Positions 1 through 64,000 of a stretch of 64,000 nt of DNA are shown here, piece by piece (within the stretch, counting starts at the first letter, position 1; the number at the start of each line of letters is the position of its first letter). Location: NCBI GenBank assembly GCA_041530395.1, contig CP136945.1, positions 1,798,001 to 1,862,000 on the forward strand, in the 5' to 3' direction. A program made the position numbers and the translations under genes. Source of the DNA: Thermosynechococcaceae cyanobacterium Okahandja (GTDB taxonomy: Bacteria > Cyanobacteriota > Cyanobacteriia > Thermosynechococcales > Thermosynechococcaceae). Under the pieces are notes generated by a model. The model was not told the DNA's origin and made no database searches. It was given only the letters and a program-made list of their open reading frames with translations.

Positions 1-2
1 AA

Positions 3-362
3 GTGTTTAATTCGTGGTTTTTCTTGGGCAAATTGGGCGGCTTTAATGCCGAGAACCTGCAAGTACAGGAGACAGGCTTAGACTTAAGCCACCTAGAGTA
101 CGATACGGCTCAAGCGGATAGCTCTCTGATGGCGGTCATGCACAATATGGGAGAGTTTGAGTACAACGGCAACTGGGCGCGCTGTTGGTTTGATTTGGGT
201 ACCAGTGATGCCCTTGCCTTGGATGTACTCATCAATGCCCTCACTCAGTTTAGTGAGGATTACGTTCCGATCGCCAACCTTGTGATTGGCGGTGACCATC
301 CTGAGTGGCCGATCGCCACCAGTGAGCAGCGGGAGGTGATTCAGCAGTCGGCGTGGAACTAG
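3..362 (+). CDS. DUF3531 family protein (5' end outside window)
   Basis: The reading frame is open from the window edge, so the true start is probably upstream and the first in-window GTG need not be the initiator. The visible 119 residues contain the acidic and aromatic core with WFDLGTSDALALDVLINAL around residues 62-80, which resembles the DUF3531 family of cyanobacteria and plastids. I see no membrane segment. The stop TAG overlaps the GTG start of rsmB by 10 bases, which suggests translational coupling. The function is unknown; only the family call is supported, and from memory of the family rather than a search. Confidence 0.7.
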   Translation: MFNSWFFLGKLGGFNAENLQVQETGLDLSHLEYDTAQADSSLMAVMHNMGEFEYNGNWARCWFDLGTSDALALDVLINALTQFSEDYVPIANLVIGGDHPEWPIATSEQREVIQQSAWN

Positions 363-1702
363 CGGCGCGGCAAGCGGCGTTCAAGGCTCTCACAGCCATT
401 AGTCAGGGTGCCTATGCCGATGGGGCTCTAGAAAAGGTACTGGCCACCGCTGACCTCCAACGGAGCGATCGCGCCCTTGTGACCGAGTTGGTCTATGGCA
501 CGGTACGGCGGCAGCGCACCCTCGACACACTGATTACCGGATTTTGTCGCCACACGCCACCACTGCCTCTGCGGTTAATTTTGCGGCTAGGACTCTATCA
601 ACTGCGGTATCTGGATCAGGTACCCGCCCATGCGGCGGTAGATACCAGTGTCCGTCTGGCCAAAGCGGTGGGCTTGGCGGGGCTGGCCGCCCTAGTGAAT
701 GGGGTACTGCGGCGCTATGCTCGGGCAATAGAGGATCCGCTGATACCCCTAATTGCGGCACTCCCCCCTGTGGCACAACTGGGTTGTTCCTTTAGTTTTC
801 CCGATGAACTGATTGAGCGTTGGCTAGAGCAACTGAGCCTTGAGGAGTGCCAAGCCCTCTGTGCTTGGCTTAACCGGCCACCGCGGCTGGATCTACGGGT
901 CAATCCACTGCGCAGCGATCGCCCCCACTTAATCCAAGCCTTTGCAGCCGCGGGCTATGACCTGACCCCCATCCCTCACTTACCCCAAGGGCTGACCCTC
1001 GATCACTGTGGCGTGCCCATGGGGGCGTTGCCCCACTACGCCGATGGCTATTGGTCGGTGCAGGATCGGGCGGCGCAGTGGGTGGCTCATTTGCTCGACC
1101 CCCAACCGAATGAAGTGGTGATTGATGCCTGTGCGGCTCCGGGGGGTAAAACCACCCATATTGCCGAGCTAATGCACAATCAAGGGCGGGTCATGGCCTG
1201 CGATCGCACCCTCGGTCGCCTGCGTAAACTGCGCCAGAATCGCGATCGTCTGGGCTTAAGCTGTATTGAAATCTACACCCTCGATAGCGCCACCGCCCAA
1301 GACTTCAACAGTGTAGGCGATCGCGTCCTTTTGGATGTGCCCTGTTCCGGTACCGGCACGCTGCACCGCCATGCGGATGCCCGCTGGCAACCCGTTGCGA
1401 AACGACTAGAGACACTCATTCCCCTACAAGCCCAACTGCTGACCAATGTCTCTCGCTGGGTTAAGCCCAATGGCGTTCTCGTGTATGCCACCTGTAGCCT
1501 AGAGCCAGCAGAAAACGAGGGGCAGATTCAGCACTTCCTACGCCACCATCCGGAATGGTGCATCGACCCACCCCATCCTACATCGCCCCTTGCCCAATGG
1601 GCAGCTCCCCAAGGTTGGATAACGGTGTGGCCGCAGCGTCATGACATGGATGGCTTTTTTATGGTGCGGTTGCGGCGGCGCGATAGCCAAGGATCAGCGT
1701 AA
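353..1702 (+). CDS. rsmB: 16S rRNA (cytosine-967-C5)-methyltransferase RsmB
   Basis: RsmB (Sun/Fmu) methylates C967 of 16S rRNA with S-adenosylmethionine in the cytoplasm. The 449-residue product has the usual two parts. An N-terminal NusB-like helical domain covers about residues 1-140. A Rossmann methyltransferase domain follows, with the SAM-binding motif DACAAPGGKTT at about 258, the motif IV cysteine in DVPCSGTG at about 331 (product release) and the catalytic motif VI cysteine in YATCSLEPAENE at about 381. The GTG start overlaps the upstream stop by 10 bases. Length and both cysteines are normal. The gene converges with and overlaps the CPBP gene by 44 bases on the opposite strand. Confidence 0.95.
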   Translation: MELAARQAAFKALTAISQGAYADGALEKVLATADLQRSDRALVTELVYGTVRRQRTLDTLITGFCRHTPPLPLRLILRLGLYQLRYLDQVPAHAAVDTSVRLAKAVGLAGLAALVNGVLRRYARAIEDPLIPLIAALPPVAQLGCSFSFPDELIERWLEQLSLEECQALCAWLNRPPRLDLRVNPLRSDRPHLIQAFAAAGYDLTPIPHLPQGLTLDHCGVPMGALPHYADGYWSVQDRAAQWVAHLLDPQPNEVVIDACAAPGGKTTHIAELMHNQGRVMACDRTLGRLRKLRQNRDRLGLSCIEIYTLDSATAQDFNSVGDRVLLDVPCSGTGTLHRHADARWQPVAKRLETLIPLQAQLLTNVSRWVKPNGVLVYATCSLEPAENEGQIQHFLRHHPEWCIDPPHPTSPLAQWAAPQGWITVWPQRHDMDGFFMVRLRRRDSQGSA

Positions 1703-2498
1703 CCACGAGTAACATCCCCACCCCCATGACACCCGCAATCGGGTTGCCACTAATGCCCGTCACCCACTCCGGCATTACCCCCGTATAGCTCACTAAGTCC
1801 CCCACCTTCACCCCAAAATAGGCCCAGACCAGCCCCCCATGGAACCCCATGGGAAACCCCAAGCGACGGCCAAAGACCCATTTCCCCAAGCCCAGCGTGA
1901 GACCCAGAACCACTAAGCCAAAAAAGCGCGGCCAAGTGGCGCGGATCACCTCCGGTGGGTGCAGGTAGTGCAGCACCGCAAAAATGATCCCATTGAGACC
2001 GAGGGCAAACCACGGCTGATACTCTAGCTCCAACTCCTGCAGCAGCCAGCCGCGAAACAGCAGTTCCTCGGCAAACCCCACGCCAATGCCGGTGGCCAAG
2101 CCCTCCACCAGTAATATGCCAAATTGATCCGGTGCCCCTTGCCACTGCACCCAACCTAACAGCCCTTCAATGAAGAACAGCAGTGCCACTAGGCCAACCC
2201 CCAGCAGCCAGCCCCAAAGGGCATCGCGGCCAAATCGCCAGCCCCCCTGCAAGCCGTAAAACCCTAGGGGCGATCGCTGCTGATGAACCCGCTGTCCCCA
2301 AACCCTTAGCAGGAAAATAAAAATGAGGTACAGCAGCCCCATATTGACAAAGCTCGCTGTCCCCCCCTCGCCCCAGAAAAAGAAAATTGTCAGACCAATG
2401 GGCAACCAGAGGACGACCAGCGCTAGGGAAAAACTGAAGAGGCGCACCCACAAGGGGCGGCGGATCATGTACCGCCAAACGTTATTCAGCGGGTTCAA
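1659..2498 (-). CDS. CPBP-family intramembrane metalloprotease
   Basis: This is a polytopic membrane protein of about 279 residues with roughly eight hydrophobic segments. It carries the CPBP (Abi/Rce1) signature: EELLFRG for the paired glutamates and arginine, FAVLHYLHP for the second motif and GFHGGLVWA for the third. These residues form the glutamic intramembrane protease site in the Rce1 relatives. The substrate is unknown. It follows clpS on the same strand, and with the first ATG the two overlap by 17 bases; a second ATG at 2468 would remove the overlap. The 3' end overlaps convergent rsmB. Confidence 0.88.
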   Translation of the reverse strand: MNPLNNVWRYMIRRPLWVRLFSFSLALVVLWLPIGLTIFFFWGEGGTASFVNMGLLYLIFIFLLRVWGQRVHQQRSPLGFYGLQGGWRFGRDALWGWLLGVGLVALLFFIEGLLGWVQWQGAPDQFGILLVEGLATGIGVGFAEELLFRGWLLQELELEYQPWFALGLNGIIFAVLHYLHPPEVIRATWPRFFGLVVLGLTLGLGKWVFGRRLGFPMGFHGGLVWAYFGVKVGDLVSYTGVMPEWVTGISGNPIAGVMGVGMLLVVTLILGYRAAATAP

Positions 2499-2763
2499 TG
2501 GTGCTCGTCAGCCCTGCCATTTTCAGGCCTTCACAGTAGAATTCAGCATGTTCAAGGGCACAGGTAATGACCAAGGCAACCCCTGTCATGTGCGCCTCCA
2601 TCATAATGTCCACCGCTTGCGGTTGGGTCAAACTGGGCACCGTTTTCAGCAAAACCTCGACAACGTACTCCATTGAGTTCACATTGTCGTTGTGCAGCAG
2701 CACACGATAGCGGGGTGCCAACTTGCGAACGGTTGCCGGTTTTTCAATGGTTTGTACTGACAT
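2482..2763 (-). CDS. clpS: ATP-dependent Clp protease adaptor ClpS
   Basis: ClpS binds the N-domain of ClpA/ClpC and delivers N-degron substrates to the Clp protease in the cytoplasm. The 93-residue protein shows the ClpS core: RVLLHNDNVNSMEYVVEVL near residues 20-38, where the asparagine/aspartate pair and the Met line the substrate pocket, followed by QAVDIMMEAHMTG and the CALEHAEFYCEGL helix. The length is typical of cyanobacterial ClpS. It probably forms a two-gene unit with the downstream CPBP protease gene, which it overlaps. Confidence 0.95.
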   Translation of the reverse strand: MSVQTIEKPATVRKLAPRYRVLLHNDNVNSMEYVVEVLLKTVPSLTQPQAVDIMMEAHMTGVALVITCALEHAEFYCEGLKMAGLTSTIEPAE

Positions 2764-2847
2764 TGGTTACCATGCCTCCATTCTGGGTGGGCATCAATCG
2801 GTAAATATGCCTAAGATTTTAGCAAATCCTCATCGCTTCATCCGCGG

Positions 2848-4359
2848 TTACTCGGGGCGCAGCAAGGGGAAGGCAATGACATCCCGAATGCTAGGGGAGT
2901 CAGTCAAGAGCATCACTAGGCGATCGATACCAATACCGAGGCCGCCGGTGGGGGGCATCCCGTACTCTAGAGCCGTTAAAAAGTCTTCATCTACGCTATG
3001 GGCTTCCAGATCCCCTGCTGCCTTGCGTGCCGCTTGTGCCTCCAGCCGTTGCCGCTGATCCAGTGGATCCGTCAGTTCCGAAAAACTGTTGGCGTGCTCA
3101 CGCCCGACAATAAATAGCTCAAACCGCTCCACAAGACCCGGTTTGTGGCGATGGGGTTTGGCCAAGGGCGAAATTTCCACCGGATAGTCAAGGACAAATG
3201 TGGGCTGAATGAGCATCGGCTCCACTTTTTGCTCAAATACTTCGTTGAGTACACGGCCTATGGTGTCGCACTGCTCCAGATCCGTGACCCCGACTGCTTG
3301 GGCAGCCGCTTTTGCTGACTCTAGCTCCTCGAACTGAGCAAACTCTAGGCCGGTCACCTTGGCCACCACCTCGTGCATCGTGACCCGCTGCCAAGGGGGG
3401 GTGAGGTCAATGGTTTCCCCTTGATAGGTCAGGGTGAGGGTACCGAGTACCTGCTGCGCCGCCGTCGTAATAATGGCTTCGGTCAAGGCCATCATGTCGG
3501 TGTAGTCGGCGTAGGCTTGATACACCTCAATCGAGGTAAATTCAGGATTATGCTTGGTGGAAATCCCCTCATTACGGAAGATGCGCCCCAGTTCAAAAAC
3601 CTTCTCAAAGCCACCCACAATCAGCCGCTTCAGGTGCAACTCTGTGGCAATCCGCAGATACAGGGGCATCTCTAAGGTGTTGTGATAGGTAATGAACGGG
3701 CGAGCTTCGGCACCCCCCGCTTCCGCTTGCAGGACAGGGGTTTCAATTTCAATAAACCCTTGCTCGTTCAGGTATTGGCGGATGGCGGCAGTCATCAGGG
3801 CACGTTTGCGAAAGGTGTCCCGCACTTGGGGATTCACAATCAGATCCACATAGCGCTGGCGATAGCGTTTTTCCACATCCGTGAGGCCATGCCACTTGTC
3901 GGGTAAGGGCAGCAGTGCTTTGGTGAGCAGGCTATAGCGCTCAACCACTACCGACAGTTCGCCCTTTTCCGTGCGCTTCAGAGTTCCCTCGGCTCCCAGA
4001 ATGTCCCCCACATCCGTCAGCTGCTTGAGGTCAGCAAAGGCGGTCTCCCCCATGGCGGTGCTGATGGTCTGCTTATCCAGATAAAGCTGAATGCTGCCGC
4101 TGTCGTCTTGGAGGGTAAAAAATGCCAGCTTGCCAAACACCCGCCGTGCCATGATCCGGCCTGCCACGCTGACGCGATCGCCCACGCATTCACCAGCGGC
4201 GAGATCGGCGTACTTGTGCTGAAGCATTGCAGCGGTATGGGTTCGTTCCCAGCGGTAGGCGTAGGGGTTCAGCCCCCGCTGCTGGAGTGTGGCGGCTTTT
4301 GCCATCCGCGTTGCCCGAATTTCTGCCCCCGTTGCCCCGACCTCGGCCATAGATGTCAT
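2848..4359 (-). CDS. lysS: Lysyl-tRNA synthetase, class II
   Basis: This enzyme charges tRNA-Lys with lysine. The 503-residue product has an N-terminal OB-fold anticodon-binding domain (about residues 60-170, with [17 protein letters not shown]) and a class II catalytic core. Motif 2 is visible as [13 protein letters not shown] with [11 protein letters not shown], and motif 3 as [14 protein letters not shown] near the C-terminus, followed by the usual [13 protein letters not shown] ending. The length is normal and no residues seem missing. The gene lies 84 bases upstream of clpS on the same strand and is divergent from ppk1, with which it shares an 85-base promoter region. Confidence 0.97.
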
Positions 4360-4444
4360 GATGCTCCACGATTAGCAAACCTTAACCTTATCATTGTACG
4401 CTCTGGAAAAAACCAGCAACGGCCAGTAAAGGGGATCGAGTACA

Positions 4445-6715
4445 GTGGATGCTAACGCAACAGAAGAACTGGAACAGACTACACAAACTACTATGACATC
4501 CGCCAAGTCCAGTCGTCGCAAAGCTTCAGACCCCATCGACCTCAACGCGCCCCAGTACTATTTCAACCGTTCCCTAAGCTGGTTGGAGTTTAACAAGCGC
4601 GTGCTGCACGAAGCTTACGATCCGCGGACCCCATTACTGGAGCGGCTGAAGTTCATGGCTATTTTCAGCACCAACCTCGATGAGTTTTTTATGGTGCGGG
4701 TGGCGGGTCTGCAACAGCAGGTAGAAAGTGGCATCCTGCAGGGGGGTGCTGATGGGATGCCGCCTGCGGAGCAGCTACAGGCGGTGCGCCAAGTGCTGAC
4801 GCCCATTGTGACGGAGCAACACCGCTATTTTGATCAAGAGTTGCGATCGCTCCTTGCCAAAGAAGCCATTTTTCTCAAGCGTTTCCCGGAATTAGAGCCC
4901 CAGCAACAAAGCTACCTCAACCATTACTTTCAGGCACAGGTGTTTCCGGTGCTCACCCCCCTCGCGGTGGATCCGGCTCACCCCTTTCCCTACATTTCCA
5001 GCCTAAGCCTCAATTTGGCCGTACTCATTCGAGACCCCGATTCAGGTCAAGAGCGCCTAGCGCGGGTCAAGGTGCCCAATCGCTTCCCCCGCTTTATTCC
5101 CTTACCCGAGCACCTGCATACCTCCCCGGCCCACTGGGTGGGGGTGCCCTTAGAAGAGATTATTGCCCATAATCTCCACACCCTCTTTCCGGGGATGGAC
5201 GTTCAGTCCTATTTTGCCTTTCGCATTACCCGCAGCGCCGACCTAGAACTGGAAACCGATAAGGCGGATGATTTGCTCATTGCCATTGAGCAGGAAATTC
5301 GCAAACGGCGGTTTGGTTCAGTAGTGCGCCTCGAAGTGCAGCAGGGAATGCCGCCGCTGCTCAAGCAAACGCTAATGGAGGAAATGGATCTCGACGAGAT
5401 TGATGTGTATGAACTTGATGGGCTATTGTGCCTCAACGATCTCTTTTCGTTTATGAGCTTGCCACTGCCCCAGTACAAGGATGTGGAGTGGCAGCCGCAG
5501 GTGCCGCCGAGTTTTCAGCGGGTCGATGAGCGGGAATCCTTATTTGACACCAGCAGTGAACTGACAACCTTAGGCACCGACTACTGGGAAGCCACCGCCA
5601 ATGAGCTATTTAGCTTAATTCGCGAGCGGGATCTGGTGGTGCACCACCCCTACCACTCCTTTGCGGCAACGGTGCAGCGGTTTATTACCCTTGCGGCTCA
5701 TGACCCCCAAGTGCTGGCCATTAAAATGACCCTCTACCGCACCTCAGGAGACTCCCCCATTGTCAGCGCCCTGATTAAGGCGGCGGAAAATGGCAAACAG
5801 GTGGCGGTGCTGGTGGAACTGAAGGCGCGCTTTGATGAGGAGAACAACATCCTCTGGGCACGGAAGCTGGAAAAAGTCGGTGTCCATGTGGTCTATGGGG
5901 TGCCCGGTCTCAAGACCCACACCAAAACCGTGTTGGTGGTGCGCCAAGAAGCGGGGCACATTCGCCGTTACGTCCACATTGGCACGGGTAACTACAATCC
6001 CAAAACTGCCGGTCTTTACGAGGATCTAGGCTTGTTCTCCTGCCGTGAAGAGTTAGGCGCAGATTTAACGGAACTGTTTAATGTTTTGACGGGTTACTCG
6101 CGGCAGCGGGACTATCGTCAACTCCTAGTGGCACCGGTCACAATGCGGGAGCGGATGATGGCGCTCATCCAGCGGGAAGCGGAACACTGCCGCAATGGGC
6201 TACCGGGTCGGATCATTGCCAAGATGAATGCCATTACTGATACCCAAGTGATTCGAGCACTGTACGAGGCCTCCCAAGCGGGGGTAGAAATTGATCTGAT
6301 TATTCGTGGCATGTGTTGCCTACGCCCGGGGGTGCCGGGGGTGAGCGATCGCATCCGGGTGATTAGTATTATTGGCCGGTTTTTGGAGCACTCACGCATC
6401 TTCTATTTTGCTAACAATGGTCAGCCAGAGTACTTTATTGGCAGTGCTGACTGGCGATCGCGCAACTTAGATCGGCGGGTGGAGGCCATTACCCCCATTC
6501 TGGAACCCACCATTCAGCAGGAATTGCACCGCTTACTAGAAATTATGCTGGCGGACAATCGCCAAGCGTGGGAACTGCAACCCGATGGCAGCTACCACCA
6601 ACGCCAACCCAACCCGGGTGAGCCGGAGCGGGGCACCCACGCGGTATTGATGGCGCGCACCTTAAAGGAACTGCAAGCCGGCTCTGGGTATCAGGCGGAA
6701 GGGGTGGATTCATAG
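4445..6715 (+). CDS. ppk1: Polyphosphate kinase PPK1
   Basis: PPK1 reversibly transfers the terminal phosphate of ATP to polyphosphate. The protein (about 756 residues) has the PPK1 order: N-terminal domain beginning near YFNRSLSWLEFNKRVLHEAY, a head domain, and two phospholipase-D-like catalytic domains with YHSFAATVQRFI, GLKTHTKTVLVVR (conserved histidine), VHIGTGNYNPKTAGLYEDL and a C-terminal part with IIRGMCCLRPGVPGVS. The GTG at 4445 gives a low-complexity head; ATG 4493 is an alternative that keeps the whole family domain. The 3' end overlaps the convergent ABC transporter gene by 25 bases. Confidence 0.96.
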   Translation: MDANATEELEQTTQTTMTSAKSSRRKASDPIDLNAPQYYFNRSLSWLEFNKRVLHEAYDPRTPLLERLKFMAIFSTNLDEFFMVRVAGLQQQVESGILQGGADGMPPAEQLQAVRQVLTPIVTEQHRYFDQELRSLLAKEAIFLKRFPELEPQQQSYLNHYFQAQVFPVLTPLAVDPAHPFPYISSLSLNLAVLIRDPDSGQERLARVKVPNRFPRFIPLPEHLHTSPAHWVGVPLEEIIAHNLHTLFPGMDVQSYFAFRITRSADLELETDKADDLLIAIEQEIRKRRFGSVVRLEVQQGMPPLLKQTLMEEMDLDEIDVYELDGLLCLNDLFSFMSLPLPQYKDVEWQPQVPPSFQRVDERESLFDTSSELTTLGTDYWEATANELFSLIRERDLVVHHPYHSFAATVQRFITLAAHDPQVLAIKMTLYRTSGDSPIVSALIKAAENGKQVAVLVELKARFDEENNILWARKLEKVGVHVVYGVPGLKTHTKTVLVVRQEAGHIRRYVHIGTGNYNPKTAGLYEDLGLFSCREELGADLTELFNVLTGYSRQRDYRQLLVAPVTMRERMMALIQREAEHCRNGLPGRIIAKMNAITDTQVIRALYEASQAGVEIDLIIRGMCCLRPGVPGVSDRIRVISIIGRFLEHSRIFYFANNGQPEYFIGSADWRSRNLDRRVEAITPILEPTIQQELHRLLEIMLADNRQAWELQPDGSYHQRQPNPGEPERGTHAVLMARTLKELQAGSGYQAEGVDS

Positions 6716-8517
6716 CCTTTGGCCATGGCGCGAAATTCAGGACAGTGCTCTAGTAGCTCCGTATAGGTTCCCATGGCGGCCACCTTGCCATTGGCCATGA
6801 AGTACAGGCGATCGCAATTCATCACGGTACTGAGGCGGTGGGCAATCATGATGATGGTTTTCTCACCACTCAGGGCTTGAATGGCATCCATCACCCCCGC
6901 TTCCGTTTGGTTATCGAGGGCAGCGGTCGCCTCATCCATAATTAGCACCGATGGATTATGGTAGAGGGCACGGGCAATGCCAATCCGCTGCCGTTGTCCC
7001 CCCGAAAGACGCACCCCCCGCTCGCCAACAACCGTATCCAGCCCTTGGGGTAACCCGGCCACAAAACTGGAAAGTTGCGCCGCCTTCACTGCTGCTCGGA
7101 GCGCCGCCTCGTCAATTGCCTCATCCGCAAGGCCAAAAGCAATGTTGCGGCGCAGCGTATCGTCCGACAAATAAATGGTTTGGGGAATATAGCCAATCTG
7201 CTGCTGCCAGTGCCGCAAGTTAGTGTAAATGCTCACCCCATCAACGCAAATATCCCCCTGGGAAGGTTCTAGGAGTCCTAAAATAACATCCACAATCGTC
7301 GTTTTACCGGCTCCAGAAGACCCGACAAAACCAACCATCTCCCCTTGTTTAATCGTTAAGGACACACCATCGAGTGCTGGACGGTGGCTGTTAGGGTAGG
7401 TGTAGTGAATATCAATCAGTTCAAGGCGATCGCCAAAGGGCTGGCCCACCGTCTCCTTCTGGGTTACAACCGATGCCGTAAATCTGCGCGCCTCAAGAAT
7501 ATCGTCATAGACCACATCCACAGCCGCGGAGAAGAAAATAGTATTGTTAAGATTCAGCATTAGGCGACTTGCTGAAGGAAGCAAGCGAAACGCCGCTGCC
7601 GCAAAAAGGGAAATGAGCGGTAACACCTGCGCCATCGAGCCGTGCTGCACCAAGGTCAAGATAATAATCAAAACAATAGCCGTGACGGCAAGGCTTTCAA
7701 AATAGGAACGTGGCAGTTGGTTAGTAAAACCCAAGAAAAAATTTGCTTTTCGATCTTCAATCAAGTTTTCCTCATAGGTATCCAAAAAAACTTGTTCGCG
7801 CCCCAGAATTTTAACTTCCTTGATGCCCCCTAAACCCTGATTAATCGATTGAACAACTTTTTGCTCGTAGTAAACACGTTTGCTGCCAATTTCCCTTAAC
7901 TTTCTGCGAAATACCTTGAAAAACAGGTAGCTTAGAATCGCCAGAGATGTAATAACAATCACAGAGATAAAGGGATTTGTTAAGATGATTACCGTAAAAA
8001 TAGATAGAACAATTAATAACTCTGAGGAAATAATTAATAATGGCAGTAGATACTGATTAAATACATTATTAATTTCTGATTTGGCATTTTGAATGAGCTT
8101 GGCCGTATTATTTTGCAGGTGAAATGTATAGGGTTTAAATAAATAACTGCGGAGTAATAGTACTGAGAATTTCCGCTGCTTTTCATTCAAAAACTTAAAT
8201 TGAATATAATTACTACCGGCAATAAATAAATTTTTGAGGATGTACAACACGGCAAACCCAATGCTGAGCATCAGTAACCATTCGTACTCTTCGCGATCGC
8301 TCAAGGGGAGGCTGCTTTGTCGCCAAAATAGCAGATCGTTTAAGCGTTCTGGCTTTTCAATAATGGCAATGAAAGGGAGAACAAGCCCCACACCGATCGC
8401 CTCCCAAAGGCTGCCGAGCAGCATTAAAAAACCAATGCCTACCAGTTGCGCGCGATCGCCCCGGTCGAGTAATCGCCAAATTTTACCAAGGGAGCGCAGG
8501 GCAGGATGTCTCAACAT
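6691..8517 (-). CDS. ABC exporter, fused permease/ATPase (PglK/HepA-like)
   Basis: This is a half-transporter of 608 residues with an N-terminal six-helix ABC-type-1 membrane domain (about residues 20-340) and a C-terminal nucleotide-binding domain. The ATPase motifs are intact: Walker A GSSGAGKTT, signature LSGGQRQRIGIARAL, Walker B VLIMDEATAALD and the H-loop in IAHRLSTV. Relatives include the lipid-linked-oligosaccharide flippase PglK and cyanobacterial HepA, which acts in envelope polysaccharide formation. It is divergent from the HlyD-cellulose synthase pair, which hints at a role in polysaccharide or glycolipid export, but the substrate is not determinable. The membrane-domain DNA (about 7,840-8,260) is visibly richer in A+T than its surroundings. 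Confidence 0.9.
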   Translation of the reverse strand: MLRHPALRSLGKIWRLLDRGDRAQLVGIGFLMLLGSLWEAIGVGLVLPFIAIIEKPERLNDLLFWRQSSLPLSDREEYEWLLMLSIGFAVLYILKNLFIAGSNYIQFKFLNEKQRKFSVLLLRSYLFKPYTFHLQNNTAKLIQNAKSEINNVFNQYLLPLLIISSELLIVLSIFTVIILTNPFISVIVITSLAILSYLFFKVFRRKLREIGSKRVYYEQKVVQSINQGLGGIKEVKILGREQVFLDTYEENLIEDRKANFFLGFTNQLPRSYFESLAVTAIVLIIILTLVQHGSMAQVLPLISLFAAAAFRLLPSASRLMLNLNNTIFFSAAVDVVYDDILEARRFTASVVTQKETVGQPFGDRLELIDIHYTYPNSHRPALDGVSLTIKQGEMVGFVGSSGAGKTTIVDVILGLLEPSQGDICVDGVSIYTNLRHWQQQIGYIPQTIYLSDDTLRRNIAFGLADEAIDEAALRAAVKAAQLSSFVAGLPQGLDTVVGERGVRLSGGQRQRIGIARALYHNPSVLIMDEATAALDNQTEAGVMDAIQALSGEKTIIMIAHRLSTVMNCDRLYFMANGKVAAMGTYTELLEHCPEFRAMAKGYESTPSA

Positions 8518-8678
8518 TGAGCCAATAGGCCTAACAAAACAACGTACTGATTCTAAGACACCACGAGCCTTAAAACCATGGCACCCCGCAACCGGTACAG
8601 TGAAGTGTCATTGCAGTAACAGCCAAATGCAGCGGAAATGCGCCATCATGGGCACTGAGTGTGGTTCTACTGTTATTT

Positions 8679-9929
8679 ATGCATGTGTCCTCCCCGTCTT
8701 CTGCGCCTGTTAAGCCGCCCCAATCGCACCAGCGTCGCCGCGTCTTCCGGATTGTCCGAATTGGCCTAGGAGTAACCCTCATTGGTTTAGCCGTTTACTT
8801 ACTGTGGTGGCGACAGCGGAATGTTGTCAGCCGTGTGGGGTACCTAAACGGGACAGTCATTAATCTCTACGCGACTATTTCCGGCACCCTGATCCTTGAT
8901 CCACTCCGTCCGGGGGAGGCGCTGGCCGCGGGTACGGAGATCGGCATCATCCGTAACGATCGCAACCCCCAGTTAGAAACCGATCGCCAAAATTTAGAAA
9001 CCCGTTTACAGGTTGCCCTCACCCAGCAGCAAGCCCTCGAACGCAAGCGCGCCAGTCGTCAAGCTCTCATTCAAGACCTCGATCGCTACCAGCAAAGCCA
9101 GCGGTGGCTAGAAATTCGCTACAGCCAAGAGGCGGTGCAGCGTAGCCTTGGCGAACTGCGGCAAGCCCAAGAAGCCCTTGCCATTGCCCGCATTGAAGCA
9201 GACCGCTACAGCAGTTTAGTGGAATCGGGAGCCGTTGCCCGCCAACTGGCCGATGAGGCCGTCTCCCGCGCCCAACAGGCCGCCAAAATTGTCGAGAGCC
9301 GCCAAGCAGAACTACGGCGACACCAAACGGCGCTGCAGGCGGCACGCCAAGGGCTGCAACTGGATGCCTCCCGCACCTTTAGTTTTCCCCAAATTCGGCT
9401 GATTGATTTGCAGCTAGAGCTGGTAGATATCGAAGTGGAGCAGCTTGAGGTTGCAAGCACCATTGCGGAACTGCGGCGAGAAATTGCCAACATTAATCAG
9501 CAGTTGCAGTTGCAACGGCTCGCGGCCATTACCGTGCCCACGTCAAGTGTGGTCTGGTCAGTGATTCACAAAACAGGCTCTTTGGGTATTCCCCTCACAG
9601 CAGGGGATCCCATTCTTGAACTATTGGATTGCGAGGATGTTTGGGCAACGGCGTTAGTGTCCGAGCGGGATAATGCACGGCTGCGGGTAGGGGCACCGGC
9701 CACTGTGCGGCTGCTCGATGGCAGCGATCGCCGCATTACGGGCTACGTGCGCGCCATTCGTGGTGGCCCGGGCAAAGTGGAAGTGGGGCAAAATATTGCC
9801 GTGCCTCCTCCTGACCTAGTGCGCAATGAACTAGCCGTTGATGTGCAACTGGATACCTTACCCCCCGAACTCAGCGCCCAGAATTTTTGTGGGGTGGGTC
9901 AAAGCGTTGAAGTTGTTTTTGGCTCCTGA
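8679..9929 (+). CDS. HlyD-like membrane-fusion protein paired with cellulose synthase
   Basis: The product has about 416 residues: a basic cytoplasmic N-terminus, one membrane helix (IGLGVTLIGLAVYLLWW), a split biotinyl-lipoyl-like domain (TISGTLILDPLRPGEALAAG), a long coiled coil rich in Gln/Ala/Arg at about residues 95-270, and a C-terminal beta-barrel portion. This is the build of periplasmic adaptors of tripartite exporters and of Alg44-like proteins. I chose ATG 8679; a GTG at 8661 is possible. It ends only 5 bases before the cellulose synthase gene, so the two are almost surely co-transcribed and likely work as synthase plus periplasmic conduit. A tripartite cellulose secretion system of this kind has been proposed in Thermosynechococcus. 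Confidence 0.85.
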   Translation: MHVSSPSSAPVKPPQSHQRRRVFRIVRIGLGVTLIGLAVYLLWWRQRNVVSRVGYLNGTVINLYATISGTLILDPLRPGEALAAGTEIGIIRNDRNPQLETDRQNLETRLQVALTQQQALERKRASRQALIQDLDRYQQSQRWLEIRYSQEAVQRSLGELRQAQEALAIARIEADRYSSLVESGAVARQLADEAVSRAQQAAKIVESRQAELRRHQTALQAARQGLQLDASRTFSFPQIRLIDLQLELVDIEVEQLEVASTIAELRREIANINQQLQLQRLAAITVPTSSVVWSVIHKTGSLGIPLTAGDPILELLDCEDVWATALVSERDNARLRVGAPATVRLLDGSDRRITGYVRAIRGGPGKVEVGQNIAVPPPDLVRNELAVDVQLDTLPPELSAQNFCGVGQSVEVVFGS

Positions 9930-9934
9930 AGATA

Positions 9935-12127
9935 ATGCGGAAATCAGCGACGGTCGAAGATTGGTTTCTTATCTTGTCGGGAGCCTCCCTGCTGGCGGTG
10001 CTGCTGCTGCAACTGGACTGGCAGAACCTCTGGCCGAATGTGGTCGGGCTTTGGCACAGTGGTCAGGCCTTCTTCCGGCCCGAAGGCACCACCCTAGAAG
10101 CCCTCCTGCTACCGGCCTTTGTGTGGCTGGCGGTCACGTTTTTGCTCAAAGAGCTATGCCCCAAGCCCACCTTCTGGTCGCGGTTGATTGTGAGTGTTGG
10201 CATTGCCCTGCTCGGGATTCGCTACGAGCTATGGCGGTTCTTTGGCAGCTTGAATCTGGATGATCCGCTCAATGGCACGATCTCGGTGGCACTGTTTTTA
10301 GCCGAGTTGCTGACGGTCATCAATACCGTGGCCTTTTTCTTCCACTGCATTTTTTCAATTGATCGCACACCGGAAGCCGATCGCCTCAGCCAAGCGGTCA
10401 TTCAGGGGGAGTACCTGCCGTGGGTGGATGTCATTTTACCCACCTACAACGAGGGGGTCGATATTTTGCGGCGATCGGTGATTGCCTGCCAAGCCATGGA
10501 CTATCCCCACAAGCGGATTTATTTACTGGATGACACGCGGCGACCGGCAGTGCGTGCCCTCGCGGCAGAATTGGGCTGTGGGTATCGCGATCGCCCCGAT
10601 AACCGCCACGCCAAAGCGGGGAATATTAACCATGCCCTCCCCAGCCTCAGTGGTGAACTGATTGCCGTATTTGATGCCGACTTCATGCCCACCCGCACCT
10701 TCTTAACCCGTACCGTCGGCTTCTTCCAAGATCCGAAAACCGCCATGGTACAAACCCCGCAGCACTTTTTCAATGAAGACCCGGTGGCGGTCAACCTCGG
10801 CCTAGAGGGCATCCTAAATAATGAGCAAACCCTCTTCTTTCGTTTTATCCAGCCCAGTCGCGATTATTTTGACTCGGTGGTGTGCTGTGGCACCTGTTTT
10901 GTGATCCGCCGCTCAGCCCTAGATGAAATTGGCGGTATTCCCACCGATAGCATTACCGAAGACTACATGACCACCATCAAGCTGCAAACCCTTGGTTATC
11001 GGGTCAAGTACCTCAACGAAGCCCTAGCCGCAGGAATGTCACCGGAGACCATTAGTGCCTACATTAACCAACGGCTGCGCTGGGGACAAGGGACGCTGCA
11101 AATGCTGTTTTTGGGGGGGAACTTTCTGACCGCGCCCAATCTGGGCTTTTTGCAACGGCTCTCCCACTCCCTGAGTATTATCTACTGGTTTCTGTCAATT
11201 CCACGGGTGCTCTTTTTGGTGGTGCCCCTCGCCTTTTTAATTTTTGGCTTGGCACCGCTGCGCGCTACTGTCAACGAAATTCTCTATTTTTATTTTCCCT
11301 ACTACCTCGGTAACATCATGGCCTTTTCATGGCTCACGGAGGGGCGGCGATCGGCCTTTTGGTCGGATGTGTATGAAACCATTATTTGTTTTCCAATGGC
11401 GTTGACCGTCCTGCGGACGCTGATTAGCCCGGGTGGCAAAACCTTTAAGGTGACTCCCAAAGGGGTGGTGGATCCCCACCGCATTAATATCAATTGGCCG
11501 TTGATTCGGCCTCTGTTGATTGTTGCCGTTCTCACAATTTTGGGGCTCATCTATCGCAGTTCCAGCTTGCAGGATACGATTGTTAACCCCGACAGTTTGG
11601 CGGTTAATATCATTTGGTCGGTGTATAACCTAGCCCTACTGCTGGTGTGTATGCTGGTGGCTATTGATGTGCCCCAGCGCCGTTTTACGCGGTTCCTACG
11701 GCGTGAGCCTTGTGAGTTATACCTCAGTGGCGATCGCTATACCGGCCATACCCTTGATATATCTGAAGAGGGGGCACGGCTCATTTTGCAACACTACACA
11801 CCCTCTTCTAGCAAAACTCAGGCAATAGGTACCTACAGTGGCCAGTTTCGCCTTAGTCCTCCGAGTGAGTTAGCGGATCTGTGGCTGGCGGTTGAACTGC
11901 GCTGGCACGATCACGAGCAATTAGTGGCGCTACAACAGGGGGGCGATCGCGCTGTGGATGTGCGCATTCGCTTTGTGGAGCTATCCTTGGCCGAGCAACG
12001 CCGTTTGATTACCTATCTTTACTGCCAACCCGGTCAATGGGATGAAATTCGCGTCCCTGAAATTAAAACGGCATGGGCCATGCTACAAGCCGTCCTGCGC
12101 CTGCATCCTCTGGCGGAAAGCCGCTAG
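9935..12127 (+). CDS. bcsA: Cellulose synthase catalytic subunit with PilZ domain
   Basis: This membrane GT2 glycosyltransferase polymerises UDP-glucose into beta-1,4-glucan. The 730 residues contain N-terminal helices, then the GT2 domain with DVILPTYNEG, the DDTRRPAVRAL and DADFMPTR aspartates, the TEDYMTTIKL general-base motif and the QRLRWGQGTLQM gate motif, then further helices. A C-terminal PilZ domain follows, with RRFTRFLRR and DISEEGARL fitting the RxxxR and D/NxSxxG c-di-GMP-binding signatures. Synthesis is therefore expected to depend on cyclic di-GMP. No bcsB, bcsC or bcsZ lies nearby; the HlyD-like gene takes their place. It overlaps the next convergent gene by 4 bases. Confidence 0.94.
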   Translation: MRKSATVEDWFLILSGASLLAVLLLQLDWQNLWPNVVGLWHSGQAFFRPEGTTLEALLLPAFVWLAVTFLLKELCPKPTFWSRLIVSVGIALLGIRYELWRFFGSLNLDDPLNGTISVALFLAELLTVINTVAFFFHCIFSIDRTPEADRLSQAVIQGEYLPWVDVILPTYNEGVDILRRSVIACQAMDYPHKRIYLLDDTRRPAVRALAAELGCGYRDRPDNRHAKAGNINHALPSLSGELIAVFDADFMPTRTFLTRTVGFFQDPKTAMVQTPQHFFNEDPVAVNLGLEGILNNEQTLFFRFIQPSRDYFDSVVCCGTCFVIRRSALDEIGGIPTDSITEDYMTTIKLQTLGYRVKYLNEALAAGMSPETISAYINQRLRWGQGTLQMLFLGGNFLTAPNLGFLQRLSHSLSIIYWFLSIPRVLFLVVPLAFLIFGLAPLRATVNEILYFYFPYYLGNIMAFSWLTEGRRSAFWSDVYETIICFPMALTVLRTLISPGGKTFKVTPKGVVDPHRININWPLIRPLLIVAVLTILGLIYRSSSLQDTIVNPDSLAVNIIWSVYNLALLLVCMLVAIDVPQRRFTRFLRREPCELYLSGDRYTGHTLDISEEGARLILQHYTPSSSKTQAIGTYSGQFRLSPPSELADLWLAVELRWHDHEQLVALQQGGDRAVDVRIRFVELSLAEQRRLITYLYCQPGQWDEIRVPEIKTAWAMLQAVLRLHPLAESR

Positions 12128-13332
12128 CGGTTAAGGATACCCAGAAGATTCTGAATGGCCATACTGGTGGCGCGAATGGCCGCGTGGATGTGGGGACTCT
12201 TTGGCTCGACCTGAAGCAGATAGGCAAGGCTAGATTGTAGGTAGGTCAAGGCCATTTGAATGTTGGGATCAATGTGCTGATAGGCTTGGGGCGGATAGTT
12301 TTCGGCGTAGTTAGGATGGGGATAGCCCACAGAATGCTCGTAGTTTTGTGCCGGATACCCTTGGGAGTACTCGTAGCTGGGATGGGGATAGCCTACAGAG
12401 TGCTCGTAGGTTTGCGCTGGATACCCCTGAGAGTACTCGTAGCTGGGATGGGGATAACCCACAGAGTGCTCGTAATTTTGCGCCGGATACCCTTGGGAAT
12501 GCTCGTAGCCGGGTTGGGGGTAGCCCACGGATTGCTCGTAGTTTTGCGCCGGATACCCTTGGGAGTAGTCGGCTGGGGTGGCTGTGGCAGCCGCGGGGAC
12601 GGGCGGAGTCGCAACGACAGACTGCTCATCGCTTTCTGCGGCGGCAGGTGTGGCCTCAGGGGTTGGTTGTAGCACTGTACTATCCTCAGGGGGAGTCTCA
12701 AGAATTTGGGTGGGGACGCTATCCACTTGGGGCATCCGCTCGCCCACCTTATAGCTGGTGATTTGGCTGGGGCTTTCTTCGCTTTCGCTTTGCTCTTTTT
12801 TCAGCCAGACGACAAAGTCGGAGGCACTGTAGGTGGCTTCGCCGCCAAGGGTACGCACAGAGATAAAGCCATTAGCCGCATTCACGCTCTGGATGGGGTA
12901 CCACGTGCCGCGATAAAGAATCATCGCATCCATGCCGAGGGAGTTACCGCCACTGAGAGCCGTGCGCCGTTTACCCCGTGCCCAGCGATCTTTCCAGAGG
13001 ACACCGCCTTCAGTGTATTGCAGCACATAGCCTTCGGGAATGGTTCGGGGTTCATAGCGCAAAAAGCCTGCCGACTGGGAAAGCCCCACTTGAAAGACGC
13101 TATACCCCACCATGACTTCTTCGAGCAGGGGGCGATAGGGGGAGGAGTCCCGCACTTCAATGGCCAAATTGGCACAATCGGTTTTTACCCGCGCCACAAT
13201 GCCATCTTTATACGAAATAAGCTGCACCTCATCAAAGCTTTTCTCCACCCGCAGATGCCGATTTGAGAGCATTCGCGAATTTTTCTGCAGTAGGTCTTTA
13301 ATAAATTGTTCAATAAGTTCGCGATCGCCCAT
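12124..13332 (-). CDS. Unknown protein with 22-residue Tyr/Pro/Gly repeats
   Basis: I do not recognise a named family. The 402-residue protein has a conserved-looking globular N-terminal part (about 1-180, with aromatic motifs such as VLWKDRWARGKRR), an acidic and Pro/Ala-rich linker, four near-identical 22-residue repeats at residues 256-343 built on YSQGYPAQ, SVGYPHP and YE, and a helical C-terminal segment (YLQSSLAYLLQ, about 362-373). No signal peptide or membrane helix is evident. The repeats resemble low-complexity sticker regions of phase-separating or adhesive proteins. It converges on the cellulose synthase gene and has a long structured 5' intergenic region. Function unknown. Confidence 0.75.
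   Translation of the reverse strand: MGDRELIEQFIKDLLQKNSRMLSNRHLRVEKSFDEVQLISYKDGIVARVKTDCANLAIEVRDSSPYRPLLEEVMVGYSVFQVGLSQSAGFLRYEPRTIPEGYVLQYTEGGVLWKDRWARGKRRTALSGGNSLGMDAMILYRGTWYPIQSVNAANGFISVRTLGGEATYSASDFVVWLKKEQSESEESPSQITSYKVGERMPQVDSVPTQILETPPEDSTVLQPTPEATPAAAESDEQSVVATPPVPAAATATPADYSQGYPAQNYEQSVGYPQPGYEHSQGYPAQNYEHSVGYPHPSYEYSQGYPAQTYEHSVGYPHPSYEYSQGYPAQNYEHSVGYPHPNYAENYPPQAYQHIDPNIQMALTYLQSSLAYLLQVEPKSPHIHAAIRATSMAIQNLLGILNR
12304..12567 (-). repeat. Four tandem 66-bp coding repeats
   Basis: Four in-frame 66-bp units encode the 22-residue repeat of the preceding protein. Differences are a few codons per unit (for example the Asn/Thr in PAQ-N/T-Y and the residues before each YE). 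The near identity at DNA level suggests recent expansion and likely copy-number variation between strains. Confidence 0.93.
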
Positions 13333-13759
13333 AATCTTGCATTGAGTAACGGCGGAAGCACTGCCAAGGCAGGGGGCATAGCGTGGACGTGTGGGTTCCT
13401 AAATTATACTCGCCATTGATTGGTTCCTTGCGATGGCATCGGCTATGCAACCTCTGATGTCAGGAATAGCAGTTTTGCATAGCAAAGGGATGGGCATCCT
13501 CAGGCCTTTCTGGTTAACGGAGTAAGCCGGAACAATCCGCTCACTCCCTAGCATCGCTATCTTGTACAACACTTGACCCTGTGACCTTAGTTAGAAATAA
13601 TTCGCAACTAAAGTCGTAGCGATGTACAATTTTTCGTGGAACACTCATTTGGCTGTCTGCGGGTAAAAACCTCTAACAGAGTAGCCCAAGAGAACACATC
13701 TATAACTTTACCGTAGCCACCCACGAGAGGGCAGCACAACCGTAAATTTACCGATATAT
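13333..13759. other. Gene-free 427-bp region with nested hairpins
   Basis: No credible coding frame was seen between rdgB and the repeat-protein gene. The stretch holds several long inverted repeats: 13442-13450 with 13475-13483 (GCTATGCAA), 13519-13527 with 13539-13547, 13552-13559 with 13617-13624, and 13583-13592 with 13606-13615. Two helices contain a pair that is a mismatch on the plus strand but a G-U wobble on the minus strand, pointing to a folded minus-strand RNA. It may be a long 5' leader of the repeat-protein gene or a separate RNA. No terminator-like T-run follows. None of the hallmark sequences of tmRNA, RNase P RNA or SRP RNA was found. Confidence 0.45.
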
Positions 13760-14359
13760 TTATTGAATTTGCTGAATTTGCTGGGCAAAATAGGCTTGTA
13801 ATTGCCGCAATGCTTGGCCGCGGTGACTGATCTGTTGCTTTTGGTCGCTAGACAGTTCAGCAAAGGTGCGCTGCTGACTGGGAAGCCAAAAAATGGGATC
13901 GTAGCCAAAGCCGCCGTTACCTCGGGGGGTGTTGAGAATTTCGCCGTGGCAGCGGCCTTCGGTGGTGACCGCAATGGTGCCGTCGGGGCGGGCAAGGGCA
14001 ATGACGCAGATAAACTCCGCCGCGCGATCGCTCACCCCCTCAAGTTCCCTAAGCAGACGTTCAATCCGTTCCTGATCCGTTGCGCCATAGCGGGCAGAGT
14101 ACAGACCCGGCGCGCCGTTGAGAGCGTGTACTGCCAGCCCGGAGTCATCGGCAAGTGCCCAGTGCCCTAAGCGTTGGGCAGCGGTACTGGCCTTTAGGCA
14201 GGCATTCCCACAGAAGGAATCGGCGGTTTCGGGAATCTCCAGATCGGCGGGCAGGGGAACCACCGCCCCCACCCAGTTCTGCAAAAATGCTTGAAACTCT
14301 TTAATTTTGCCCCGGTTATGGCTGGCAAGAACGACTGTCTCTAGTATCGGCACGCTCAC
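13760..14359 (-). CDS. rdgB: Non-canonical purine NTP pyrophosphatase (RdgB/HAM1)
   Basis: This enzyme hydrolyses dITP, ITP and XTP to monophosphates and keeps deaminated purines out of nucleic acids. The 199-residue protein carries the family motifs: VLASHNRGKIKEF at the N-terminus, ADDSGLAVHALNGAPGLYSARY in the middle (metal-binding aspartates), GFGYDPIFW and SHRGQAL. The length is normal. It lies 13 bases after the retropepsin-like gene's stop on the same strand, so the two may share a transcript. Confidence 0.96.
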   Translation of the reverse strand: MSVPILETVVLASHNRGKIKEFQAFLQNWVGAVVPLPADLEIPETADSFCGNACLKASTAAQRLGHWALADDSGLAVHALNGAPGLYSARYGATDQERIERLLRELEGVSDRAAEFICVIALARPDGTIAVTTEGRCHGEILNTPRGNGGFGYDPIFWLPSQQRTFAELSSDQKQQISHRGQALRQLQAYFAQQIQQIQ

Positions 14360-14372
14360 TCCCTAAAACGTC

Positions 14373-15023
14373 CTAACGTCGCTGAAAGTGAATATGATTT
14401 TGGCGTAAACTCACATCATAATTTTGCAGGAAATCTTGCCCTAGCAGCCCCAAGGTCATCTCAGGCCCAGCGATCGCCACCGGCATCCGGTTGCGGTGCA
14501 GCCCGGCCACACTCAGGGACTGCACATAGACAATTGGCAAGACCACTGGGCCATTCGCCGTGTGAAACGTTAAGTTATCAATCACTTGGGCAGGGGTAAT
14601 CCCCAAGGCTCGCGCCATGGGTCGGGTAATCACCGTCATGCTGGCACCGGAATCCACCATCATGTCAAAGCGCACCCGCTGGTTAAAAGTTACTTGAATA
14701 ACTGGAATACCATTTTGACGCCGCACGATGGGGGCAATGCCACTGGGAGCAGTCAGGACGGCAGTACTCCCCCTAGGGGTGGTTCGGGGGAGGTGTTGCA
14801 GGCGCACTAATTCTTGGCGGTAACTGCGCAGCGCACTCGCTTGTTGCGGGTTGGCCTGGATCATCTGGTCAATAATCGCAATGGCTGTTGCCCAGTCTTG
14901 GTTGGCGATCGCCCGCTGCAACGGCTCCGGTAGGGGCATTGCCTGAACACTGGTGGCGAGCAACACGCTTAAAAGGCCACCCCAGAGTCGGTGCCAGTAC
15001 ATTCGTTGTTGCCAGCACATCAC
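14373..15023 (-). CDS. Secreted retropepsin-like aspartic protease
   Basis: The 216-residue precursor has an N-terminal hydrophobic stretch (WGGLLSVLLATSVQA) that looks like a signal peptide. A helical linker follows, then a single-domain aspartyl protease fold with FDMMVDSGASMTVITRP (the D-S-G-A catalytic motif) and GLLGQDFLQNYDVSL near the C-terminus. This matches clan AA retropepsin-like periplasmic proteases, which act as homodimers. ATG 15002 is an alternative start closer to the signal peptide. Its substrate is unknown. Upstream lies a terminator-ended structured RNA; downstream is rdgB. Confidence 0.85.
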   Translation of the reverse strand: MMCWQQRMYWHRLWGGLLSVLLATSVQAMPLPEPLQRAIANQDWATAIAIIDQMIQANPQQASALRSYRQELVRLQHLPRTTPRGSTAVLTAPSGIAPIVRRQNGIPVIQVTFNQRVRFDMMVDSGASMTVITRPMARALGITPAQVIDNLTFHTANGPVVLPIVYVQSLSVAGLHRNRMPVAIAGPEMTLGLLGQDFLQNYDVSLRQNHIHFQRR

Positions 15024-15103
15024 GGTTGAGTCCTACTATATAATTACCCACTATAGCCAACCCAAGGCAGGCCGCGTCTCACCCGAACCCAGCGAGGATA
15101 GGC

Positions 15104-15130
15104 AAAAAAAAGACCAGCAAACTACTGGTC
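15104..15130 (-). terminator. Rho-independent terminator, minus strand
   Basis: A 6-bp stem GACCAG/CTGGTC with a 7-base loop (15112-15130) is followed in the minus-strand direction by eight T (15104-15111). The plus strand has no T-run after the hairpin, so the signal is directional. It lies 80 bases upstream of the retropepsin start and 180 bases past the tldD stop. It could end the purA-rplY-tldD transcript or the candidate small RNA. Confidence 0.85.
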
Positions 15131-15290
15131 ATTCAGTCCAATGATTTTTGTCTCAGAAAGAAAGTAACGGTGAGGGCGATTGAGCAACTTAAGGTGCTGC
15201 TGTTACTCCCTTTCTACTTTCATCATAGGGGAATCAGAGTCACAAAAATTCACATATAAAATCTTTAGGTATTTTTACTTAAATTGATAA
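15104..15290 (-). ncRNA. Candidate structured small RNA upstream of the protease gene
   Basis: Between tldD and the protease gene the minus strand can fold a 13-bp helix (15202-15214 with 15156-15168) that is continuous only on that strand because two pairs are G-U wobbles. An inner stem-loop AGCA/TGCT sits inside it, and the terminator hairpin with eight U closes the 3' end. An A+T-rich stretch with promoter-like hexamers lies at about 15,250-15,290. The 5' end is not determinable from sequence. It may be an independent RNA of roughly 130-180 nt, a 3' UTR of tldD, or an attenuated leader of the protease gene. I cannot match it to a named cyanobacterial RNA. Confidence 0.5.
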
Positions 15291-15310
15291 CGGGGAATAA
15301 TCAATCTCCC

Positions 15311-16777
15311 CTAGCGCCCGCCAACGGTAATGGCATCCACTTTAATGTGGGGCTGGCCGACGGTGACGTAGATGCTGCCGCTGACAGAACCACAAAAGCC
15401 GGGGGCTAAGGCTAAATCATTGGCGGACATTGAAATTCGCTGCATGATCTGCTGGGCATCACCAATCAGAGTTGCCCCCTTGAGGGGTTGTTTAATTTGA
15501 CCCCCTTCAATCCAGTAGGCTTCATCGACGGCAAAGTTAAATTGTCCGGTGGCGCCCACACTACCGCCCCCCATCCGCTTGCAGTAAATACCGCGATCCA
15601 CCGAGGCAATGAGATCTGCCACGCTGTAGTCACCGGCGGCAATATAGGTGTTGCGCATCCGTGAGGCGGCGGCGTAAGTGTAGCTTTGACGACGACCGCT
15701 ACCCGTGCGGGGGTGACCGGTGCGTATCGAGCCAGCGCGATCGCTGAGGAAATTTTTAAGGATACCGTTTTCAATCAGCAGCGTCCGTTGGGCGGGCATC
15801 CCTTCATCATCCATGGCAATGCTGCCAAAGGCTCCTTCTGAAATGCCTTCATCCCATGCCGTCAAGTTTTCGTGGGCAATTTTTTCACCTTTTTGGTGGG
15901 CGAAAGGGGTGGTGCCCCGCTCAATTTGGGTGGTTTCTAGGAGGTGGCCACAGGCTTCATGAAAGATCACGCCACCAAACTGATTCGCCATGATCACCGG
16001 ATACGTACCCGACTCGACGTAGTTGGCGTAGAGCATGTTACCGGCTGCTTCGGCAACGGTTTCTGCTAAGGTGTTGTAGTCCCACTGGCGCAGAAAGTTG
16101 GGGTTGCCGGTATCGCCACTGCGCTCACCAATGGAGGCGCGATGCTCGCCGTCGGCACAGAGTACGGAAGCGACGGCGGATTGGGTAAGGCGAATATCAC
16201 GGGCAAAGGTGCCATCGCTGGCTGCGACTAGGACTTCCTGCCAGTCACGAAAATAACTTAAGCGGCGGGATTGCAGGTGGGTCGTGGTCTGCTGGAGGCG
16301 ATCGCTTCCGGCGAGAAGCACGTCTGCAACTTCTGCAATTGAGCTACAGTTTTGCCGCCAGCGTTCCTTTTCCCCTTGACCGTAATCCCGTAGCAGTTCC
16401 AGATGAATTTCCGGCACGTAGGCTTGAGCACTGGGCAGCAGCAGCCCCATCAGGCCGAGGGCTTTTTCAAGGGCAACCCGCAAGCCCTGAAAACTCAAGT
16501 TGTTGGTGCTCACGTAACAGTCGCTGGTGCCCCGAAACACGCGAATCCCCGCCCCCAAACTCAGGCGCGGCGAGACACTGGTGAGGCGATCGTCTTCCAC
16601 CAATGCGCCGAGGTAATGGTTCCGCTCTAGAAAAAATTCCACTAGATCGGCTCCCGCTGCCCGCCCGAGGCCAAGCAGCGTTGACAGAGGCAACTCCCAC
16701 GATGCGTCGAAGCGATCGCCTTCGGGGGTGTAACTAAGCTGGGCAAGATCCGCAGAACGAAGAAGCGTGGCTGGCAT
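15311..16777 (-). CDS. tldD: Metalloprotease TldD
   Basis: TldD and TldE form a heterodimeric zinc protease that unfolds and cleaves peptides. The 488-residue protein includes [10 protein letters not shown], the HExxxH zinc motif diagnostic for the catalytic TldD subunit, plus [14 protein letters not shown] and a conserved C-terminal glycine-rich sheet. I chose the ATG at 16777; the longer open frame upstream runs out of phase through rplY and is not protein-like. It is the last gene of a purA-rplY-tldD unit. Its partner tldE lies at 51.5 kb in the same window. Confidence 0.95.
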
Positions 16778-16841
16778 TGTTAACAATTGCTTAACATACC
16801 CTCCACTATAGCAAATTCGCGCAAATTGGCCTGCGGGCTGC

Positions 16842-17147
16842 TTAGCCAGCAGCGTTCGCGAAAAACGAGAGGTGATAGAGGGTATCCTTAGCGGGATGAG
16901 CCTGCACCTCTTGGAGGACAACGGTTCCCTGCCACGACAGTTCCGGCACAGAGAGGGCAATGGGTGTTTTTTGCACCCGCGCATCCCGCACCAGAAATTC
17001 AGCGGCACGGGTATCCACCACCAGCGCCACAGACTCACTGCCGTTATGGCCATAGAGCACAGCGGGGGTTTGCCCGGCGCGCCGCAGGGCATTAGGTTTA
17101 CTATTTTCGGGGCGCACGTGACCTTCAATGGCTAATGAACGGGACAT
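16842..17147 (-). CDS. rplY: 50S ribosomal protein L25 (short form)
   Basis: L25 binds 5S rRNA in the large subunit. The 101-residue protein corresponds to the short form without the C-terminal TL5/CTC extension and shows the family core: [22 protein letters not shown] and [18 protein letters not shown]-like C-terminal strand. The ATG at 17147 is preferred over the in-frame GTG at 17153 because GGAG sits 7 bases ahead of the ATG but only 1 base ahead of the GTG. It follows purA by about 20 bases and precedes tldD by 64, suggesting one transcript. Confidence 0.9.
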
Positions 17148-17168
17148 AATCACACTCCGGAGGGTTCT

Positions 17169-18521
<1,353 letters not shown>

Positions 18522-18655
18522 TTAACTCGTTAATTAACACAATCATCCATTGTATCCCCTAGGGCAAGAGGAAACAAGAGCGCGATCCCGCAATTTTGCC
18601 TCCCTCCCTAGCTGACCCGAGGCGATCGTGCTACCATAGACGATGCTTCAGATAT

Positions 18656-18727
18656 GCCGATGTAGCTCAGTGGTAGAGCACTCGATTCGTAATCGAGCGG
18701 TCGTGAGTTCGAATCTCATCATCGGCT
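18656..18727 (+). tRNA. tRNA-Thr (anticodon CGT)
   Basis: The 72-base sequence folds as a full cloverleaf: acceptor GCCGATG/CATCGGC, D-arm GCTC/GAGC, anticodon stem CTCGA/TCGAG with loop TTCGTAA (anticodon CGT, reading ACG), and T-arm GTGAG/CTCAT with TTCGAAT. The discriminator base is T and no CCA is encoded. A tnpB-only mobile element begins a few tens of bases after it. Confidence 0.96.
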
Positions 18728-18756
18728 TGCAGGGTCAGCTAAAAAGCAGCAGGAGC

Positions 18757-18785
18757 CCCGCACTCTGGCAAGGCCGAGTGCCGGG
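18757..18785 (+). repeat. Left-end palindrome of the tnpB-only element
   Basis: CCCG plus CACTC pair with GAGTG plus CGGG around an inner GGC-AAG-GCC hairpin. It resembles the right-end palindrome of the same element in plan and direction, as expected for TnpA recognition hairpins of the family. Confidence 0.7.
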
Positions 18786-18847
18786 AGGAATGCGAGTCCG
18801 ACACAGGGACTAAGCCTGATATCGGTCATGCAGACAACCTTCTTCTG

Positions 18848-20059
18848 ATGAGATACACTAAAGCTATGAATCAAGTCCTGACTATCTCCTGCAAGCTAAA
18901 GGTGTCCGAGTCGCAAGCCGCAAAACTGGATGCGACAGTGGATGCATTTGCAAAAGCGTTGAACTGGGTAAACCAGAATACGCCACAGAAGATAGTCAAT
19001 GCGGTCAAGCTGCAATCCCTTTGCTATCACGAGATTCGCGCTCGGTTTGGCTTGTCGAGTAATTTGGCTCAGCAAGTTTGCCGTCGAGTTGCTGGGTCTC
19101 GTAAGGTGGCGAGGCAAAAACAACGCCCAGTCAAAGCATTCAAAACTGGCTTTGTTACCTATGACGCTCGCATCTTCTCCTTTCGTGAGCGGGACTGGAC
19201 GGTCTCGCTCACTACCGTGGATGGTCGTGAGCGGTTTGAACTGGCCATCGGCAACTACCAAAGAGGGATGCTAAAGGGAACTGCCCCTAAGTCTGCAACG
19301 CTGGTCAAGCGGCAAGACGGCTCCTACTACATCCAGATTTGCGTGGAGTCGGAACCGCCAACCCCGCAGGATAGCGATAAGGTCTTAGGGGTGGACTTAG
19401 GACGTACAGACATTGCACACACATCGGAGGGACAACACTGGGATGGGCAAAACATAACCAAAGTTCGAGACCACTTTGCCAACTTGAGAGCCACGCTCCA
19501 GCACAAAGCCAGTCAGGGCACACGCAGTTCGAGACGGAGATGCCGTCAACTGCTGCAACGGCTGTCTGGCCGCGAGCAGCGGTTCCAAACATGGGTCAAC
19601 CACAATGTTTCTCAACGCATCGTTGAAACCGCTAAGTCTCTTTCTGCCAGCATTGCCATTGAAGATTTGACGGGCATTCGAGAGCGTACCAACCAGCAGC
19701 CTCGCAGCAAAACGGAACGCAGACGCAGTAATAGTTGGGCGTTCTACCAGTTGAGGTTGTTTGTGGAGTACAAAGCTTTGGGAGCTGGGGTGAAGGTTTA
19801 TGCCGTTAACCCCAGATACACGTCTCAAATGTGTCATCGATGCCTGCATATTCATCCCGACCCCAACAAGTCCTATCGGAACGGCAAGCGATTTGAGTGC
19901 GGGCACTGTGGTTGGCAGGGTGATGCTGATTTTAACGGTGCAAAGAATATCGCTGCATTGGGGGCGCTTGTAAACCGCCCTAGAGGTTCGGGAGCAATGT
20001 CTTGTTCGTTGCAGGATGTTGTTCTCAGGGCTGCTGAAAGCCCGCTCTGTACCGCTTAG
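18848..20059 (+). CDS. tnpB: TnpB RNA-guided nuclease (IS605 OrfB)
   Basis: TnpB is the RNA-guided DNA endonuclease of IS200/IS605 elements. The 403-residue product looks intact. It has a helical N-terminal part, RuvC-I aspartate in LGVDLGRTDIAH (about residue 180), RuvC-II glutamate in IAIEDLTGIRER (about 275), a four-Cys zinc ribbon (CHRCLH and CGHCGW) and RuvC-III aspartate in DADFNGAKNIA. ATG 18866 is an alternative start. The right-end palindrome overlaps the last codons, the region where the guide (omega) RNA is made in this family; its guide would come from the DNA just beyond 20081. Confidence 0.92.
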   Translation: MRYTKAMNQVLTISCKLKVSESQAAKLDATVDAFAKALNWVNQNTPQKIVNAVKLQSLCYHEIRARFGLSSNLAQQVCRRVAGSRKVARQKQRPVKAFKTGFVTYDARIFSFRERDWTVSLTTVDGRERFELAIGNYQRGMLKGTAPKSATLVKRQDGSYYIQICVESEPPTPQDSDKVLGVDLGRTDIAHTSEGQHWDGQNITKVRDHFANLRATLQHKASQGTRSSRRRCRQLLQRLSGREQRFQTWVNHNVSQRIVETAKSLSASIAIEDLTGIRERTNQQPRSKTERRRSNSWAFYQLRLFVEYKALGAGVKVYAVNPRYTSQMCHRCLHIHPDPNKSYRNGKRFECGHCGWQGDADFNGAKNIAALGALVNRPRGSGAMSCSLQDVVLRAAESPLCTA

Positions 20060-20073
20060 CGGTCGGAGTCGGG
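20041..20073 (+). repeat. Right-end palindrome of the tnpB-only element
   Basis: Nested pairs CCCG/CGGG and CTCTG/CGGAG enclose a stem ACCGC-TTA-GCGGT that contains the tnpB stop codon. It is the expected scaffold end of a TnpB guide RNA and the TnpA recognition hairpin. Confidence 0.7.
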
Positions 20074-20081
20074 TAGTTTAC

Positions 20082-20311
20082 TGGGTTATCCTAGAATTTG
20101 AGAGCTTGACAGTGGCGCACGGGAGATCTGGCCAGCAATGGTAACACGGCAACGCCAGATGAGCAACCCAATGGGTCTATCTCCCACTAGGGTTCCTTGG
20201 TCTGAGGGATTGACGAATCTTTCGACTGCCAGTGGCCTCGACACCAGCACCCTGCGACAGACCAGCATCCATCTCGCTGATTTATACGCGAACGGAAAAA
20301 TTAGTAATCCT
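20082..20311. other. 230-bp spacer without a clear gene
   Basis: The stretch lies between the tnpB element and trmL. A plus-strand frame (20138-20374) encodes a protein-like run (LDTSTLRQTSIHLADLY) but it overlaps the trmL 3' end and lacks a clear ribosome-binding site. It could be debris of a gene broken by the element. I see no tRNA, terminator or operator. Confidence 0.4.
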
Positions 20312-20773
20312 TTAGCGGCTACTGTACTGCAACTGGCGATAGGTTTCCATCAGGGCGATCGCCACACAGGCTGAGAGGTTTAAGCTGCGCACGGCGGGTT
20401 GCCACATGGGAATTTTCAGATAGGCATCGCAGGTCTCTAACACGGTTGGGGGGAGGCCATCCGGTTCACTGCCAAAAACCAGCCAATCGCTGGCAACAAA
20501 CTGAAAATCCCAGTAGGGGGTTGTCGCCGCGGGTTCAAAGGCCACCAGCCGCTCAGAGGGATGGCGAGTTTTTAAGAAGGCCTCCCAGCCGCTGTGGCAG
20601 TAAAGTTCCACATAGGGCCAATAGTCTAGGCCAGCCCGCTTGAGGTAGCGATCGCTCAGTTCAAAGCCCAAGGGTTCAATGAGGTGCAGCGGCGTTTGGG
20701 TTGCGGCACAGGTACGGGCAATATTACCCGTATTGGGGGGGATTTGAGGATGCACAAGGACAACAGCAGGCAT
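20312..20773 (-). CDS. trmL: tRNA (cytidine/uridine-34 2'-O)-methyltransferase TrmL
   Basis: TrmL methylates the wobble ribose of tRNA-Leu isoacceptors. The 153-residue protein is the minimal SPOUT fold: VLVHPQIPPNTGNIARTCAA at the start, LVFGSEPDGLP for the SAM-binding knot and NLSACVAIALMETYRQL at the end. I chose ATG 20773, because family members begin directly before VVLV; the upstream in-frame ATG adds only six residues. It follows lpxA by 20 bases and seems to be the last gene of the bamA-lpx operon. Confidence 0.93.
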   Translation of the reverse strand: MPAVVLVHPQIPPNTGNIARTCAATQTPLHLIEPLGFELSDRYLKRAGLDYWPYVELYCHSGWEAFLKTRHPSERLVAFEPAATTPYWDFQFVASDWLVFGSEPDGLPPTVLETCDAYLKIPMWQPAVRSLNLSACVAIALMETYRQLQYSSR

Positions 20774-20793
20774 CGGACACCCAAGACTCACAG

Positions 20794-21597
20794 TTAGTCG
20801 GTGCGTCCCCCCGGGGTCAGGCCGCGCCGTCCTTCGTCCCGGGCGTAGGTTAAAAACCGCTGCAGGTGCTCTAAATGTTGCGAGGCGGGCAGCGCTGCCA
20901 ACTGGGCGATCGCCTCTTTGAGGGGTAAATCCCGCCGGTAAAGGATCCGAAAGGCCTCCTTCAGGTGCCGCATTTCAGTCTCATCCACACCAGAGCGCCG
21001 CAACCCCACCTGATTTAGGGCACGCACCCGGGCGGGGTGCCCCTCCACCAGCATGTAGGGCGGCACATCGCGATCCACCCGCGCCATGGCCCCCACCATG
21101 GCCAAGCGACCAATATGGACAAACTGATGAATCCCCACCATGCCACCAATCCGCGCCTTAGACTCAATGCAAACATGACCCGCAATGGAGGCGGCATTGG
21201 TAATCACCACCTGATCCTCAATCACGCAGTCATGGGCAATGTGGACATAGGCCAGCAGCAGGTTATGGTTGCCGATGATGGTGGCATCCCCTTCGCCATT
21301 GGCACGATTAATCGTGACGTACTCGCGAATGGTGTTGTAGTCCCCAATGCGGAGGGCACTGTTGGCACCCGTATATTTTTGATCCTGCGAGACGGTACCA
21401 ATGACTGCTCCGGGAAAAATACGATTTCCCACCCCCACCTCGGTTGGTCCCTCAATAATCACATGGGCACCAATTTGCGTCTGCGCCCCTACCCGCACCT
21501 GCTCACCGATGACCGCGTAGGGGCCTACCTGTACGGTGGGGTCAAGCTCTGCGTTGGGGTGAATAACGGCTGTAGGATGGATCAGCGTTTGCATCAT
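20794..21597 (-). CDS. lpxA: UDP-N-acetylglucosamine acyltransferase LpxA
   Basis: LpxA performs the first acyl transfer of lipid A synthesis in the cytoplasm. The 267-residue protein has the left-handed beta-helix hexapeptide repeats over about residues 1-190 (for example IHPTAVIHPNAELD, VQVGPYAVIGEQV), the active-site region LAYVHIAHDCVIED with its conserved histidine, and the helical C-terminal domain beginning LNQVGLRRSGVDE. It sits 9 bases after fabZ in the order bamA-lpxC-fabZ-lpxA, the usual outer-membrane cluster of cyanobacteria. Confidence 0.97.
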   Translation of the reverse strand: MMQTLIHPTAVIHPNAELDPTVQVGPYAVIGEQVRVGAQTQIGAHVIIEGPTEVGVGNRIFPGAVIGTVSQDQKYTGANSALRIGDYNTIREYVTINRANGEGDATIIGNHNLLLAYVHIAHDCVIEDQVVITNAASIAGHVCIESKARIGGMVGIHQFVHIGRLAMVGAMARVDRDVPPYMLVEGHPARVRALNQVGLRRSGVDETEMRHLKEAFRILYRRDLPLKEAIAQLAALPASQHLEHLQRFLTYARDEGRRGLTPGGRTD

Positions 21598-21606
21598 GGG
21601 TTGCGA

Positions 21607-22071
21607 CTAGTCCACAAGGGAGAACATCATCTCACCTTCACACACTAATTGGCCATTGACTTCGGCGCGCCCCTGCATTTTGCCAATGCGCTGCTGCTTT
21701 ACCACCAGCAGGTCTGCCCGCAGAATAAGCTGATCGCCCGGCACAACGGGTCGCCGAAAGCGCACCTTATCAATTCCGGCAAAGACTGAGAGTTTGTCTT
21801 TAGCCCAGTCCATTTGCATCAGCACGACCCCCCCCACTTGAGCCAGCGCCTCAACAATTAACACGCCGGGCATAATCGGGCGACCCGGAAAATGACCTTG
21901 AAAAAAAGGCTCGTTAATGGTGACGTTCTTTAGCCCCACGGCATACTTTTGGGGGACATAGTCAATCACCCGATCCACCAAGAGAAAGGGGTAGCGGTGG
22001 GGCAACAACCGTTGCAGGTCGGTGACACTGAGGACAGGTGGAGTGGGCGGCAATTCGGTCAAAGTGGCCAT
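21607..22071 (-). CDS. fabZ: 3-hydroxyacyl-ACP dehydratase FabZ
   Basis: FabZ dehydrates 3-hydroxyacyl-ACP in fatty acid elongation and competes with lipid A synthesis for the same substrate pool. The hot-dog fold motifs are clear: [17 protein letters not shown] near residues 25-41 and [20 protein letters not shown] with the catalytic His and Glu. I prefer ATG 22071 (154 residues) to the TTG 18 bases upstream. It lies between lpxC and lpxA. Confidence 0.96.
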
Positions 22072-22120
22072 AGACAATTGAATGGGCAATGAGGGATAAA
22101 CAAATCATAGGCGAGAATGG

Positions 22121-23005
22121 TTACTGGCTGGCACAGCGTTGGTCGAGGCGGGTGGCGATCGCTTGTGCCAGTTGGGTGTGCAGGTGATGGCTGGCTTTGT
22201 AGGCAATGTAGTGGGCGGTGGGCGGCGCTCCCAAAAGGGCAAGATCCCCCCAAAAATCCAGCAGCTTGTGGCGCACGGGTTCATCCGCAAACCGTAGGGG
22301 CGGATTCAACCAGCCCGTGGCGCTGCACACGAGGGCGTTCTCTAGGCTACCCCCTTGAATCAAACCTTGGCTGCGCAGATACTCCACCTGCTCGGCAAAG
22401 CCAAAGGTACGGGCGGCGGCAATTTCCGTGGCCAACTCGGCAACGGTAAAACTACACCACTGGCGGCCAATGGCCGCGTAAGCAAAGTCAATGCCGTAGC
22501 TTAGCCGTGTCTGGGGCGCGGGCACTGCACTAACAAAGGCATCCCCCTCGTAAATTGTAATGGGATCCGCGAGGACGGCAGACGAGCGGGGTGCCTCCTG
22601 CTCGACCATGCCGATAGCGAATATTCCCTCTAGCCACGGTTGTGCCGATCCATCGAGCACCGGGACTTCTGCCCCTGATACCTCAATGGCAACGTTATCC
22701 ACGCCCGCGATCGCCAATGCCGCCAATAGGTGCTCTACCGTACGCACCCCCACACCATTGGTCACCAGTTCCGTTGCCAACTGGGTAGATTGCACATGGC
22801 CAATCTGCGCTGGAATGTGCGGTTGATGGGGTAAATCGACCCGCACAAAGTAGCGGCCCGTGTTCACGGGTGCTGGCCGCAGGGTTACCTGCACGGTTGC
22901 CCCCGAGTGTAACCCCACCCCTGACCAGTGCTGGGGTGCCGCCAAGGTGTGCTGCCAAGCAGAACTCACTGCGCTTGGGGCAGGCCGTGGTGCCGTCGTG
23001 TGCAT
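22121..23005 (-). CDS. lpxC: UDP-3-O-acyl-N-acetylglucosamine deacetylase LpxC
   Basis: LpxC is the zinc amidase that commits the cell to lipid A synthesis. The 294 residues include TVEHLLAALAIAGVDNVAIE (zinc-binding His), VPVLDGSAQPW and HKLLDFWGDLALLG (second zinc His and catalytic Asp) plus the catalytic HHLHTQ-like tail. AGGAG sits 8 bases before ATG 23005. It is 11 bases after bamA. The presence of lpxC and lpxA implies that the organism makes lipid A; lpxD and lpxB are not in the window. Confidence 0.96.
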   Translation of the reverse strand: MHTTAPRPAPSAVSSAWQHTLAAPQHWSGVGLHSGATVQVTLRPAPVNTGRYFVRVDLPHQPHIPAQIGHVQSTQLATELVTNGVGVRTVEHLLAALAIAGVDNVAIEVSGAEVPVLDGSAQPWLEGIFAIGMVEQEAPRSSAVLADPITIYEGDAFVSAVPAPQTRLSYGIDFAYAAIGRQWCSFTVAELATEIAAARTFGFAEQVEYLRSQGLIQGGSLENALVCSATGWLNPPLRFADEPVRHKLLDFWGDLALLGAPPTAHYIAYKASHHLHTQLAQAIATRLDQRCASQ

Positions 23006-23016
23006 GTCAATGTCTC

Positions 23017-25047
23017 CTAGAAGCGCTCACCAATGCCGAAACTAAAGGCATTTCCCCCTTCGTTGTTCCAGCCGAAATCCACCCGCACATTTCCGAGGGG
23101 CGTATTCACCCGCAGACCGGCTCCATAGCCTAGCCCTTCGCCGGGTTTGCCCCGCACAATACCGGGCTGCCCAGGCACACTGGACTGGGTGCCCAACAAG
23201 CTGGCACCATCAAAGAATAGCGCGCCACCCACAATGTTAAAGATGGGAAAGCGATACTCCACGGTGCCCTGGACAAAGGCGCGACCTGAGCCAATGGCTC
23301 CCTCTTCCCAGCCACGCACCGAGTTTGCCCCCCCAATCGTAAAGGACTCGTAGGGGGGTAAGTCGCCAAAGATATTCCCCGCTTGAATGTTGAACGCAAG
23401 GGTTTGTGGCCCTTCTAGCCTCAAGAACCGCACCGGGATGTAGAAGCTATAGCTGCCCCGAACACGACTCATTAAGATATTGCCCGCCCCCACCGGCACC
23501 GACTGATCCACCCCCAAGCGAATGACTTGGCCGCTGGTGGGTCGCAGGACATCGTTACGCAAGTCCCGCAAAATAGCGGCCTGTACGGTAAAGAGGTCGT
23601 TAAAGCCCCGGCACACGCCATTGTCGGGGAAGGTTAAACAGTTCCCCAACACATCGGTCTTAAAGCGCACGAAGCCGCCATCCATTGAGGTGACCCGCTG
23701 GTACTGGAGACCAACGGAACCCGTCCAGGCGGTGCGCACCAGATCCCTGTCTTTGGTAAAGGGACGGGTAAAGAAGATCGACGACCCTAGGCGGTTAATC
23801 CGCGGCAGATCCCCGTTGGCCAGCGGGACATTAATCGGCCCATTACTAAAGGTGTAGGGCACATTTAAGCGGTTGAAGGCGCTCACCGTGTAGGAGGTGC
23901 GGTAGGGGTCCCCTTTGATCCAAGGGTCGGTAAAGTTCACATCAAACAGAAATTCCCCTTCGGTGCCGCCCTGTGCCTCAACGCCAAATTTCCAGTTGCG
24001 ACCAAAGAGGTTATTTTGCTGGAAGGCAACGGTACCAAACAAGCCTGCGGCAGAACTATAGCCAGCCCCTGCGGAGATACTGCCGGTATTACGCTCCTTA
24101 AAGTTAAGGATCAAGTTAACTTTGCGCGGGTCTTGGCCGGGTTCAAGGGCAACCTGCACATCTTCAAACAGACCCAGTTCAAATAGGCGGCGCAAATCCC
24201 CTTGCACGGTGTTTTGGTTGAGCACCACACCGGGTTGGGTATCCATTTCACGGCTAATGACAAAGTCGCGCGTCCATTGGCGGGTTGGCTCGCCATCTTT
24301 ATTCAAAAAGCGATAGGTTACCTGTTCTACAACCCCTTCGGCCACCTGTAGCGTGACTACGCCATCCGGATCAATTTGGGGTGTGCCCACCACTTGCCCG
24401 AGAATGTAGCCATTGTCTTTATAGAAGGCGTTAATTTTTTCAATGCCTTCTTGTAGTTCCTTCAGGTTGAGATTGCGACCCACCTGGGGGGCAAAAATTT
24501 GGTTGACCTGCTCTTGGGTGAGGATTTGGTTGCCGGCCACTTGCACCGCTCGCAGTACCGGATAGGGACGCACCACAAAGGTAATGCGCACGCCAAGGGG
24601 GGTGTCACTGGGTTGGGCATTGACATCGGCAAAGAAGCCGGTGGCAAAGATGGCGTTGGTGTCTTGCTGGAGTTGGCTGCGGGTGGCCGTGCTGCCCGGA
24701 CGGGTGGTAATGACTTGATATACCAGTTGTTCGAGTTCTGGGGTTGCCCCTTCTACCACCACTTCGGCAATGAGCACCTGTGGCTCGTCTGCGGCGGGTT
24801 GACTCACCGGAGGTGTTGGTGCTGCTTCTGGGGAGGGTGGTGCTACTTCTGGCGGTGTTGGTGCGGGTTCCGCTGGCGGGGTGGCGGTTGCTGGCGCACT
24901 GCCCTCTGGGGCAGCGTCTTGAGCACGCGTAGCAGTCAGACCACTAGTGCCAAGGGCGATCGCCCCCGCTGTGATCGCGATCGCCATCGTCCTTAGGACA
25001 GCCGCTAGGGGCTGCAATGGCAAGAGGGGAGAAATTGGCTTTTTCAC
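23017..25047 (-). CDS. bamA: Outer-membrane assembly factor BamA/Omp85
   Basis: Omp85 inserts beta-barrel proteins into the outer membrane. The precursor has a basic N-terminus and hydrophobic signal stretch (MAIAITAGAIALGTSGLTA), a Pro/Ala/Glu-rich linker typical of cyanobacterial homologues, POTRA domains from about residue 100 to 330, and a C-terminal barrel with the GGANSVRGWEEGAIG motif and terminal FSFGIGERF (aromatic last residue). I chose GTG 25047, followed by basic KK; the frame is open to 25116, so the start is uncertain. It heads the lpxC-fabZ-lpxA-trmL series. Confidence 0.94.
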   Translation of the reverse strand: MKKPISPLLPLQPLAAVLRTMAIAITAGAIALGTSGLTATRAQDAAPEGSAPATATPPAEPAPTPPEVAPPSPEAAPTPPVSQPAADEPQVLIAEVVVEGATPELEQLVYQVITTRPGSTATRSQLQQDTNAIFATGFFADVNAQPSDTPLGVRITFVVRPYPVLRAVQVAGNQILTQEQVNQIFAPQVGRNLNLKELQEGIEKINAFYKDNGYILGQVVGTPQIDPDGVVTLQVAEGVVEQVTYRFLNKDGEPTRQWTRDFVISREMDTQPGVVLNQNTVQGDLRRLFELGLFEDVQVALEPGQDPRKVNLILNFKERNTGSISAGAGYSSAAGLFGTVAFQQNNLFGRNWKFGVEAQGGTEGEFLFDVNFTDPWIKGDPYRTSYTVSAFNRLNVPYTFSNGPINVPLANGDLPRINRLGSSIFFTRPFTKDRDLVRTAWTGSVGLQYQRVTSMDGGFVRFKTDVLGNCLTFPDNGVCRGFNDLFTVQAAILRDLRNDVLRPTSGQVIRLGVDQSVPVGAGNILMSRVRGSYSFYIPVRFLRLEGPQTLAFNIQAGNIFGDLPPYESFTIGGANSVRGWEEGAIGSGRAFVQGTVEYRFPIFNIVGGALFFDGASLLGTQSSVPGQPGIVRGKPGEGLGYGAGLRVNTPLGNVRVDFGWNNEGGNAFSFGIGERF

Positions 25048-25196
25048 TACACACACCCAAAAATTAGTCGTGTCAACACAGCAGAACCCTTGGCATTGAT
25101 AATACCAGTAGGCCAATGACTGACAAGCAGGCGCAAAAGTGCCGGTATTGCCCGTGTCACCGTACCCAGACCAGCATCAAGGAATGCACTACACCG

Positions 25197-25778
25197 TTAA
25201 CCGTAGTAGGCTGGTTCGTTCCCCGGTTTCCACTTGATATTACAGCCCAGACTGGGTTTTTGATCCTCGCTGGGAGTCTCGCCCCGTAAAACGGTGTCAA
25301 TGGCTTGGCGCAAATCCTTTCCGGTGACCGGTGCATCGTTGCGGGGGCGGCTATCGTCTAGTTGGCCACGATAGACCAGCTTGCGATCAGCATCAAAGAG
25401 GAAAAAGTCCGGTGTGCAGGCGGCAGTATAGGCCTTCGCCGTCTCTTGGCTTTCGTCATAGCACAGGGGAAACACAAACCCCAATTCTGTTGCCATGGCC
25501 TTGAGGGACTCGGGGGCATCATCCGGATAGGCGGCAGCATCATTGGCACTGATGGCCACAATGCCCAAGTCGCTATCGTTGTAGTCCCGCCCCAGTTGAG
25601 CCAGTTCCTTTTCCACGTGTTTAACGTAGGGGCAGTGACGGCAAATAAACATTACTAAAAGGGCTTTTTTGCCTGCAAACGTACTCAGGGAAATGGTTTG
25701 GCCGGTAACAACATCCGGCAGTTGAAAGTCAGGAGCCACTGTGCCCAAGGCCAGCATGGTGGATTCTGTGCGTGCCAT
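25197..25778 (-). CDS. Thioredoxin-fold protein of the AhpC/TSA superfamily
   Basis: The 193-residue protein has the peroxiredoxin-like beginning LGTVAPDFQLPDVVTGQ, a CxxC pair in FICRHCPYVKHVEKEL, and VYRGQLDDSRPRND characteristic of the redoxin family annotated as thioredoxin family protein in cyanobacteria. There is no signal peptide, so it is probably cytoplasmic. A strong AAGGAGG precedes ATG 25778. It diverges from the photolyase-like gene. It is likely a thiol-disulfide or peroxide reductase; the substrate cannot be read from the sequence. Confidence 0.88.
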   Translation of the reverse strand: MARTESTMLALGTVAPDFQLPDVVTGQTISLSTFAGKKALLVMFICRHCPYVKHVEKELAQLGRDYNDSDLGIVAISANDAAAYPDDAPESLKAMATELGFVFPLCYDESQETAKAYTAACTPDFFLFDADRKLVYRGQLDDSRPRNDAPVTGKDLRQAIDTVLRGETPSEDQKPSLGCNIKWKPGNEPAYYG

Positions 25779-25879
25779 AGAACCTCCTTCGGAGCGTTAC
25801 TCAAGGTTAAAAGTGTTACGAATTGCTAATATCGTCCCTAGTGTACTCTGTTGGCAGCCGTTAGGGGCAGGAGCGTGGC

Positions 25880-27382
25880 GTGACCGTTGGGGTTTGGGTA
25901 CTCGGAGATCAATTGTGGCCACAACAGGCCGCCCTACAAAGCTGTGCCCCCCCAGCACCGGTGATTTTTATTGAGTCCCATGAATGGGTGCGCCAACGCC
26001 GCTATCATGCCCAAAAACTGGTGTTAGTGTGGTCGGCGATGCGTCATTTTGCGGCGGAACTAGAGGCCGCAGGCTGGCGGGTTACCTATGCCACTGCCCC
26101 CACGTTTAGCGCACCCTTACAGGAGTGGATTCGCACGCACCAGATTACAGAAGTGCGGGTAATGGCACCCAGCGATCGCCCCTTTGGCAATCTCCTAGAA
26201 CGGCTAACGCTGCCCTGTCGGCTGACGATTGTGCCGAACAATCATTTTTTGTGGTCAACGGCCGCCTTTCATGAGTGGGCACAGAATCGTCACACCTTAG
26301 TGCTGGAGTACTTTTACCGCGCTGGCCGCCAACGCTACAACCTGTTGATGGCAAACCAGAGGCCCTTGGGGGGGCGCTGGAACTACGACAGGGAGAATCG
26401 CCAACCGCCAAAATCCGGTCTTCAGCCGCCACCTCCCCTCGAATTTACGCCGACGACCATAACCCAAACGGTGATGGCAACGGTTACCAGTGGCGCGTTC
26501 GAGACCTATGGCAAGCTGGAACCCTTTCGCTGGGGAGTCACCCGCGCCCAAGCGCAGCAGGCCTTGGCACATTTCATCACCTATCGGCTGCGGGACTTTG
26601 GCCCTTACCAAGATGCAATGGTGGCAGAACACGACACCCTTTGGCATAGCCTGCTTTCCCCCTATCTGAACCTCGGCTTGTTGCAGCCCCTAGAAGTGAT
26701 TGAAGCGGCGATCGCGGCCTACCGGGAACAGCACCTCCCCTTAAACAGTGTTGAGGGATTTATCCGCCAAATTTTAGGCTGGCGCGAGTATATGTACGGG
26801 CTTTATCATTTTTTGCCTGAGACCTACAGCCAAAGCAATTATTTTGAGCATCGGCAACCCTTGCCAGCATTTTTCTGGGATCGGGAACGTCCGATAGCCA
26901 TGAACTGCCTGCGTCACGTCATTGCGCAGGTTGAGAGCACCGGCTATGCCCACCACATCCAACGGCTGATGATTTTAGCCAACTTTGCCCTGATTGCCGG
27001 TTTTCAACCCCAAGCGGTCAAGGAGTGGTTCCATGCCGTGTTTATTGATGCCTACGATTGGGTGATGCAAACCAATGTGCTGGGGATGGGGCTGTTTGCG
27101 GATGGGGGCATTCTTGCATCTAAGCCCTACGCCGCCTCCGCCAACTACATTCAGCGCATGAGTAACTATTGCCAAAGGTGCGCCTACAATCCAAAGCAGC
27201 GAGTGGGCAATCGCGCCTGTCCCTTCAATGTGTTCTACTGGGACTTTTTAGATCGGCAGCGGCACCGCCTGCACGAAAATGGCCGCATGGGTATTGTCCT
27301 GCGCAACTTGGATAAACTGAGCACCAGCGAGCGGCACGCGATTCGTACCCAAGCGGAACGATGGCACGCCGAGCACGTCTAG
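25880..27382 (+). CDS. Fe-S cryptochrome/photolyase-related protein
   Basis: The 500-residue protein belongs to the bacterial (6-4) photolyase/FeS-BCP group (DUF523-like N-terminus GVWVLGDQLWPQQ). The FAD-binding helical domain holds RWGVTRAQAQQALAHF and GFIRQILGWREYMYG. Four cysteines at about residues 343, 431, 434 and 447 (MNCLRH, CQRC, RACPF) match the 4Fe-4S ligands of this group. It probably repairs UV photoproducts or senses blue light. GTG 25880 is the start; the gene ends 9 bases before convergent aspC. Confidence 0.93.
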   Translation: MTVGVWVLGDQLWPQQAALQSCAPPAPVIFIESHEWVRQRRYHAQKLVLVWSAMRHFAAELEAAGWRVTYATAPTFSAPLQEWIRTHQITEVRVMAPSDRPFGNLLERLTLPCRLTIVPNNHFLWSTAAFHEWAQNRHTLVLEYFYRAGRQRYNLLMANQRPLGGRWNYDRENRQPPKSGLQPPPPLEFTPTTITQTVMATVTSGAFETYGKLEPFRWGVTRAQAQQALAHFITYRLRDFGPYQDAMVAEHDTLWHSLLSPYLNLGLLQPLEVIEAAIAAYREQHLPLNSVEGFIRQILGWREYMYGLYHFLPETYSQSNYFEHRQPLPAFFWDRERPIAMNCLRHVIAQVESTGYAHHIQRLMILANFALIAGFQPQAVKEWFHAVFIDAYDWVMQTNVLGMGLFADGGILASKPYAASANYIQRMSNYCQRCAYNPKQRVGNRACPFNVFYWDFLDRQRHRLHENGRMGIVLRNLDKLSTSERHAIRTQAERWHAEHV

Positions 27383-27390
27383 CGCCTTTT

Positions 27391-28554
27391 TCAGAGGTTA
27401 GCAACAAAGGTTGCGAGGCGCTCTAGCCCCTTCTCAATTGTTGCTAAATCCGTCGCGTAAGAAAGACGAATATGATCGTCCATGCCAAAGGCTTTGCCGG
27501 GAATTGTGGCGACTTTGGCCTCCTCAAGGAGGCGATCGCAAAACTCGACCGAACTCAGCCCCGTTTTGGCAATATCCACAAACAAATAAAATGCACCTTG
27601 GGGCTGCAAGCACTGCAGTTGGGGAATGGCGCTGATTCCGGCGTACATCCGCTCTCGGCGTTGGTAAAATGCCGCAACCATTTCCGCCACACAGTCTTGG
27701 CTTCCCTCAAGCGCCGCGATCGCCCCGTACTGGGCAAAAGTACAGACGTTTGAGGTACTATGCCCCTGAATTTTCGTCGTGGCCTTGATGAGATCCACTG
27801 CCCCTGCAAGGTAGCCGACGCGCCATCCCGTCATGGCGTAGGCCTTGGCAAAACCACTACTGACAATGGTGTGATCAAACGCCGCCTCGCTCACCGCCCC
27901 AATGCTCAGGTGTTCCGCCCCATCGTAGAGAATTTTCTCGTAGATTTCATCTGAGACCACCCACAGCCCGTGGCGCACCACCACCTCGGCAAGGGCACGA
28001 ATTTCTGCGGGTGTATAGACCATCCCCGTCGGATTGCTGGGAGAATTCAGGACAAACAGACGGGTTTTAGGGGTAATGGCCGCCTCCAGTTGGGCGGGGG
28101 TAATGCGGTAGCCGGTTGCCGCCGTCGTGTGGACAATCACGGGCGTGCCACTGGCCAAGTGCACCATTTCCGGATAGCTTACCCAGTAAGGGGCAGGAAT
28201 AATCACCTCATCCCCCGGATTAATGAGCGCCAGCATTAAATTAAAAAGGGATTGCTTACCGCCATTGGTGACCAAGATATTCTCAGCCGTATAGGGAAGC
28301 TGATTATCCTTCTGGAGCTTGTTGGCAATGGCCTGCCGCAGTGCCGGTTCCCCGGCTGCCGGACCATAACGGGTCTTACCCTGATCTAAGGCGGCTTTGG
28401 CGGCATCACGGATGTGGGCAGGGGTGTCAAAGTCAGGCTCTCCGGCACTAAAGCTGCAAACATCTTCCCCCGCTGTGCGCATCGCCTTTGCTTTGGCATC
28501 AATCATTAAAGTAACTGACGGCGTGACCCGCATCACCCGCGTTGCCAACTCCAT
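27391..28554 (-). CDS. aspC: PLP-dependent aspartate aminotransferase (class I)
   Basis: The 387-residue enzyme has the class I fold of the Igamma aspartate/prephenate aminotransferases: [18 protein letters not shown] at the N-terminus, [27 protein letters not shown], the PLP aldimine lysine in [18 protein letters not shown] and the C-terminal arginine in DHIRLSYA. It transfers amino groups between aspartate or related acids and 2-oxoglutarate. Length and key residues are normal. Its exact substrate range (aspartate versus prephenate) cannot be told from sequence reading alone. Confidence 0.94.
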
Positions 28555-28686
28555 CCCTTGTCTCCGCTGAATTTTTCTACCCTATTCTAGTGTGATGCCC
28601 CTACGACTTGCGGGCGACATCACCGCAGCAGCACCCATTTGCGGTTGAGCTAGCATAGAAGCAGCGTTCCTTTTGGGGATAAGGCC

Positions 28687-29001
28687 ATGGCCACCACACG
28701 CCAGTTTAGTAGCTTCAACGACCTGCTTGCCCAAACGACCCAGCCGCTCCTCGTTGATTTTTATGCGGATTGGTGTGGGCCGTGTCGGATGATGGCACCC
28801 ATTCTCGATCAGGTGAAGAAGAATCTTAAACAGCAGGTGGAAGTGGTTAAAATTGACTCCGAACGCTATCCCCAACTGGCCAGTCAGTACCGGGTTCAGT
28901 CGTTACCGACGCTCCTCCTCTTTCACCGCGGCAAGGAAGTGCAGCGCTGGGAAGGGGTGCAGCCCCCCGAAGTCCTCATTGATGCCATTCGGCGACTCTA
29001 G
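28687..29001 (+). CDS. Thioredoxin
   Basis: This 104-residue thioredoxin has the canonical active site ADWCGPCRMMAP at about residues 29-40, the cis-proline region QSLPTLLLF and the expected alpha/beta spacing. It lacks a signal peptide and acts in the cytoplasm, reduced by thioredoxin reductase or ferredoxin-thioredoxin reductase. The mobile element downstream begins only 6 bases after its stop codon and points its right end at this gene. Confidence 0.96.
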   Translation: MATTRQFSSFNDLLAQTTQPLLVDFYADWCGPCRMMAPILDQVKKNLKQQVEVVKIDSERYPQLASQYRVQSLPTLLLFHRGKEVQRWEGVQPPEVLIDAIRRL

Positions 29002-29023
29002 CACTGGGTGACATACTCCCGAC

Positions 29024-29047
29024 GCCGTACTGCTTAAGCAGTACGGC
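29024..29047. repeat. 24-bp perfect palindrome at the element's right end
   Basis: GCCGTACTGCTT and its exact complement form an uninterrupted palindrome that contains the tnpB stop codon. With flanking CCCG/CGGG it forms the right-end TnpA recognition hairpin, and in RNA the terminal stem of the TnpB guide RNA. Confidence 0.85.
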
Positions 29048-29576
29048 GCGGGCTTCTCCTCCGAGTTGCCCCGGATTCGCGTTTTATAGTGAGCCGATGC
29101 CCTAGGCCCACTTTCTTGATGAGTATCCCAGAGTTCACATCTCGCGGCAGAGAGGCTCCGCAGTGGGGGCAATCATGCCAGCGGTCAGAGAGTTCCTTGG
29201 GAACTCGGTTCAGACACATTGCGCAATACTGGGACGTGCCAGCCGGATTTACCTTCACAACCCGCTTACCAGCGTTCGCGGCTTTGTAAGGCAGGATATT
29301 GTTCAGGAACCCAGCTATCCCAGCATCCGCAAAACTTTTGTTCAGTCCCGACTTGGCCGCTTGACCATTGGGTAGGTACGCTCCATCCTCCCCCTGTTTT
29401 GGTTTGGCACGTCGGATCATATTGGAAACTTGCAGGTCTTCGACAAAGATAACATCAGCCTTGTCGAGTAGCTCCCCAGCGGTTTCAAAATGCCATTGCC
29501 GCCGCTGCCTAGCAATACGCTGGTGAAGTTTGGCAATTCGCTCGTTAACTAATGAGGGGTTCGGGGAGCAATAAGT

Positions 29577-29610
29577 CCCGCGCTGTAACGGTACTCTGTT
29601 CAGCATCGGG
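29577..29610 (+). repeat. Left palindrome of the nested element
   Basis: CCCG/CGGG and GCTGTAAC/GTTCAGC pair with one bulged base. It is closely similar to the right palindrome at 29898-29928 in sequence, bulge position and direction. Confidence 0.8.
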
Positions 29611-29897
29611 ATACATGGACTCCCCGCACTTGTTGATTGGGATAAAGCACTAGACTTTTTGGGGTTCAAGGTGATAAAATAGAATTGGTTCGCAGCCCAC
29701 CGATTGAGAGTGAAAGCTAGGCATTGCCGGGACCTCCAAAGTTCGGGAATTGCACAGAAATACATACTGATGTTTCTGATTTGATCAGTACCCAGGGACG
29801 CTGGGGAAGGGAAACCGCCTGTCAAGTCGTTCTGTCGGGGGTCTCTGACCTAGACAAGTGGCGTGGGGCAGGAGTGCCCAATCGTGAGGTTGGGAAT

Positions 29898-29928
29898 CCC
29901 GTGCTGTACCCGTAGGGTCAGCGTCGGG
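29898..29928 (+). repeat. Right palindrome of the nested element
   Basis: CCCG/CGGG and GCTGTACCC/GGGTCAGC pair with the same bulged A as the left palindrome. It is followed by GATGTCAC, where cleavage is expected. Confidence 0.8.
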
Positions 29929-30739
29929 AGGATGTCACGCTTGCGCCTTGCCTTTGAACCCTTGGCTCTAGCATCGCGCTTGGCCTGAAGTCGAGCCAGT
30001 TTTTCTTCGGCCTGACGGTAAACCTTAGGTGGCTGCTTTGTAGTCCCATCTGAGCAAGCGATGAAGTACTCTAGGCCAGCATCAACCCCAATACTGTTTG
30101 CCTCAGTTGGGACGACATCGGGTAGTGGCTGCTCTGGCACAGACTTATCTTCAAGCGAAAACGTCACATACCAGCCATCAGCCTTGTGTGTTACCGCCAC
30201 AGTCTTGAGGTCAAACCCCTCCGGCAGTGGTCTATGACAGATGAACTTCACAGCCCCAATCTTGGGCAGCTTCACTCGATTGCCCTCCAGCCATTCGTGA
30301 CCAGCTTGGGGGAAGGTGAACGTGCGGTAGCGACCTTTTCCTTTGAACCGAGGCTTGCCGCTACGCTTGCCGGAACTGTCGCCCTTGATGAAGCGCTCGA
30401 AGGCCAGATCGACCCGCTTCACCATGTCCTGAAGCACTTGGGAGTGGATGTCCTTGTACCAGGGCCGCTCTACCTTGAGAGGCACCAGAGATCGTTTTTG
30501 GCTGTAGTAGTCGGGCTGCTCTCCGGGTTCAGCGATACTGACCACTAGGGGGCAGGCGTTGACCGGGCAGCGGTTCATCTCCCACCAGTCAAAGCGGTCT
30601 GCCAACATCCAGTTGTACTGACAGCGCAACATTTCTAACCAACGGCTCATCAGACACCGCTGCTCATAGGTTGGCTGTAATCGATACTGGTAGGCAATTC
30701 GCATACAATCAGTGTAGCAATTTCGACCCACGCTGACCG

Positions 30740-31234
30740 ATGAAAGACGATTTTGTTTCAAGTGGCCGTTCGGTCTCAGACCTTAAGGCACACCTAGTTT
30801 TGACGACCAAGTATCGCCGCAAGGTATTCACCGCTGAAATGCTGGGGAGGTTGGTCGAAATCTTTGGCGACCTCTGCAAAAAATGGGACTGCAAGCTGAT
30901 AGAAGTCAACGGCGAGGCTGACCACATCCACATCCTGTTTCAGTACTACCCCCAGATGGCCCTGCCCAAGTTCATCAACAACTTGAAGTCTGTTTCTAGT
31001 CGCAGACTGAGAGCCGAATTTGCAGAGCGGGTCAACAAGTTCTATTGGAAGTCGGAGCTCTGGAATGAGTCGTACTTTATCGCCAGTTGTGGCGGCGTTA
31101 CCGTCTCTGTTTTGAGGCGATACATTGAACAGCAAGATTCCCCTGACTTGGGCGCTATGTCCTACGGACAGGCTGCGCCAACGAACCCCCTCAGCGCCCT
31201 TGGCTCTCATCCCGACACCCACCCTAAAGGGTAG
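30740..31234 (+). CDS. tnpA: TnpA HUH transposase (IS200/IS605)
   Basis: TnpA is the single-strand transposase of the family. The product has up to 164 residues and contains TTKYRRKVF near the start, the metal-binding HUH motif in GEADHIHILFQY (about residues 52-63), KSVSSRRLRAEF and the catalytic tyrosine in LRRYIEQQ (about 130). The last 30 or so residues are read through the left-end DNA and are not part of the conserved domain. All key residues are present, so this is the best candidate in the window for mobilising the miniature elements in trans. Confidence 0.92.
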   Translation: MKDDFVSSGRSVSDLKAHLVLTTKYRRKVFTAEMLGRLVEIFGDLCKKWDCKLIEVNGEADHIHILFQYYPQMALPKFINNLKSVSSRRLRAEFAERVNKFYWKSELWNESYFIASCGGVTVSVLRRYIEQQDSPDLGAMSYGQAAPTNPLSALGSHPDTHPKG

Positions 31235-31243
31235 GGTGCGGGG
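31211..31243. repeat. Left-end palindrome of the tnpA/tnpB element
   Basis: CCCGACACCCACCCT pairs with AGGGTAGGGTGCGGG around a short loop. It has the same CCCG...CGGG plan as the right-end hairpin of this element and overlaps the tnpA 3' end. Confidence 0.7.
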
Positions 31244-31259
31244 CTTCCCGCCGAAGAAG

Positions 31260-32897
31260 CTAAAGCTCGCAACTGAGTTCCCCAAGCCGTTGGTTGAAGC
31301 GCAGGTTTTCGCTGTAGTCAACGACAACATCAATGATGGTGGGAACCGGCTGCTCAAGAGCCGTTTTCAGGATCGGAATAAAGTCGGCTGTGGCTTCAAC
31401 CCGATACCCTTTTAGACCCATACTTTCGGCCAGTTTAACAAAGTCGGGGTTGCCAAAGTGGACGTAGGCGGACTCACCAAAGTAGCGGTGTTGCTTCCAC
31501 TCAATTAGCCCATAGCCACCGTCATTAAAAATAATGGTGGTGAAATTGGTCTGCATCCGCAGGGCGGTTTCTAGCTCTTGGAAGTTCATCATAAAGCCAC
31601 CGTCGCCGGTGACGGCCACCACATGGCGATTGGGGTACACCAGCTTGGCGGCCATGGCTCCGGGGACAGCAATACCCATGGCAGCAAAACCATTGGAAAT
31701 AAGGCAGGTATTGGGGCGATCGCAGTGGTAATGGCGGGCAATCCACATTTTGTGGGCACCCACATCAGAAATCAGAATGTCGTCTGGCCCCATCACTTGC
31801 CGTAGGTCATAGATTAGTTTTTGCGGCTTGATGGGAAAGCTGGTGTCTTGGGCAAACTGACAGTAGTCGGCAACAATGTCTTGCCGCAGTTGCAGGGCAT
31901 AGGGAGGGGCTTTATCTTGGCGATCGGCCCGCTTGAGAATTTCGTAGAGGGAATCAGAAATATCACCAACCACCTCAACAACCGGAATATAGCTACTGTC
32001 AATTTCGGCATGGGTGGCCGCAAGGTGGATGATGGGCAAACGACCGTCGGGGTTCCAGCTTTTGGGGGAGTATTCAATGAGGTCGTAGCCCACCGCAATA
32101 ATTAAGTCTGCATGGTCAAAGCCACAGCTAATGTAGTCCCGCTGTTGTAGCCCCACCGTCCATAGGGCAAGGGAGTGTTGGTAGGGAATCACCCCCTTCC
32201 CCATAAAGGTGTTGGCCACCGGAATATTGAGTTTTTCGGCAAAGTGGGTCAAGGCAGGAGCCGCATGGGCGCGAATGGCGCCATTCCCCACCAAGATGAG
32301 GGGGTTATCGGCTTGGCTAATGAGTTCGGCGGCCTTAAGGATACTTTGGAACGAGGCATAGGTTTTCTCAGCGGGGCAGGGCTTGAGGGGATAGCCCTCA
32401 ACAGGCATTGCGGCAATATTTTCCGGTAGGTCAATATGGACGGCACCGGGCTTTTCATTTTGGGCGATCTTAAAGGCCTTGCGAACAATTTCAGGGGTAA
32501 TGCTGGGGCGGACAATCTGGGCGTTCCACTTGGTGACCGGGCTGAACATGGCCACCAGATCTAAATACTGGTGAGACTCGATGTGCATGCGATCGGTGCC
32601 CACCTGCCCCGTAATCGCCACAAGGGGTGCGCCATCCAAGTTGGCATCGGCAACCCCGGTCATCAGATTGGTGGCTCCTGGTCCTAAGGTGGAAAGACAA
32701 ACTCCCGCCTGACCTGTTAACCGGCCATAGACATCCGCCATGAAGGCGGCACCCTGTTCATGACGGGTGGTGACAAACTGAATGCTGGAGTGGCGTAAGG
32801 CTTGGAGAACATCAAGGTTTTCTTCGCCGGGAAGGCCAAAAATGTATTTCACGCCTTCGTTTTCAAGGCACTTGACGAGGAGTTCCGCAGTGTTCAT
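31260..32897 (-). CDS. Thiamine-diphosphate enzyme, acetolactate synthase-like
   Basis: The 545-residue protein is a full ThDP enzyme of the acetolactate synthase family. It has FGLPGEENLDVLQAL with the catalytic glutamate in TTRHEQGAAFMADVYGR, a central Rossmann-like domain, and the ThDP/Mg motif VTGDGGFMMNFQELETAL ending in NDGGYG. It would condense two pyruvates to acetolactate. It resembles the catabolic AlsS/IlvX-type branch more than regulated IlvB; no regulatory subunit gene is adjacent. I chose ATG 32897; the open frame upstream is not conserved-looking. An IS605 element abuts its stop codon. Confidence 0.88.
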   Translation of the reverse strand: MNTAELLVKCLENEGVKYIFGLPGEENLDVLQALRHSSIQFVTTRHEQGAAFMADVYGRLTGQAGVCLSTLGPGATNLMTGVADANLDGAPLVAITGQVGTDRMHIESHQYLDLVAMFSPVTKWNAQIVRPSITPEIVRKAFKIAQNEKPGAVHIDLPENIAAMPVEGYPLKPCPAEKTYASFQSILKAAELISQADNPLILVGNGAIRAHAAPALTHFAEKLNIPVANTFMGKGVIPYQHSLALWTVGLQQRDYISCGFDHADLIIAVGYDLIEYSPKSWNPDGRLPIIHLAATHAEIDSSYIPVVEVVGDISDSLYEILKRADRQDKAPPYALQLRQDIVADYCQFAQDTSFPIKPQKLIYDLRQVMGPDDILISDVGAHKMWIARHYHCDRPNTCLISNGFAAMGIAVPGAMAAKLVYPNRHVVAVTGDGGFMMNFQELETALRMQTNFTTIIFNDGGYGLIEWKQHRYFGESAYVHFGNPDFVKLAESMGLKGYRVEATADFIPILKTALEQPVPTIIDVVVDYSENLRFNQRLGELSCEL

Positions 32898-32979
32898 AAC
32901 GAAAGAATCGGTACTACTTTTAATCGTAGTCTGGGAACTTTGCCTCGACCCGCCGATGTTTGCAAATCGTGACGAAGGT

Positions 32980-33267
32980 TTAGCCCGCCGCCAGTGTGGA
33001 AATGACTTTGGCCAGATCGAGGTCGAGTTGGGTAATGCCCCCGGCATCATGGGTGGTGAGGCTAACGGTCACACGGTTCCATGAAATACACAGATCCGGG
33101 TGGTGCCCCGCTTGCTCGGCAGGCTCGACAAGGCGATTGACAAAGGCAATGGATCCAAGAAAATCCTGAAACCGAAAGGTTTGCTCGAGGCGATCGCCCA
33201 CTAAGGACCATCCCGGAAGGCCGGGGAGTTGAGCTTCAATTTCAGCAGTGGATAAGCGTTCGGCCAT
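32980..33267 (-). CDS. Pterin-4a-carbinolamine dehydratase
   Basis: PCD dehydrates 4a-hydroxytetrahydropterin. The 95-residue protein shows the small family fold: LPGWSLVGDRLEQTFRFQDF, VEPAEQAGHHPDLCISWNRV (the conserved His pair) and VSLTTHDAGGITQLDLDLA. In cyanobacteria, where no aromatic amino acid hydroxylase is seen nearby, it may serve other pterin metabolism. It lies 82 bases upstream of the acetolactate-synthase-like gene on the same strand. Confidence 0.94.
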   Translation of the reverse strand: MAERLSTAEIEAQLPGLPGWSLVGDRLEQTFRFQDFLGSIAFVNRLVEPAEQAGHHPDLCISWNRVTVSLTTHDAGGITQLDLDLAKVISTLAAG

Positions 33268-33295
33268 GGGGGGTACTCTTAACCTCTAGAGGAAT

Positions 33296-33331
33296 TAGAC
33301 GCATTAGATGCATAAGATGCATTAGATACAT
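33296..33331. repeat. Four 9-bp tandem repeats (TAGATGCAT)
   Basis: Four consecutive 9-bp units with consensus TAGATGCAT, each with at most two changes, fill the gap between the PCD gene and the neighbouring gene's stop codon. This is a small microsatellite-like tract; no function is evident. Confidence 0.85.
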
Positions 33332-33909
33332 TATTGCCAATTACCACGACGCGATCGCAGCTTTCCTGCCGGGGCTACGGCTCGCCCGGGCTGTAATCCC
33401 CCTGACCACTGCTGCATGATGCCATCAAGAACTAGGGCAAGGGTGGCGCTCCAGTGCTCTAGCGCTACTAGGGGTAAGGCCAAGCTGCCGCGGTAGGCCC
33501 CAAAGAGGCACCCCAGTAACGGCAGGGACTCCGGTTCCTGCACCAATTGCTCTGCCAACAGAAGATCCTGTGGGGCGATCGCCAAGGCATACTTGACGCG
33601 GGTCACAGCGTCTGCGGCAACCGCCAAGGAGTGGACCGGCTTAGCTAGGGGCTGCGGCTGCCACGCCCGCTCGAGGTACTCGTTGAGCAGTGTCTGAATG
33701 GAGTCTAGCTCAGGTGGTACGGCCATCAAGGGCTGCTGCCAGGCCGCCAAAAGGTGGGGTAAGGCGGCGTACCAATCCCCTTGAGCCGGAGATGCGCTCT
33801 GCCATTGCTGGAGATATTGGGCAACCAATGGGGGCGACTGGCGCTCCAGCCCCCATAACACCCCCAGCAGGGCACCCCTGAACTGTTCGTAAACCCCACC
33901 CAGAACCAT
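33331..33909 (-). CDS. Conserved-looking unknown protein, possible ADP-ribosylglycohydrolase relative
   Basis: I do not recognise it firmly. The 192 residues are helical and Leu/Ala/Gln-rich, with no signal peptide or zinc motif. The N-terminal FRGALLGVLWGLE and the C-terminal LGCLFGAYRGSLALP resemble the GALLGVxxGD and GAxxGAYxG helices of ADP-ribosylglycohydrolases, but the metal-binding aspartates are not visible, so any such relation would be a degenerate one. It diverges from rpsP, and its stop codon adjoins a 9-bp tandem repeat. Confidence 0.55.
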   Translation of the reverse strand: MVLGGVYEQFRGALLGVLWGLERQSPPLVAQYLQQWQSASPAQGDWYAALPHLLAAWQQPLMAVPPELDSIQTLLNEYLERAWQPQPLAKPVHSLAVAADAVTRVKYALAIAPQDLLLAEQLVQEPESLPLLGCLFGAYRGSLALPLVALEHWSATLALVLDGIMQQWSGGLQPGRAVAPAGKLRSRRGNWQ

Positions 33910-34066
33910 TGGTGTGCTCCTGTGGCCATAATTGTGCCAATCGTTTGACCAAGGAGTATTTACCCCCTCGCCAAAATCCGTTATAGTTGTAAATTGTCGA
34001 TAAATTCAACCCCCCTATGCAAATGACTGTTGCCATTGTCTTGAGAGAGGGAGCGAGGGCTGCCCA

Positions 34067-34318
34067 ATGATTAAGCTGCGCCTGAAGCGCTACGGCAAAA
34101 AGCGCAATGCCACTTACCGCATTGTTGCCATGAACAGTAGCGATCGCCGGGATGGCCGTGCTCTCGAAGAGCTAGGCTTTTACGATCCTATCCGCGACGA
34201 AGTTCGCCTGAAGGAAGAGGCCATTAAACGCCGTTTAGAGCAAGGTGCGCAACCCACCGATACCGTGCGGCGGTTGTTTGTGAAAGCGAATTTGCTGCCC
34301 CAGACCCAGTCCTCATGA
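34067..34318 (+). CDS. rpsP: 30S ribosomal protein S16
   Basis: S16 is a small-subunit assembly protein. The 83 residues start with the highly conserved [20 protein letters not shown] and continue with [16 protein letters not shown]. The length is normal. The stop overlaps the ATG of khpA by 4 bases (ATGA), so the two are translationally coupled. It begins a run rpsP-khpA-rpsU-phoH. Confidence 0.98.
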
Positions 34319-34671
34319 GTGAGTCGGCTTCTGCTCCCAATTACGTCGGGTTAATTCGATTTTTGCTAGAGCCGTTTATGGAGGCACCGGATACCCTACG
34401 CATCCATGCGGAGTTTTCGCCAGCCACATCGCGTATTTGGATTCGTCTGGCCTTTGCGGGTGATGATAAGGGGCGTGTCTATGGTCGCGGGGGGCGGAAC
34501 CTGCACGCCATTCGAGCAGTCCTAAACGCGGCAGCCGCAGCGGCGGGTCAGCAAGTTTATCTGGACGTGTACGGGGATCACAAAAGTGAGCCTAAAATAA
34601 ATAACCAAGAGGGCGATCGCCGTGGGCGACCCCATCCTCGTTCTTATCCATCATCAAGGAGGCAAAGTTAG
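34315..34671 (+). CDS. khpA: KH-domain RNA-binding protein KhpA
   Basis: KhpA-type proteins are small single KH-domain RNA chaperones that follow rpsP in many bacteria. The 118-residue protein has the RNA-binding GxxG loop in [15 protein letters not shown] at about residues 57-71 and a basic, Arg/Ser-rich C-terminal tail longer than in Gram-positive homologues. ATGA overlap with rpsP and a 3-base gap to rpsU show tight co-expression. Confidence 0.93.
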
Positions 34672-34674
34672 CGC

Positions 34675-34848
34675 GTGTCTGAAGTGCGTTTAGGTGAAAA
34701 CGAATCTATTGAGTCGGCCCTACGGCGGTTTAAGAAAAAAATTCAAAAGGCGGGTATCTTATCGGAAGTGAAGCGGCGCGAACGTTACGAAAAACCAAGC
34801 CTACGCCGCAAACGTAAGCAGGAGGCTGCTCGTAAGCGCAATCGCTAA
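34675..34848 (+). CDS. rpsU: 30S ribosomal protein S21
   Basis: This 57-residue gene starts at GTG 34675, 3 bases after the khpA stop, with AAGGAGG about 14 bases upstream. The protein reads [20 protein letters not shown] and continues through [15 protein letters not shown] to a very basic end, which is diagnostic for S21, involved in initiation. Its position between khpA and phoH suggests the four genes form one transcript. Confidence 0.95.
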
Positions 34849-34868
34849 GCCGCATCGCCAAGATTGCC

Positions 34869-35882
34869 ATGAGCGATAGCCTAACAATTGATCTCCATAG
34901 TACCGAGAGCGCGATCGCCCTTGTGGGGGAGCAGGAAGCCAACCTTCGCATCTTTGCTGCCCAAACAGGGGCGACGCTTGTTTTGCGGGGGCGTGACCTG
35001 TACATTAGCGGTACCCCCGCCCAAGTGCAGTTATGTCAGCAGCTCATCCAAGATTTGGGTGCCCTCTGGCGCGAAGGTAAGGCGGTCTCCGGCGTTGACA
35101 TCCTCACCGTTCGCCATGCCTACGATACCCAACAGCGAGATGCCCTCCAAGAACTTCAGCAAGATATCCTCGCCCGCACACGTCGGGGGGATATTATCCG
35201 TGCCAAGACCTTTCGCCAGCGGCAGTATATTCAGGCGATCCGCCACCATACCCTCACCTTTGGCATTGGCCCTGCGGGCACCGGCAAAACCTTTTTAGCC
35301 ACCGTCCTAGCGGTGCACGCCCTGCTGGCTGGCACTTACGAGCGCCTCATTTTAACCCGTCCCGCCGTCGAAGCGGGGGAGCGGCTTGGGTTTTTACCCG
35401 GAGACTTACAACAGAAAATTGACCCCTACCTGCGTCCCCTTTACGATGCCCTTTACGAGCTGGTGGAGCCAGATAAAATTAGCAACCTGATGGAGCGGGG
35501 CGTCATTGAAGTGGCTCCCCTAGCCTATATGCGCGGGCGTACCCTCAACAATGCCTTTGTGATTTTAGATGAGGCGCAAAATACCACCCCAGCCCAAATG
35601 AAAATGGTACTCACCCGCATTGGCTTTAACTCCCGTCTAGTGGTGACGGGCGATTTAACGCAAACAGACTTGCCAGAGCACCAAACCTCTGGATTAGGCG
35701 TTGCCGCCAAAATCCTCAAGGATGTGGAGGGCATTGCCTTTTGTTACCTCACAAAGGGGGATGTGATTCGGCATCCGTTGGTGGAGCGCATTATTGATGC
35801 CTACGATCGCCATGAGCAAGCCACTATGGCGGGGAACCCACAGCGGCGGCAATCGCCGCCGCCCCCTAAAACCAACACCTAG
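34869..35882 (+). CDS. phoH: PhoH family ATPase
   Basis: PhoH-like proteins are ribosome- and RNA-associated ATPases of uncertain cellular role. The 337-residue product has an N-terminal KH-like segment (about 1-100) and a RecA-like ATPase with Walker A GIGPAGTGKTFLA at about residue 132, LTRPAVEAGERLGFLPGD, Walker B FVILDEAQNTTP and RLVVTGDLTQTDL. This matches the PhoH/YbeZ group. Linkage with ribosomal protein genes supports a role in rRNA or ribosome metabolism rather than phosphate starvation. Confidence 0.95.
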   Translation: MSDSLTIDLHSTESAIALVGEQEANLRIFAAQTGATLVLRGRDLYISGTPAQVQLCQQLIQDLGALWREGKAVSGVDILTVRHAYDTQQRDALQELQQDILARTRRGDIIRAKTFRQRQYIQAIRHHTLTFGIGPAGTGKTFLATVLAVHALLAGTYERLILTRPAVEAGERLGFLPGDLQQKIDPYLRPLYDALYELVEPDKISNLMERGVIEVAPLAYMRGRTLNNAFVILDEAQNTTPAQMKMVLTRIGFNSRLVVTGDLTQTDLPEHQTSGLGVAAKILKDVEGIAFCYLTKGDVIRHPLVERIIDAYDRHEQATMAGNPQRRQSPPPPKTNT

Positions 35883-35888
35883 ATTTCT

Positions 35889-36011
35889 ATGGCAACGAGA
35901 GAACCAATCTTGTGGGATATACTGAGTGCTATCGAAGAGCAGCAGTGGGTAGCAGACCCAACTCACCGCTGGATAGCCATATTCAGCCGTATTAAACGTA
36001 AATATCTCTAG
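35889..36011 (+). CDS. Possible 40-residue small protein
   Basis: ATG 35889 opens a 40-codon frame 6 bases after phoH. The peptide begins MATREPILWDILSAIEEQQW, includes TRRW-like aromatic/basic residues and ends in a basic IKRKYL. No family is recognised and no strong ribosome-binding site is visible. It lies exactly between phoH and the hli gene, and codon use looks native, but such a short frame may be fortuitous. Confidence 0.35.
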   Translation: MATREPILWDILSAIEEQQWVADPTHRWIAIFSRIKRKYL

Positions 36012-36021
36012 GGTGATGTTA

Positions 36022-36174
36022 ATGAAGGAACCTGAGGAATTGACCCCCCGGTTTGGTTGGTCTCGCTACGCCGAACTGGTTAACGGTCGCTTTGCCATGG
36101 TGGGCTTTGTTGCACTGCTGGTGTTGGAACTGCTCACCCGCCAAGATTTTTTCACATGGCTGGGACTGCGTTAG
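36022..36174 (+). CDS. High-light-inducible one-helix protein (Hli/SCP)
   Basis: The 50-residue protein has a short N-terminal segment ending in PRFGWSRYAELVNGRFAMVG, the chlorophyll-binding Lhc motif (E-x-x-N-G-R-x-A-M-x-G), then one membrane helix (FVALLVLELLT) and a short C-terminus. Such proteins bind chlorophyll and carotenoid in the thylakoid and protect photosystem II under light stress. Alternative starts at ATG 36016 or GTG 36013 add two or three residues. Light induction is expected from the family; no specific site was identified. Confidence 0.93.
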   Translation: MKEPEELTPRFGWSRYAELVNGRFAMVGFVALLVLELLTRQDFFTWLGLR

Positions 36175-36193
36175 CACTCCTCGAGGGTATTGG

Positions 36194-37285
36194 ATGAGTG
36201 CGTCATTACGCCTAGAGGAGGTGTGCCGACGATTTACCCCTGTTCTCGGGATTGGCCCGATTTCCCTAACGGTGCCCGCCGGTGAATTATGGGTCATTGT
36301 TGGGCCTTCGGGCTGCGGGAAGTCCACCCTCTTGCGCCTCATTGCTGGCCTCGAGCAGCCCACCAGTGGCCAAATTTATATTGGCGATCGCTGCGTGAAC
36401 ACCGTCAGTGGGCGCGATCGCGATGTGGCCATGGTCTTTCAGAACTATGCCCTCTATCCCCACCTGAGCGTGGCGGAAAACCTTGGCTTTGGCCTGAAAA
36501 TGCGGGGTGTGGATGCGGCAACCCGTCAACAGCGGGTGCAGCAGGTGGCCAAAATGCTAGGCATTGACGCGCTGCTTCAGCGCAAACCCCGTCAACTGTC
36601 GGGTGGCCAACAACAGCGGGTAGCCCTCGGGCGGGCATTGGCGCGATCGCCGCAAATTTTCCTGCTTGATGAACCCCTCTCGAACCTAGATGCCCAACTG
36701 CGGGAAGATACCCGGGCCGAGTTAAAGCAGCTTCACCAACGCCTCGGCATTACCACCCTTTACGTGACCCATGACCAAGTGGAAGCCATGACCCTCGGAG
36801 ATCAACTGGTGGTGCTAGATCGCGGACGAGTACAGCAAATTGGCAGCGCCGCTACGCTCTACGAGCAGCCGGCCAACACAATGGTGGCACGATTTTTGGG
36901 CAGCCCGCCAATGAACTTACTACCCGCCTCTTGGAATGGCCATACGCTGGGCGTTCAGCAGCACCACCTACCCTGTCCTAGCCGCTATCAGCCAGTGCTG
37001 CAACCGGAGCAAGCCCTAATGGTAGGTCTGCGTCCGGAGCATTTACAACCGCAGCCCTTCGAGACGGGGCAGGGTCTAGGGGCGATCGCCACCCTTGTGG
37101 AACCCTTAGGCCGGGAAGCCATTGTCCGCTGCCAACTCCTGGACAGTGCGTTGGAAGTGTTGTGGCTAGCACCGCGGGCGGCCATTCCCCAGCCGGGCGA
37201 TCGCCTGCGGTTCACCGTGGCCGACCCCCACCTCTACCTCTTTGATGCCAGTAGTGGTGCCGCCCTCAGCGTGGCTCCCCCCTAA
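36194..37285 (+). CDS. ABC transporter ATP-binding protein, MalK/UgpC type
   Basis: The 363-residue cytoplasmic ATPase has Walker A GPSGCGKSTLLRL, Q-loop, signature LSGGQQQRVALGRAL, Walker B IFLLDEPLSNLDA and H-loop YVTHDQVEAMTL. A C-terminal TOBE/OB extension (about 235-363) with LMVGLRPEHLQPQP is typical of MalK/UgpC/MsmK ATPases that energise sugar or polyol importers. No permease or binding protein lies nearby, so it may serve a transporter encoded elsewhere. I chose ATG 36194, 19 bases after hli. Confidence 0.92.
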   Translation: MSASLRLEEVCRRFTPVLGIGPISLTVPAGELWVIVGPSGCGKSTLLRLIAGLEQPTSGQIYIGDRCVNTVSGRDRDVAMVFQNYALYPHLSVAENLGFGLKMRGVDAATRQQRVQQVAKMLGIDALLQRKPRQLSGGQQQRVALGRALARSPQIFLLDEPLSNLDAQLREDTRAELKQLHQRLGITTLYVTHDQVEAMTLGDQLVVLDRGRVQQIGSAATLYEQPANTMVARFLGSPPMNLLPASWNGHTLGVQQHHLPCPSRYQPVLQPEQALMVGLRPEHLQPQPFETGQGLGAIATLVEPLGREAIVRCQLLDSALEVLWLAPRAAIPQPGDRLRFTVADPHLYLFDASSGAALSVAPP

Positions 37286-37378
37286 AATTCATCCCAACCC
37301 TTACCTAAGATTGGGTGGTTCGCTTAGAATACAACTAGGATTCTGTAAAATTTCGTAACTTATGCGGCCACCCCGTCC

Positions 37379-38350
37379 ATGACTTCGGTAACTTCTCTTT
37401 TCTCGCCCGTTGAAGCAGATCTCTGTGTACTGACAGAGAACCTGAAGGCACTTATTGGGGCACAACACGCTGTACTGTCTGCCGCTGCCGAACACCTGTT
37501 TGCCGCCAATGGCAAGCGTATCCGTCCCGCTATTGTCTTTTTGGTCTCACGAGCCACGCTGCCGGAACAGACCATTACCGCCCGTCACTGCCGCCTTGCC
37601 GAAATTACCGAAATGATCCACACCGCCAGCCTCTTTCACGATGATGTGGTGGATCAAGCACAACTGCGGCGGGGGGTTCCCACCGTTAATAGTGTCTTTG
37701 GCAACCGAGTCGCCATTCAGGCGGGGGATTTTCTCTTTGCCCAAGCCTCATGGTACCTAGCGGATCTCGACAACCTCGAAGTGGTCAAACTCCTCTCTCA
37801 GGTCATCAAAGACTTTGCCGAGGGGGAAATTCGCCAAGGGTTTAATCGTTTTGACACCAGCCTCACCCTAGAAGACTACCTTCTGAAAACCTACTACAAA
37901 ACCGCCTCCCTCATTGCCAACAGTGCTAAGGCCGCAGCGGTTCTCAGTGAAGCGCCCGCCAATGTGACCCAAGCCATGTACACCTACGGCAAAAACCTAG
38001 GACTGGCCTTCCAAATTGTCGATGACATCCTTGACTTTACCCGCTCCACCAGTGAGCTAGGCAAACCAGCAGGTTCCGACTTGCGGGATGGGAACTTAAC
38101 AGCGCCAGTGTTATTTGCCCTGCCCCGCGCACCCTACCTACACACCCTCATCGAGCGCGAATTTAGCGAAGAGGGGGATCTCGACACCGCCCTTGCCCTA
38201 GTCCGCCAAAGTGGTGCCATTGAAGAAGCCCGCACCCTTGCTCAAGAATACGCCAAAGCCGCCTTACCTGCCCTTGAGGTGTTGCCCCCGTCCGAACCGC
38301 GTCAGGCCCTCAGCCAATTAACCGACTATGTGCTGGAGCGATTGTACTAA
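37379..38350 (+). CDS. sds: Solanesyl/polyprenyl diphosphate synthase
   Basis: This trans-isoprenyl diphosphate synthase builds the long side chain of plastoquinone. The 323-residue protein has the two aspartate-rich motifs, LFHDDVVDQAQLRRG (first, about residue 84) and FQIVDDILDFT (second, about 215), plus NGKRIRPAIVFL and the conserved KTASLIANS. Length and motifs fit cyanobacterial solanesyl diphosphate synthase. An ATG follows a short A+T-rich promoter-like region. Confidence 0.93.
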   Translation: MTSVTSLFSPVEADLCVLTENLKALIGAQHAVLSAAAEHLFAANGKRIRPAIVFLVSRATLPEQTITARHCRLAEITEMIHTASLFHDDVVDQAQLRRGVPTVNSVFGNRVAIQAGDFLFAQASWYLADLDNLEVVKLLSQVIKDFAEGEIRQGFNRFDTSLTLEDYLLKTYYKTASLIANSAKAAAVLSEAPANVTQAMYTYGKNLGLAFQIVDDILDFTRSTSELGKPAGSDLRDGNLTAPVLFALPRAPYLHTLIEREFSEEGDLDTALALVRQSGAIEEARTLAQEYAKAALPALEVLPPSEPRQALSQLTDYVLERLY

Positions 38351-38410
38351 GACGCGGCTGACGGCAAAAGCTTGGGGATAAAATGGGGAGTACCGCCTCA
38401 GGGTCAGTTC

Positions 38411-38977
38411 ATGAGTTCGTCCGCCACTGAAACCCCACCCTCGTCTCGCTGGCAGTCTTTGAAGGCCAATATTGGGCTGATCGCTGTCGCCGTTGTGCTC
38501 ACCCTATTGGTGCGCTTTTTTGTTGCTGAGTCGCGGTTTATTCCCTCAGAGTCGATGGAGCCAACCCTCTGGCCGGGCGATCGCATCGTTGTTGAAAAAC
38601 TTACCTATCGCCACCGCCCCCCCCAGCGCGGCGATATTGTGGTGTTTTATACACCGCCACTGTTAGAGACCATGGGTTACCGCAGCGATCAAGCCCTGAT
38701 TAAGCGTGTGATTGCCACGGCTGGAGACACCGTTGCCGTCAAGGAGGGTCGCGTTTGGGTCAACCAGCAGCCGCTAGAAGAACCCTACATTGCTGAAGCT
38801 CCCGTCTATACCATGCCTCCCCTCACGGTGCCGCCGAATACCCTGTTTGTGATGGGGGATAACCGCAACCATAGTAACGACTCACACATTTGGGGGTTTT
38901 TACCCGTCGAGAATGTCATTGGCCGGGCGATCGCCTGCTACTGGCCGCCTCACCACGCTGGACGACTAGGTGCCTGA
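38411..38977 (+). CDS. lepB: Signal peptidase I
   Basis: LepB cleaves Sec and Tat signal peptides at the outer face of the plasma or thylakoid membrane. The 188-residue protein has one N-terminal helix (IGLIAVAVVLTLLVRFFV), the catalytic serine in FIPSESMEPTLWPGDRIVV, the catalytic lysine in LIKRVIATAGDTVAV and the box E motif MGDNRNHSNDSHIWG. I chose ATG 38411. It follows sds by 60 bases. Confidence 0.96.
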   Translation: MSSSATETPPSSRWQSLKANIGLIAVAVVLTLLVRFFVAESRFIPSESMEPTLWPGDRIVVEKLTYRHRPPQRGDIVVFYTPPLLETMGYRSDQALIKRVIATAGDTVAVKEGRVWVNQQPLEEPYIAEAPVYTMPPLTVPPNTLFVMGDNRNHSNDSHIWGFLPVENVIGRAIACYWPPHHAGRLGA

Positions 38978-39066
38978 AGCGCACCCCCTATAGACCCACC
39001 CACCGTCAAAAAGAATGCTCTCAGTCTGTTGGTTCTGTTTGTTACACACCTAAAGGTTTAATAACC

Positions 39067-39789
39067 ATGTTTCTTAATCTCAAAGATATTATTCTGCTAC
39101 TGCACCCCATTCTGGCCTGCACCTTCATCTTTCCGCTGATTGGCATGACAACCTTTTTCGCTTTACAAACCCGTGAACGGCGGCTGGCCAGTAAATCAGC
39201 CATTCCAGCAACCGTGGGGTCGCTTCACGTCAAGCTGGGCAATCTCTTGGCGGCAGGCGTTGTGGGTATTACCCTCGTGGCTCTAGCCTACTCGGTAGTC
39301 TTTGGGTTTCAGGGCTTTTTAATGCAGGCGGAAAATAATGCTCTGCAGCCACTTTCGGTGATTTTGGTGGCCTTAATGTTTGTTGTGACGATTGGGGCAA
39401 CGGTCCTGCTGTACCAGGCACCCTCAAAGCTATGGCGGGGGGTATTTGCCACGCTTTCGGGCATGGGGGTGGTGGTGCTGGCCTTTCAGCCGGGGGTATT
39501 CCGTCGGGATGATGAGTGGTGGGTGTCCCACTTTTACTTTGGTTTAGTTGTGGTCATGCTCATGATTTTCTCGGTTGCCATTGTGCGTGACATTTATCAA
39601 GATCGCTCCCTCACATGGCGCCGCATCCACATTGGCCTGAATACGCTTGCTTTGGTGCTATTTGTTTTGCAAGGTATTACCGGCACCCGCGATCTGCTGG
39701 AAATTCCCCTGAGTTGGCAGGCTCCGGTGGTATATCAATGCAACTTTGATGTTAACTCCCCAGACTTTAAGACCTGTCCGTCCCCCTAA
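39067..39789 (+). CDS. DUF4079 membrane protein
   Basis: The 240-residue protein has about six hydrophobic segments and opens with LNLKDIILLLHPILACTFIF, as in cyanobacterial DUF4079 proteins. Conserved histidines in LLHPIL, VGSLHVKLGN, VSHFYFG and WRRIHIGLN suggest possible heme ligands, as in cytochrome b561-like four-helix proteins. The function is unknown. The ATG at 39067 is chosen because the longer open frame upstream overlaps lepB. Confidence 0.85.
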   Translation: MFLNLKDIILLLHPILACTFIFPLIGMTTFFALQTRERRLASKSAIPATVGSLHVKLGNLLAAGVVGITLVALAYSVVFGFQGFLMQAENNALQPLSVILVALMFVVTIGATVLLYQAPSKLWRGVFATLSGMGVVVLAFQPGVFRRDDEWWVSHFYFGLVVVMLMIFSVAIVRDIYQDRSLTWRRIHIGLNTLALVLFVLQGITGTRDLLEIPLSWQAPVVYQCNFDVNSPDFKTCPSP

Positions 39790-39856
39790 TCCCGGTAGAA
39801 TAGCTAGGGGTTAACCGCCTCCCTGCACCGATCAGGGGGAGATTAGAGGGTTTGTC

Positions 39857-40693
39857 ATGACCGATTTAGTCACTTGGCTTCAGGCCATCATTTTGGGATT
39901 GGTGCAAGGCATTACGGAGTTCTTGCCCATTAGCAGCACTGCCCATTTGATTTTGTTTAGCGATCTGTTGGGCTGGAAGGGCATTTGGCACAAGACGGCT
40001 CTCGATGCGATGCAGTTTGGTAGCGTCATTGCCGTGTTTTGGTACTTTTGGCAGGACATTCGCCACATTGCGACGGGGGCATGGCACGCATGGCGGCAAC
40101 AGGACTGGCAGCGGGAAGAGTGGAAACTCTTTGTGGGCATTAGCGTGGGCACGGTTCCGGCCTTGGTGGTGGGGTTCATTCTCAAGCAGGCCAAGGTTGA
40201 ACTGGACACGCCCCAGATTATTGCCACAATGGCAATTACGATGGCAGTTCTGCTCGGGCTAGCGGAAAAGCTGGCATCCCGCAAGCGCACCTATCAAGAC
40301 ATTGGTGTTTGGGATGGCATTCTTGTCGGCTGCGGCCAAGTGATTGCTCTGTTGCCGGGGGCTTCCCGCTCCGGCTCAACCTTAACAACGGCTCTTTTTT
40401 TAGGACTGAATCGGGAAACGGCTGCGCGTTTTTCCTTTTTACTGGGGATTCCCACCCTGACCATTGCCACCCTAGTACAGGCCAAGGATGTGTTTGACGA
40501 GGGAACCCTCGGGATTCCCCTGCTCATTGCGATTCTCTCGAGCATGATCTTTTCTTATTTGGCCATTGCTTGGTTGCTCAAGTTTCTGCAGCGGCACTCC
40601 ACGTGGGTATTTATCTGGTATCGGATTGGCTTGGGCGTGGCTCTCTGGGGGGCGATCGCCATGGGGGCGCTCCGCGGCACTAGCGCAAGATGA
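39857..40693 (+). CDS. uppP: Undecaprenyl-diphosphatase UppP/BacA
   Basis: UppP recycles the lipid carrier of peptidoglycan and polysaccharide synthesis by dephosphorylating undecaprenyl diphosphate. The 278-residue membrane protein has QGITEFLPISSTAHLILF near the N-terminus and LLPGASRSGSTLTTAL near residue 170, the two conserved catalytic boxes. The last residues and the TGA stop at 40691-40693 fall at the right end of a 268-bp miniature element, so the natural C-terminus may have been altered by its insertion. Confidence 0.95.
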   Translation: MTDLVTWLQAIILGLVQGITEFLPISSTAHLILFSDLLGWKGIWHKTALDAMQFGSVIAVFWYFWQDIRHIATGAWHAWRQQDWQREEWKLFVGISVGTVPALVVGFILKQAKVELDTPQIIATMAITMAVLLGLAEKLASRKRTYQDIGVWDGILVGCGQVIALLPGASRSGSTLTTALFLGLNRETAARFSFLLGIPTLTIATLVQAKDVFDEGTLGIPLLIAILSSMIFSYLAIAWLLKFLQRHSTWVFIWYRIGLGVALWGAIAMGALRGTSAR

Positions 40694-40957
40694 ACTACCC
40701 CACCGTATAGGCGGATGGAGTTTCTGTCTCTTCTTCTGCCCTAGTTGCTTCATCGAATTCGTATCTCCACGAGTCTCCGAAGTAGAGCTAGGACATCCAA
40801 GACTAACGAGGGTCGTTCCAACCCCCGGTCGACCCATAGGTCGACTTGCTGCTTTAGTGTAGCACATCTTTCGAGATTGACTAGAGGTTGTTCCATCATT
40901 TGGAAGAGCGGTCGCTATCCATCCCCACCGTATAGACGGTGGGGAATTCCGCGAGAA
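40690..40957 (-). mobile_element. 268-bp miniature IS605 derivative at the uppP stop codon
   Basis: On the minus strand this segment matches the element at 57.6 kb in three blocks: the left end (TTCTCGCGGAATTCC plus a CCCCACCG/CGGTGGGG hairpin at 40923-40944), the tnpA-tnpB intergenic region (TCTAGTCAATCTCGAAAGATG-like, near 40,850-40,890), and the last codons of tnpB (MKQLGQKKR, near 40,740) running into the right end GGGGTAGTTCAT. It is thus an internal-deletion derivative with no gene of its own. Confidence 0.88.
40923..40944. repeat. Left-end hairpin of the miniature element
   Basis: CCCCACCG-TATAGA-CGGTGGGG is a perfect 8-bp stem with a 6-base loop. The counterpart in the 57.6-kb element (57588-57610) has the same stem with one bulged T. 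Confidence 0.85.
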
Positions 40958-41120
40958 CCGTTTATATAAACTTAACTTTGCCTGTGGCCAAGATCACAGG
41001 AGAATCACGGATGTGCTGTCATACTGGGGTATGGGATTGTAGAAAGTAACCTTCGTTCAGCGGTGCCCTCATAAGTTCCTGATGCCCTCCTAATACACTT
41101 GGCGAGAGATTGTGTACCCT

Positions 41121-41906
41121 ATGCCAGCCCATACCCTTAACACCGAGTTAAGAACCTCAACGCTTTCGCTGCTACAGGCGTATCAACTCACACCGACTTT
41201 AGAATTACGAAATCAACTGGTGCAGCTTAACTTGGGGTTAGTGCGCAAGGAGGCTCACCGCTGGGTACAGTGCTCTCAGGAAAGTTTCGAAGACTTAGTG
41301 CAAATTGGTGCCATGGGGTTAATTCGCGCGATTGAGCGGTTTGACCCCGGGAAGGGGGTCGCTTTTAGCTCCTTTGCCATCCCCTACATCCGCGGTGAAA
41401 TTCAGCACTATTTGCGGGATAAAAGCCCCCACATTCGGGTACCACGGCGCTGGCAAACCCTATACGGCCAAGCCAAGCGTGTGAGTCAAGAACTGCGGCA
41501 GCAGCTTAACCGCTTTCCCACCGACGCTGAAATTGCCGCTGCCTTGGAGGTGCCCCTTGAGGAGTGGCAGGCGGCCAAGCTAGCAACGTACCACACCAGC
41601 CCCATGAGCCTAGATGCCCCCACGGCTGAAGGGGATGAGGAGAGGGTAACCCTTGGGGAGGTGGTTCCTGACCAGCGCTATCAAAGCTTTCAACTGGCTC
41701 AGGAAGATCGGTTGCGCTTGCAGCAGTGCCTCCAGAAACTGGAACGCCGTACCTGCCAAATTTTAGAGTTTGTGTTTCTATACGATCTGAGCCAAAAGGA
41801 AACGGCTGATCTGCTGGGGTTAAGCGCGGTTACCGTCTCACGCCAAATTAAAAAAGGGCTACAGACGCTACAGCGGCTCATGAGTACCGATACCCCCGAA
41901 CAGTAA
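41121..41906 (+). CDS. sigF: Group 3 sigma-70 factor, SigF type
   Basis: The roughly 261-residue sigma factor lacks region 1.1. It has region 2 (LVQIGAMGLIRAIERFDPGKGVAFSSFAIPYIRGEI), region 3 (QRKR-like segment with RFPTDAEIAAALEVP) and region 4 (ILEFVFLYDLSQKETADLLGL with a helix-turn-helix). In cyanobacteria SigF controls pilus and cell-surface genes. GTG 41112 is an alternative start. A 163-base region upstream, next to the miniature element, should hold its promoter. It may be co-transcribed with the DM13 lipoprotein gene 22 bases later. Confidence 0.88.
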   Translation: MPAHTLNTELRTSTLSLLQAYQLTPTLELRNQLVQLNLGLVRKEAHRWVQCSQESFEDLVQIGAMGLIRAIERFDPGKGVAFSSFAIPYIRGEIQHYLRDKSPHIRVPRRWQTLYGQAKRVSQELRQQLNRFPTDAEIAAALEVPLEEWQAAKLATYHTSPMSLDAPTAEGDEERVTLGEVVPDQRYQSFQLAQEDRLRLQQCLQKLERRTCQILEFVFLYDLSQKETADLLGLSAVTVSRQIKKGLQTLQRLMSTDTPEQ

Positions 41907-41928
41907 TTCACTCACCGAGGTTATTATT

Positions 41929-42462
41929 TTGTTAAATAAATTTCTATTACTGGGTTTTTCCCTTGCTCTAGCGGCAGCTTGCACATCCTATCGCTCAGAG
42001 GAAGTGAGGGGAAGCACCGAAACGCAGACAGTGCCCTCCCCATCCGTTGCTGGTGACGTTCAGGCAAGGATGCCGGACGGCGAGGTAACGGCTAGTACGC
42101 AAGACGAAGGGGTCATTCAGTCCGGCAACTTTATTGCTGGGGAGTATGCCACCTCTGGAGTAGCCAGAATTCTAGGGGATTCGGGGCAGTTGCTTCTGGA
42201 ATTGGATCAAAGCTTTCAAACCTCGCCTATGGGGCCTGATTTAGTTGTTGTTCTCCACCGATCTAATGACGTTATTGGTTCAGCACAGCCCCCTGCGTTC
42301 CCGCTTCAAGAAGGCGATTATGTTGTTTTGGCGGCGCTTCAATCCTTTAGCGGACAGCAAAGGTACCCTATTCCAGACACGGTCAATTTAGATGATTACC
42401 GATCAGTCGCCATTTGGTGCCGACGGTTTAATGCCACATTTGGGGCTGCAACCCTTCAGTAG
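41929..42462 (+). CDS. DM13-domain lipoprotein
   Basis: The 177-residue precursor starts with a lipoprotein signal (LLLGFSLALAAAC, Cys at about 18), then a Ser/Thr/Glu-rich linker, then a DM13 domain from about residue 70: SGNFIAGEYATSGVARIL, LELDQSFQTSPMGPDLVVVLH and the closing VAIWCRRFNATFGAATL with its conserved cysteine. DM13 is thought to be an electron-transfer or redox domain. The start is TTG. Its position right after sigF hints at shared surface-related control. Confidence 0.85.
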   Translation: MLNKFLLLGFSLALAAACTSYRSEEVRGSTETQTVPSPSVAGDVQARMPDGEVTASTQDEGVIQSGNFIAGEYATSGVARILGDSGQLLLELDQSFQTSPMGPDLVVVLHRSNDVIGSAQPPAFPLQEGDYVVLAALQSFSGQQRYPIPDTVNLDDYRSVAIWCRRFNATFGAATLQ

Positions 42463-42514
42463 CAGGCATAACCCACTTTGGCATCAGGGGGCATCACCTG
42501 AAGTATAAAAAATA

Positions 42515-44824
42515 TTACCCAGAGTTGAGGCGCTCAAGGGGCGTTAGCGTAGGATCAACCACTTTTTGACCCCGTCCCGGAAAGCGAATAGCCAAGGAGA
42601 CGCTGCGCCCCATCCTAAAGATATGACTCACTTCTCCGGCACCGTACAGGGGATGGACTAGGCGATCGCCCACGCGCCATTGTTCGTTGCCTTGGGATGT
42701 GCGGGGGGCAGGGGGAGCCGTCTTGCGCCGCAGCACCGTACCGGCCAGCAGTTCTGGGGGCAGTTCGCTGAGGAATTGCGAGGGAATGGCATCTTCGCTT
42801 CTGCCGTAGAGACGACGACTTTGGGCAAAGTTGAGAAACAGTTGCTCTTGGGCACGGGTAATTCCCACATAGCAGAGGCGGCGCTCCTCTTCAAGGGCAA
42901 GGGGATCGTTCAGGCTACGGTAATTCGGAAATAGTCCCTGCTCTAAACCCACTAAAAACACCACCGGAAACTCTAAGCCTTTCGCCGCGTGCAGCGTCAT
43001 TAAGGACACCACTCCGGCCTCGGAATCCACCGTATCCAAATCTGAGGCCAAGGCCGAACTGTTCAAAAATTCACTCAGGGTTGCGCCCTCATTTTCTTCG
43101 CTAAACTGCTGCGCTGCGTTCACTAGCTCGGCTAGGTTTTGCAGGCGGTCAAGGCTTTCATCGGTGCCGTCGTTTTCCAGTTCACGGCGGTAGCCTGTCT
43201 CCTCAATCACGGCTTTAACCAGTTCCGGCAAGCCAATATCATCCACAAGGGTGCGCAATTTTTGTACCAGAGCCACAAACTGTTGCAGGGCTCGACTGGC
43301 ACGCCCCGCTAAGGGCACCATAGATTCTGCATCACTGATGAGTTCCCAAAGGGGTAGCCCCAAGGTTTGGGCCGCGTCGTTGAGGCGCTCAAGGGTGGTT
43401 TTGCCAATGCTCCGTCGCGGTACGTTAATAATGCGCCGCAGACTGATGGTATCTTGGGGGTTTTGCAGCAGCCGTAGGTAGGCCAAGATGTCTTTGATTT
43501 CTTTGCGATCGTAGAACTTGAGGCCACCAACAACGGTATAGGGAATATTGGCGCGCACTAGGGCGTCTTCAAAGGGACGGGATTGGGCATTGGTGCGGTA
43601 CAAAATGGCAAAGCGTCCCCAGTCGGGTTCGAGGCGATCGCCACTGAGGGTTTTAATTTTCTGAGCCACAAAATAGGCTTCATCGGTTTCAGTGGCATGG
43701 CACTGACAGTAAATGGGCTGACCGGCACCTTTGGTGGGGCGGAGCACCTTATCAATACGCTCGCTATTGTGCGCAATCAGGTGGTTGGCCGCTTCAAGGA
43801 TATTGGCCACGGAGCGATAATTTTCTTCTAACTTAATCATGGTGCGGCTGTCATCGTCCGCTAAGCCATCGCCAAAATCCCGCTGAAAGTTCATCAGAAT
43901 CCTAAAATCGGCACAGCGGAAGGAGTAAATCGACTGATCCACATCCCCGACCACAAAGACGGAGCGCTCCTGCCAATTTTGGAAACGCTGGGGTGGGGTG
44001 CCATTGGTCACTAAAAGGCGAATGAGGTCGTACTGGGTTTGGTTGGTATCTTGGTACTCATCCACCAAGATGTGCTGAAACTGCTGATGCCATCGATCGC
44101 GAATGGGGGCTTGCTGCTGGAAAAGACGCACCGTCAGCAAAATCAGATCATCAAAATCGAGGGCATTGTTGCGAGCCAGTGCGGCTTCATAGCGTCGATA
44201 CACTTCGGCGGCGGTGCGGGCGGCGGGCGATCGCTGCTGCTCCAATTGTTCCGGCGTTAGCCCCTGATTTTTGGCATGGCTAATTTTGTAGCGAATGCCC
44301 CGCGGGTCATTGCGGCGCTCATCTAAATTCAACTCACCGATGACAATTTCTTTGATTAACGTTTGAACATCGGCCTCGTCAAAAATCGTGAAATTGCGGG
44401 TCCAGCGATACCCCTGGGGGTGCTCGTAGGTTTCTACTTCAAGGCGCAGCAGCCGCGCACAAACGCTGTGGAATGTACCAATCCAGAGGGGTTTAGTATA
44501 GGTGTGGTAAACCTGCGATCGCAGCCGTTTTTGCTCAAGGGGCGATAGATCCGGCCAATCCCGTTGGTACAATTCGGCGGCCACCTGCTGAGCAAAAAGG
44601 TGCTCTAGGCGTTCCTTCATTTCACGGGCAGCCTTATTTGTAAACGTCACCGCCAGAATATGGGCAGGATTCACCTGATGCTGTTGAATTAAATGGGCAA
44701 TCCGATAGGTGAGGGTGCGGGTTTTGCCCGAGCCTGCCCCCGCCACCACCAGCATTGGACCGCAGTAGTGCTGCACCGCCTGTTGCTGGGAGGGGTTCAA
44801 CCCCGCTAAAAAATCGCTTGTCAT
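42515..44824 (-). CDS. pcrA: UvrD/PcrA-type DNA helicase
   Basis: This superfamily 1 helicase (769 residues) unwinds DNA in repair and recombination. Motifs are in order: Q-motif NPSQQQAV, Walker A GAGSGKTRTLTYR, motif II VDEYQDTNQTQ, motif III GDVDQSIYSFR, motif IV/V VSLMTLHAAKGLEFPVVFLVG and VI YVGITRAQEQLFL. The C-terminal Tudor-like tail (WRVGDRLVHPLYGAGEV) is characteristic of PcrA/UvrD. It is transcribed opposite to sigF. Confidence 0.96.
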   Translation of the reverse strand: MTSDFLAGLNPSQQQAVQHYCGPMLVVAGAGSGKTRTLTYRIAHLIQQHQVNPAHILAVTFTNKAAREMKERLEHLFAQQVAAELYQRDWPDLSPLEQKRLRSQVYHTYTKPLWIGTFHSVCARLLRLEVETYEHPQGYRWTRNFTIFDEADVQTLIKEIVIGELNLDERRNDPRGIRYKISHAKNQGLTPEQLEQQRSPAARTAAEVYRRYEAALARNNALDFDDLILLTVRLFQQQAPIRDRWHQQFQHILVDEYQDTNQTQYDLIRLLVTNGTPPQRFQNWQERSVFVVGDVDQSIYSFRCADFRILMNFQRDFGDGLADDDSRTMIKLEENYRSVANILEAANHLIAHNSERIDKVLRPTKGAGQPIYCQCHATETDEAYFVAQKIKTLSGDRLEPDWGRFAILYRTNAQSRPFEDALVRANIPYTVVGGLKFYDRKEIKDILAYLRLLQNPQDTISLRRIINVPRRSIGKTTLERLNDAAQTLGLPLWELISDAESMVPLAGRASRALQQFVALVQKLRTLVDDIGLPELVKAVIEETGYRRELENDGTDESLDRLQNLAELVNAAQQFSEENEGATLSEFLNSSALASDLDTVDSEAGVVSLMTLHAAKGLEFPVVFLVGLEQGLFPNYRSLNDPLALEEERRLCYVGITRAQEQLFLNFAQSRRLYGRSEDAIPSQFLSELPPELLAGTVLRRKTAPPAPRTSQGNEQWRVGDRLVHPLYGAGEVSHIFRMGRSVSLAIRFPGRGQKVVDPTLTPLERLNSG

Positions 44825-44848
44825 GGGCTGCTTCTTGTGCGCTCCAGT

Positions 44849-45556
44849 CTATATCATAGTTCTTTTGTTTTCCGCATCGATGAGGGAATAGTGGAGATAG
44901 ACCTCATTCCCCACCGGTAATGCCTTCAGCAACTGCATTGGTGGTAAGTTACACGCGGGGAGAGGCATGAGGCTCGGGGCGGCAGTTCCTAGCAAGAGGG
45001 GGCACAGAGTTAACCATAGCTCATCAATGGCCTGCACCTGCAGCAGGGAGGCAAACAGGTGGCCACCCCCCAAGACCGCAAGGTGCTGAATCCCGATCGC
45101 CACCATTTGGTCAAAGACTGCCTGCCAACGCCAAGGGGGGGGATCATCGGCATACCAGCAATAGTCAAAGTGGCCAGACCCCCGCCAGCGATCGCCACCC
45201 GCCGTGGTGGTCACGAGGGCGCGGGGAATCGGCTGACGAAAAAACGACAGCGACGCATCTAGATCGCCACTGGCCGAGCAGACAATTTGTAACGGTTGGG
45301 GGGAACGACCCGCCTTGAGGCGCGCTTCGATTAAGGCGGGGGATTGCAGCCGCATTGCTGTGCCACCCAAGCGGAGAGTGGTTGCTCCAAATAAGACCGC
45401 ATCCGCTTGCGCCACCTGTTCCTCTAGGTGCTGGAAGTCGTAGGCGGAGGCAATCCGCTCCCCTTTCGCTTCGGCTCGCGCTAGCTTGCCATCCAAACTG
45501 ACCGCAAGGATGGCGGTTATCTGTGGTCGCTGTGGAGAACGGGAGAAGCGGCTCAA
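44849..45556 (-). CDS. RibD C-terminal-type reductase
   Basis: The 235-residue protein has the dihydrofolate-reductase-like fold of the RibD C-terminal domain: ITAILAVSLDGKLARAEAKG, DAVLFGATTLRLGG and HLAVLGGGHLFASLLQ, and ends in the family's WLTLCPLLLGTA strand. No deaminase domain is present. It may reduce the riboflavin intermediate, or another pyrimidine or pterin; cyanobacteria often carry the reductase apart from RibD. It overlaps the DUF1830 gene by 4 bases. Confidence 0.85.
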   Translation of the reverse strand: MSRFSRSPQRPQITAILAVSLDGKLARAEAKGERIASAYDFQHLEEQVAQADAVLFGATTLRLGGTAMRLQSPALIEARLKAGRSPQPLQIVCSASGDLDASLSFFRQPIPRALVTTTAGGDRWRGSGHFDYCWYADDPPPWRWQAVFDQMVAIGIQHLAVLGGGHLFASLLQVQAIDELWLTLCPLLLGTAAPSLMPLPACNLPPMQLLKALPVGNEVYLHYSLIDAENKRTMI

Positions 45557-45900
45557 TGGCTCATGACTTTTTCAGGGACGCCTTCATTCAGCAATTCTAG
45601 CCGCTGCTGGCTGACCGGATCATTGGGAAAAAAATTATCGTCCCCTTCCTGAACCAGTAACTCGGTGCAGGGAATGGTGTCGGAGAGAATGGCACTGGCC
45701 ATCATGCCGCTGTGCACTTCCAGTTGACCTTGGCGGGGAGACTCAAAGACCAGCCGCTGACCCGGAAAAACCACCCGTTCAAAATACCAATTGGCAATAT
45801 TCGTAATTCGCACCACCTGTATTTTGCTGGTGGCGTTGACATAGCAGCAGAGGATGCGATCGCAACTATCGTGGGGCACGGGATCAAATATCTGTGGCAT
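45553..45900 (-). CDS. DUF1830 protein
   Basis: The 115-residue protein contains ILCCYVNATSKIQVVRITN and NWYFERVVFPGQRLVFE, the hallmark of DUF1830, a small family confined to cyanobacteria and a few relatives. It is soluble, with no signal peptide. The gene overlaps the RibD-type reductase by 4 bases, so the two are co-translated. The role is unknown. Confidence 0.88.
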   Translation of the reverse strand: MPQIFDPVPHDSCDRILCCYVNATSKIQVVRITNIANWYFERVVFPGQRLVFESPRQGQLEVHSGMMASAILSDTIPCTELLVQEGDDNFFPNDPVSQQRLELLNEGVPEKVMSH

Positions 45901-46110
45901 ACGGCAATGATGTTTTTTATAGAAGACTCTTTACCCTGCTTAGCCTAACACTGGATTTTTGATACGGTTGTAAACTCAACTACAAGATTAGTCATTGATC
46001 CCCTCCTTATTTCGCCCTGATCTCGCCAGTATCATGCCTCTAATGTGCTACAACGTGAACAGATGCAACAATTTTTTAAGAATTTATCCCAACCATAGAT
46101 CTTTAAGCCA

Positions 46111-47685
46111 ATGACTCCCCGTGTTTTATACGTCCGCCTGCCGTGCAACCCGATCTTTCCGATTGGGGTAGTGTATTTAGCGGACTATATCCACAAACAA
46201 CTGCCCCACCTCGAGCAGCGCATTTTTGATCTGGGGACGGTTCCGCCCTTAGATTTCCGAATGGCGCTGAGTCGCTGCATTGATGAATTCCGTCCCACGC
46301 ACCTTGTGTTTTCATGGCGGGATATTCAAATTTACGCGCCGGTGGGCGGGCGCGGTGGCAATCCACTACAACATGCCTTTGAGGTCTATTATGCCCGCAA
46401 TCCGTTGCTCAAGCTGCGGGGGGCAATCGGTGGACTGCGGGTGATGCGTGCCTACTACGGTGAACTGTGGCGCAATCTTGGTTTAATTCGCTTAGGGCTG
46501 CACCATGCCAAGCGCCACCATCCCGAGGTGACCACCATTGTGGGCGGCGGTGCCGTGAGTGTGTTTTACGAGCAACTGGGTCACCAATTACCCCGCGGCA
46601 CGATTATTTCGGTGGGGGAAGGGGAGAGCCTCCTGCACAAGATCCTCATCGGCCAATCGATTCAGGGAGAGCGCTGCTACATTGCCGGGGTAGAAACGCC
46701 TCGCGATCGCCTCATTCACGAGTGGCCAAGGCCCGTTGAAAAAACCGCCTGTAATTACCGCTATATTGAGCAAATTTGGCCAGAATTTGAGTACTACCTG
46801 CAGGGGGGCGACTTTTACATTGGTGTGCAGACAAAGCGGGGCTGCCCCCACAACTGCTGCTACTGCGTCTATACCGTTGTTGAAGGCAAACAGGTGCGCA
46901 TTAATCCGGCGCAAGAGGTGGTGGCCGAAATGCGCCAACTCTACGATCGCGGCGTGCGCAATTTTTGGTTTACCGATGCCCAGTTTATTCCCGCCCGCAA
47001 GTTTATTCCCGATGCCGTTGCCCTCCTGCGAGAGATTCTGGCCGCAGGCATGAGGGATATTCACTGGGCCGCCTATATTCGCGCCGATAACCTCACCCCC
47101 GAACTCTGTGACCTGATGGTGCAAACGGGGATGAACTACTTTGAGATTGGCATTACCAGCGGCTCGCAGGAATTAGTGCGGAAAATGCGCATGGGCTATA
47201 ACCTGCGTACCGTTTTGCAGAACTGTCGCGATCTGAAGGCGGCGGGGTTTCAGGATCTGGTGTCTGTGAACTATTCCTTTAACGTCATTGACGAGCGCCC
47301 CGAGACCATTGCCCAAACCATTGCTTACCACCGCGAACTCGAGCAGATTTTTGGCACCGATAAGGTGGAGCCGGCCATCTTTTTTATTGGCCTGCAACCC
47401 CACACCCACCTTGAGGAATACGCGCTGCAACAGGGTATCCTGCGTCCGGGGTACAATCCGATGAGCTTAATGCCGTGGACGGCTAAAAAGTTACTCTGGA
47501 ACCCGGAACCCATGGGCAGCATCTTTGGCGAAGTCTGCCTAGCGGCATGGCGCGAGAACCCCAACGACTTTGGCCGCACAGTCATGGATTTACTGGAGGA
47601 GCGGTTTGGCCGTGCGCCCCTTGCGGCTGCCCTTTCAGCGCCCCTCGACCCCCAACAGACGGCGGTGGCGATCGCGCCGCGCTAA
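46111..47685 (+). CDS. B12-binding-type radical SAM protein (photosystem II high-light acclimation type)
   Basis: The 524-residue protein has an N-terminal Rossmann/B12-binding-like domain (about 1-190, PCNPIFPIGVVYLADYI) and a radical-SAM core with the 4Fe-4S cluster motif KRGCPHNCCYCVYTVVEG (CxxxCxxC) at about residue 250, then GVRNFWFTDAQFIP and GMNYFEIGITSGSQELVRKMRMGY. It fits the cyanobacterial family annotated as photosystem II high-light acclimation radical SAM protein. The reaction is unknown. It precedes gap2 by 91 bases. Confidence 0.85.
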   Translation: MTPRVLYVRLPCNPIFPIGVVYLADYIHKQLPHLEQRIFDLGTVPPLDFRMALSRCIDEFRPTHLVFSWRDIQIYAPVGGRGGNPLQHAFEVYYARNPLLKLRGAIGGLRVMRAYYGELWRNLGLIRLGLHHAKRHHPEVTTIVGGGAVSVFYEQLGHQLPRGTIISVGEGESLLHKILIGQSIQGERCYIAGVETPRDRLIHEWPRPVEKTACNYRYIEQIWPEFEYYLQGGDFYIGVQTKRGCPHNCCYCVYTVVEGKQVRINPAQEVVAEMRQLYDRGVRNFWFTDAQFIPARKFIPDAVALLREILAAGMRDIHWAAYIRADNLTPELCDLMVQTGMNYFEIGITSGSQELVRKMRMGYNLRTVLQNCRDLKAAGFQDLVSVNYSFNVIDERPETIAQTIAYHRELEQIFGTDKVEPAIFFIGLQPHTHLEEYALQQGILRPGYNPMSLMPWTAKKLLWNPEPMGSIFGEVCLAAWRENPNDFGRTVMDLLEERFGRAPLAAALSAPLDPQQTAVAIAPR

Positions 47686-47776
47686 AAAAAAAGGAGATAA
47701 AACGCCCATTCCCCCTTAGAATGTTTCCTAGATCATTTCTGGCAACAATGCGTTAGTAAATAGAGGAAGGGATCAG

Positions 47777-48790
47777 GTGGTTAGAGTCGCTATCAATGGT
47801 TTTGGGCGCATCGGTCGGAACTTCATGCGTTGCTGGTTACAGCGGAAAGCCAATAGCAAGCTGGATATTGTTGGCATCAATGATACCTCCGATCCCCGCA
47901 CCAACGCCCACTTACTCAAGTATGACTCGATGCTGGGCATTTTCCATGATGCCGAGATCAGCGCCGATGACGACTGTATTTATGCCGATGGGCAAGCGGT
48001 GAAGTGCGTCTCCGATCGCAATCCAGAAAATTTGCCTTGGAGCGCCTGGGATATTGACCTCGTTATTGAAGCAACAGGGGTCTTCACCAGTCGTGACGGT
48101 GCTAGCAAGCATATCAATGCTGGGGCTAAAAAGGTGCTCATTACCGCCCCCGGCAAAGGCAACATCCCCACCTACGTCATTGGGGTCAACCATCACACCT
48201 ACGATCCCAGTGAAACCATTGTCAGTAATGCCAGTTGTACCACCAACTGCTTGGCCCCCATTGTGAAAGTGCTGCACGAGCATTTTGGCATTCAGCAGGG
48301 GATGATGACCACCACCCACAGCTACACGGGTGATCAACGCCTCTTAGATGCCAGCCACCGGGATCTGCGGCGGGCGCGGGCGGCAGCCATGAACATTGTG
48401 CCCACCTCCACCGGAGCCGCCAAAGCCGTCGGGCTTGTGATTCCCGAATTACAAGGAAAACTCAATGGTATTGCCCTGCGGGTACCCACCCCCAACGTGT
48501 CGGTGGTGGACTTTGTTGCCCAAGTGGAAAAACCCACCATTGCCGAGCAGGTGAACCAAGTCCTCAAAGAAGCCTCGGAAACCACCATGAAGGGGATTAT
48601 CCACTACAGTGACTTGGAGTTAGTGTCCTCTGACTATCGCGGCCACTCTGCCTCTTCCATTTTGGATGCGTCCCTGACCATGGTGATGGGGGGTAACCTC
48701 ATTAAGGTCGTGGCTTGGTATGACAATGAGTGGGGCTATAGCCAGCGGGTTCTCGATCTTGCGGAGCACATGGCCGCTCACTGGGGCTAG
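47777..48790 (+). CDS. gap2: Glyceraldehyde-3-phosphate dehydrogenase, Calvin-cycle type
   Basis: Gap2 reduces 1,3-bisphosphoglycerate with NADPH in the Calvin cycle. The 337-residue enzyme has [14 protein letters not shown], the catalytic cysteine in [17 protein letters not shown] and [13 protein letters not shown]-like C-terminus ([11 protein letters not shown]). [19 protein letters not shown] after the dinucleotide fold favours the NADP(H)-using plastid/Gap2 type over catabolic Gap1. It starts with GTG. A run of A after the previous gene may include its promoter. Confidence 0.96.
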
Positions 48791-48824
48791 GGTCTAAACT
48801 TTACTTACTGATTCGCAACGCAAC

Positions 48825-49979
48825 ATGCAAGACAAAGCAATGTTAATGATTCCGGGACCAACCCCTGTGCCGGAGTCGGTTCTTCTGTCCCTTGCCAAAC
48901 ACCCGATTGGCCATCGCAGTGGTGATTTTAGCCAAATTATGGCAGCGGTCACCGCAGGACTCCGGTGGCTACACCAAACACAAAATGATGTCCTGATTTT
49001 GGCGGCCAGTGGTACTGGGGCTATGGAAGCGGGGATCATTAACTTCCTCAGTGCCGGCGATCGCGTCGTTGTCGGCTGCAACGGTAAATTTGGCGATCGC
49101 TGGGGCGAGGTCTGTGATGCCTACGGCTTAAACACGGAGCGAATTACTGCGCCGTGGGGGCAGCCCCTCAACCCCGATGACTTTAAGGCAGTTCTTGAGG
49201 CCGACACCGCCAAAACCATCAAAGCGGTGATTGTTACCCACAGTGAAACCTCCACGGGGGTGATCAATGACCTCGAGGCCATCAACCGCCATGTGAAAGC
49301 CCATGGTCAGGCGCTCATCATTGTGGATGCGGTCACCAGCTTGGGGGCAGTGAGTGTGCCTATTGATGAGTGGGGGTTAGATGTGGTGGGTTCTGGCTCC
49401 CAAAAGGGGTATATGATCCCGCCCGGGCTGGCATTTGTGAGTGTGAGTGCCAAGGCATGGCAGGCATACGAAACCGCCACATTACCGAAGTTTTATTTGG
49501 ATCTGGGCAAGTACCGCAAAGATGCGGCCAAACACACCACCCCCTTTACCCCCCCTGTGAACCTCTTTTTTGCTCTGCACACGGCATTAGAGATGATGCA
49601 GGCTGAGGGTTTAGCGGCTATTTTCAGTCGTCATCAGCGCTTAATGCAGGCCACCCGAGCGGCAATGAAGGCTCTCAACCTGCCCCTTTACGCTGCCGAT
49701 AGCTGTGCTAGCCCTGCCATTACTGCCGTTGCCCCCGAGGGGGTGGAGGCTGAAAAAATCCGTAGCCTGATGAAAAAACGCTTTGACATTGCCCTTGCCG
49801 GTGGCCAGGATCAGCTTAAGGGACAGATTTTTCGGGTTGGTCACTTGGGCTTTGTGGGCGATCGCGACATTCTCGCAGCAGTGAGTGCCCTTGAAGCGGT
49901 GCTCGGTGAGCTGGGCTACGAGAACTTTACCCCTGGGGCGGGGGTCGCCGCAGCCAGTCGCGTGTTTGCCACGGCCTAA
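48825..49979 (+). CDS. Class V aminotransferase (alanine/serine-glyoxylate type)
   Basis: The 384-residue PLP enzyme has PGPTPVPESVLLSLAKHPIGHRS, GTGAMEAGIINFLSAGD, and the PLP lysine in VVGSGSQKGYMIPPGLAFV. It resembles the alanine-glyoxylate or serine-glyoxylate aminotransferases of photorespiration and the subunit once called soluble hydrogenase 42 kDa. It likely converts glyoxylate to glycine. It is 34 bases after gap2. Confidence 0.93.
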   Translation: MQDKAMLMIPGPTPVPESVLLSLAKHPIGHRSGDFSQIMAAVTAGLRWLHQTQNDVLILAASGTGAMEAGIINFLSAGDRVVVGCNGKFGDRWGEVCDAYGLNTERITAPWGQPLNPDDFKAVLEADTAKTIKAVIVTHSETSTGVINDLEAINRHVKAHGQALIIVDAVTSLGAVSVPIDEWGLDVVGSGSQKGYMIPPGLAFVSVSAKAWQAYETATLPKFYLDLGKYRKDAAKHTTPFTPPVNLFFALHTALEMMQAEGLAAIFSRHQRLMQATRAAMKALNLPLYAADSCASPAITAVAPEGVEAEKIRSLMKKRFDIALAGGQDQLKGQIFRVGHLGFVGDRDILAAVSALEAVLGELGYENFTPGAGVAAASRVFATA

Positions 49980-49983
49980 CCCG

Positions 49984-50448
49984 ATGGAACCATGGCTGGA
50001 GCCAGCGGCAGTGCGCCAAGCGCGGCGATTGTGTGCCAGTTTTGCCCACTGGACGGGGCGATCGTTGCTGCCAACAGTGGCCACCGATGATCTGACGTTA
50101 GCGCAGCAGTTGTTCCACTGGCCATCCCCAGTGCTGTCCCATGGGAACCAAGCGGATCCCATTTTTAACTATGGGAATCAAGCGGCTCTCACCCTCTGGG
50201 AACTCTCTTGGTCAGAATGGGTGCAGATGCCCTCACGACTTACGGCAGAACCGATGGCTCAAGCCGAGCGAGCCGCCCTACTGGCGCAAGCCGCCCGCCA
50301 AGGCTACGCCAACAACTACAGCGGTGTGCGTATCTCCCGCTCCGGTCGCCGCTTTCAGATTCAGAATGCATGGATTTGGAGCGTTATTGATGAACAGGGG
50401 CAGCCGATTGGCCAAGGGGCAACCTTTGATCACTGGCAGTTCTTGTAA
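49984..50448 (+). CDS. MEKHLA-domain protein
   Basis: The 154-residue protein shows the PAS-like MEKHLA domain: HGNQADPIFNYGNQAAL, LWELSWSEWVQMPSRLTAEP, and NNYSGVRISRSGRRFQIQNA. It is soluble. Start ATG 49984 lies 4 bases after the aminotransferase stop. In plants the domain sits at the end of HD-ZIP III factors and senses redox state; in bacteria it stands alone and its function is unknown. Confidence 0.85.
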   Translation: MEPWLEPAAVRQARRLCASFAHWTGRSLLPTVATDDLTLAQQLFHWPSPVLSHGNQADPIFNYGNQAALTLWELSWSEWVQMPSRLTAEPMAQAERAALLAQAARQGYANNYSGVRISRSGRRFQIQNAWIWSVIDEQGQPIGQGATFDHWQFL

Positions 50449-50490
50449 CATTGATCTAACTCACCACTGAGGTGAAACAACAGGTGGTCA

Positions 50491-51504
50491 ATGAAAGAGC
50501 TTTTAATTCACTGGTTTCATCAGGTACAGGCATTTCGCTACACGCGGCGTACGGATGAAAACCTGAATTCGCTGGTACAGCAGCTTTATAACGAATCCCA
50601 CATCAATATTCCCTATTTAGTACTCATTATTAGCTCCTGCGCGATCGCCACCTTTGGGTTATTGGCCAATAGCGCTGCCGTGATTATCGGTGCCATGATC
50701 ATTGCGCCCTTAATGTTACCCATTCGCGGTTTAGCCTTAGCCGCGTTAATTGGCGACATTAAAATGTTTCGCGAGGCTACCCTTGCGCTTACCGTGGGTA
50801 GCGTGATGGCCATTGCCATGTCATGGCTGATTGGGGTTTCTGTAGGCCTAGAGGTCTATGGCAGTGAAATTATGGCGCGATCGCAACCGAATTTACTGGA
50901 CTTGGGGATTGCGGTTACTGCCGGAGCCATTAGTGCCTATGCCATTGCTGAGCCACGGGTTTCTAATACGTTGGCGGGTACAGCCATTGCCGTGGCACTG
51001 ATGCCCCCCGTTTGTACCATTGGTTTGGGACTAGCCCAACTCAACACTAGCTTGAGCGTAGGCGCGACCCTCCTGTACCTCACGAACCTCCTAGGCATTA
51101 CCCTTGCCTGCATGGTCGTTTTTGTCTTGGTTGGCTATATCCCCTTACACCAAGGGCGGCGCGCCCTCACCATTGCCTTTGCCTTGACGGGGCTATTAGT
51201 GATTCCGCTGGCGGTGAGTTTTAGTCGTCTGGTGGAGCAAGCCCGCCTGCAACAGCAAGTCCGCCAAGCCCTACTGCGGGGCACTCTCACCTTTCAACGC
51301 CTTGATCTGCTGGGGATGGAAACCAGTTGGGTCAGCGACCCTCCCGTAGTGCGGTTGAATGTTCGGGCGCAGGAACCGGTGACCCCGCGGCAAGTGGAAC
51401 TGCTCGAGGCCTTCATTAGTGAGCGGATGAGTCGTCCCTTTAAGTTGGTGTTGCAGGTCTCTAATGTCGAGGAAGTGACCGCGGAAGAGCCACCCGCGGA
51501 ATAG
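50491..51504 (+). CDS. DUF389 membrane protein (TIGR00341)
   Basis: The 337-residue protein has an N-terminal cytoplasmic segment, then about six hydrophobic helices with the family signature NSAAVIIGAMIIAPLMLPI and AYAIAEPRVSNTLAGTAIAVALMPP, and a C-terminal soluble domain. Members are often called TIGR00341 or DUF389 hydrophobic domain proteins. Function is unknown; channel or transporter roles are guesses. ATG 50491 follows GGTGA. Confidence 0.85.
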   Translation: MKELLIHWFHQVQAFRYTRRTDENLNSLVQQLYNESHINIPYLVLIISSCAIATFGLLANSAAVIIGAMIIAPLMLPIRGLALAALIGDIKMFREATLALTVGSVMAIAMSWLIGVSVGLEVYGSEIMARSQPNLLDLGIAVTAGAISAYAIAEPRVSNTLAGTAIAVALMPPVCTIGLGLAQLNTSLSVGATLLYLTNLLGITLACMVVFVLVGYIPLHQGRRALTIAFALTGLLVIPLAVSFSRLVEQARLQQQVRQALLRGTLTFQRLDLLGMETSWVSDPPVVRLNVRAQEPVTPRQVELLEAFISERMSRPFKLVLQVSNVEEVTAEEPPAE

Positions 51505-51514
51505 TGCTCAAGTG

Positions 51515-52870
51515 TCACTCACCGGTAATGGCCAAGGGGGCAACCCAGACCTCCGGACACATACCGTAGGGGGTAAACTCTGGGACGGGGGCAAGGTAAA
51601 GAATCTGCTGGAGTAGGTTGCGAATATCCCCCGCCACGGTGGCGGACTCAATACTGATGGCTTCGCCACGCCGCAGTAACCAGCCATCAAAGGGCAGGGA
51701 AAAGGAACCTTGAAGCGCTTTTACGCCCGCGTGCAAAGCATGGAGTTCATCAATCCAGACCACGCTATCGGCGCGATCGCGCTGGTACTGTGCTTGGGGT
51801 GCCTGACCGGGCTGCACGTCGAAAAAATGACCACTGACGGTCACTTTGGCCCCGAGGTTGGCATGACCTGTGGGTTGGCAGTGAAAGCGCTGGGCGGTAC
51901 CGGCACTATGGTATAGACCGGTGAGACGGCCCGCCTCAATTAACGGAGTGCGCCGGGTGGGGGTACCTTCTCCATCAAAGAAAGGTTGACCAATGTTTTG
52001 GGAGTGGCGGGCATCATCGTAAATGGTTAATAGGGGACTCGCGATCGCCTGCTGCAGCGACTCAGGGGTGGATAAACTTTGGCGATCCAGAATATTCTGG
52101 GCATTAAAGAGGTTAGAAAAGGCACTGAGCAGGCTCAAAAAGGCTTCCGGGGAAAACACCACGGGGTACTGCCCTGAGGCAATGGGTTCGTAGGCCAGAT
52201 GGCGGATCGTTTTGTCGGCCACCTCCTCAATACAGCCGGCTATATCCAACTGCTCAAGCGTGGGACTAAGGCGCATGGCACCGGCGCTGCGGGGTTTGCG
52301 ACCCACTTCCTCGGTTTTACTGTAAAGGTACAGCGTTGTTGTGGTACTGGTTTGCTGACGGGCAGCCCCCTCACTGTTGAGGTAAAACCGCTCCGTGCGG
52401 CGCTGACTGAGGCCGTTATAGGGCACACTCACAATGGCCGGATGACGATTCAGTAGTTCTCGCTCAGCGGCAATGAGTTGATCCAACAGCGTTTTGGCCG
52501 GCGCAAGCGGAGCATCTGCTGTTGGGGGGAGGGGCGCAAGGGGCGCTGTGGCTAGGGGGCTGAAGTCGGGAATATACTCATCAACGCCAAATTCACTGGC
52601 CTCTAGAGCCATTTCCAAAGCTGTTTCTAAGCCTTGATCATCCAGTTGCGTGGTACTGGTAACCCCTAAGCGCCCGGCCGCATTCCACACCCGCACCGTA
52701 ATCCCGGAACGCTGGGAGGCTTTCACCTGCTTCGGCTCCCCCTGCTGAACTTGGACACTGACTTCATCAACGTGGGCACCCCCGAGGTCAAATTTGCGAA
52801 TGCCTAAACGGCGGGCGATCGCCAGCGTGCGTTGCTGTAACGTCAAGTCGGGGGTGAGGGTAACAGTCAT
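51515..52870 (-). CDS. tldE: TldE/PmbA, partner of TldD
   Basis: The 451-residue protein belongs to the TldD/PmbA family but lacks HExxxH, so it is the non-catalytic TldE (PmbA) partner. The N-terminus shows VQVQQGEPKQVKASQRSG and the C-terminus ENPLLT-like SYDARHSQNIGQPFFDGEGTP. The zinc protease is an alpha-beta heterodimer, so it should act together with TldD at 15.3-16.8 kb. It converges on the DUF389 gene. Confidence 0.9.
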   Translation of the reverse strand: MTVTLTPDLTLQQRTLAIARRLGIRKFDLGGAHVDEVSVQVQQGEPKQVKASQRSGITVRVWNAAGRLGVTSTTQLDDQGLETALEMALEASEFGVDEYIPDFSPLATAPLAPLPPTADAPLAPAKTLLDQLIAAERELLNRHPAIVSVPYNGLSQRRTERFYLNSEGAARQQTSTTTTLYLYSKTEEVGRKPRSAGAMRLSPTLEQLDIAGCIEEVADKTIRHLAYEPIASGQYPVVFSPEAFLSLLSAFSNLFNAQNILDRQSLSTPESLQQAIASPLLTIYDDARHSQNIGQPFFDGEGTPTRRTPLIEAGRLTGLYHSAGTAQRFHCQPTGHANLGAKVTVSGHFFDVQPGQAPQAQYQRDRADSVVWIDELHALHAGVKALQGSFSLPFDGWLLRRGEAISIESATVAGDIRNLLQQILYLAPVPEFTPYGMCPEVWVAPLAITGE

Positions 52871-52908
52871 GGCTATCTGTGGGAGGCTAACTATGAAGTT
52901 ATTTTGAG

Positions 52909-53544
52909 TTATTTTACAACGTCTCTAGGGTTGGGTATTAAGCGCTTTTTCAGTGGCAAAGGCAACTGCCGCAAGAGGCGCAGCAGGTCATCGATTTTGG
53001 TTGCGGGTATTAGATGGGAGGCATTATGTTTCGTTTGAAAACAGGCCAAGGCCGCCTCGAGATCACCCTCCGCGCCAATCCAGTGCCAAAATCGGGGAAA
53101 GGCGGTTTCAATCTCCGCCAAATCAATGGTCATAGCGTGGGTTTTATCCCGCAAAAATAACTCAATGTTGCTGTTGACGGTATCGCAATAGTCTAGGCAA
53201 ACCGCCATCGGATCCGCATTCGCCGGCAGGTTCAAGAGAATTCCCTCGCGGTAGGCTTTCATGATCCAAATGCCGTAGCGTTCACGGTAGCTGCGTGCCA
53301 CACTGTCATCATCCCGCTTCAGGTGGACGTAGAAGGCGCGATCGCCATAGGTGCGATCGAGGCGACCTAGAAACCACGACAGGCGATTGTCCACTTCGAT
53401 GTGCTGCTCTGGATAGGCCAAGCGATCGCTCCCCAACAAAAACGTGCGGGACTCGTGAGCACTCGTGAAGTTAGTCATGTGGCGACAGGCATTGGCAAAG
53501 GTCACAGAGCCGCAACGGCCGGTACACAGCACAAACACATTCAT
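52909..53544 (-). CDS. Sulfotransferase-like P-loop protein
   Basis: The 211-residue protein begins FVLCTGRCGSVTFANACRHM, a P-loop-like 5'-phosphosulfate site typical of sulfotransferases, followed by HLKRDDDSVARSYRERYG, the R-D-S nucleotide-binding element of the same family. It is soluble. A sulfated polysaccharide or lipid would be a possible product, but no adjacent gene supports a substrate. It lies between tldE and the DRTGG gene. Confidence 0.72.
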   Translation of the reverse strand: MNVFVLCTGRCGSVTFANACRHMTNFTSAHESRTFLLGSDRLAYPEQHIEVDNRLSWFLGRLDRTYGDRAFYVHLKRDDDSVARSYRERYGIWIMKAYREGILLNLPANADPMAVCLDYCDTVNSNIELFLRDKTHAMTIDLAEIETAFPRFWHWIGAEGDLEAALACFQTKHNASHLIPATKIDDLLRLLRQLPLPLKKRLIPNPRDVVK

Positions 53545-53767
53545 GACAACCTCCTAGCCCCGGAGAGCGCAACTACAGCTATTTTCTTTACTCCAGCACA
53601 ATTTAGAACGCCTGCCCCCAAGGAGAGCAAAACTGCGGCGGATCTGGGTAGTGTTGCTAGGGTTATCATCAAAGGATATGTTGAAAAACAACGGACTCGA
53701 TACCACTCCCTAAAGGGATAAACGTCAGAGGGTGTGCTGTAGGGTACCGCTGAGGGAGAAAACAACT

Positions 53768-54835
53768 GTGCCGAAACACCTAATTATTGCATCGATGATG
53801 GCTTACAGCGGTAAGTCAGCCACTATTTTGGGGTTAGCTAAGCTCCTGCGCGATCGCCAGCTTAAGGTGGGCTATGGCAAGCCCCTCGGCACCTGTCAAC
53901 CCAATGCCGAAACGGAAGAGACGGAAGCAGATGTGTGGTTTGTGCAGCATACCCTCAACCTCCCCACCGTTCGCCCCACGCTTTTGACCTTGACTCCCGA
54001 GACTATCTTGGCGCGCCTGACGGGGCAAGATCAAACGAATTATCAACAGGCCTTAGCGGCTTACCAAACCGATAATGGCGAAGATGTAGTGCTCTTAGAA
54101 GGGCCGGCCACCCTAGCAGAGGGGCGGCTGTTTGATCTGGGGCTAGGAGAAATGGCTCAGGCTCTTGATGCGCCCATTCTGTTGGTGGTGCGGTACGAGT
54201 CTCCCTTGGTAGTGGAGTCAATTCTGTTGGCCAAGTCGGAACTGGGCGATCGCCTGCTGGGGGTCATTATCAATGATATTCCCGATGCTGAGCACGAACC
54301 CCTTGCCGCCATTCGGCAATACCTTGAAGCACGGGAGGTGCCGGTATTTGGGTTGCTCCCCCGCAGTCAGTTACTCCGCAGTGTTAGTGTCCATGAACTG
54401 GTGCGGCAGTTGGGTGCGGAGGTGCTGTGTCGGCCCGATCGCCTCGATCTGCTGGTGGAAGAGCTAACCATTGGCGCGATGAATGTCAGTGCTGCCCTAA
54501 AATACTTCCGCAAAGGGAATAATATGGCGGTGATTACGGGGGGCGATCGCACCGATATTCAGTGGGCGGCGCTGGAAACCTCGACCCATTGCCTAATTCT
54601 TACGGGTCATCTGCCACCCTCTCCAGCAATTCTAGCGCGGGCGGAGGAGTTGGAAATTCCCATTCTCTCGGTGGACCTAGATACCCTCACGGCAGTGGAA
54701 ATTGTGGATCGGGCGTTTGGACAGGTGCGGCTGCACGAAGTAGCCAAAGTCAAGTGCGTTGAGCAACTGATGCAGGAGCACGTGGATGGCGATCGCCTCC
54801 TGAGCCACCTAGGGCTGATCCCGGTTGGCACCTGA
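53768..54835 (+). CDS. BioD-like/DRTGG-domain protein (phosphotransacetylase N-terminal-like)
   Basis: The 355-residue protein has a P-loop dethiobiotin-synthetase-like domain (about 1-220: IIASMMAYSGKSATILGLA and VVLLEGPATLAEGRLFDLG) and a DRTGG domain (about 230-340: GAMNVSAALKYFRKGNNMA, ITGGDRTDIQWAALE). This is the layout of the N-terminal half of long phosphotransacetylases, here free-standing. It is probably a regulatory or nucleotide-binding protein. GTG 53768 is the likely start. It converges with the MFS gene, overlapping by 27 bases. Confidence 0.85.
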   Translation: MPKHLIIASMMAYSGKSATILGLAKLLRDRQLKVGYGKPLGTCQPNAETEETEADVWFVQHTLNLPTVRPTLLTLTPETILARLTGQDQTNYQQALAAYQTDNGEDVVLLEGPATLAEGRLFDLGLGEMAQALDAPILLVVRYESPLVVESILLAKSELGDRLLGVIINDIPDAEHEPLAAIRQYLEAREVPVFGLLPRSQLLRSVSVHELVRQLGAEVLCRPDRLDLLVEELTIGAMNVSAALKYFRKGNNMAVITGGDRTDIQWAALETSTHCLILTGHLPPSPAILARAEELEIPILSVDLDTLTAVEIVDRAFGQVRLHEVAKVKCVEQLMQEHVDGDRLLSHLGLIPVGT

Positions 54836-56068
54836 AGCAGAGCGATCCGGCTTGAGCAGCGTAGCCGCAAGGAGAATGCCCATCACCCCTAGACTAGCCA
54901 TCAGGTAAAACACCGCCGTATAACTACCCAAGCGATCCCGCAGTTGACCGCTGACCAACGTACCCAGCAACGCCCCTACCCCGTAGGCGGTAAACACGAG
55001 GCCATAGTTCTTGGCGTAGTCTGCCGGGTTAAAAAAGCGCAGTGTAAACGTCGGTGCCATGGCCAGCCAGCCCCCTAGGCAAAACCACAACAGCGAAAAG
55101 GCAATCCGAAAGGGCCATTGATCCCCACTTTGGGCATGGGTCATCAGCAGGGCCGCCACCAAGGTACAGGTAAAGATGGCCATGGCCACATGGCTAGGGC
55201 GGCAGCGATCCCCTAACCACCCCATTAAGGGGCGACTCAGGCCATTAAAGACCGCAAAGAGAGAGACACTGGCCGCCGCTGCCGTTGGCGTTAGACCAAT
55301 CACCTCCTGCGCCACCGCCCCAGAGATGCCAATGCTACTCAGGCCAATAAAGCTGCCTAGGGCATAGCAACTCCACAATCCATAAAAAGAGCGACTTCTG
55401 AGCAACCGTGGCGGGTAGGATACCGGAGCCACTGTGCCATGCCTTGGCGCAACCACCCCTTGCCATGCCGCTGGTGGAAACCGCATCCAGAGGGCACCCG
55501 TGGCAATAATGAGACCAAAGGCCACACCAAGAATTTGCAGCGTCGTGCGGACACTCAACGCCTCGATCAAGCGATTGGCCAAGGGAGCAGTAATCAACGG
55601 AGACAAACCAAAACCAACAATGGTTGCCCCCACCGCCAACCCTTTGCGATCTGGAAACCACGCCGCCACCACCGCCATCGGTACGCCATAGACCATCCCT
55701 ACCCCCGTACCTACAACCACGCCATAGCTGAGGGTCAATGCCAGTGCGGAGTTGGCCACACTTGCCCCCAAATAGCCAGCGGTCACCAAGATGCCACCGA
55801 TGACCGTCACAGCACGACTCCCCCAGCGCCGTAAGTAATAGCCCGTAATGGGCATGAGGGTGGCGTAGAACACTAGAGCCGTAGCGTAGGGCAATAAACT
55901 GCTGGTGGCATTCAGTTGCAGTTCATGGGCAAGGGGCGTACGGAACACACTCCAACTGTAAACCGTACCCAAGCACAGCAGGAGCACCATACCAATGGGA
56001 ATCAGTAGCCAGCGACCCCGCTGCGCCCGCAGGCCAAAAAGCGTTACCGTGAAACTCTCAACAGACAT
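54809..56068 (-). CDS. MFS transporter, oxalate/formate antiporter (OFA) type
   Basis: The 419-residue protein has about twelve membrane helices and the OFA-family trait of a long first loop with GTVYSWSVFRTPLAHEL after helix 1. PDRKGLAVG after helix 4-5 and the RPLMGWLGDR-type loop are MFS signatures. The substrate is probably a carboxylate, but not determinable. I chose ATG 56068; the preceding Pro/Ser/Tyr-rich codons overlap the DUF2256 gene in another frame. Confidence 0.86.
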   Translation of the reverse strand: MSVESFTVTLFGLRAQRGRWLLIPIGMVLLLCLGTVYSWSVFRTPLAHELQLNATSSLLPYATALVFYATLMPITGYYLRRWGSRAVTVIGGILVTAGYLGASVANSALALTLSYGVVVGTGVGMVYGVPMAVVAAWFPDRKGLAVGATIVGFGLSPLITAPLANRLIEALSVRTTLQILGVAFGLIIATGALWMRFPPAAWQGVVAPRHGTVAPVSYPPRLLRSRSFYGLWSCYALGSFIGLSSIGISGAVAQEVIGLTPTAAAASVSLFAVFNGLSRPLMGWLGDRCRPSHVAMAIFTCTLVAALLMTHAQSGDQWPFRIAFSLLWFCLGGWLAMAPTFTLRFFNPADYAKNYGLVFTAYGVGALLGTLVSGQLRDRLGSYTAVFYLMASLGVMGILLAATLLKPDRSASGANRDQP

Positions 56069-56082
56069 GGGTGCCGCTAATT

Positions 56083-56250
56083 TTAAGTAGGATGGGTAGT
56101 AGGATGGGTCTGGCGACGGCGACGGCACCGCTCAGAGCAGTATTTGACTTGATCCCAGCAGTCCGCCCATTTTTTGCGCCACTGAAAGGGGCGACCACAC
56201 ACAGGGCACACTTTGGTGGGTAAGTCAGCCTTGCGGCGTTGCTTGGCCAT
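56083..56250 (-). CDS. DUF2256 zinc-finger-like protein
   Basis: The 55-residue frame starts [20 protein letters not shown] and holds [17 protein letters not shown] and [11 protein letters not shown], a C-x2-C / C-x2-C pair as in DUF2256. It ends in a Pro/Thr-rich HPTTHPT tail. It lies between cobW and the MFS gene on the same strand, 12 bases after cobW. The function is unknown, but zinc binding is likely. The spacing suggests one unit with the metal-related cobW. Confidence 0.88.
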
Positions 56251-56262
56251 CATTACCAGCGT

Positions 56263-57339
56263 CTAGCTAACCACTGCCTCCGCTGGCAGAACACATTCAG
56301 CCAACTGTGCCAGCAAAGTAGGATGATCAAGGTTCTGGCCAATCAGAACGAGCTGATTTTTAGGGGTGCCTTTCCAGTCTTCGTCATCAAGGCTAAACCG
56401 TTTGCCGCTGAGGTGAAAGATGTGACGGCGTGGGCTTTCCTTAAACCAAAGAATGCCCTTGGCGCGAAAGACCGACTCCGGCAGTTGGTGATCGAGAAAA
56501 TACTGAAACTTACGTAATTCAAAGGGGCGATCGCTCTGGAAGGAGACGGAGGTAAAGCCATCCTCCTCCAGATGATTCGAGTGAGGGTGGCCGTGGTGAT
56601 GATGATCATGCTCGGGATGATCGCAGTGCTCATCACACTCATGCTCGGAATGGTCGTGATCGTGGCTGGCTGGCTCTGGCTGAAAGTAGCGATCGCTCTG
56701 GAACAGCCCCACACTGAGGATCAGGGGCAGAGGCACTTGAGCCTTGACGGTGCGGATAAGGCGCGCCCCTTCCCGCATTTCACGAATTCGAGCTTCCAAC
56801 TGATTCAGGCGTTCCTCGCTCACCAAGTCGGCCTTGTTGAGGAGGATAATATCCCCGTAGGCAATTTGGCTTTGAGCCGCACTGCTATTAAACAGATCAA
56901 GGCTAAAGTTTTCGGCATCCACCACCGTGATAATGGAGTCGAGCCGGGTAAGGTCGCGCAGATCGGTGCCCAAAAATGTCAGGGCAACCGGCAGCGGATC
57001 CGCCAACCCGGTGGTTTCCACCACCAGATAGTCCACCTTGTCCTGCCGCTCTAGGACGCGATAGACGGCATTAATGAGGTCGTTGTTGATGGTGCAGCAC
57101 ACACAGCCATTATTGAGCTCCACCATGCCATCGTCACTGGCCACCAGTAGCTCGTTGTCAATGCCAATTTCACCAAACTCATTTACTAGGACAGCGGTCT
57201 TTAAGCCCTCCTGATTGGTGAGGATATGGTTTAAGAGGGTAGTTTTGCCACTGCCCAAAAAGCCGGTAATGATGGTCACGGGCAAACCGTGCTTAAGAGC
57301 CTCCATCGTTGCGGCGGTAGTCGGGGTTGGCACAGACAT
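56263..57339 (-). CDS. CobW/COG0523 GTPase with His-rich metal-binding loop
   Basis: The 358-residue GTPase has TGFLGSGKTTLLNH (P-loop), the NNGCVCCTINNDL motif (CxCC metal site), and VETTGLADPLPV, which identify the G3E family of metal chaperones. A stretch of about 34 residues rich in His/Asp/Glu (about 230-264, e.g. HDHDHSEHECDEHCDH) lies before the C-terminal CobW domain (SFQSDRPFELRKFQYF). It probably handles zinc or cobalt. I chose ATG 57339. It precedes the DUF2256 gene. Confidence 0.92.
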   Translation of the reverse strand: MSVPTPTTAATMEALKHGLPVTIITGFLGSGKTTLLNHILTNQEGLKTAVLVNEFGEIGIDNELLVASDDGMVELNNGCVCCTINNDLINAVYRVLERQDKVDYLVVETTGLADPLPVALTFLGTDLRDLTRLDSIITVVDAENFSLDLFNSSAAQSQIAYGDIILLNKADLVSEERLNQLEARIREMREGARLIRTVKAQVPLPLILSVGLFQSDRYFQPEPASHDHDHSEHECDEHCDHPEHDHHHHGHPHSNHLEEDGFTSVSFQSDRPFELRKFQYFLDHQLPESVFRAKGILWFKESPRRHIFHLSGKRFSLDDEDWKGTPKNQLVLIGQNLDHPTLLAQLAECVLPAEAVVS

Positions 57340-57476
57340 AGGCCTCCTTAGGCAATCTATACGCAAATGGGAATCATCTTCACGATTATAGCGAGCAATC
57401 TCCGCCAAGTGGGTTAGCCCCAAGGCGTAGCGCTGAGTCGAGGCCATGACGACCTTACGAGCATTTGCCGATAAAT

Positions 57477-57572
57477 TTACTCTTTCAAGAGAGAAGACAA
57501 ATTCTCAGTTTCAGAGGCGATCGGTTCCGCCGCCTCGGGATAGAACACCAACTCTAGCTTAACGACATTAAC
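57477..57572 (-). pseudogene. Possible severed 3' tail of the dynamin-like GTPase gene
   Basis: On the minus strand a 31-codon frame beginning VNVVKLELVFYPEAAEPI and closing with TAA lies directly at the left end of the IS605 element. It runs in the same direction as the GTPase gene at the other end of the element. If the element is removed between the TTT (Phe) codon and GTT, the two frames join. This is a hypothesis; the tail has no independent start. Confidence 0.4.
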
Positions 57573-57587
57573 TCTTCTCGCGGAATT

Positions 57588-57610
57588 CCCCATCCGTCTA
57601 CACGGTGGGG
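57588..57610. repeat. Left-end hairpin of the 57.6-kb element
   Basis: CCCCA-(T)CCG pairs with CGG-TGGGG across a short loop. It contains the terminal part of the shifted tnpA frame and matches the left-end hairpin of the miniature element. Confidence 0.8.
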
Positions 57611-58040
57611 ATGGATAGCGACAGGGCGCAAGCTCTCCCACCGGATTGACTTTGAATATACTCTTTGACAGTCTCTAGCGGCGCACCTCCACAAGAAATG
57701 ATGCACTTAGAATCATGCCAGCGTTTTGCTTTTCCCCAATAGACTTTATCGATTTCTTCCTTGAACTGTTGCCTGAGAATTCGACTAGATGTGGATTTGA
57801 GTGACGCTATCAGATCAGAAATATTATTATCTGGGTGTAAATCAATTAGGAGTGAACATAATCCGGTCCACCATTGAACTCAACTAGAGAACTTTGATTT
57901 GCAGACAACACCCGTTCTAGGACTGGTTTCATCGCTTCAAGCATGGGTTGGGTCAGCACTTCACGCCTGTATTTTGTAACAAATACGATATGCAAGTGAA
58001 TCCTGAAAACAACGTGAGAGCCTCTTCTAAGATGAGTCAT
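57598..58040 (-). pseudogene. tnpA: tnpA with a one-base deletion and altered HUH motif
   Basis: The frame starts MTHLRRGSHVVFRIHLHIVF and reads to EFNGGPDYVHS before a stop at 57846. A one-base deletion near 57850 shifts the frame; restoring one C yields LLIDLHPDNNISDLIASLKS, YWGKAKRWHDSK and the catalytic tyrosine region ETVKEYIQSQ, closing at TAG 57598-57600. The HUH motif also reads DYVH instead of DHVH, so the first metal histidine is lost. Both changes indicate an inactive transposase. Confidence 0.85.
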
Positions 58041-58126
58041 ATCGATTTCTAGTCAGTCCCGAAAAATGTGCTATACTCATTGTAGTTGCAAATAGCGAGT
58101 CAGCACTAGGTCGAGGAAATCATCCT

Positions 58127-59482
58127 GTGGTAACGAGAAGACAGACATTTCGACTGTATCCAAACAAGGCGCAAGAAAAAGCCTTGTTTGCGGCACGTCG
58201 TTTGCACTGTTATCTCTACAATGCTTGTATCTCGCATCGTCAATTCGAGTATAAGCGCCATCGCAAGTTGATTAGCTACCTTGACCAGCAAAATCTCCTA
58301 CCCGAATTCAAGGCGGAATGGCCAGAATTTGCAATGCTGCACTCGCAAGCACTGCAATCAACAGTGAAACGAGTTGATTTGGCATACCAGTTATTCTTCA
58401 AGGGATTGCACGGTAAGCCAAAATTCAAATCGATTCGCAATTACTCAGGATGGGGGTATCCTGCAAAGTCTGGATGGAAAGTTGACAGCACTGGCAAGCA
58501 TGGAACGGTGAAGCTGAATGATTTGGGTATCACCGTCAAGATGCGCGGCAAGGCAAAACATTGGGGGACTCCAACAACCCTAACCATTGTTTACAAGCCG
58601 TCTAGGCGCCAGTGGTTTGCATCCTTCACTGTTGAGGTTGATACCCCCGCACCGAAGTTTGGCTCTGAGTCTGAACTGTCGTATCAGTCGATTGTGGCCT
58701 ATGACTTGGGGACTGAAACGGCTCTGACGTTGTTTGATGGGTCTAACTTTGAGGAAATCGAAAATCCTCGTTTCACCCATAAAAATGAAGAGCAAGTTCG
58801 CAAAGTTGCCAAACAAAAACGACGGAAACGCGCCCCAAAGAAAGGGGTCAAGGCTTCCCGTCGTTGGCGGAAAATCAACAAACGGGAATCTAATCTAAAC
58901 GCTAAGGTTGCACGTCAGCGTACAGACTGGCAACACAAAGTCACTTCAGAGATTGCACGTCGTTATGACATCGGAGTGACTGAAAAGCTGAATACGAAAG
59001 GGATGACCCGTGCTGCAAAGAAAGGAAGTCAGCGGAGGAAGCAAAAAGCAGGACTCAACAAATCGATTCTCTCGGTCGGTTTTGGGACTCTCAACAGGAT
59101 GCTCTCGTACAAGATTGAGGAGAAAGGTGGGTTGGTGTTGCAGCTTCCAACACGGGAAATCAAACCATCGCAGCGTTGTCCTAAGTGTGGAGCAATTCAC
59201 AAAGAATGGGCTGAACTTAGCAATCGTCATCACGTTTGTTCTGACTGTGGTTTTGAGATTTCTAGGGACAGGGGGTCTGCGATGGTGATGTACAAGGTTG
59301 CAACGAATCAGCAACCGGGGGTTGGAACGTCCCTCGTTAGTCTTGGATGTCTTAGCTCTACTTCAGAGACCCGTAAGCATACGGGTTCGATGAAGCAACT
59401 AGGGCAGAAGAAGAGACGGAAATCCTCTGCTACGGTGGAATCTGGGGTCTTAGAAACCCCATCTGCCTGTGCGGTGGGGTAG
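58127..59482 (+). CDS. tnpB: TnpB RNA-guided nuclease (IS605 OrfB)
   Basis: The 451-residue protein has a helical N-terminal part with VTRRQTFRLYPNKAQEKALF, RuvC-I aspartate in IVAYDLGTETALTLFDG, RuvC-II glutamate in VTEKLNTKGM, a zinc ribbon (CPKC, CSDC) and a RuvC-III aspartate in ISRDRGSAMVMYKVA. It therefore looks catalytically competent, unlike its tnpA neighbour. The start is GTG 58127. The last 60 or so residues are low-complexity and overlap the right-end/guide-RNA region; the guide would begin just after 59487, in the GTPase gene. Confidence 0.9.
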   Translation: MVTRRQTFRLYPNKAQEKALFAARRLHCYLYNACISHRQFEYKRHRKLISYLDQQNLLPEFKAEWPEFAMLHSQALQSTVKRVDLAYQLFFKGLHGKPKFKSIRNYSGWGYPAKSGWKVDSTGKHGTVKLNDLGITVKMRGKAKHWGTPTTLTIVYKPSRRQWFASFTVEVDTPAPKFGSESELSYQSIVAYDLGTETALTLFDGSNFEEIENPRFTHKNEEQVRKVAKQKRRKRAPKKGVKASRRWRKINKRESNLNAKVARQRTDWQHKVTSEIARRYDIGVTEKLNTKGMTRAAKKGSQRRKQKAGLNKSILSVGFGTLNRMLSYKIEEKGGLVLQLPTREIKPSQRCPKCGAIHKEWAELSNRHHVCSDCGFEISRDRGSAMVMYKVATNQQPGVGTSLVSLGCLSSTSETRKHTGSMKQLGQKKRRKSSATVESGVLETPSACAVG

Positions 59483-60595
59483 TTCATTAAATTTAGGTGC
59501 ATCGGTGCGCAGTTTGAGTTCACTAATTTCATTGGCAAAAATAGAGTCGAGACCGTAGCGATCGCGCTCACCACATTTGAGTAAAAGGCTGCCGTAGAAC
59601 CCCAACAAGCCGCTGGTACGATAGAGGCGATCGGGTGGCGAAGAAAAGGATTTGGCAATGGTAGTGTTGACTTTTTCCCGTAAATTGGGGTCAAACCACG
59701 TTTGGTCAATGCGGTTAATCACGTGGAACACGCGATCGCGCAGCCCGGGGTTGGCTTTAATTTTTTCAAGGAGGTCAATTTCTTCTTGAATGATTTCCCC
59801 TGAGGTGGCAATTTGATAGACCACAATCACCGCCGAGGCTTCTGGGTCGTTAATGCAACGGTAGGCTAACTCGGCGTGCTCTTTAATGGGTGCATCAATA
59901 CCGGGAGTATCAATGAGCACATTCCCTCCGGCTAAGAGGGGGTGGTGGCAGTAGTATTCAATTTTTTTGAGCACGGCACTATTAGCGCCTTGGCGGGCAT
60001 AGTTCGAGGCTTCCGCAATCGTGCCAAACCCTAGCCCATCCATGGAAAAGGAATTGTTGACAGTCGGGTGAATGCGGTCGGCATTGGCTTGATACCCCTG
60101 CAACAGGAGCTTAAGGCCGTTGGCTTCCCGTGCCCGCTGCGATCGCCCCTCTCCCCCTTCTTCTTCAATGACTTGGGTCGCCAATTGAATGGCCTTCTGG
60201 ACGGAGTTGGCATCGCCAATATCCACTCGCTGGCTAAACCGCAGGCGATCGCTAATGTCTGCCACCTGCTGTTGAATTTCGCCTTCGGTATAAAACGTCA
60301 GCACCGCCCGCTCTTGATCCGGCTCGGCGTAGGCCACCCGGCAAATGGTACCGGTGGCGTGGCCTTGGGCACTGTAGAGCAATTCCCGTTCGAGCAGGGC
60401 ATTGATCAGCATGGACTTGCCCGCGCTAAACGGCCCAGCAAAAACAATCTCAAACGTGGGTGAAATGGCCTTGCGCAGCGACATTTGTACCGGCGTACTA
60501 TCGAAGGAGCGCAAGTTAGGCTCAGCGTTGACCAATTGCAGGAGGCGATCGCAATCGGCTTGCAGGTGGGGGCAGGCGTGCAGGAGGTCGCTCAT
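59450..60595 (-). pseudogene. Dynamin-like GTPase gene truncated by an IS605 element
   Basis: The product is a dynamin-family GTPase with P-loop GPFSAGKSMLINALL at residues 54-61, G3 DTPGID at 229-234 and G4 NRID at 294-297. It ends after 381 residues, of which the last 11 are encoded by the element's right end. Family members are usually longer, with helical C-terminal domains, so the C-terminus is lost or replaced. A 31-codon frame at the far end of the element may be a severed tail. The start region is part of a 94-bp direct repeat. Confidence 0.8.
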
Positions 60596-60637
60596 GGCAG
60601 AGAATCACAAATCGTTGTTAGCAACAGCCTAGCACAA
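60544..60637. repeat. 94-bp direct repeat, copy 1 (GTPase start)
   Basis: This copy contains the GTPase start codon (minus strand, 60593-60595), the first 17 codons and 42 bases upstream. It matches 61592-61685 at 93 of 94 positions (T/C at 60615/61663), in the same orientation. Between the copies lies the toxin-antitoxin pair. Confidence 0.97.
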
Positions 60638-60931
60638 GATTTTGGATTCATTATTGTTTCAAGAAAATTTTCACGAGATGAGATATTTGTAAACACTGGC
60701 TCAGTACGGTAGGTTTGACTGCTCTCACGCCCCCCATTTTTCTGTAACCTGTGATTGGAGCAGGTAATGCTAGAGATGTTGGTCTTGAGTTGGGGCCATC
60801 AATTAGGGATTACTGTCCTACAAGCGTTATGTACTAACCTCGCAGCCCCTATGGTTTCTGACATTCATTACGTGCTTTTTTCGCTTGCATTGTGCTAAGT
60901 CTATGTACAATTGTACAATCAAAGCAGCGGT
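60638..60931. other. Gene-free 294-bp region upstream of vapC
   Basis: This A+T-richer stretch lies between the first 94-bp repeat and vapC. I see no credible gene in it. It holds TA-promoter material in its last 60 bases, including TACAAT hexamers and the palindrome TGTACAATTGTACA. The remainder shows no hairpin of note. Confidence 0.6.
60904..60917. promoter_or_regulatory. 14-bp palindromic operator for the TA module
   Basis: TGTACAATTGTACA is a perfect palindrome 15 bases ahead of the vapC ATG and overlaps TACAAT promoter-like hexamers. Toxin-antitoxin operons are normally autorepressed by the antitoxin-toxin complex at such sites. Confidence 0.7.
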
Positions 60932-61330
60932 ATGGAAATTGTTGTCGATACCTGTGTCCTGATTGCTGTTATTGTCAATGAGCCAGAAAAAACGCGGCTA
61001 GTCCAGTTGACTACCGGCGCTCATCTGGTTGCTCCGGCATCCGTTCACTGGGAAATTGGCAATGCCTTTTCTGCGATGCTGAAGCGAAACCGCATTACAC
61101 TTGATGAGGCACAGCAAGCCGTATCAGCCTATCACACTATTCCTTTACGTTTGCTCGATATTGATTTAAGACATGCCTTGAACATCGCCGCAAAACTTAA
61201 CCTGTATGCGTATGATGCCTATCTTCTAAGCTGTGCCATACAGCAAAAAGCGGCATTGCTGACCCTCGATAGTGGACTGCGCTATGCAGCACAACAGGCA
61301 AAAGTGAAACTTTTAGAGGTAACCTCATGA
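60932..61330 (+). CDS. vapC: PIN-domain toxin VapC
   Basis: VapC toxins are metal-dependent RNases that cut tRNA or rRNA. The 132-residue protein has the PIN acidic quartet: D6 in EIVVDTCVLIAV, E41 in VHWEIGNAF, D95 in YAYDAYLL and D113 in LLTLDSGL. It is complete. It precedes the antitoxin, the reverse of the common order, and overlaps it by 4 bases (ATGA). I chose ATG 60932 over the upstream TTG within the palindrome. Confidence 0.92.
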   Translation: MEIVVDTCVLIAVIVNEPEKTRLVQLTTGAHLVAPASVHWEIGNAFSAMLKRNRITLDEAQQAVSAYHTIPLRLLDIDLRHALNIAAKLNLYAYDAYLLSCAIQQKAALLTLDSGLRYAAQQAKVKLLEVTS

Positions 61331-61548
61331 AGGAATATACGTATTCAGAAGCACGCCAGCGGCTAGCGGCTTTGTTGGATGAAGCCCAGCAAGAAGGGAC
61401 GGTGCGTATCCGGCGCAAAGATGGGCGCGTCTTTGTTCTGCAACCCGCCGAGGTGGAAGACTCACCCCTTAATATTCAAGGGATTCGCCTTAATATCACG
61501 ACGAAAGAGATCATTGACATCATTCGGGAAGGACGTGAACAGGATTAG
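61327..61548 (+). CDS. Phd/YefM-type antitoxin
   Basis: The 73-residue protein begins MKEYTYSEARQRLAALLDEA and continues VRIRRKDGRVFVLQPAE, matching Phd/YefM-family N-terminal DNA-binding domains, while the acidic C-terminal half (IREGREQD) should wrap the toxin. It starts at ATGA overlapping vapC, so the two are translationally coupled. It should neutralise VapC and repress the operon at the TGTACAATTGTACA palindrome. Confidence 0.88.
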   Translation: MKEYTYSEARQRLAALLDEAQQEGTVRIRRKDGRVFVLQPAEVEDSPLNIQGIRLNITTKEIIDIIREGREQD

Positions 61549-61591
61549 AATGCTACGTTGACATCCAAGTTTAGGTGTGGGGTATGGTAGC

Positions 61592-61685
61592 GGCGATCGC
61601 AATCGGCTTGCAGGTGGGGGCAGGCGTGCAGGAGGTCGCTCATGGCAGAGAATCACAAATCGCTGTTAGCAACAGCCTAGCACAA
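61592..61685. repeat. 94-bp direct repeat, copy 2 (downstream of the antitoxin)
   Basis: This copy repeats the GTPase 5' end but has no gene body attached. It contains the same start codon and 17 codons, cut off at 61592 by unrelated DNA. Same orientation as copy 1. The distance between the repeat starts is 1,048 bp. Confidence 0.97.
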
Positions 61686-61696
61686 CGTTTTGTAGC

Positions 61697-62149
61697 TTAG
61701 CTAAGGCGGCTCGGTTGCACCTGCTGGGCGTAGTTGCGAAAGCGTTCTAAATCTGCTTGTAGCGTACTTTCAACAATGCGTCCTAAAAAGAGCCGATCCA
61801 TGAGTTGCCCCAGCACCCCCGGAATGGCGTAGGCCACCGAAAGCTTGACCACCGTGCTACCGTGGCGATCGTAAAAGCGAATGGCACCGCGATTGGGTAG
61901 GCCATCCACTGACTCCCACTGAATTATCTGGTGCTTAATTTGCTTACAAATGCGCGAGAGCCAGCTAAAGTGCCAGTTGCCTGTCGCCAACGTCCAGCGG
62001 GACAGTTCGGGATTGTCGGGGGTAATCACCACAGACTCAATCCACTTCATCCAGAGGGGCATTTTTTCGAGGTCTGACCACAGCGCCCACACCAAATCAA
62101 TATCTGCCGCCACTTCAATTTGCACCGTGTGCTCTAGCCAGTGGGTCAT
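61697..62149 (-). CDS. SRPBCC/cyclase-dehydrase family protein
   Basis: The 150-residue protein has the START-like helix-grip fold: [20 protein letters not shown] at the N-terminus, [13 protein letters not shown] and [21 protein letters not shown]. It is soluble, with a pocket for a hydrophobic ligand. It overlaps zds by 4 bases, and such a pairing with the zeta-carotene desaturase gene seems common in cyanobacteria. It could bind a carotenoid intermediate, but that is inference. Confidence 0.85.
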
Positions 62150-63585
62150 TGGCCGCCTCCTGCCATGATGGCTTGCGCCGCTTGTCGACCCGACATGGTT
62201 GCTCCCTCCATGCTGTCAATGTAGTCCTGCTGGGTATAGCTGCCCGCCAAAAAGAAATTAGGCACCGGTGTTTTTTGGGGGGGGCGATAGGGATCCATGC
62301 CGGGAGCTTCGCGGTACAGGGACTGCGCTAGCTTGACGACACTGTACCATGTCATGTTCAGGGTACGGGCGGAGGGAAATAACTCATGCACCTGCCGCAA
62401 AACGTGCTGGGCAATCTCTTCATTGCTGGCCTTAATGAAAGGGTCGCCGGGGGTGAGCACCACCTGTAGCAGGGATCCTTGACCCTCACGGTAATAGTCT
62501 GCTGGGCTGGTGAGGGCTAAATCGGCAAAGCAGGAAAAGTCCGCATCGGCAGTATAAAGCAGATTATCAATACCGGTGGCAGCCACCTGCTTTTGCTGAC
62601 TGGGGTCTTGCAGTTCGGTAACCCAACCGTCAAAACGCAGTTGCACCGTGGCAACAGGGACGGCATCGAGCTTAAAGATGTTGTCAAACAGGGGGTGCGA
62701 TCGCCACGCCTCCGGAATCAGGCGCTGAATACCGGGGACATCGCAGGCACACAGATACGCATCCGCCGTAACGGTTTCGAGCTCGTCTCCTGCCGGAATC
62801 ACCAAGCCCTCAACCCACCAAGTGGCTGGATCGCTACCCCTAAAACGGATCTCTTTAACCCGCCGCCGCAGATGGATGCTTGCCCCCCGCGCTTCAATGT
62901 AGTTTACAAGGGGCTTGAGCAGGTATTCCGCGGGCGACCCCTTGAGCATATTTAAGCGGGAGGCCTCGGTTTTGGCAGCAAACATCATAAAAATTGTCAG
63001 CATACAGCGCGCCGACATTTGCTCAGTATCAATAAACCCCAAGGCGTAGGCAATGGGGTTCCAAAGCCGCTTGAGGCTATTTTCTGAGCCACCGTGCCGC
63101 CGGAACCACTCGGCAAAGCTGATGCGATCCAGCGCCCGGATCTGCGCCATGGCTCCTTTATAGTCGAGCAAGCCCCGTACCACCGGACTGGTGCCTAGGG
63201 CGATGGCGTTAAAAAATTTATCGGCTAAGGATAACTGACCCGTCGTGAAAAAGGCTTTGAGGCCGTTAAAAGGGGCACCCAAGGGAAAACGAAAATCTAG
63301 CTCCCCCACATGGCCGCCACGATTGATGAAGGTGTGGGTGTGGGCTTTGGGCAGCAGGTAAGCGATCGCCCCCACCTTGGTCATTAACTCAAACAGGTTG
63401 GCGTAGTTATAAAAAAAGACGTGCAGCCCCATCTCAATATGGTTGCCGTCCGCGTCTTGCCAACTGCTAACTTTGCCCCCCACAAAGGGGCGCGACTCGT
63501 AAATCTCAACGGTGTGGCCTGCATCCACCAAATCCACGGCGGCGGCCAACCCCGCCAAACCCGCACCGACAATAACAACCCGCAT
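62146..63585 (-). CDS. zds: Zeta-carotene desaturase
   Basis: ZDS converts zeta-carotene to lycopene via neurosporene with plastoquinone as acceptor at the thylakoid membrane. The 479-residue flavoprotein has the ADP-binding motif [21 protein letters not shown] at the N-terminus, [20 protein letters not shown], and the C-terminal [23 protein letters not shown] motif. The length is normal. It is the plant/cyanobacterial (CrtQ-type) enzyme rather than CrtI. It overlaps the SRPBCC gene by 4 bases. Confidence 0.96.
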
Positions 63586-63690
63586 CCGTGATTCCAGAAA
63601 ACTTCACAGATTTTAACATTTTTCGCGAACGGCCATGGCGCAACCATTAAGAAAGTTGGCAGAAGCCCACCACCGCCAAACCCCTGTTCT

Positions 63691-63912
63691 ATGATCAAGG
63701 TAATCTTTGCCCATAGAATCGCTCACGCTCACGGTATGCTTATGGCTTCGCGTCGCGTTCTTCGATTTCCCCTCTGGCTCTATCTCAACCAGCCCCTGTT
63801 TAACGGTCGTTTGGTGCTCAACCCAAAGCGGTTTTGGCTAGAATACCGCAATGCTTACCTTGAACGCTGCTGGCAGCAAGAGTACACCTCCAAAGGAGAA
63901 CCCTCCTGTTAA
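63691..63912 (+). CDS. Small unknown protein
   Basis: The 73-codon frame (ATG 63691) encodes VLRFPLWLYLNQPLFNGR, LVLNPKRFWLEYRNAYLER and a short polar tail. I do not recognise a family. A later ATG (about 63736-63742) would leave the conserved-looking, aromatic and basic core of about 57 residues. It diverges from zds. Amino acid composition looks protein-like, but the evidence is limited. Confidence 0.5.
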   Translation: MIKVIFAHRIAHAHGMLMASRRVLRFPLWLYLNQPLFNGRLVLNPKRFWLEYRNAYLERCWQQEYTSKGEPSC

Positions 63913-64000
63913 TCGTTCCCGCGGTTCGCTAGAATGGGATAGCTCACTTTCCCGATCAAGATTAGGGGCTTTAGTGGGTATGACGTTGCACTGTCTCGGT

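What the first reader, a model, noticed from the sequence alone, without database searches (positions are those of the whole stretch)
40690..40957. Miniature IS605 derivative that keeps the tnpB upstream region and right-end guide-RNA region
The 268-bp segment joins the left end, the tnpA-tnpB intergenic region and the last codons plus right end of a tnpB-bearing element whose parent is still present at 57.6-59.5 kb. In this family the guide RNA of TnpB comes from the tnpB 3' end plus the right end, followed by flanking DNA. The miniature therefore could transcribe a stand-alone guide RNA whose guide reads antisense into the end of uppP, and the parent's TnpB could use it in trans. Sequence shows the three homologous blocks; the guide-RNA role is inference.
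Basis: partly seen in the sequence, partly recalled or inferred. Interest (0 to 1): 0.65.

Follow-up and report, generated by a model that had tools for sequence, protein, structure and literature searches.

The report
Protein-less jumping element carrying guide RNA
A 270-base remnant of a jumping gene in a cyanobacterium has lost both of its proteins but still encodes a complete-looking guide RNA that matching enzymes elsewhere in the same genome could use; it is a good example of a known kind of satellite element, not a new kind of system.

Summary
The genome holds 11 tnpB copies with open frames and D-E-D residues, plus one other internal-deletion derivative. The copy at 57.6 kb is a cousin, not the direct parent: it differs at 14 of 137 guide-RNA sites. 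The 3' part belongs to a guide-RNA (omega-RNA) family found in 76 of 388 genomes of the class, with covarying stems and the pseudoknot reported for ISDra2 TnpB. The miniature keeps stem 1, pseudoknot and stems 2 and 3a intact and loses two peripheral pairs, which is not significantly better than random drift. A 34-nt deletion leaves a 137-nt scaffold; 17 of 27 sampled loci with complete tnpB have scaffolds of 121-144 nt. In a second genome (apparently Picosynechococcus PCC 7003), 7 stand-alone copies sit beside 8 tnpB-linked ones. The guide-RNA reading is thus structurally plausible; expression and use in trans are untested. Against present activity: weakened -10 box, changed target motif (TAAAC for TTAAC), single copy. 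A new member of a known kind (PATE-like element with an omega-RNA).

The parts
40690..40959 (-). whole 270-bp miniature element (left end at 40959, right end at 40690)
40911..40957 (-). left-end block; hairpin CCCCACCGTCTATACGGTGGGG at 40944-40923
   Evidence: 96% identical to 57575-57622
40960..40964 (-). left flank TAAAC, outside the element (TTAAC at the left end of 10 of 10 full copies whose left end was found, and of L068)
   Evidence: homologous site in G003 reads TTAAC by my own alignment
40856..40885 (-). retained tnpB promoter block: TAGTCA (40883-40878), 16 nt, TGC then -10 TACACT (40861-40856)
   Evidence: 87% identical to 58048-58077; TAGTCA and TATACT/TATATT in 11 of 11 tnpB copies, the TG before the -10 in 7 of 11 (read by eye); relative scores 9 of 12; miniature not reported by the scan
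40828..40845 (-). inverted repeat GTCGACC-TATG-GGTCGAC just upstream of the scaffold
   Evidence: read from the sequence; no BLASTN match there in the tnpB copies or the 16 loci
40690..40826 (-). 137-nt omega-RNA (TnpB guide RNA) scaffold: stem 1, pseudoknot loop GGAAC, stems 2, 3a, 3b and right-end hairpin (stem 4), ending GUUCAU
   Evidence: 131.6 bits, E 3.2e-30
40698..40720 (-). right-end hairpin (stem 4); its loop-closing C-G is C-A here
40670..40689 (-). guide-equivalent flank CTTGCGCTAGTGCCGCGGAG, outside the element, antisense to the 3' end of uppP
57573..59487 (+). full-length relative with tnpB (58127-59482, +) and disrupted tnpA (about 57646-58010, -); its omega-RNA is 59317-59487

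Best explanation
The segment is a PATE-like, non-autonomous IS200/IS605 element: a tnpB-bearing ancestor lost most of tnpA, most of tnpB and a 34-nt peripheral part of the guide-RNA scaffold by internal deletions. It keeps what a guide-RNA-only satellite needs: left end, the tnpB promoter block, the omega-RNA core and the right end. Shown: anatomy, homology, membership of a conserved RNA family. Inferred: it (or its full-length ancestor) was moved by TnpA into a TTAAC site next to uppP; a transcript starting near 40850 and running into uppP antisense would be loaded by resident TnpB, so that an empty TTAAC-plus-guide site (the donor after excision, or an uninserted sister chromosome) is cut and the element recopied. 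Today it is probably weakly expressed and partly decayed.
For: Blocks and ends. Omega-RNA model, built without the miniature, hits it at 131.6 bits. In the 15 sequences of that model 93.5% of cells pair and 8 pairs have changes on both sides, against a mean of 4.3 in shuffles (3 of 500 reach it; further pair types 25 of 500); sliding the partners by 1-3 columns drops pairing to 41-55%. The miniature keeps all pairs of stem 1, the pseudoknot, stem 2 and stem 3a. The GGAAC loop and 3' GUUCA match the pseudoknot of ISDra2 TnpB RNA (passages of PMC10097598). Scaffolds of 121-144 nt go with complete tnpB in 17 of 27 sampled complete-tnpB loci. Eleven resident TnpBs have open frames and carry the D, E, D residues; one of four open TnpA frames of this family keeps both HUH histidines. 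Genome G240 has 7 stand-alone and 8 tnpB-linked omega-RNAs; 6 of the 7 have an identified left end and measure 284-292 bp.
Against: No expression data. -10 box changed and no promoter reported by the scan. TAAAC instead of TTAAC beside the left end. One copy of this miniature in the genome; in 38 other genomes only three short partial matches. On the fold of the tnpB copies the miniature breaks 2 of 45 pairs (54-69 in stem 3b and 116-121 in the right-end hairpin, both C-A) where random placement of its 11 changes breaks 3.26 on average (P 0.32; 0.26 on the L065 predicted fold; 0.19 without stem 3b), so no selection on the RNA can be claimed. An earlier test gave P 0.019, and 0.06 on core pairs, but it used the miniature's own predicted fold, which is biased. 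15 of 15 aligned relatives keep the stretch that the miniature lacks, so the resident TnpB may need it. Conservation of the core could date from a tnpB-bearing ancestor.
Confidence: 0.62

Rival explanations
1. Inert deletion remnant: the scaffold looks intact only because it once belonged to a tnpB element; no transcript and no use in trans.
For: Single copy, changed -10 and target motif, broken-pair count no better than random on the tnpB copies' fold. Internal-deletion forms occur elsewhere: L068 here, L087, L088, L090, L091 (by reading), G003 copies L163 and L164.
Against: Promoter block, complete RNA core and both ends all survived the deletions; in G240 stand-alone forms of similar layout multiplied.
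Confidence: 0.45
2. Plain MITE/PATE: mobility in trans by TnpA is what keeps it; the RNA is irrelevant.
For: Both ends are present and the homologous site in the nearest relative reads TTAAC. A passage of PMC3119063 cites earlier work that movement depends on tnpA alone, though its authors find this hard to reconcile with their own genomes. One TnpA of this family with both HUH histidines is present.
Against: A purely TnpA-dependent element needs only the ends, yet promoter block and RNA core are kept. In G240, stand-alone scaffold L198 differs from one resident tnpB copy (L207) by 11 changes with 3 double compensations on the tnpB copy's fold (random P 0.0001), though not on the stand-alone copy's own predicted fold.
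Confidence: 0.3
3. Antisense RNA or transcription terminator acting on uppP.
For: The element's reading direction runs into uppP antisense and its right end supplies the uppP stop codon. The scan finds 2 terminator-like sites where shuffles give 0.5 (sd 0.6): one on the plus strand at 40709-40729, just downstream of uppP (7 pairs, 3 G-C), and one on the minus strand that is stem 1 of the omega-RNA.
Against: The structure is that of an omega-RNA family across the class, and the sites are weak consensus matches.
Confidence: 0.07

Closest known systems
PATEs (palindrome-associated transposable elements), Haloquadratum walsbyi (PMC3119063, passages read)
   Same: No genes, near-terminal palindromes like IS605 elements, no target duplication; some arose by core deletion; one (HqIRS71) keeps part of a C-terminal coding region
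   Different: The passages read do not treat guide RNAs; many copies there, one copy here
PATE-like IS605 sequence of Halanaerobium hydrogeniformans (PMC7290912, passages read)
   Same: About 271 nt: 28 nt of left end with its hairpin, last 58 nt of tnpB, whole 160-nt right end
   Different: No tnpA sequence there, and no promoter block or guide RNA in the passages read
PATEs carrying omega-RNAs in Geobacillus stearothermophilus (Meers et al. 2023, recalled; paper not held) and stand-alone omega-RNA loci (Altae-Tran et al. 2021, recalled; not held)
   Same: As recalled: gene-less IS605 ends plus guide RNA usable by a TnpB encoded elsewhere
   Different: Could not be compared in detail here
ISDra2 TnpB omega-RNA (PMC10097598, passages read)
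   Same: Stem 1, GAA/UUC pseudoknot, stems 2 and 3, stem 4 before the guide, flexible stem 3b
   Different: Different sequence and target motif (TTGAT there, TTAAC in the relatives here)

Membership tests
IS200/IS605 non-autonomous element (PATE-like) | Left and right ends with subterminal hairpins shared with an IS605-type element | tested here: met
IS200/IS605 non-autonomous element (PATE-like) | No transposase gene | tested here: met
   Only a tnpB tail (profile 398-436) and no Y1 match inside the element
IS200/IS605 non-autonomous element (PATE-like) | Insertion 3' of a fixed short target motif | tested here: inconclusive
   Flank is TAAAC; relatives use TTAAC; the aligned site in G003 is TTAAC
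IS200/IS605 non-autonomous element (PATE-like) | Mobility in trans | not testable with these tools
   single copy here; 7 stand-alone copies of a look-alike in G240
TnpB omega-RNA | Conserved scaffold fold with 3' pseudoknot directly before the guide | tested here: met
   Core helices and pseudoknot letters all pair; two peripheral pairs are C-A
TnpB omega-RNA | Signs of selection on the fold in the miniature itself | tested here: not met
   2 of 45 pairs broken, random mean 3.26, P 0.32
TnpB omega-RNA | Transcribed and bound by TnpB | not testable with these tools
   no RNA or protein data
TnpB omega-RNA | Scaffold length of its own subfamily (168-177 nt in the 15 aligned members) | tested here: not met
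   137 nt; 121-144 nt occur with complete tnpB in other relatives
RNA-guided nuclease TnpB (the supposed partner) | Open frame with RuvC D-E-D residues | tested here: met
   11 of 11 copies, alignment to ISDra2 TnpB chains

The most novel reading that the evidence does not exclude
Cyanobacteria carry satellite elements that consist of nothing but transposon ends, a promoter and a guide RNA, and that parasitise both TnpA and TnpB of resident IS605 relatives; the one here has shed a peripheral arm of the guide RNA while keeping its core.
Probability: 0.28. Interest if true: 0.65.

Novelty: new member of a known kind. Interest (0 to 1): 0.4.

Why it matters
If the RNA is used, one 270-bp element programs a nuclease encoded elsewhere, so guide repertoires of TnpB are larger than counts of tnpB genes suggest. 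The genome gives a natural test: 11 TnpBs, 12 long scaffolds and one compact one. The G240 look-alikes (7 stand-alone beside 8 tnpB-linked copies) would make the question of satellite guide RNAs directly testable by RNA-seq.

Tried and rejected
Direct parentage by the 57.6-kb copy: rejected. Placing the miniature by a tree of the 137 shared sites: low support around it (0.588 and 0.759), so its ancestor stays open. Claim that the miniature's changes spare the RNA fold: first seemed significant (P 0.019), withdrawn after a test on the tnpB copies' fold (P 0.19-0.32). Rfam at gathering thresholds: only a tRNA in the window. Other copies of the miniature: none in the own-genome search, only short partial matches in 3 of 38 relatives, no exact match of the deletion junction or of a conserved 24-mer in viral contigs, one left-end match in plasmids. 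In-genome targets of the guide: 6 further places with 2 mismatches, none preceded by TTAAC. Literature: eight searches, seen as listings; PATE papers found, no listed title concerns this element; 0 papers hold Thermosynechococcus, TnpB and transposase together (the genus is my guess, no tool names the organism). Passages of PMC10278001, PMC10711439 and PMC11043419 were read for background; no term matched in PMC11870625.

Dropped rows and limits: L062 has no left end by my pattern. L215 (35 bits) was left out of the G240 table. L259 was a wrongly typed region and left out. Of 59 sampled loci, 6 at contig edges were not classed, and L146 was moved from complete to broken after an internal stop was found. 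I chose the sample by hand from the listed hits; several of its loci are the same places as loci used to build the model. The model was built from 15 sequences including L086 (partial tnpB) and L087 (deletion derivative). Only two of the seven G240 stand-alone scaffolds were tested for compensations, against one tnpB copy.

Full report
What is there. The window is G000:C1:1798001-1862000 of a 2.82-Mb single-contig genome. No tool names the organism; the named records that encode this TnpB are cyanobacterial, and the window holds 84 copies of GCGATCGC, a motif that I recall as typical of cyanobacteria. At 40690-40959, minus strand, lies a 270-bp element with a left end, a short middle and a right end. 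It aligns to the tnpB-bearing copy at 57573-59487 in separate blocks. Its right end supplies the stop codon of uppP.

Copies. The genome holds 11 complete tnpB frames of this family, all 451 aa without stops, all with the aligned D, E and D residues. The ten full elements with a recognised left end are all preceded by TTAAC, as is an internal-deletion derivative at 2205558-2205902 (L068); the right ends of all 12 end in TTCAT. L062 has no left end by my pattern. Ten aligned full copies are 96-99% identical. The miniature differs from each of the 12 other copies at 11-14 of 137 shared sites, and from LEGE 13415 (L077) at 11 of 134, so it is an older or separate lineage. Four tnpA frames of this family are open, but three have DYVH where the fourth has DHVH; that the missing histidine is catalytic is recalled knowledge of HUH transposases.

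Site. The nearest relative held (G003) has no element directly after uppP. Its sequence at the homologous position reads TATTAAC where this genome reads TATAAAC beside the left end (18 of 23 bases agree by my own reading). The simplest inference is insertion at TTAAC followed by a T-to-A change, but insertion into TAAAC cannot be excluded.

Guide RNA. Fifteen family members, without the miniature, give a structure with covariation: stem 1 has three pairs with changes on both sides, the right-end hairpin four and stem 3a one. The stem-1 loop GGAAY and the final GUUCAU have the arrangement reported for ISDra2, where -5U to -3C pair with -103A to -105G (PMC10097598, passages). The model finds 13 loci in this genome, the miniature last at 131.6 bits and E 3.2e-30, and matches 76 of 388 genomes of the class, own genome included. 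The ten changes unique to the miniature are one U-G to C-G in stem 3a, six in stem 3b (unresolved in the ISDra2 structure, and removable there) and three in the right-end hairpin or its loop. On the fold of the tnpB copies two pairs become C-A: 54-69 in stem 3b and the loop-closing pair 116-121 of the right-end hairpin. Random placement of the same number of changes breaks 3.26 of 45 pairs on average (P 0.32; 0.26 on the L065 predicted fold; 0.19 without stem 3b). The miniature's own predicted fold has no broken pair (P 0.019; core pairs 0.06), but that choice is biased. So the core is intact, but the pattern of changes does not by itself show selection on the RNA.

The deletion. The 34-nt deletion lies between stem 2 and the right-end hairpin. 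All 15 aligned relatives have sequence there. In a sample of 59 loci that I chose from the listed hits, 27 have a tnpB frame from profile position 30 or less to 430 or more without an internal stop, and 17 of those 27 have scaffolds of 121-144 nt. The miniature therefore falls in the natural size range of the wider family, though not of its own subfamily.

Promoter. The 30-bp middle block is promoter-like: TAGTCA, 16 nt, TATACT in the relative (9 of 12). TAGTCA and TATACT (one TATATT) are kept in 11 of 11 copies, the TG before the -10 in 7 of 11. The miniature has the TG but TACACT, and the scan reports no promoter in it. From this block a transcript would enter the scaffold within about 25 nt and leave through the right end into antisense uppP; this is inference.

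Stand-alone guide RNAs elsewhere. Of the 59 sampled loci, 8 have no tnpB beyond the RNA overlap (L156, L157, L161, L164, L261, L262, L266, L270), 18 have partial or broken tnpB, 27 complete and 6 are cut by contig ends. Genome G240, whose third contig matches NZ_CP016476.1 of Picosynechococcus sp. PCC 7003 in position, has 16 model hits. Leaving out one weak hit, 8 lie at tnpB (7 open, 1 broken) and 7 stand alone. Six of the 7 have an identified left end and are 284-292 bp with different guides; in L198 the middle had no match to the one tnpB element compared (L203). All 13 elements with an identified left end follow TGAAC, 10 of them TTGAAC. Stand-alone scaffold L198 differs from tnpB copy L207 at 11 sites, 9 in pairs of the L207 fold, with no pair broken and three double compensations (P 0.0019 and 0.0001). 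A second one, L214, has 10 changes, 1 broken pair and two compensations (P 0.05 and 0.0045). On the fold predicted for L198 itself there are no compensations. These changes may also predate loss of tnpB.

Judgement. Filing: a PATE-like IS605 derivative with an intact omega-RNA core. PATEs and a 271-nt PATE-like sequence are in print, and omega-RNA-bearing PATEs are, as I recall, reported by Meers et al. 2023, which is not held. What the tools cannot decide is whether this RNA is made and used. The changed -10, the changed flank, the single copy and the lack of a selection signal speak for decay; the intact core, the kept promoter block and the look-alikes speak for past or present use.

Noticed in passing
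G000:C1:2205558-2205902 (L068): A second, recent internal-deletion derivative: left end joined directly to the tnpB 3' end, promoter block lost, full 171-nt scaffold kept.
   Followed up: partly
L198, L199, L201, L204, L210, L213, L214 (G240, apparently Picosynechococcus sp. PCC 7003): Seven stand-alone guide-RNA elements, six measured at 284-292 bp with different guides, beside eight tnpB-linked copies.
   Followed up: partly
window 59450-60595, minus strand: The right end of the 57.6-kb copy supplies the last codons and stop of a gene that looks dynamin-like to me (no family search made), as the miniature does for the stop of uppP.
   Followed up: no
L187, L188, L189: Three of four full-length tnpA frames have DYVH instead of DHVH, so perhaps only one TnpA of this family (L186) is active.
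   Followed up: no
window 29100-30509 (minus) and 30770-31135 (plus): Another IS200/IS605-like element of a different family with tnpB matches in two pieces and an open tnpA.
   Followed up: no
L163, L164 (G003, same genus): Same-genus genome has related omega-RNA loci with internally deleted or missing tnpB; its other TnpB matches are only about 23-38% identical, apart from a few short ones.
   Followed up: partly
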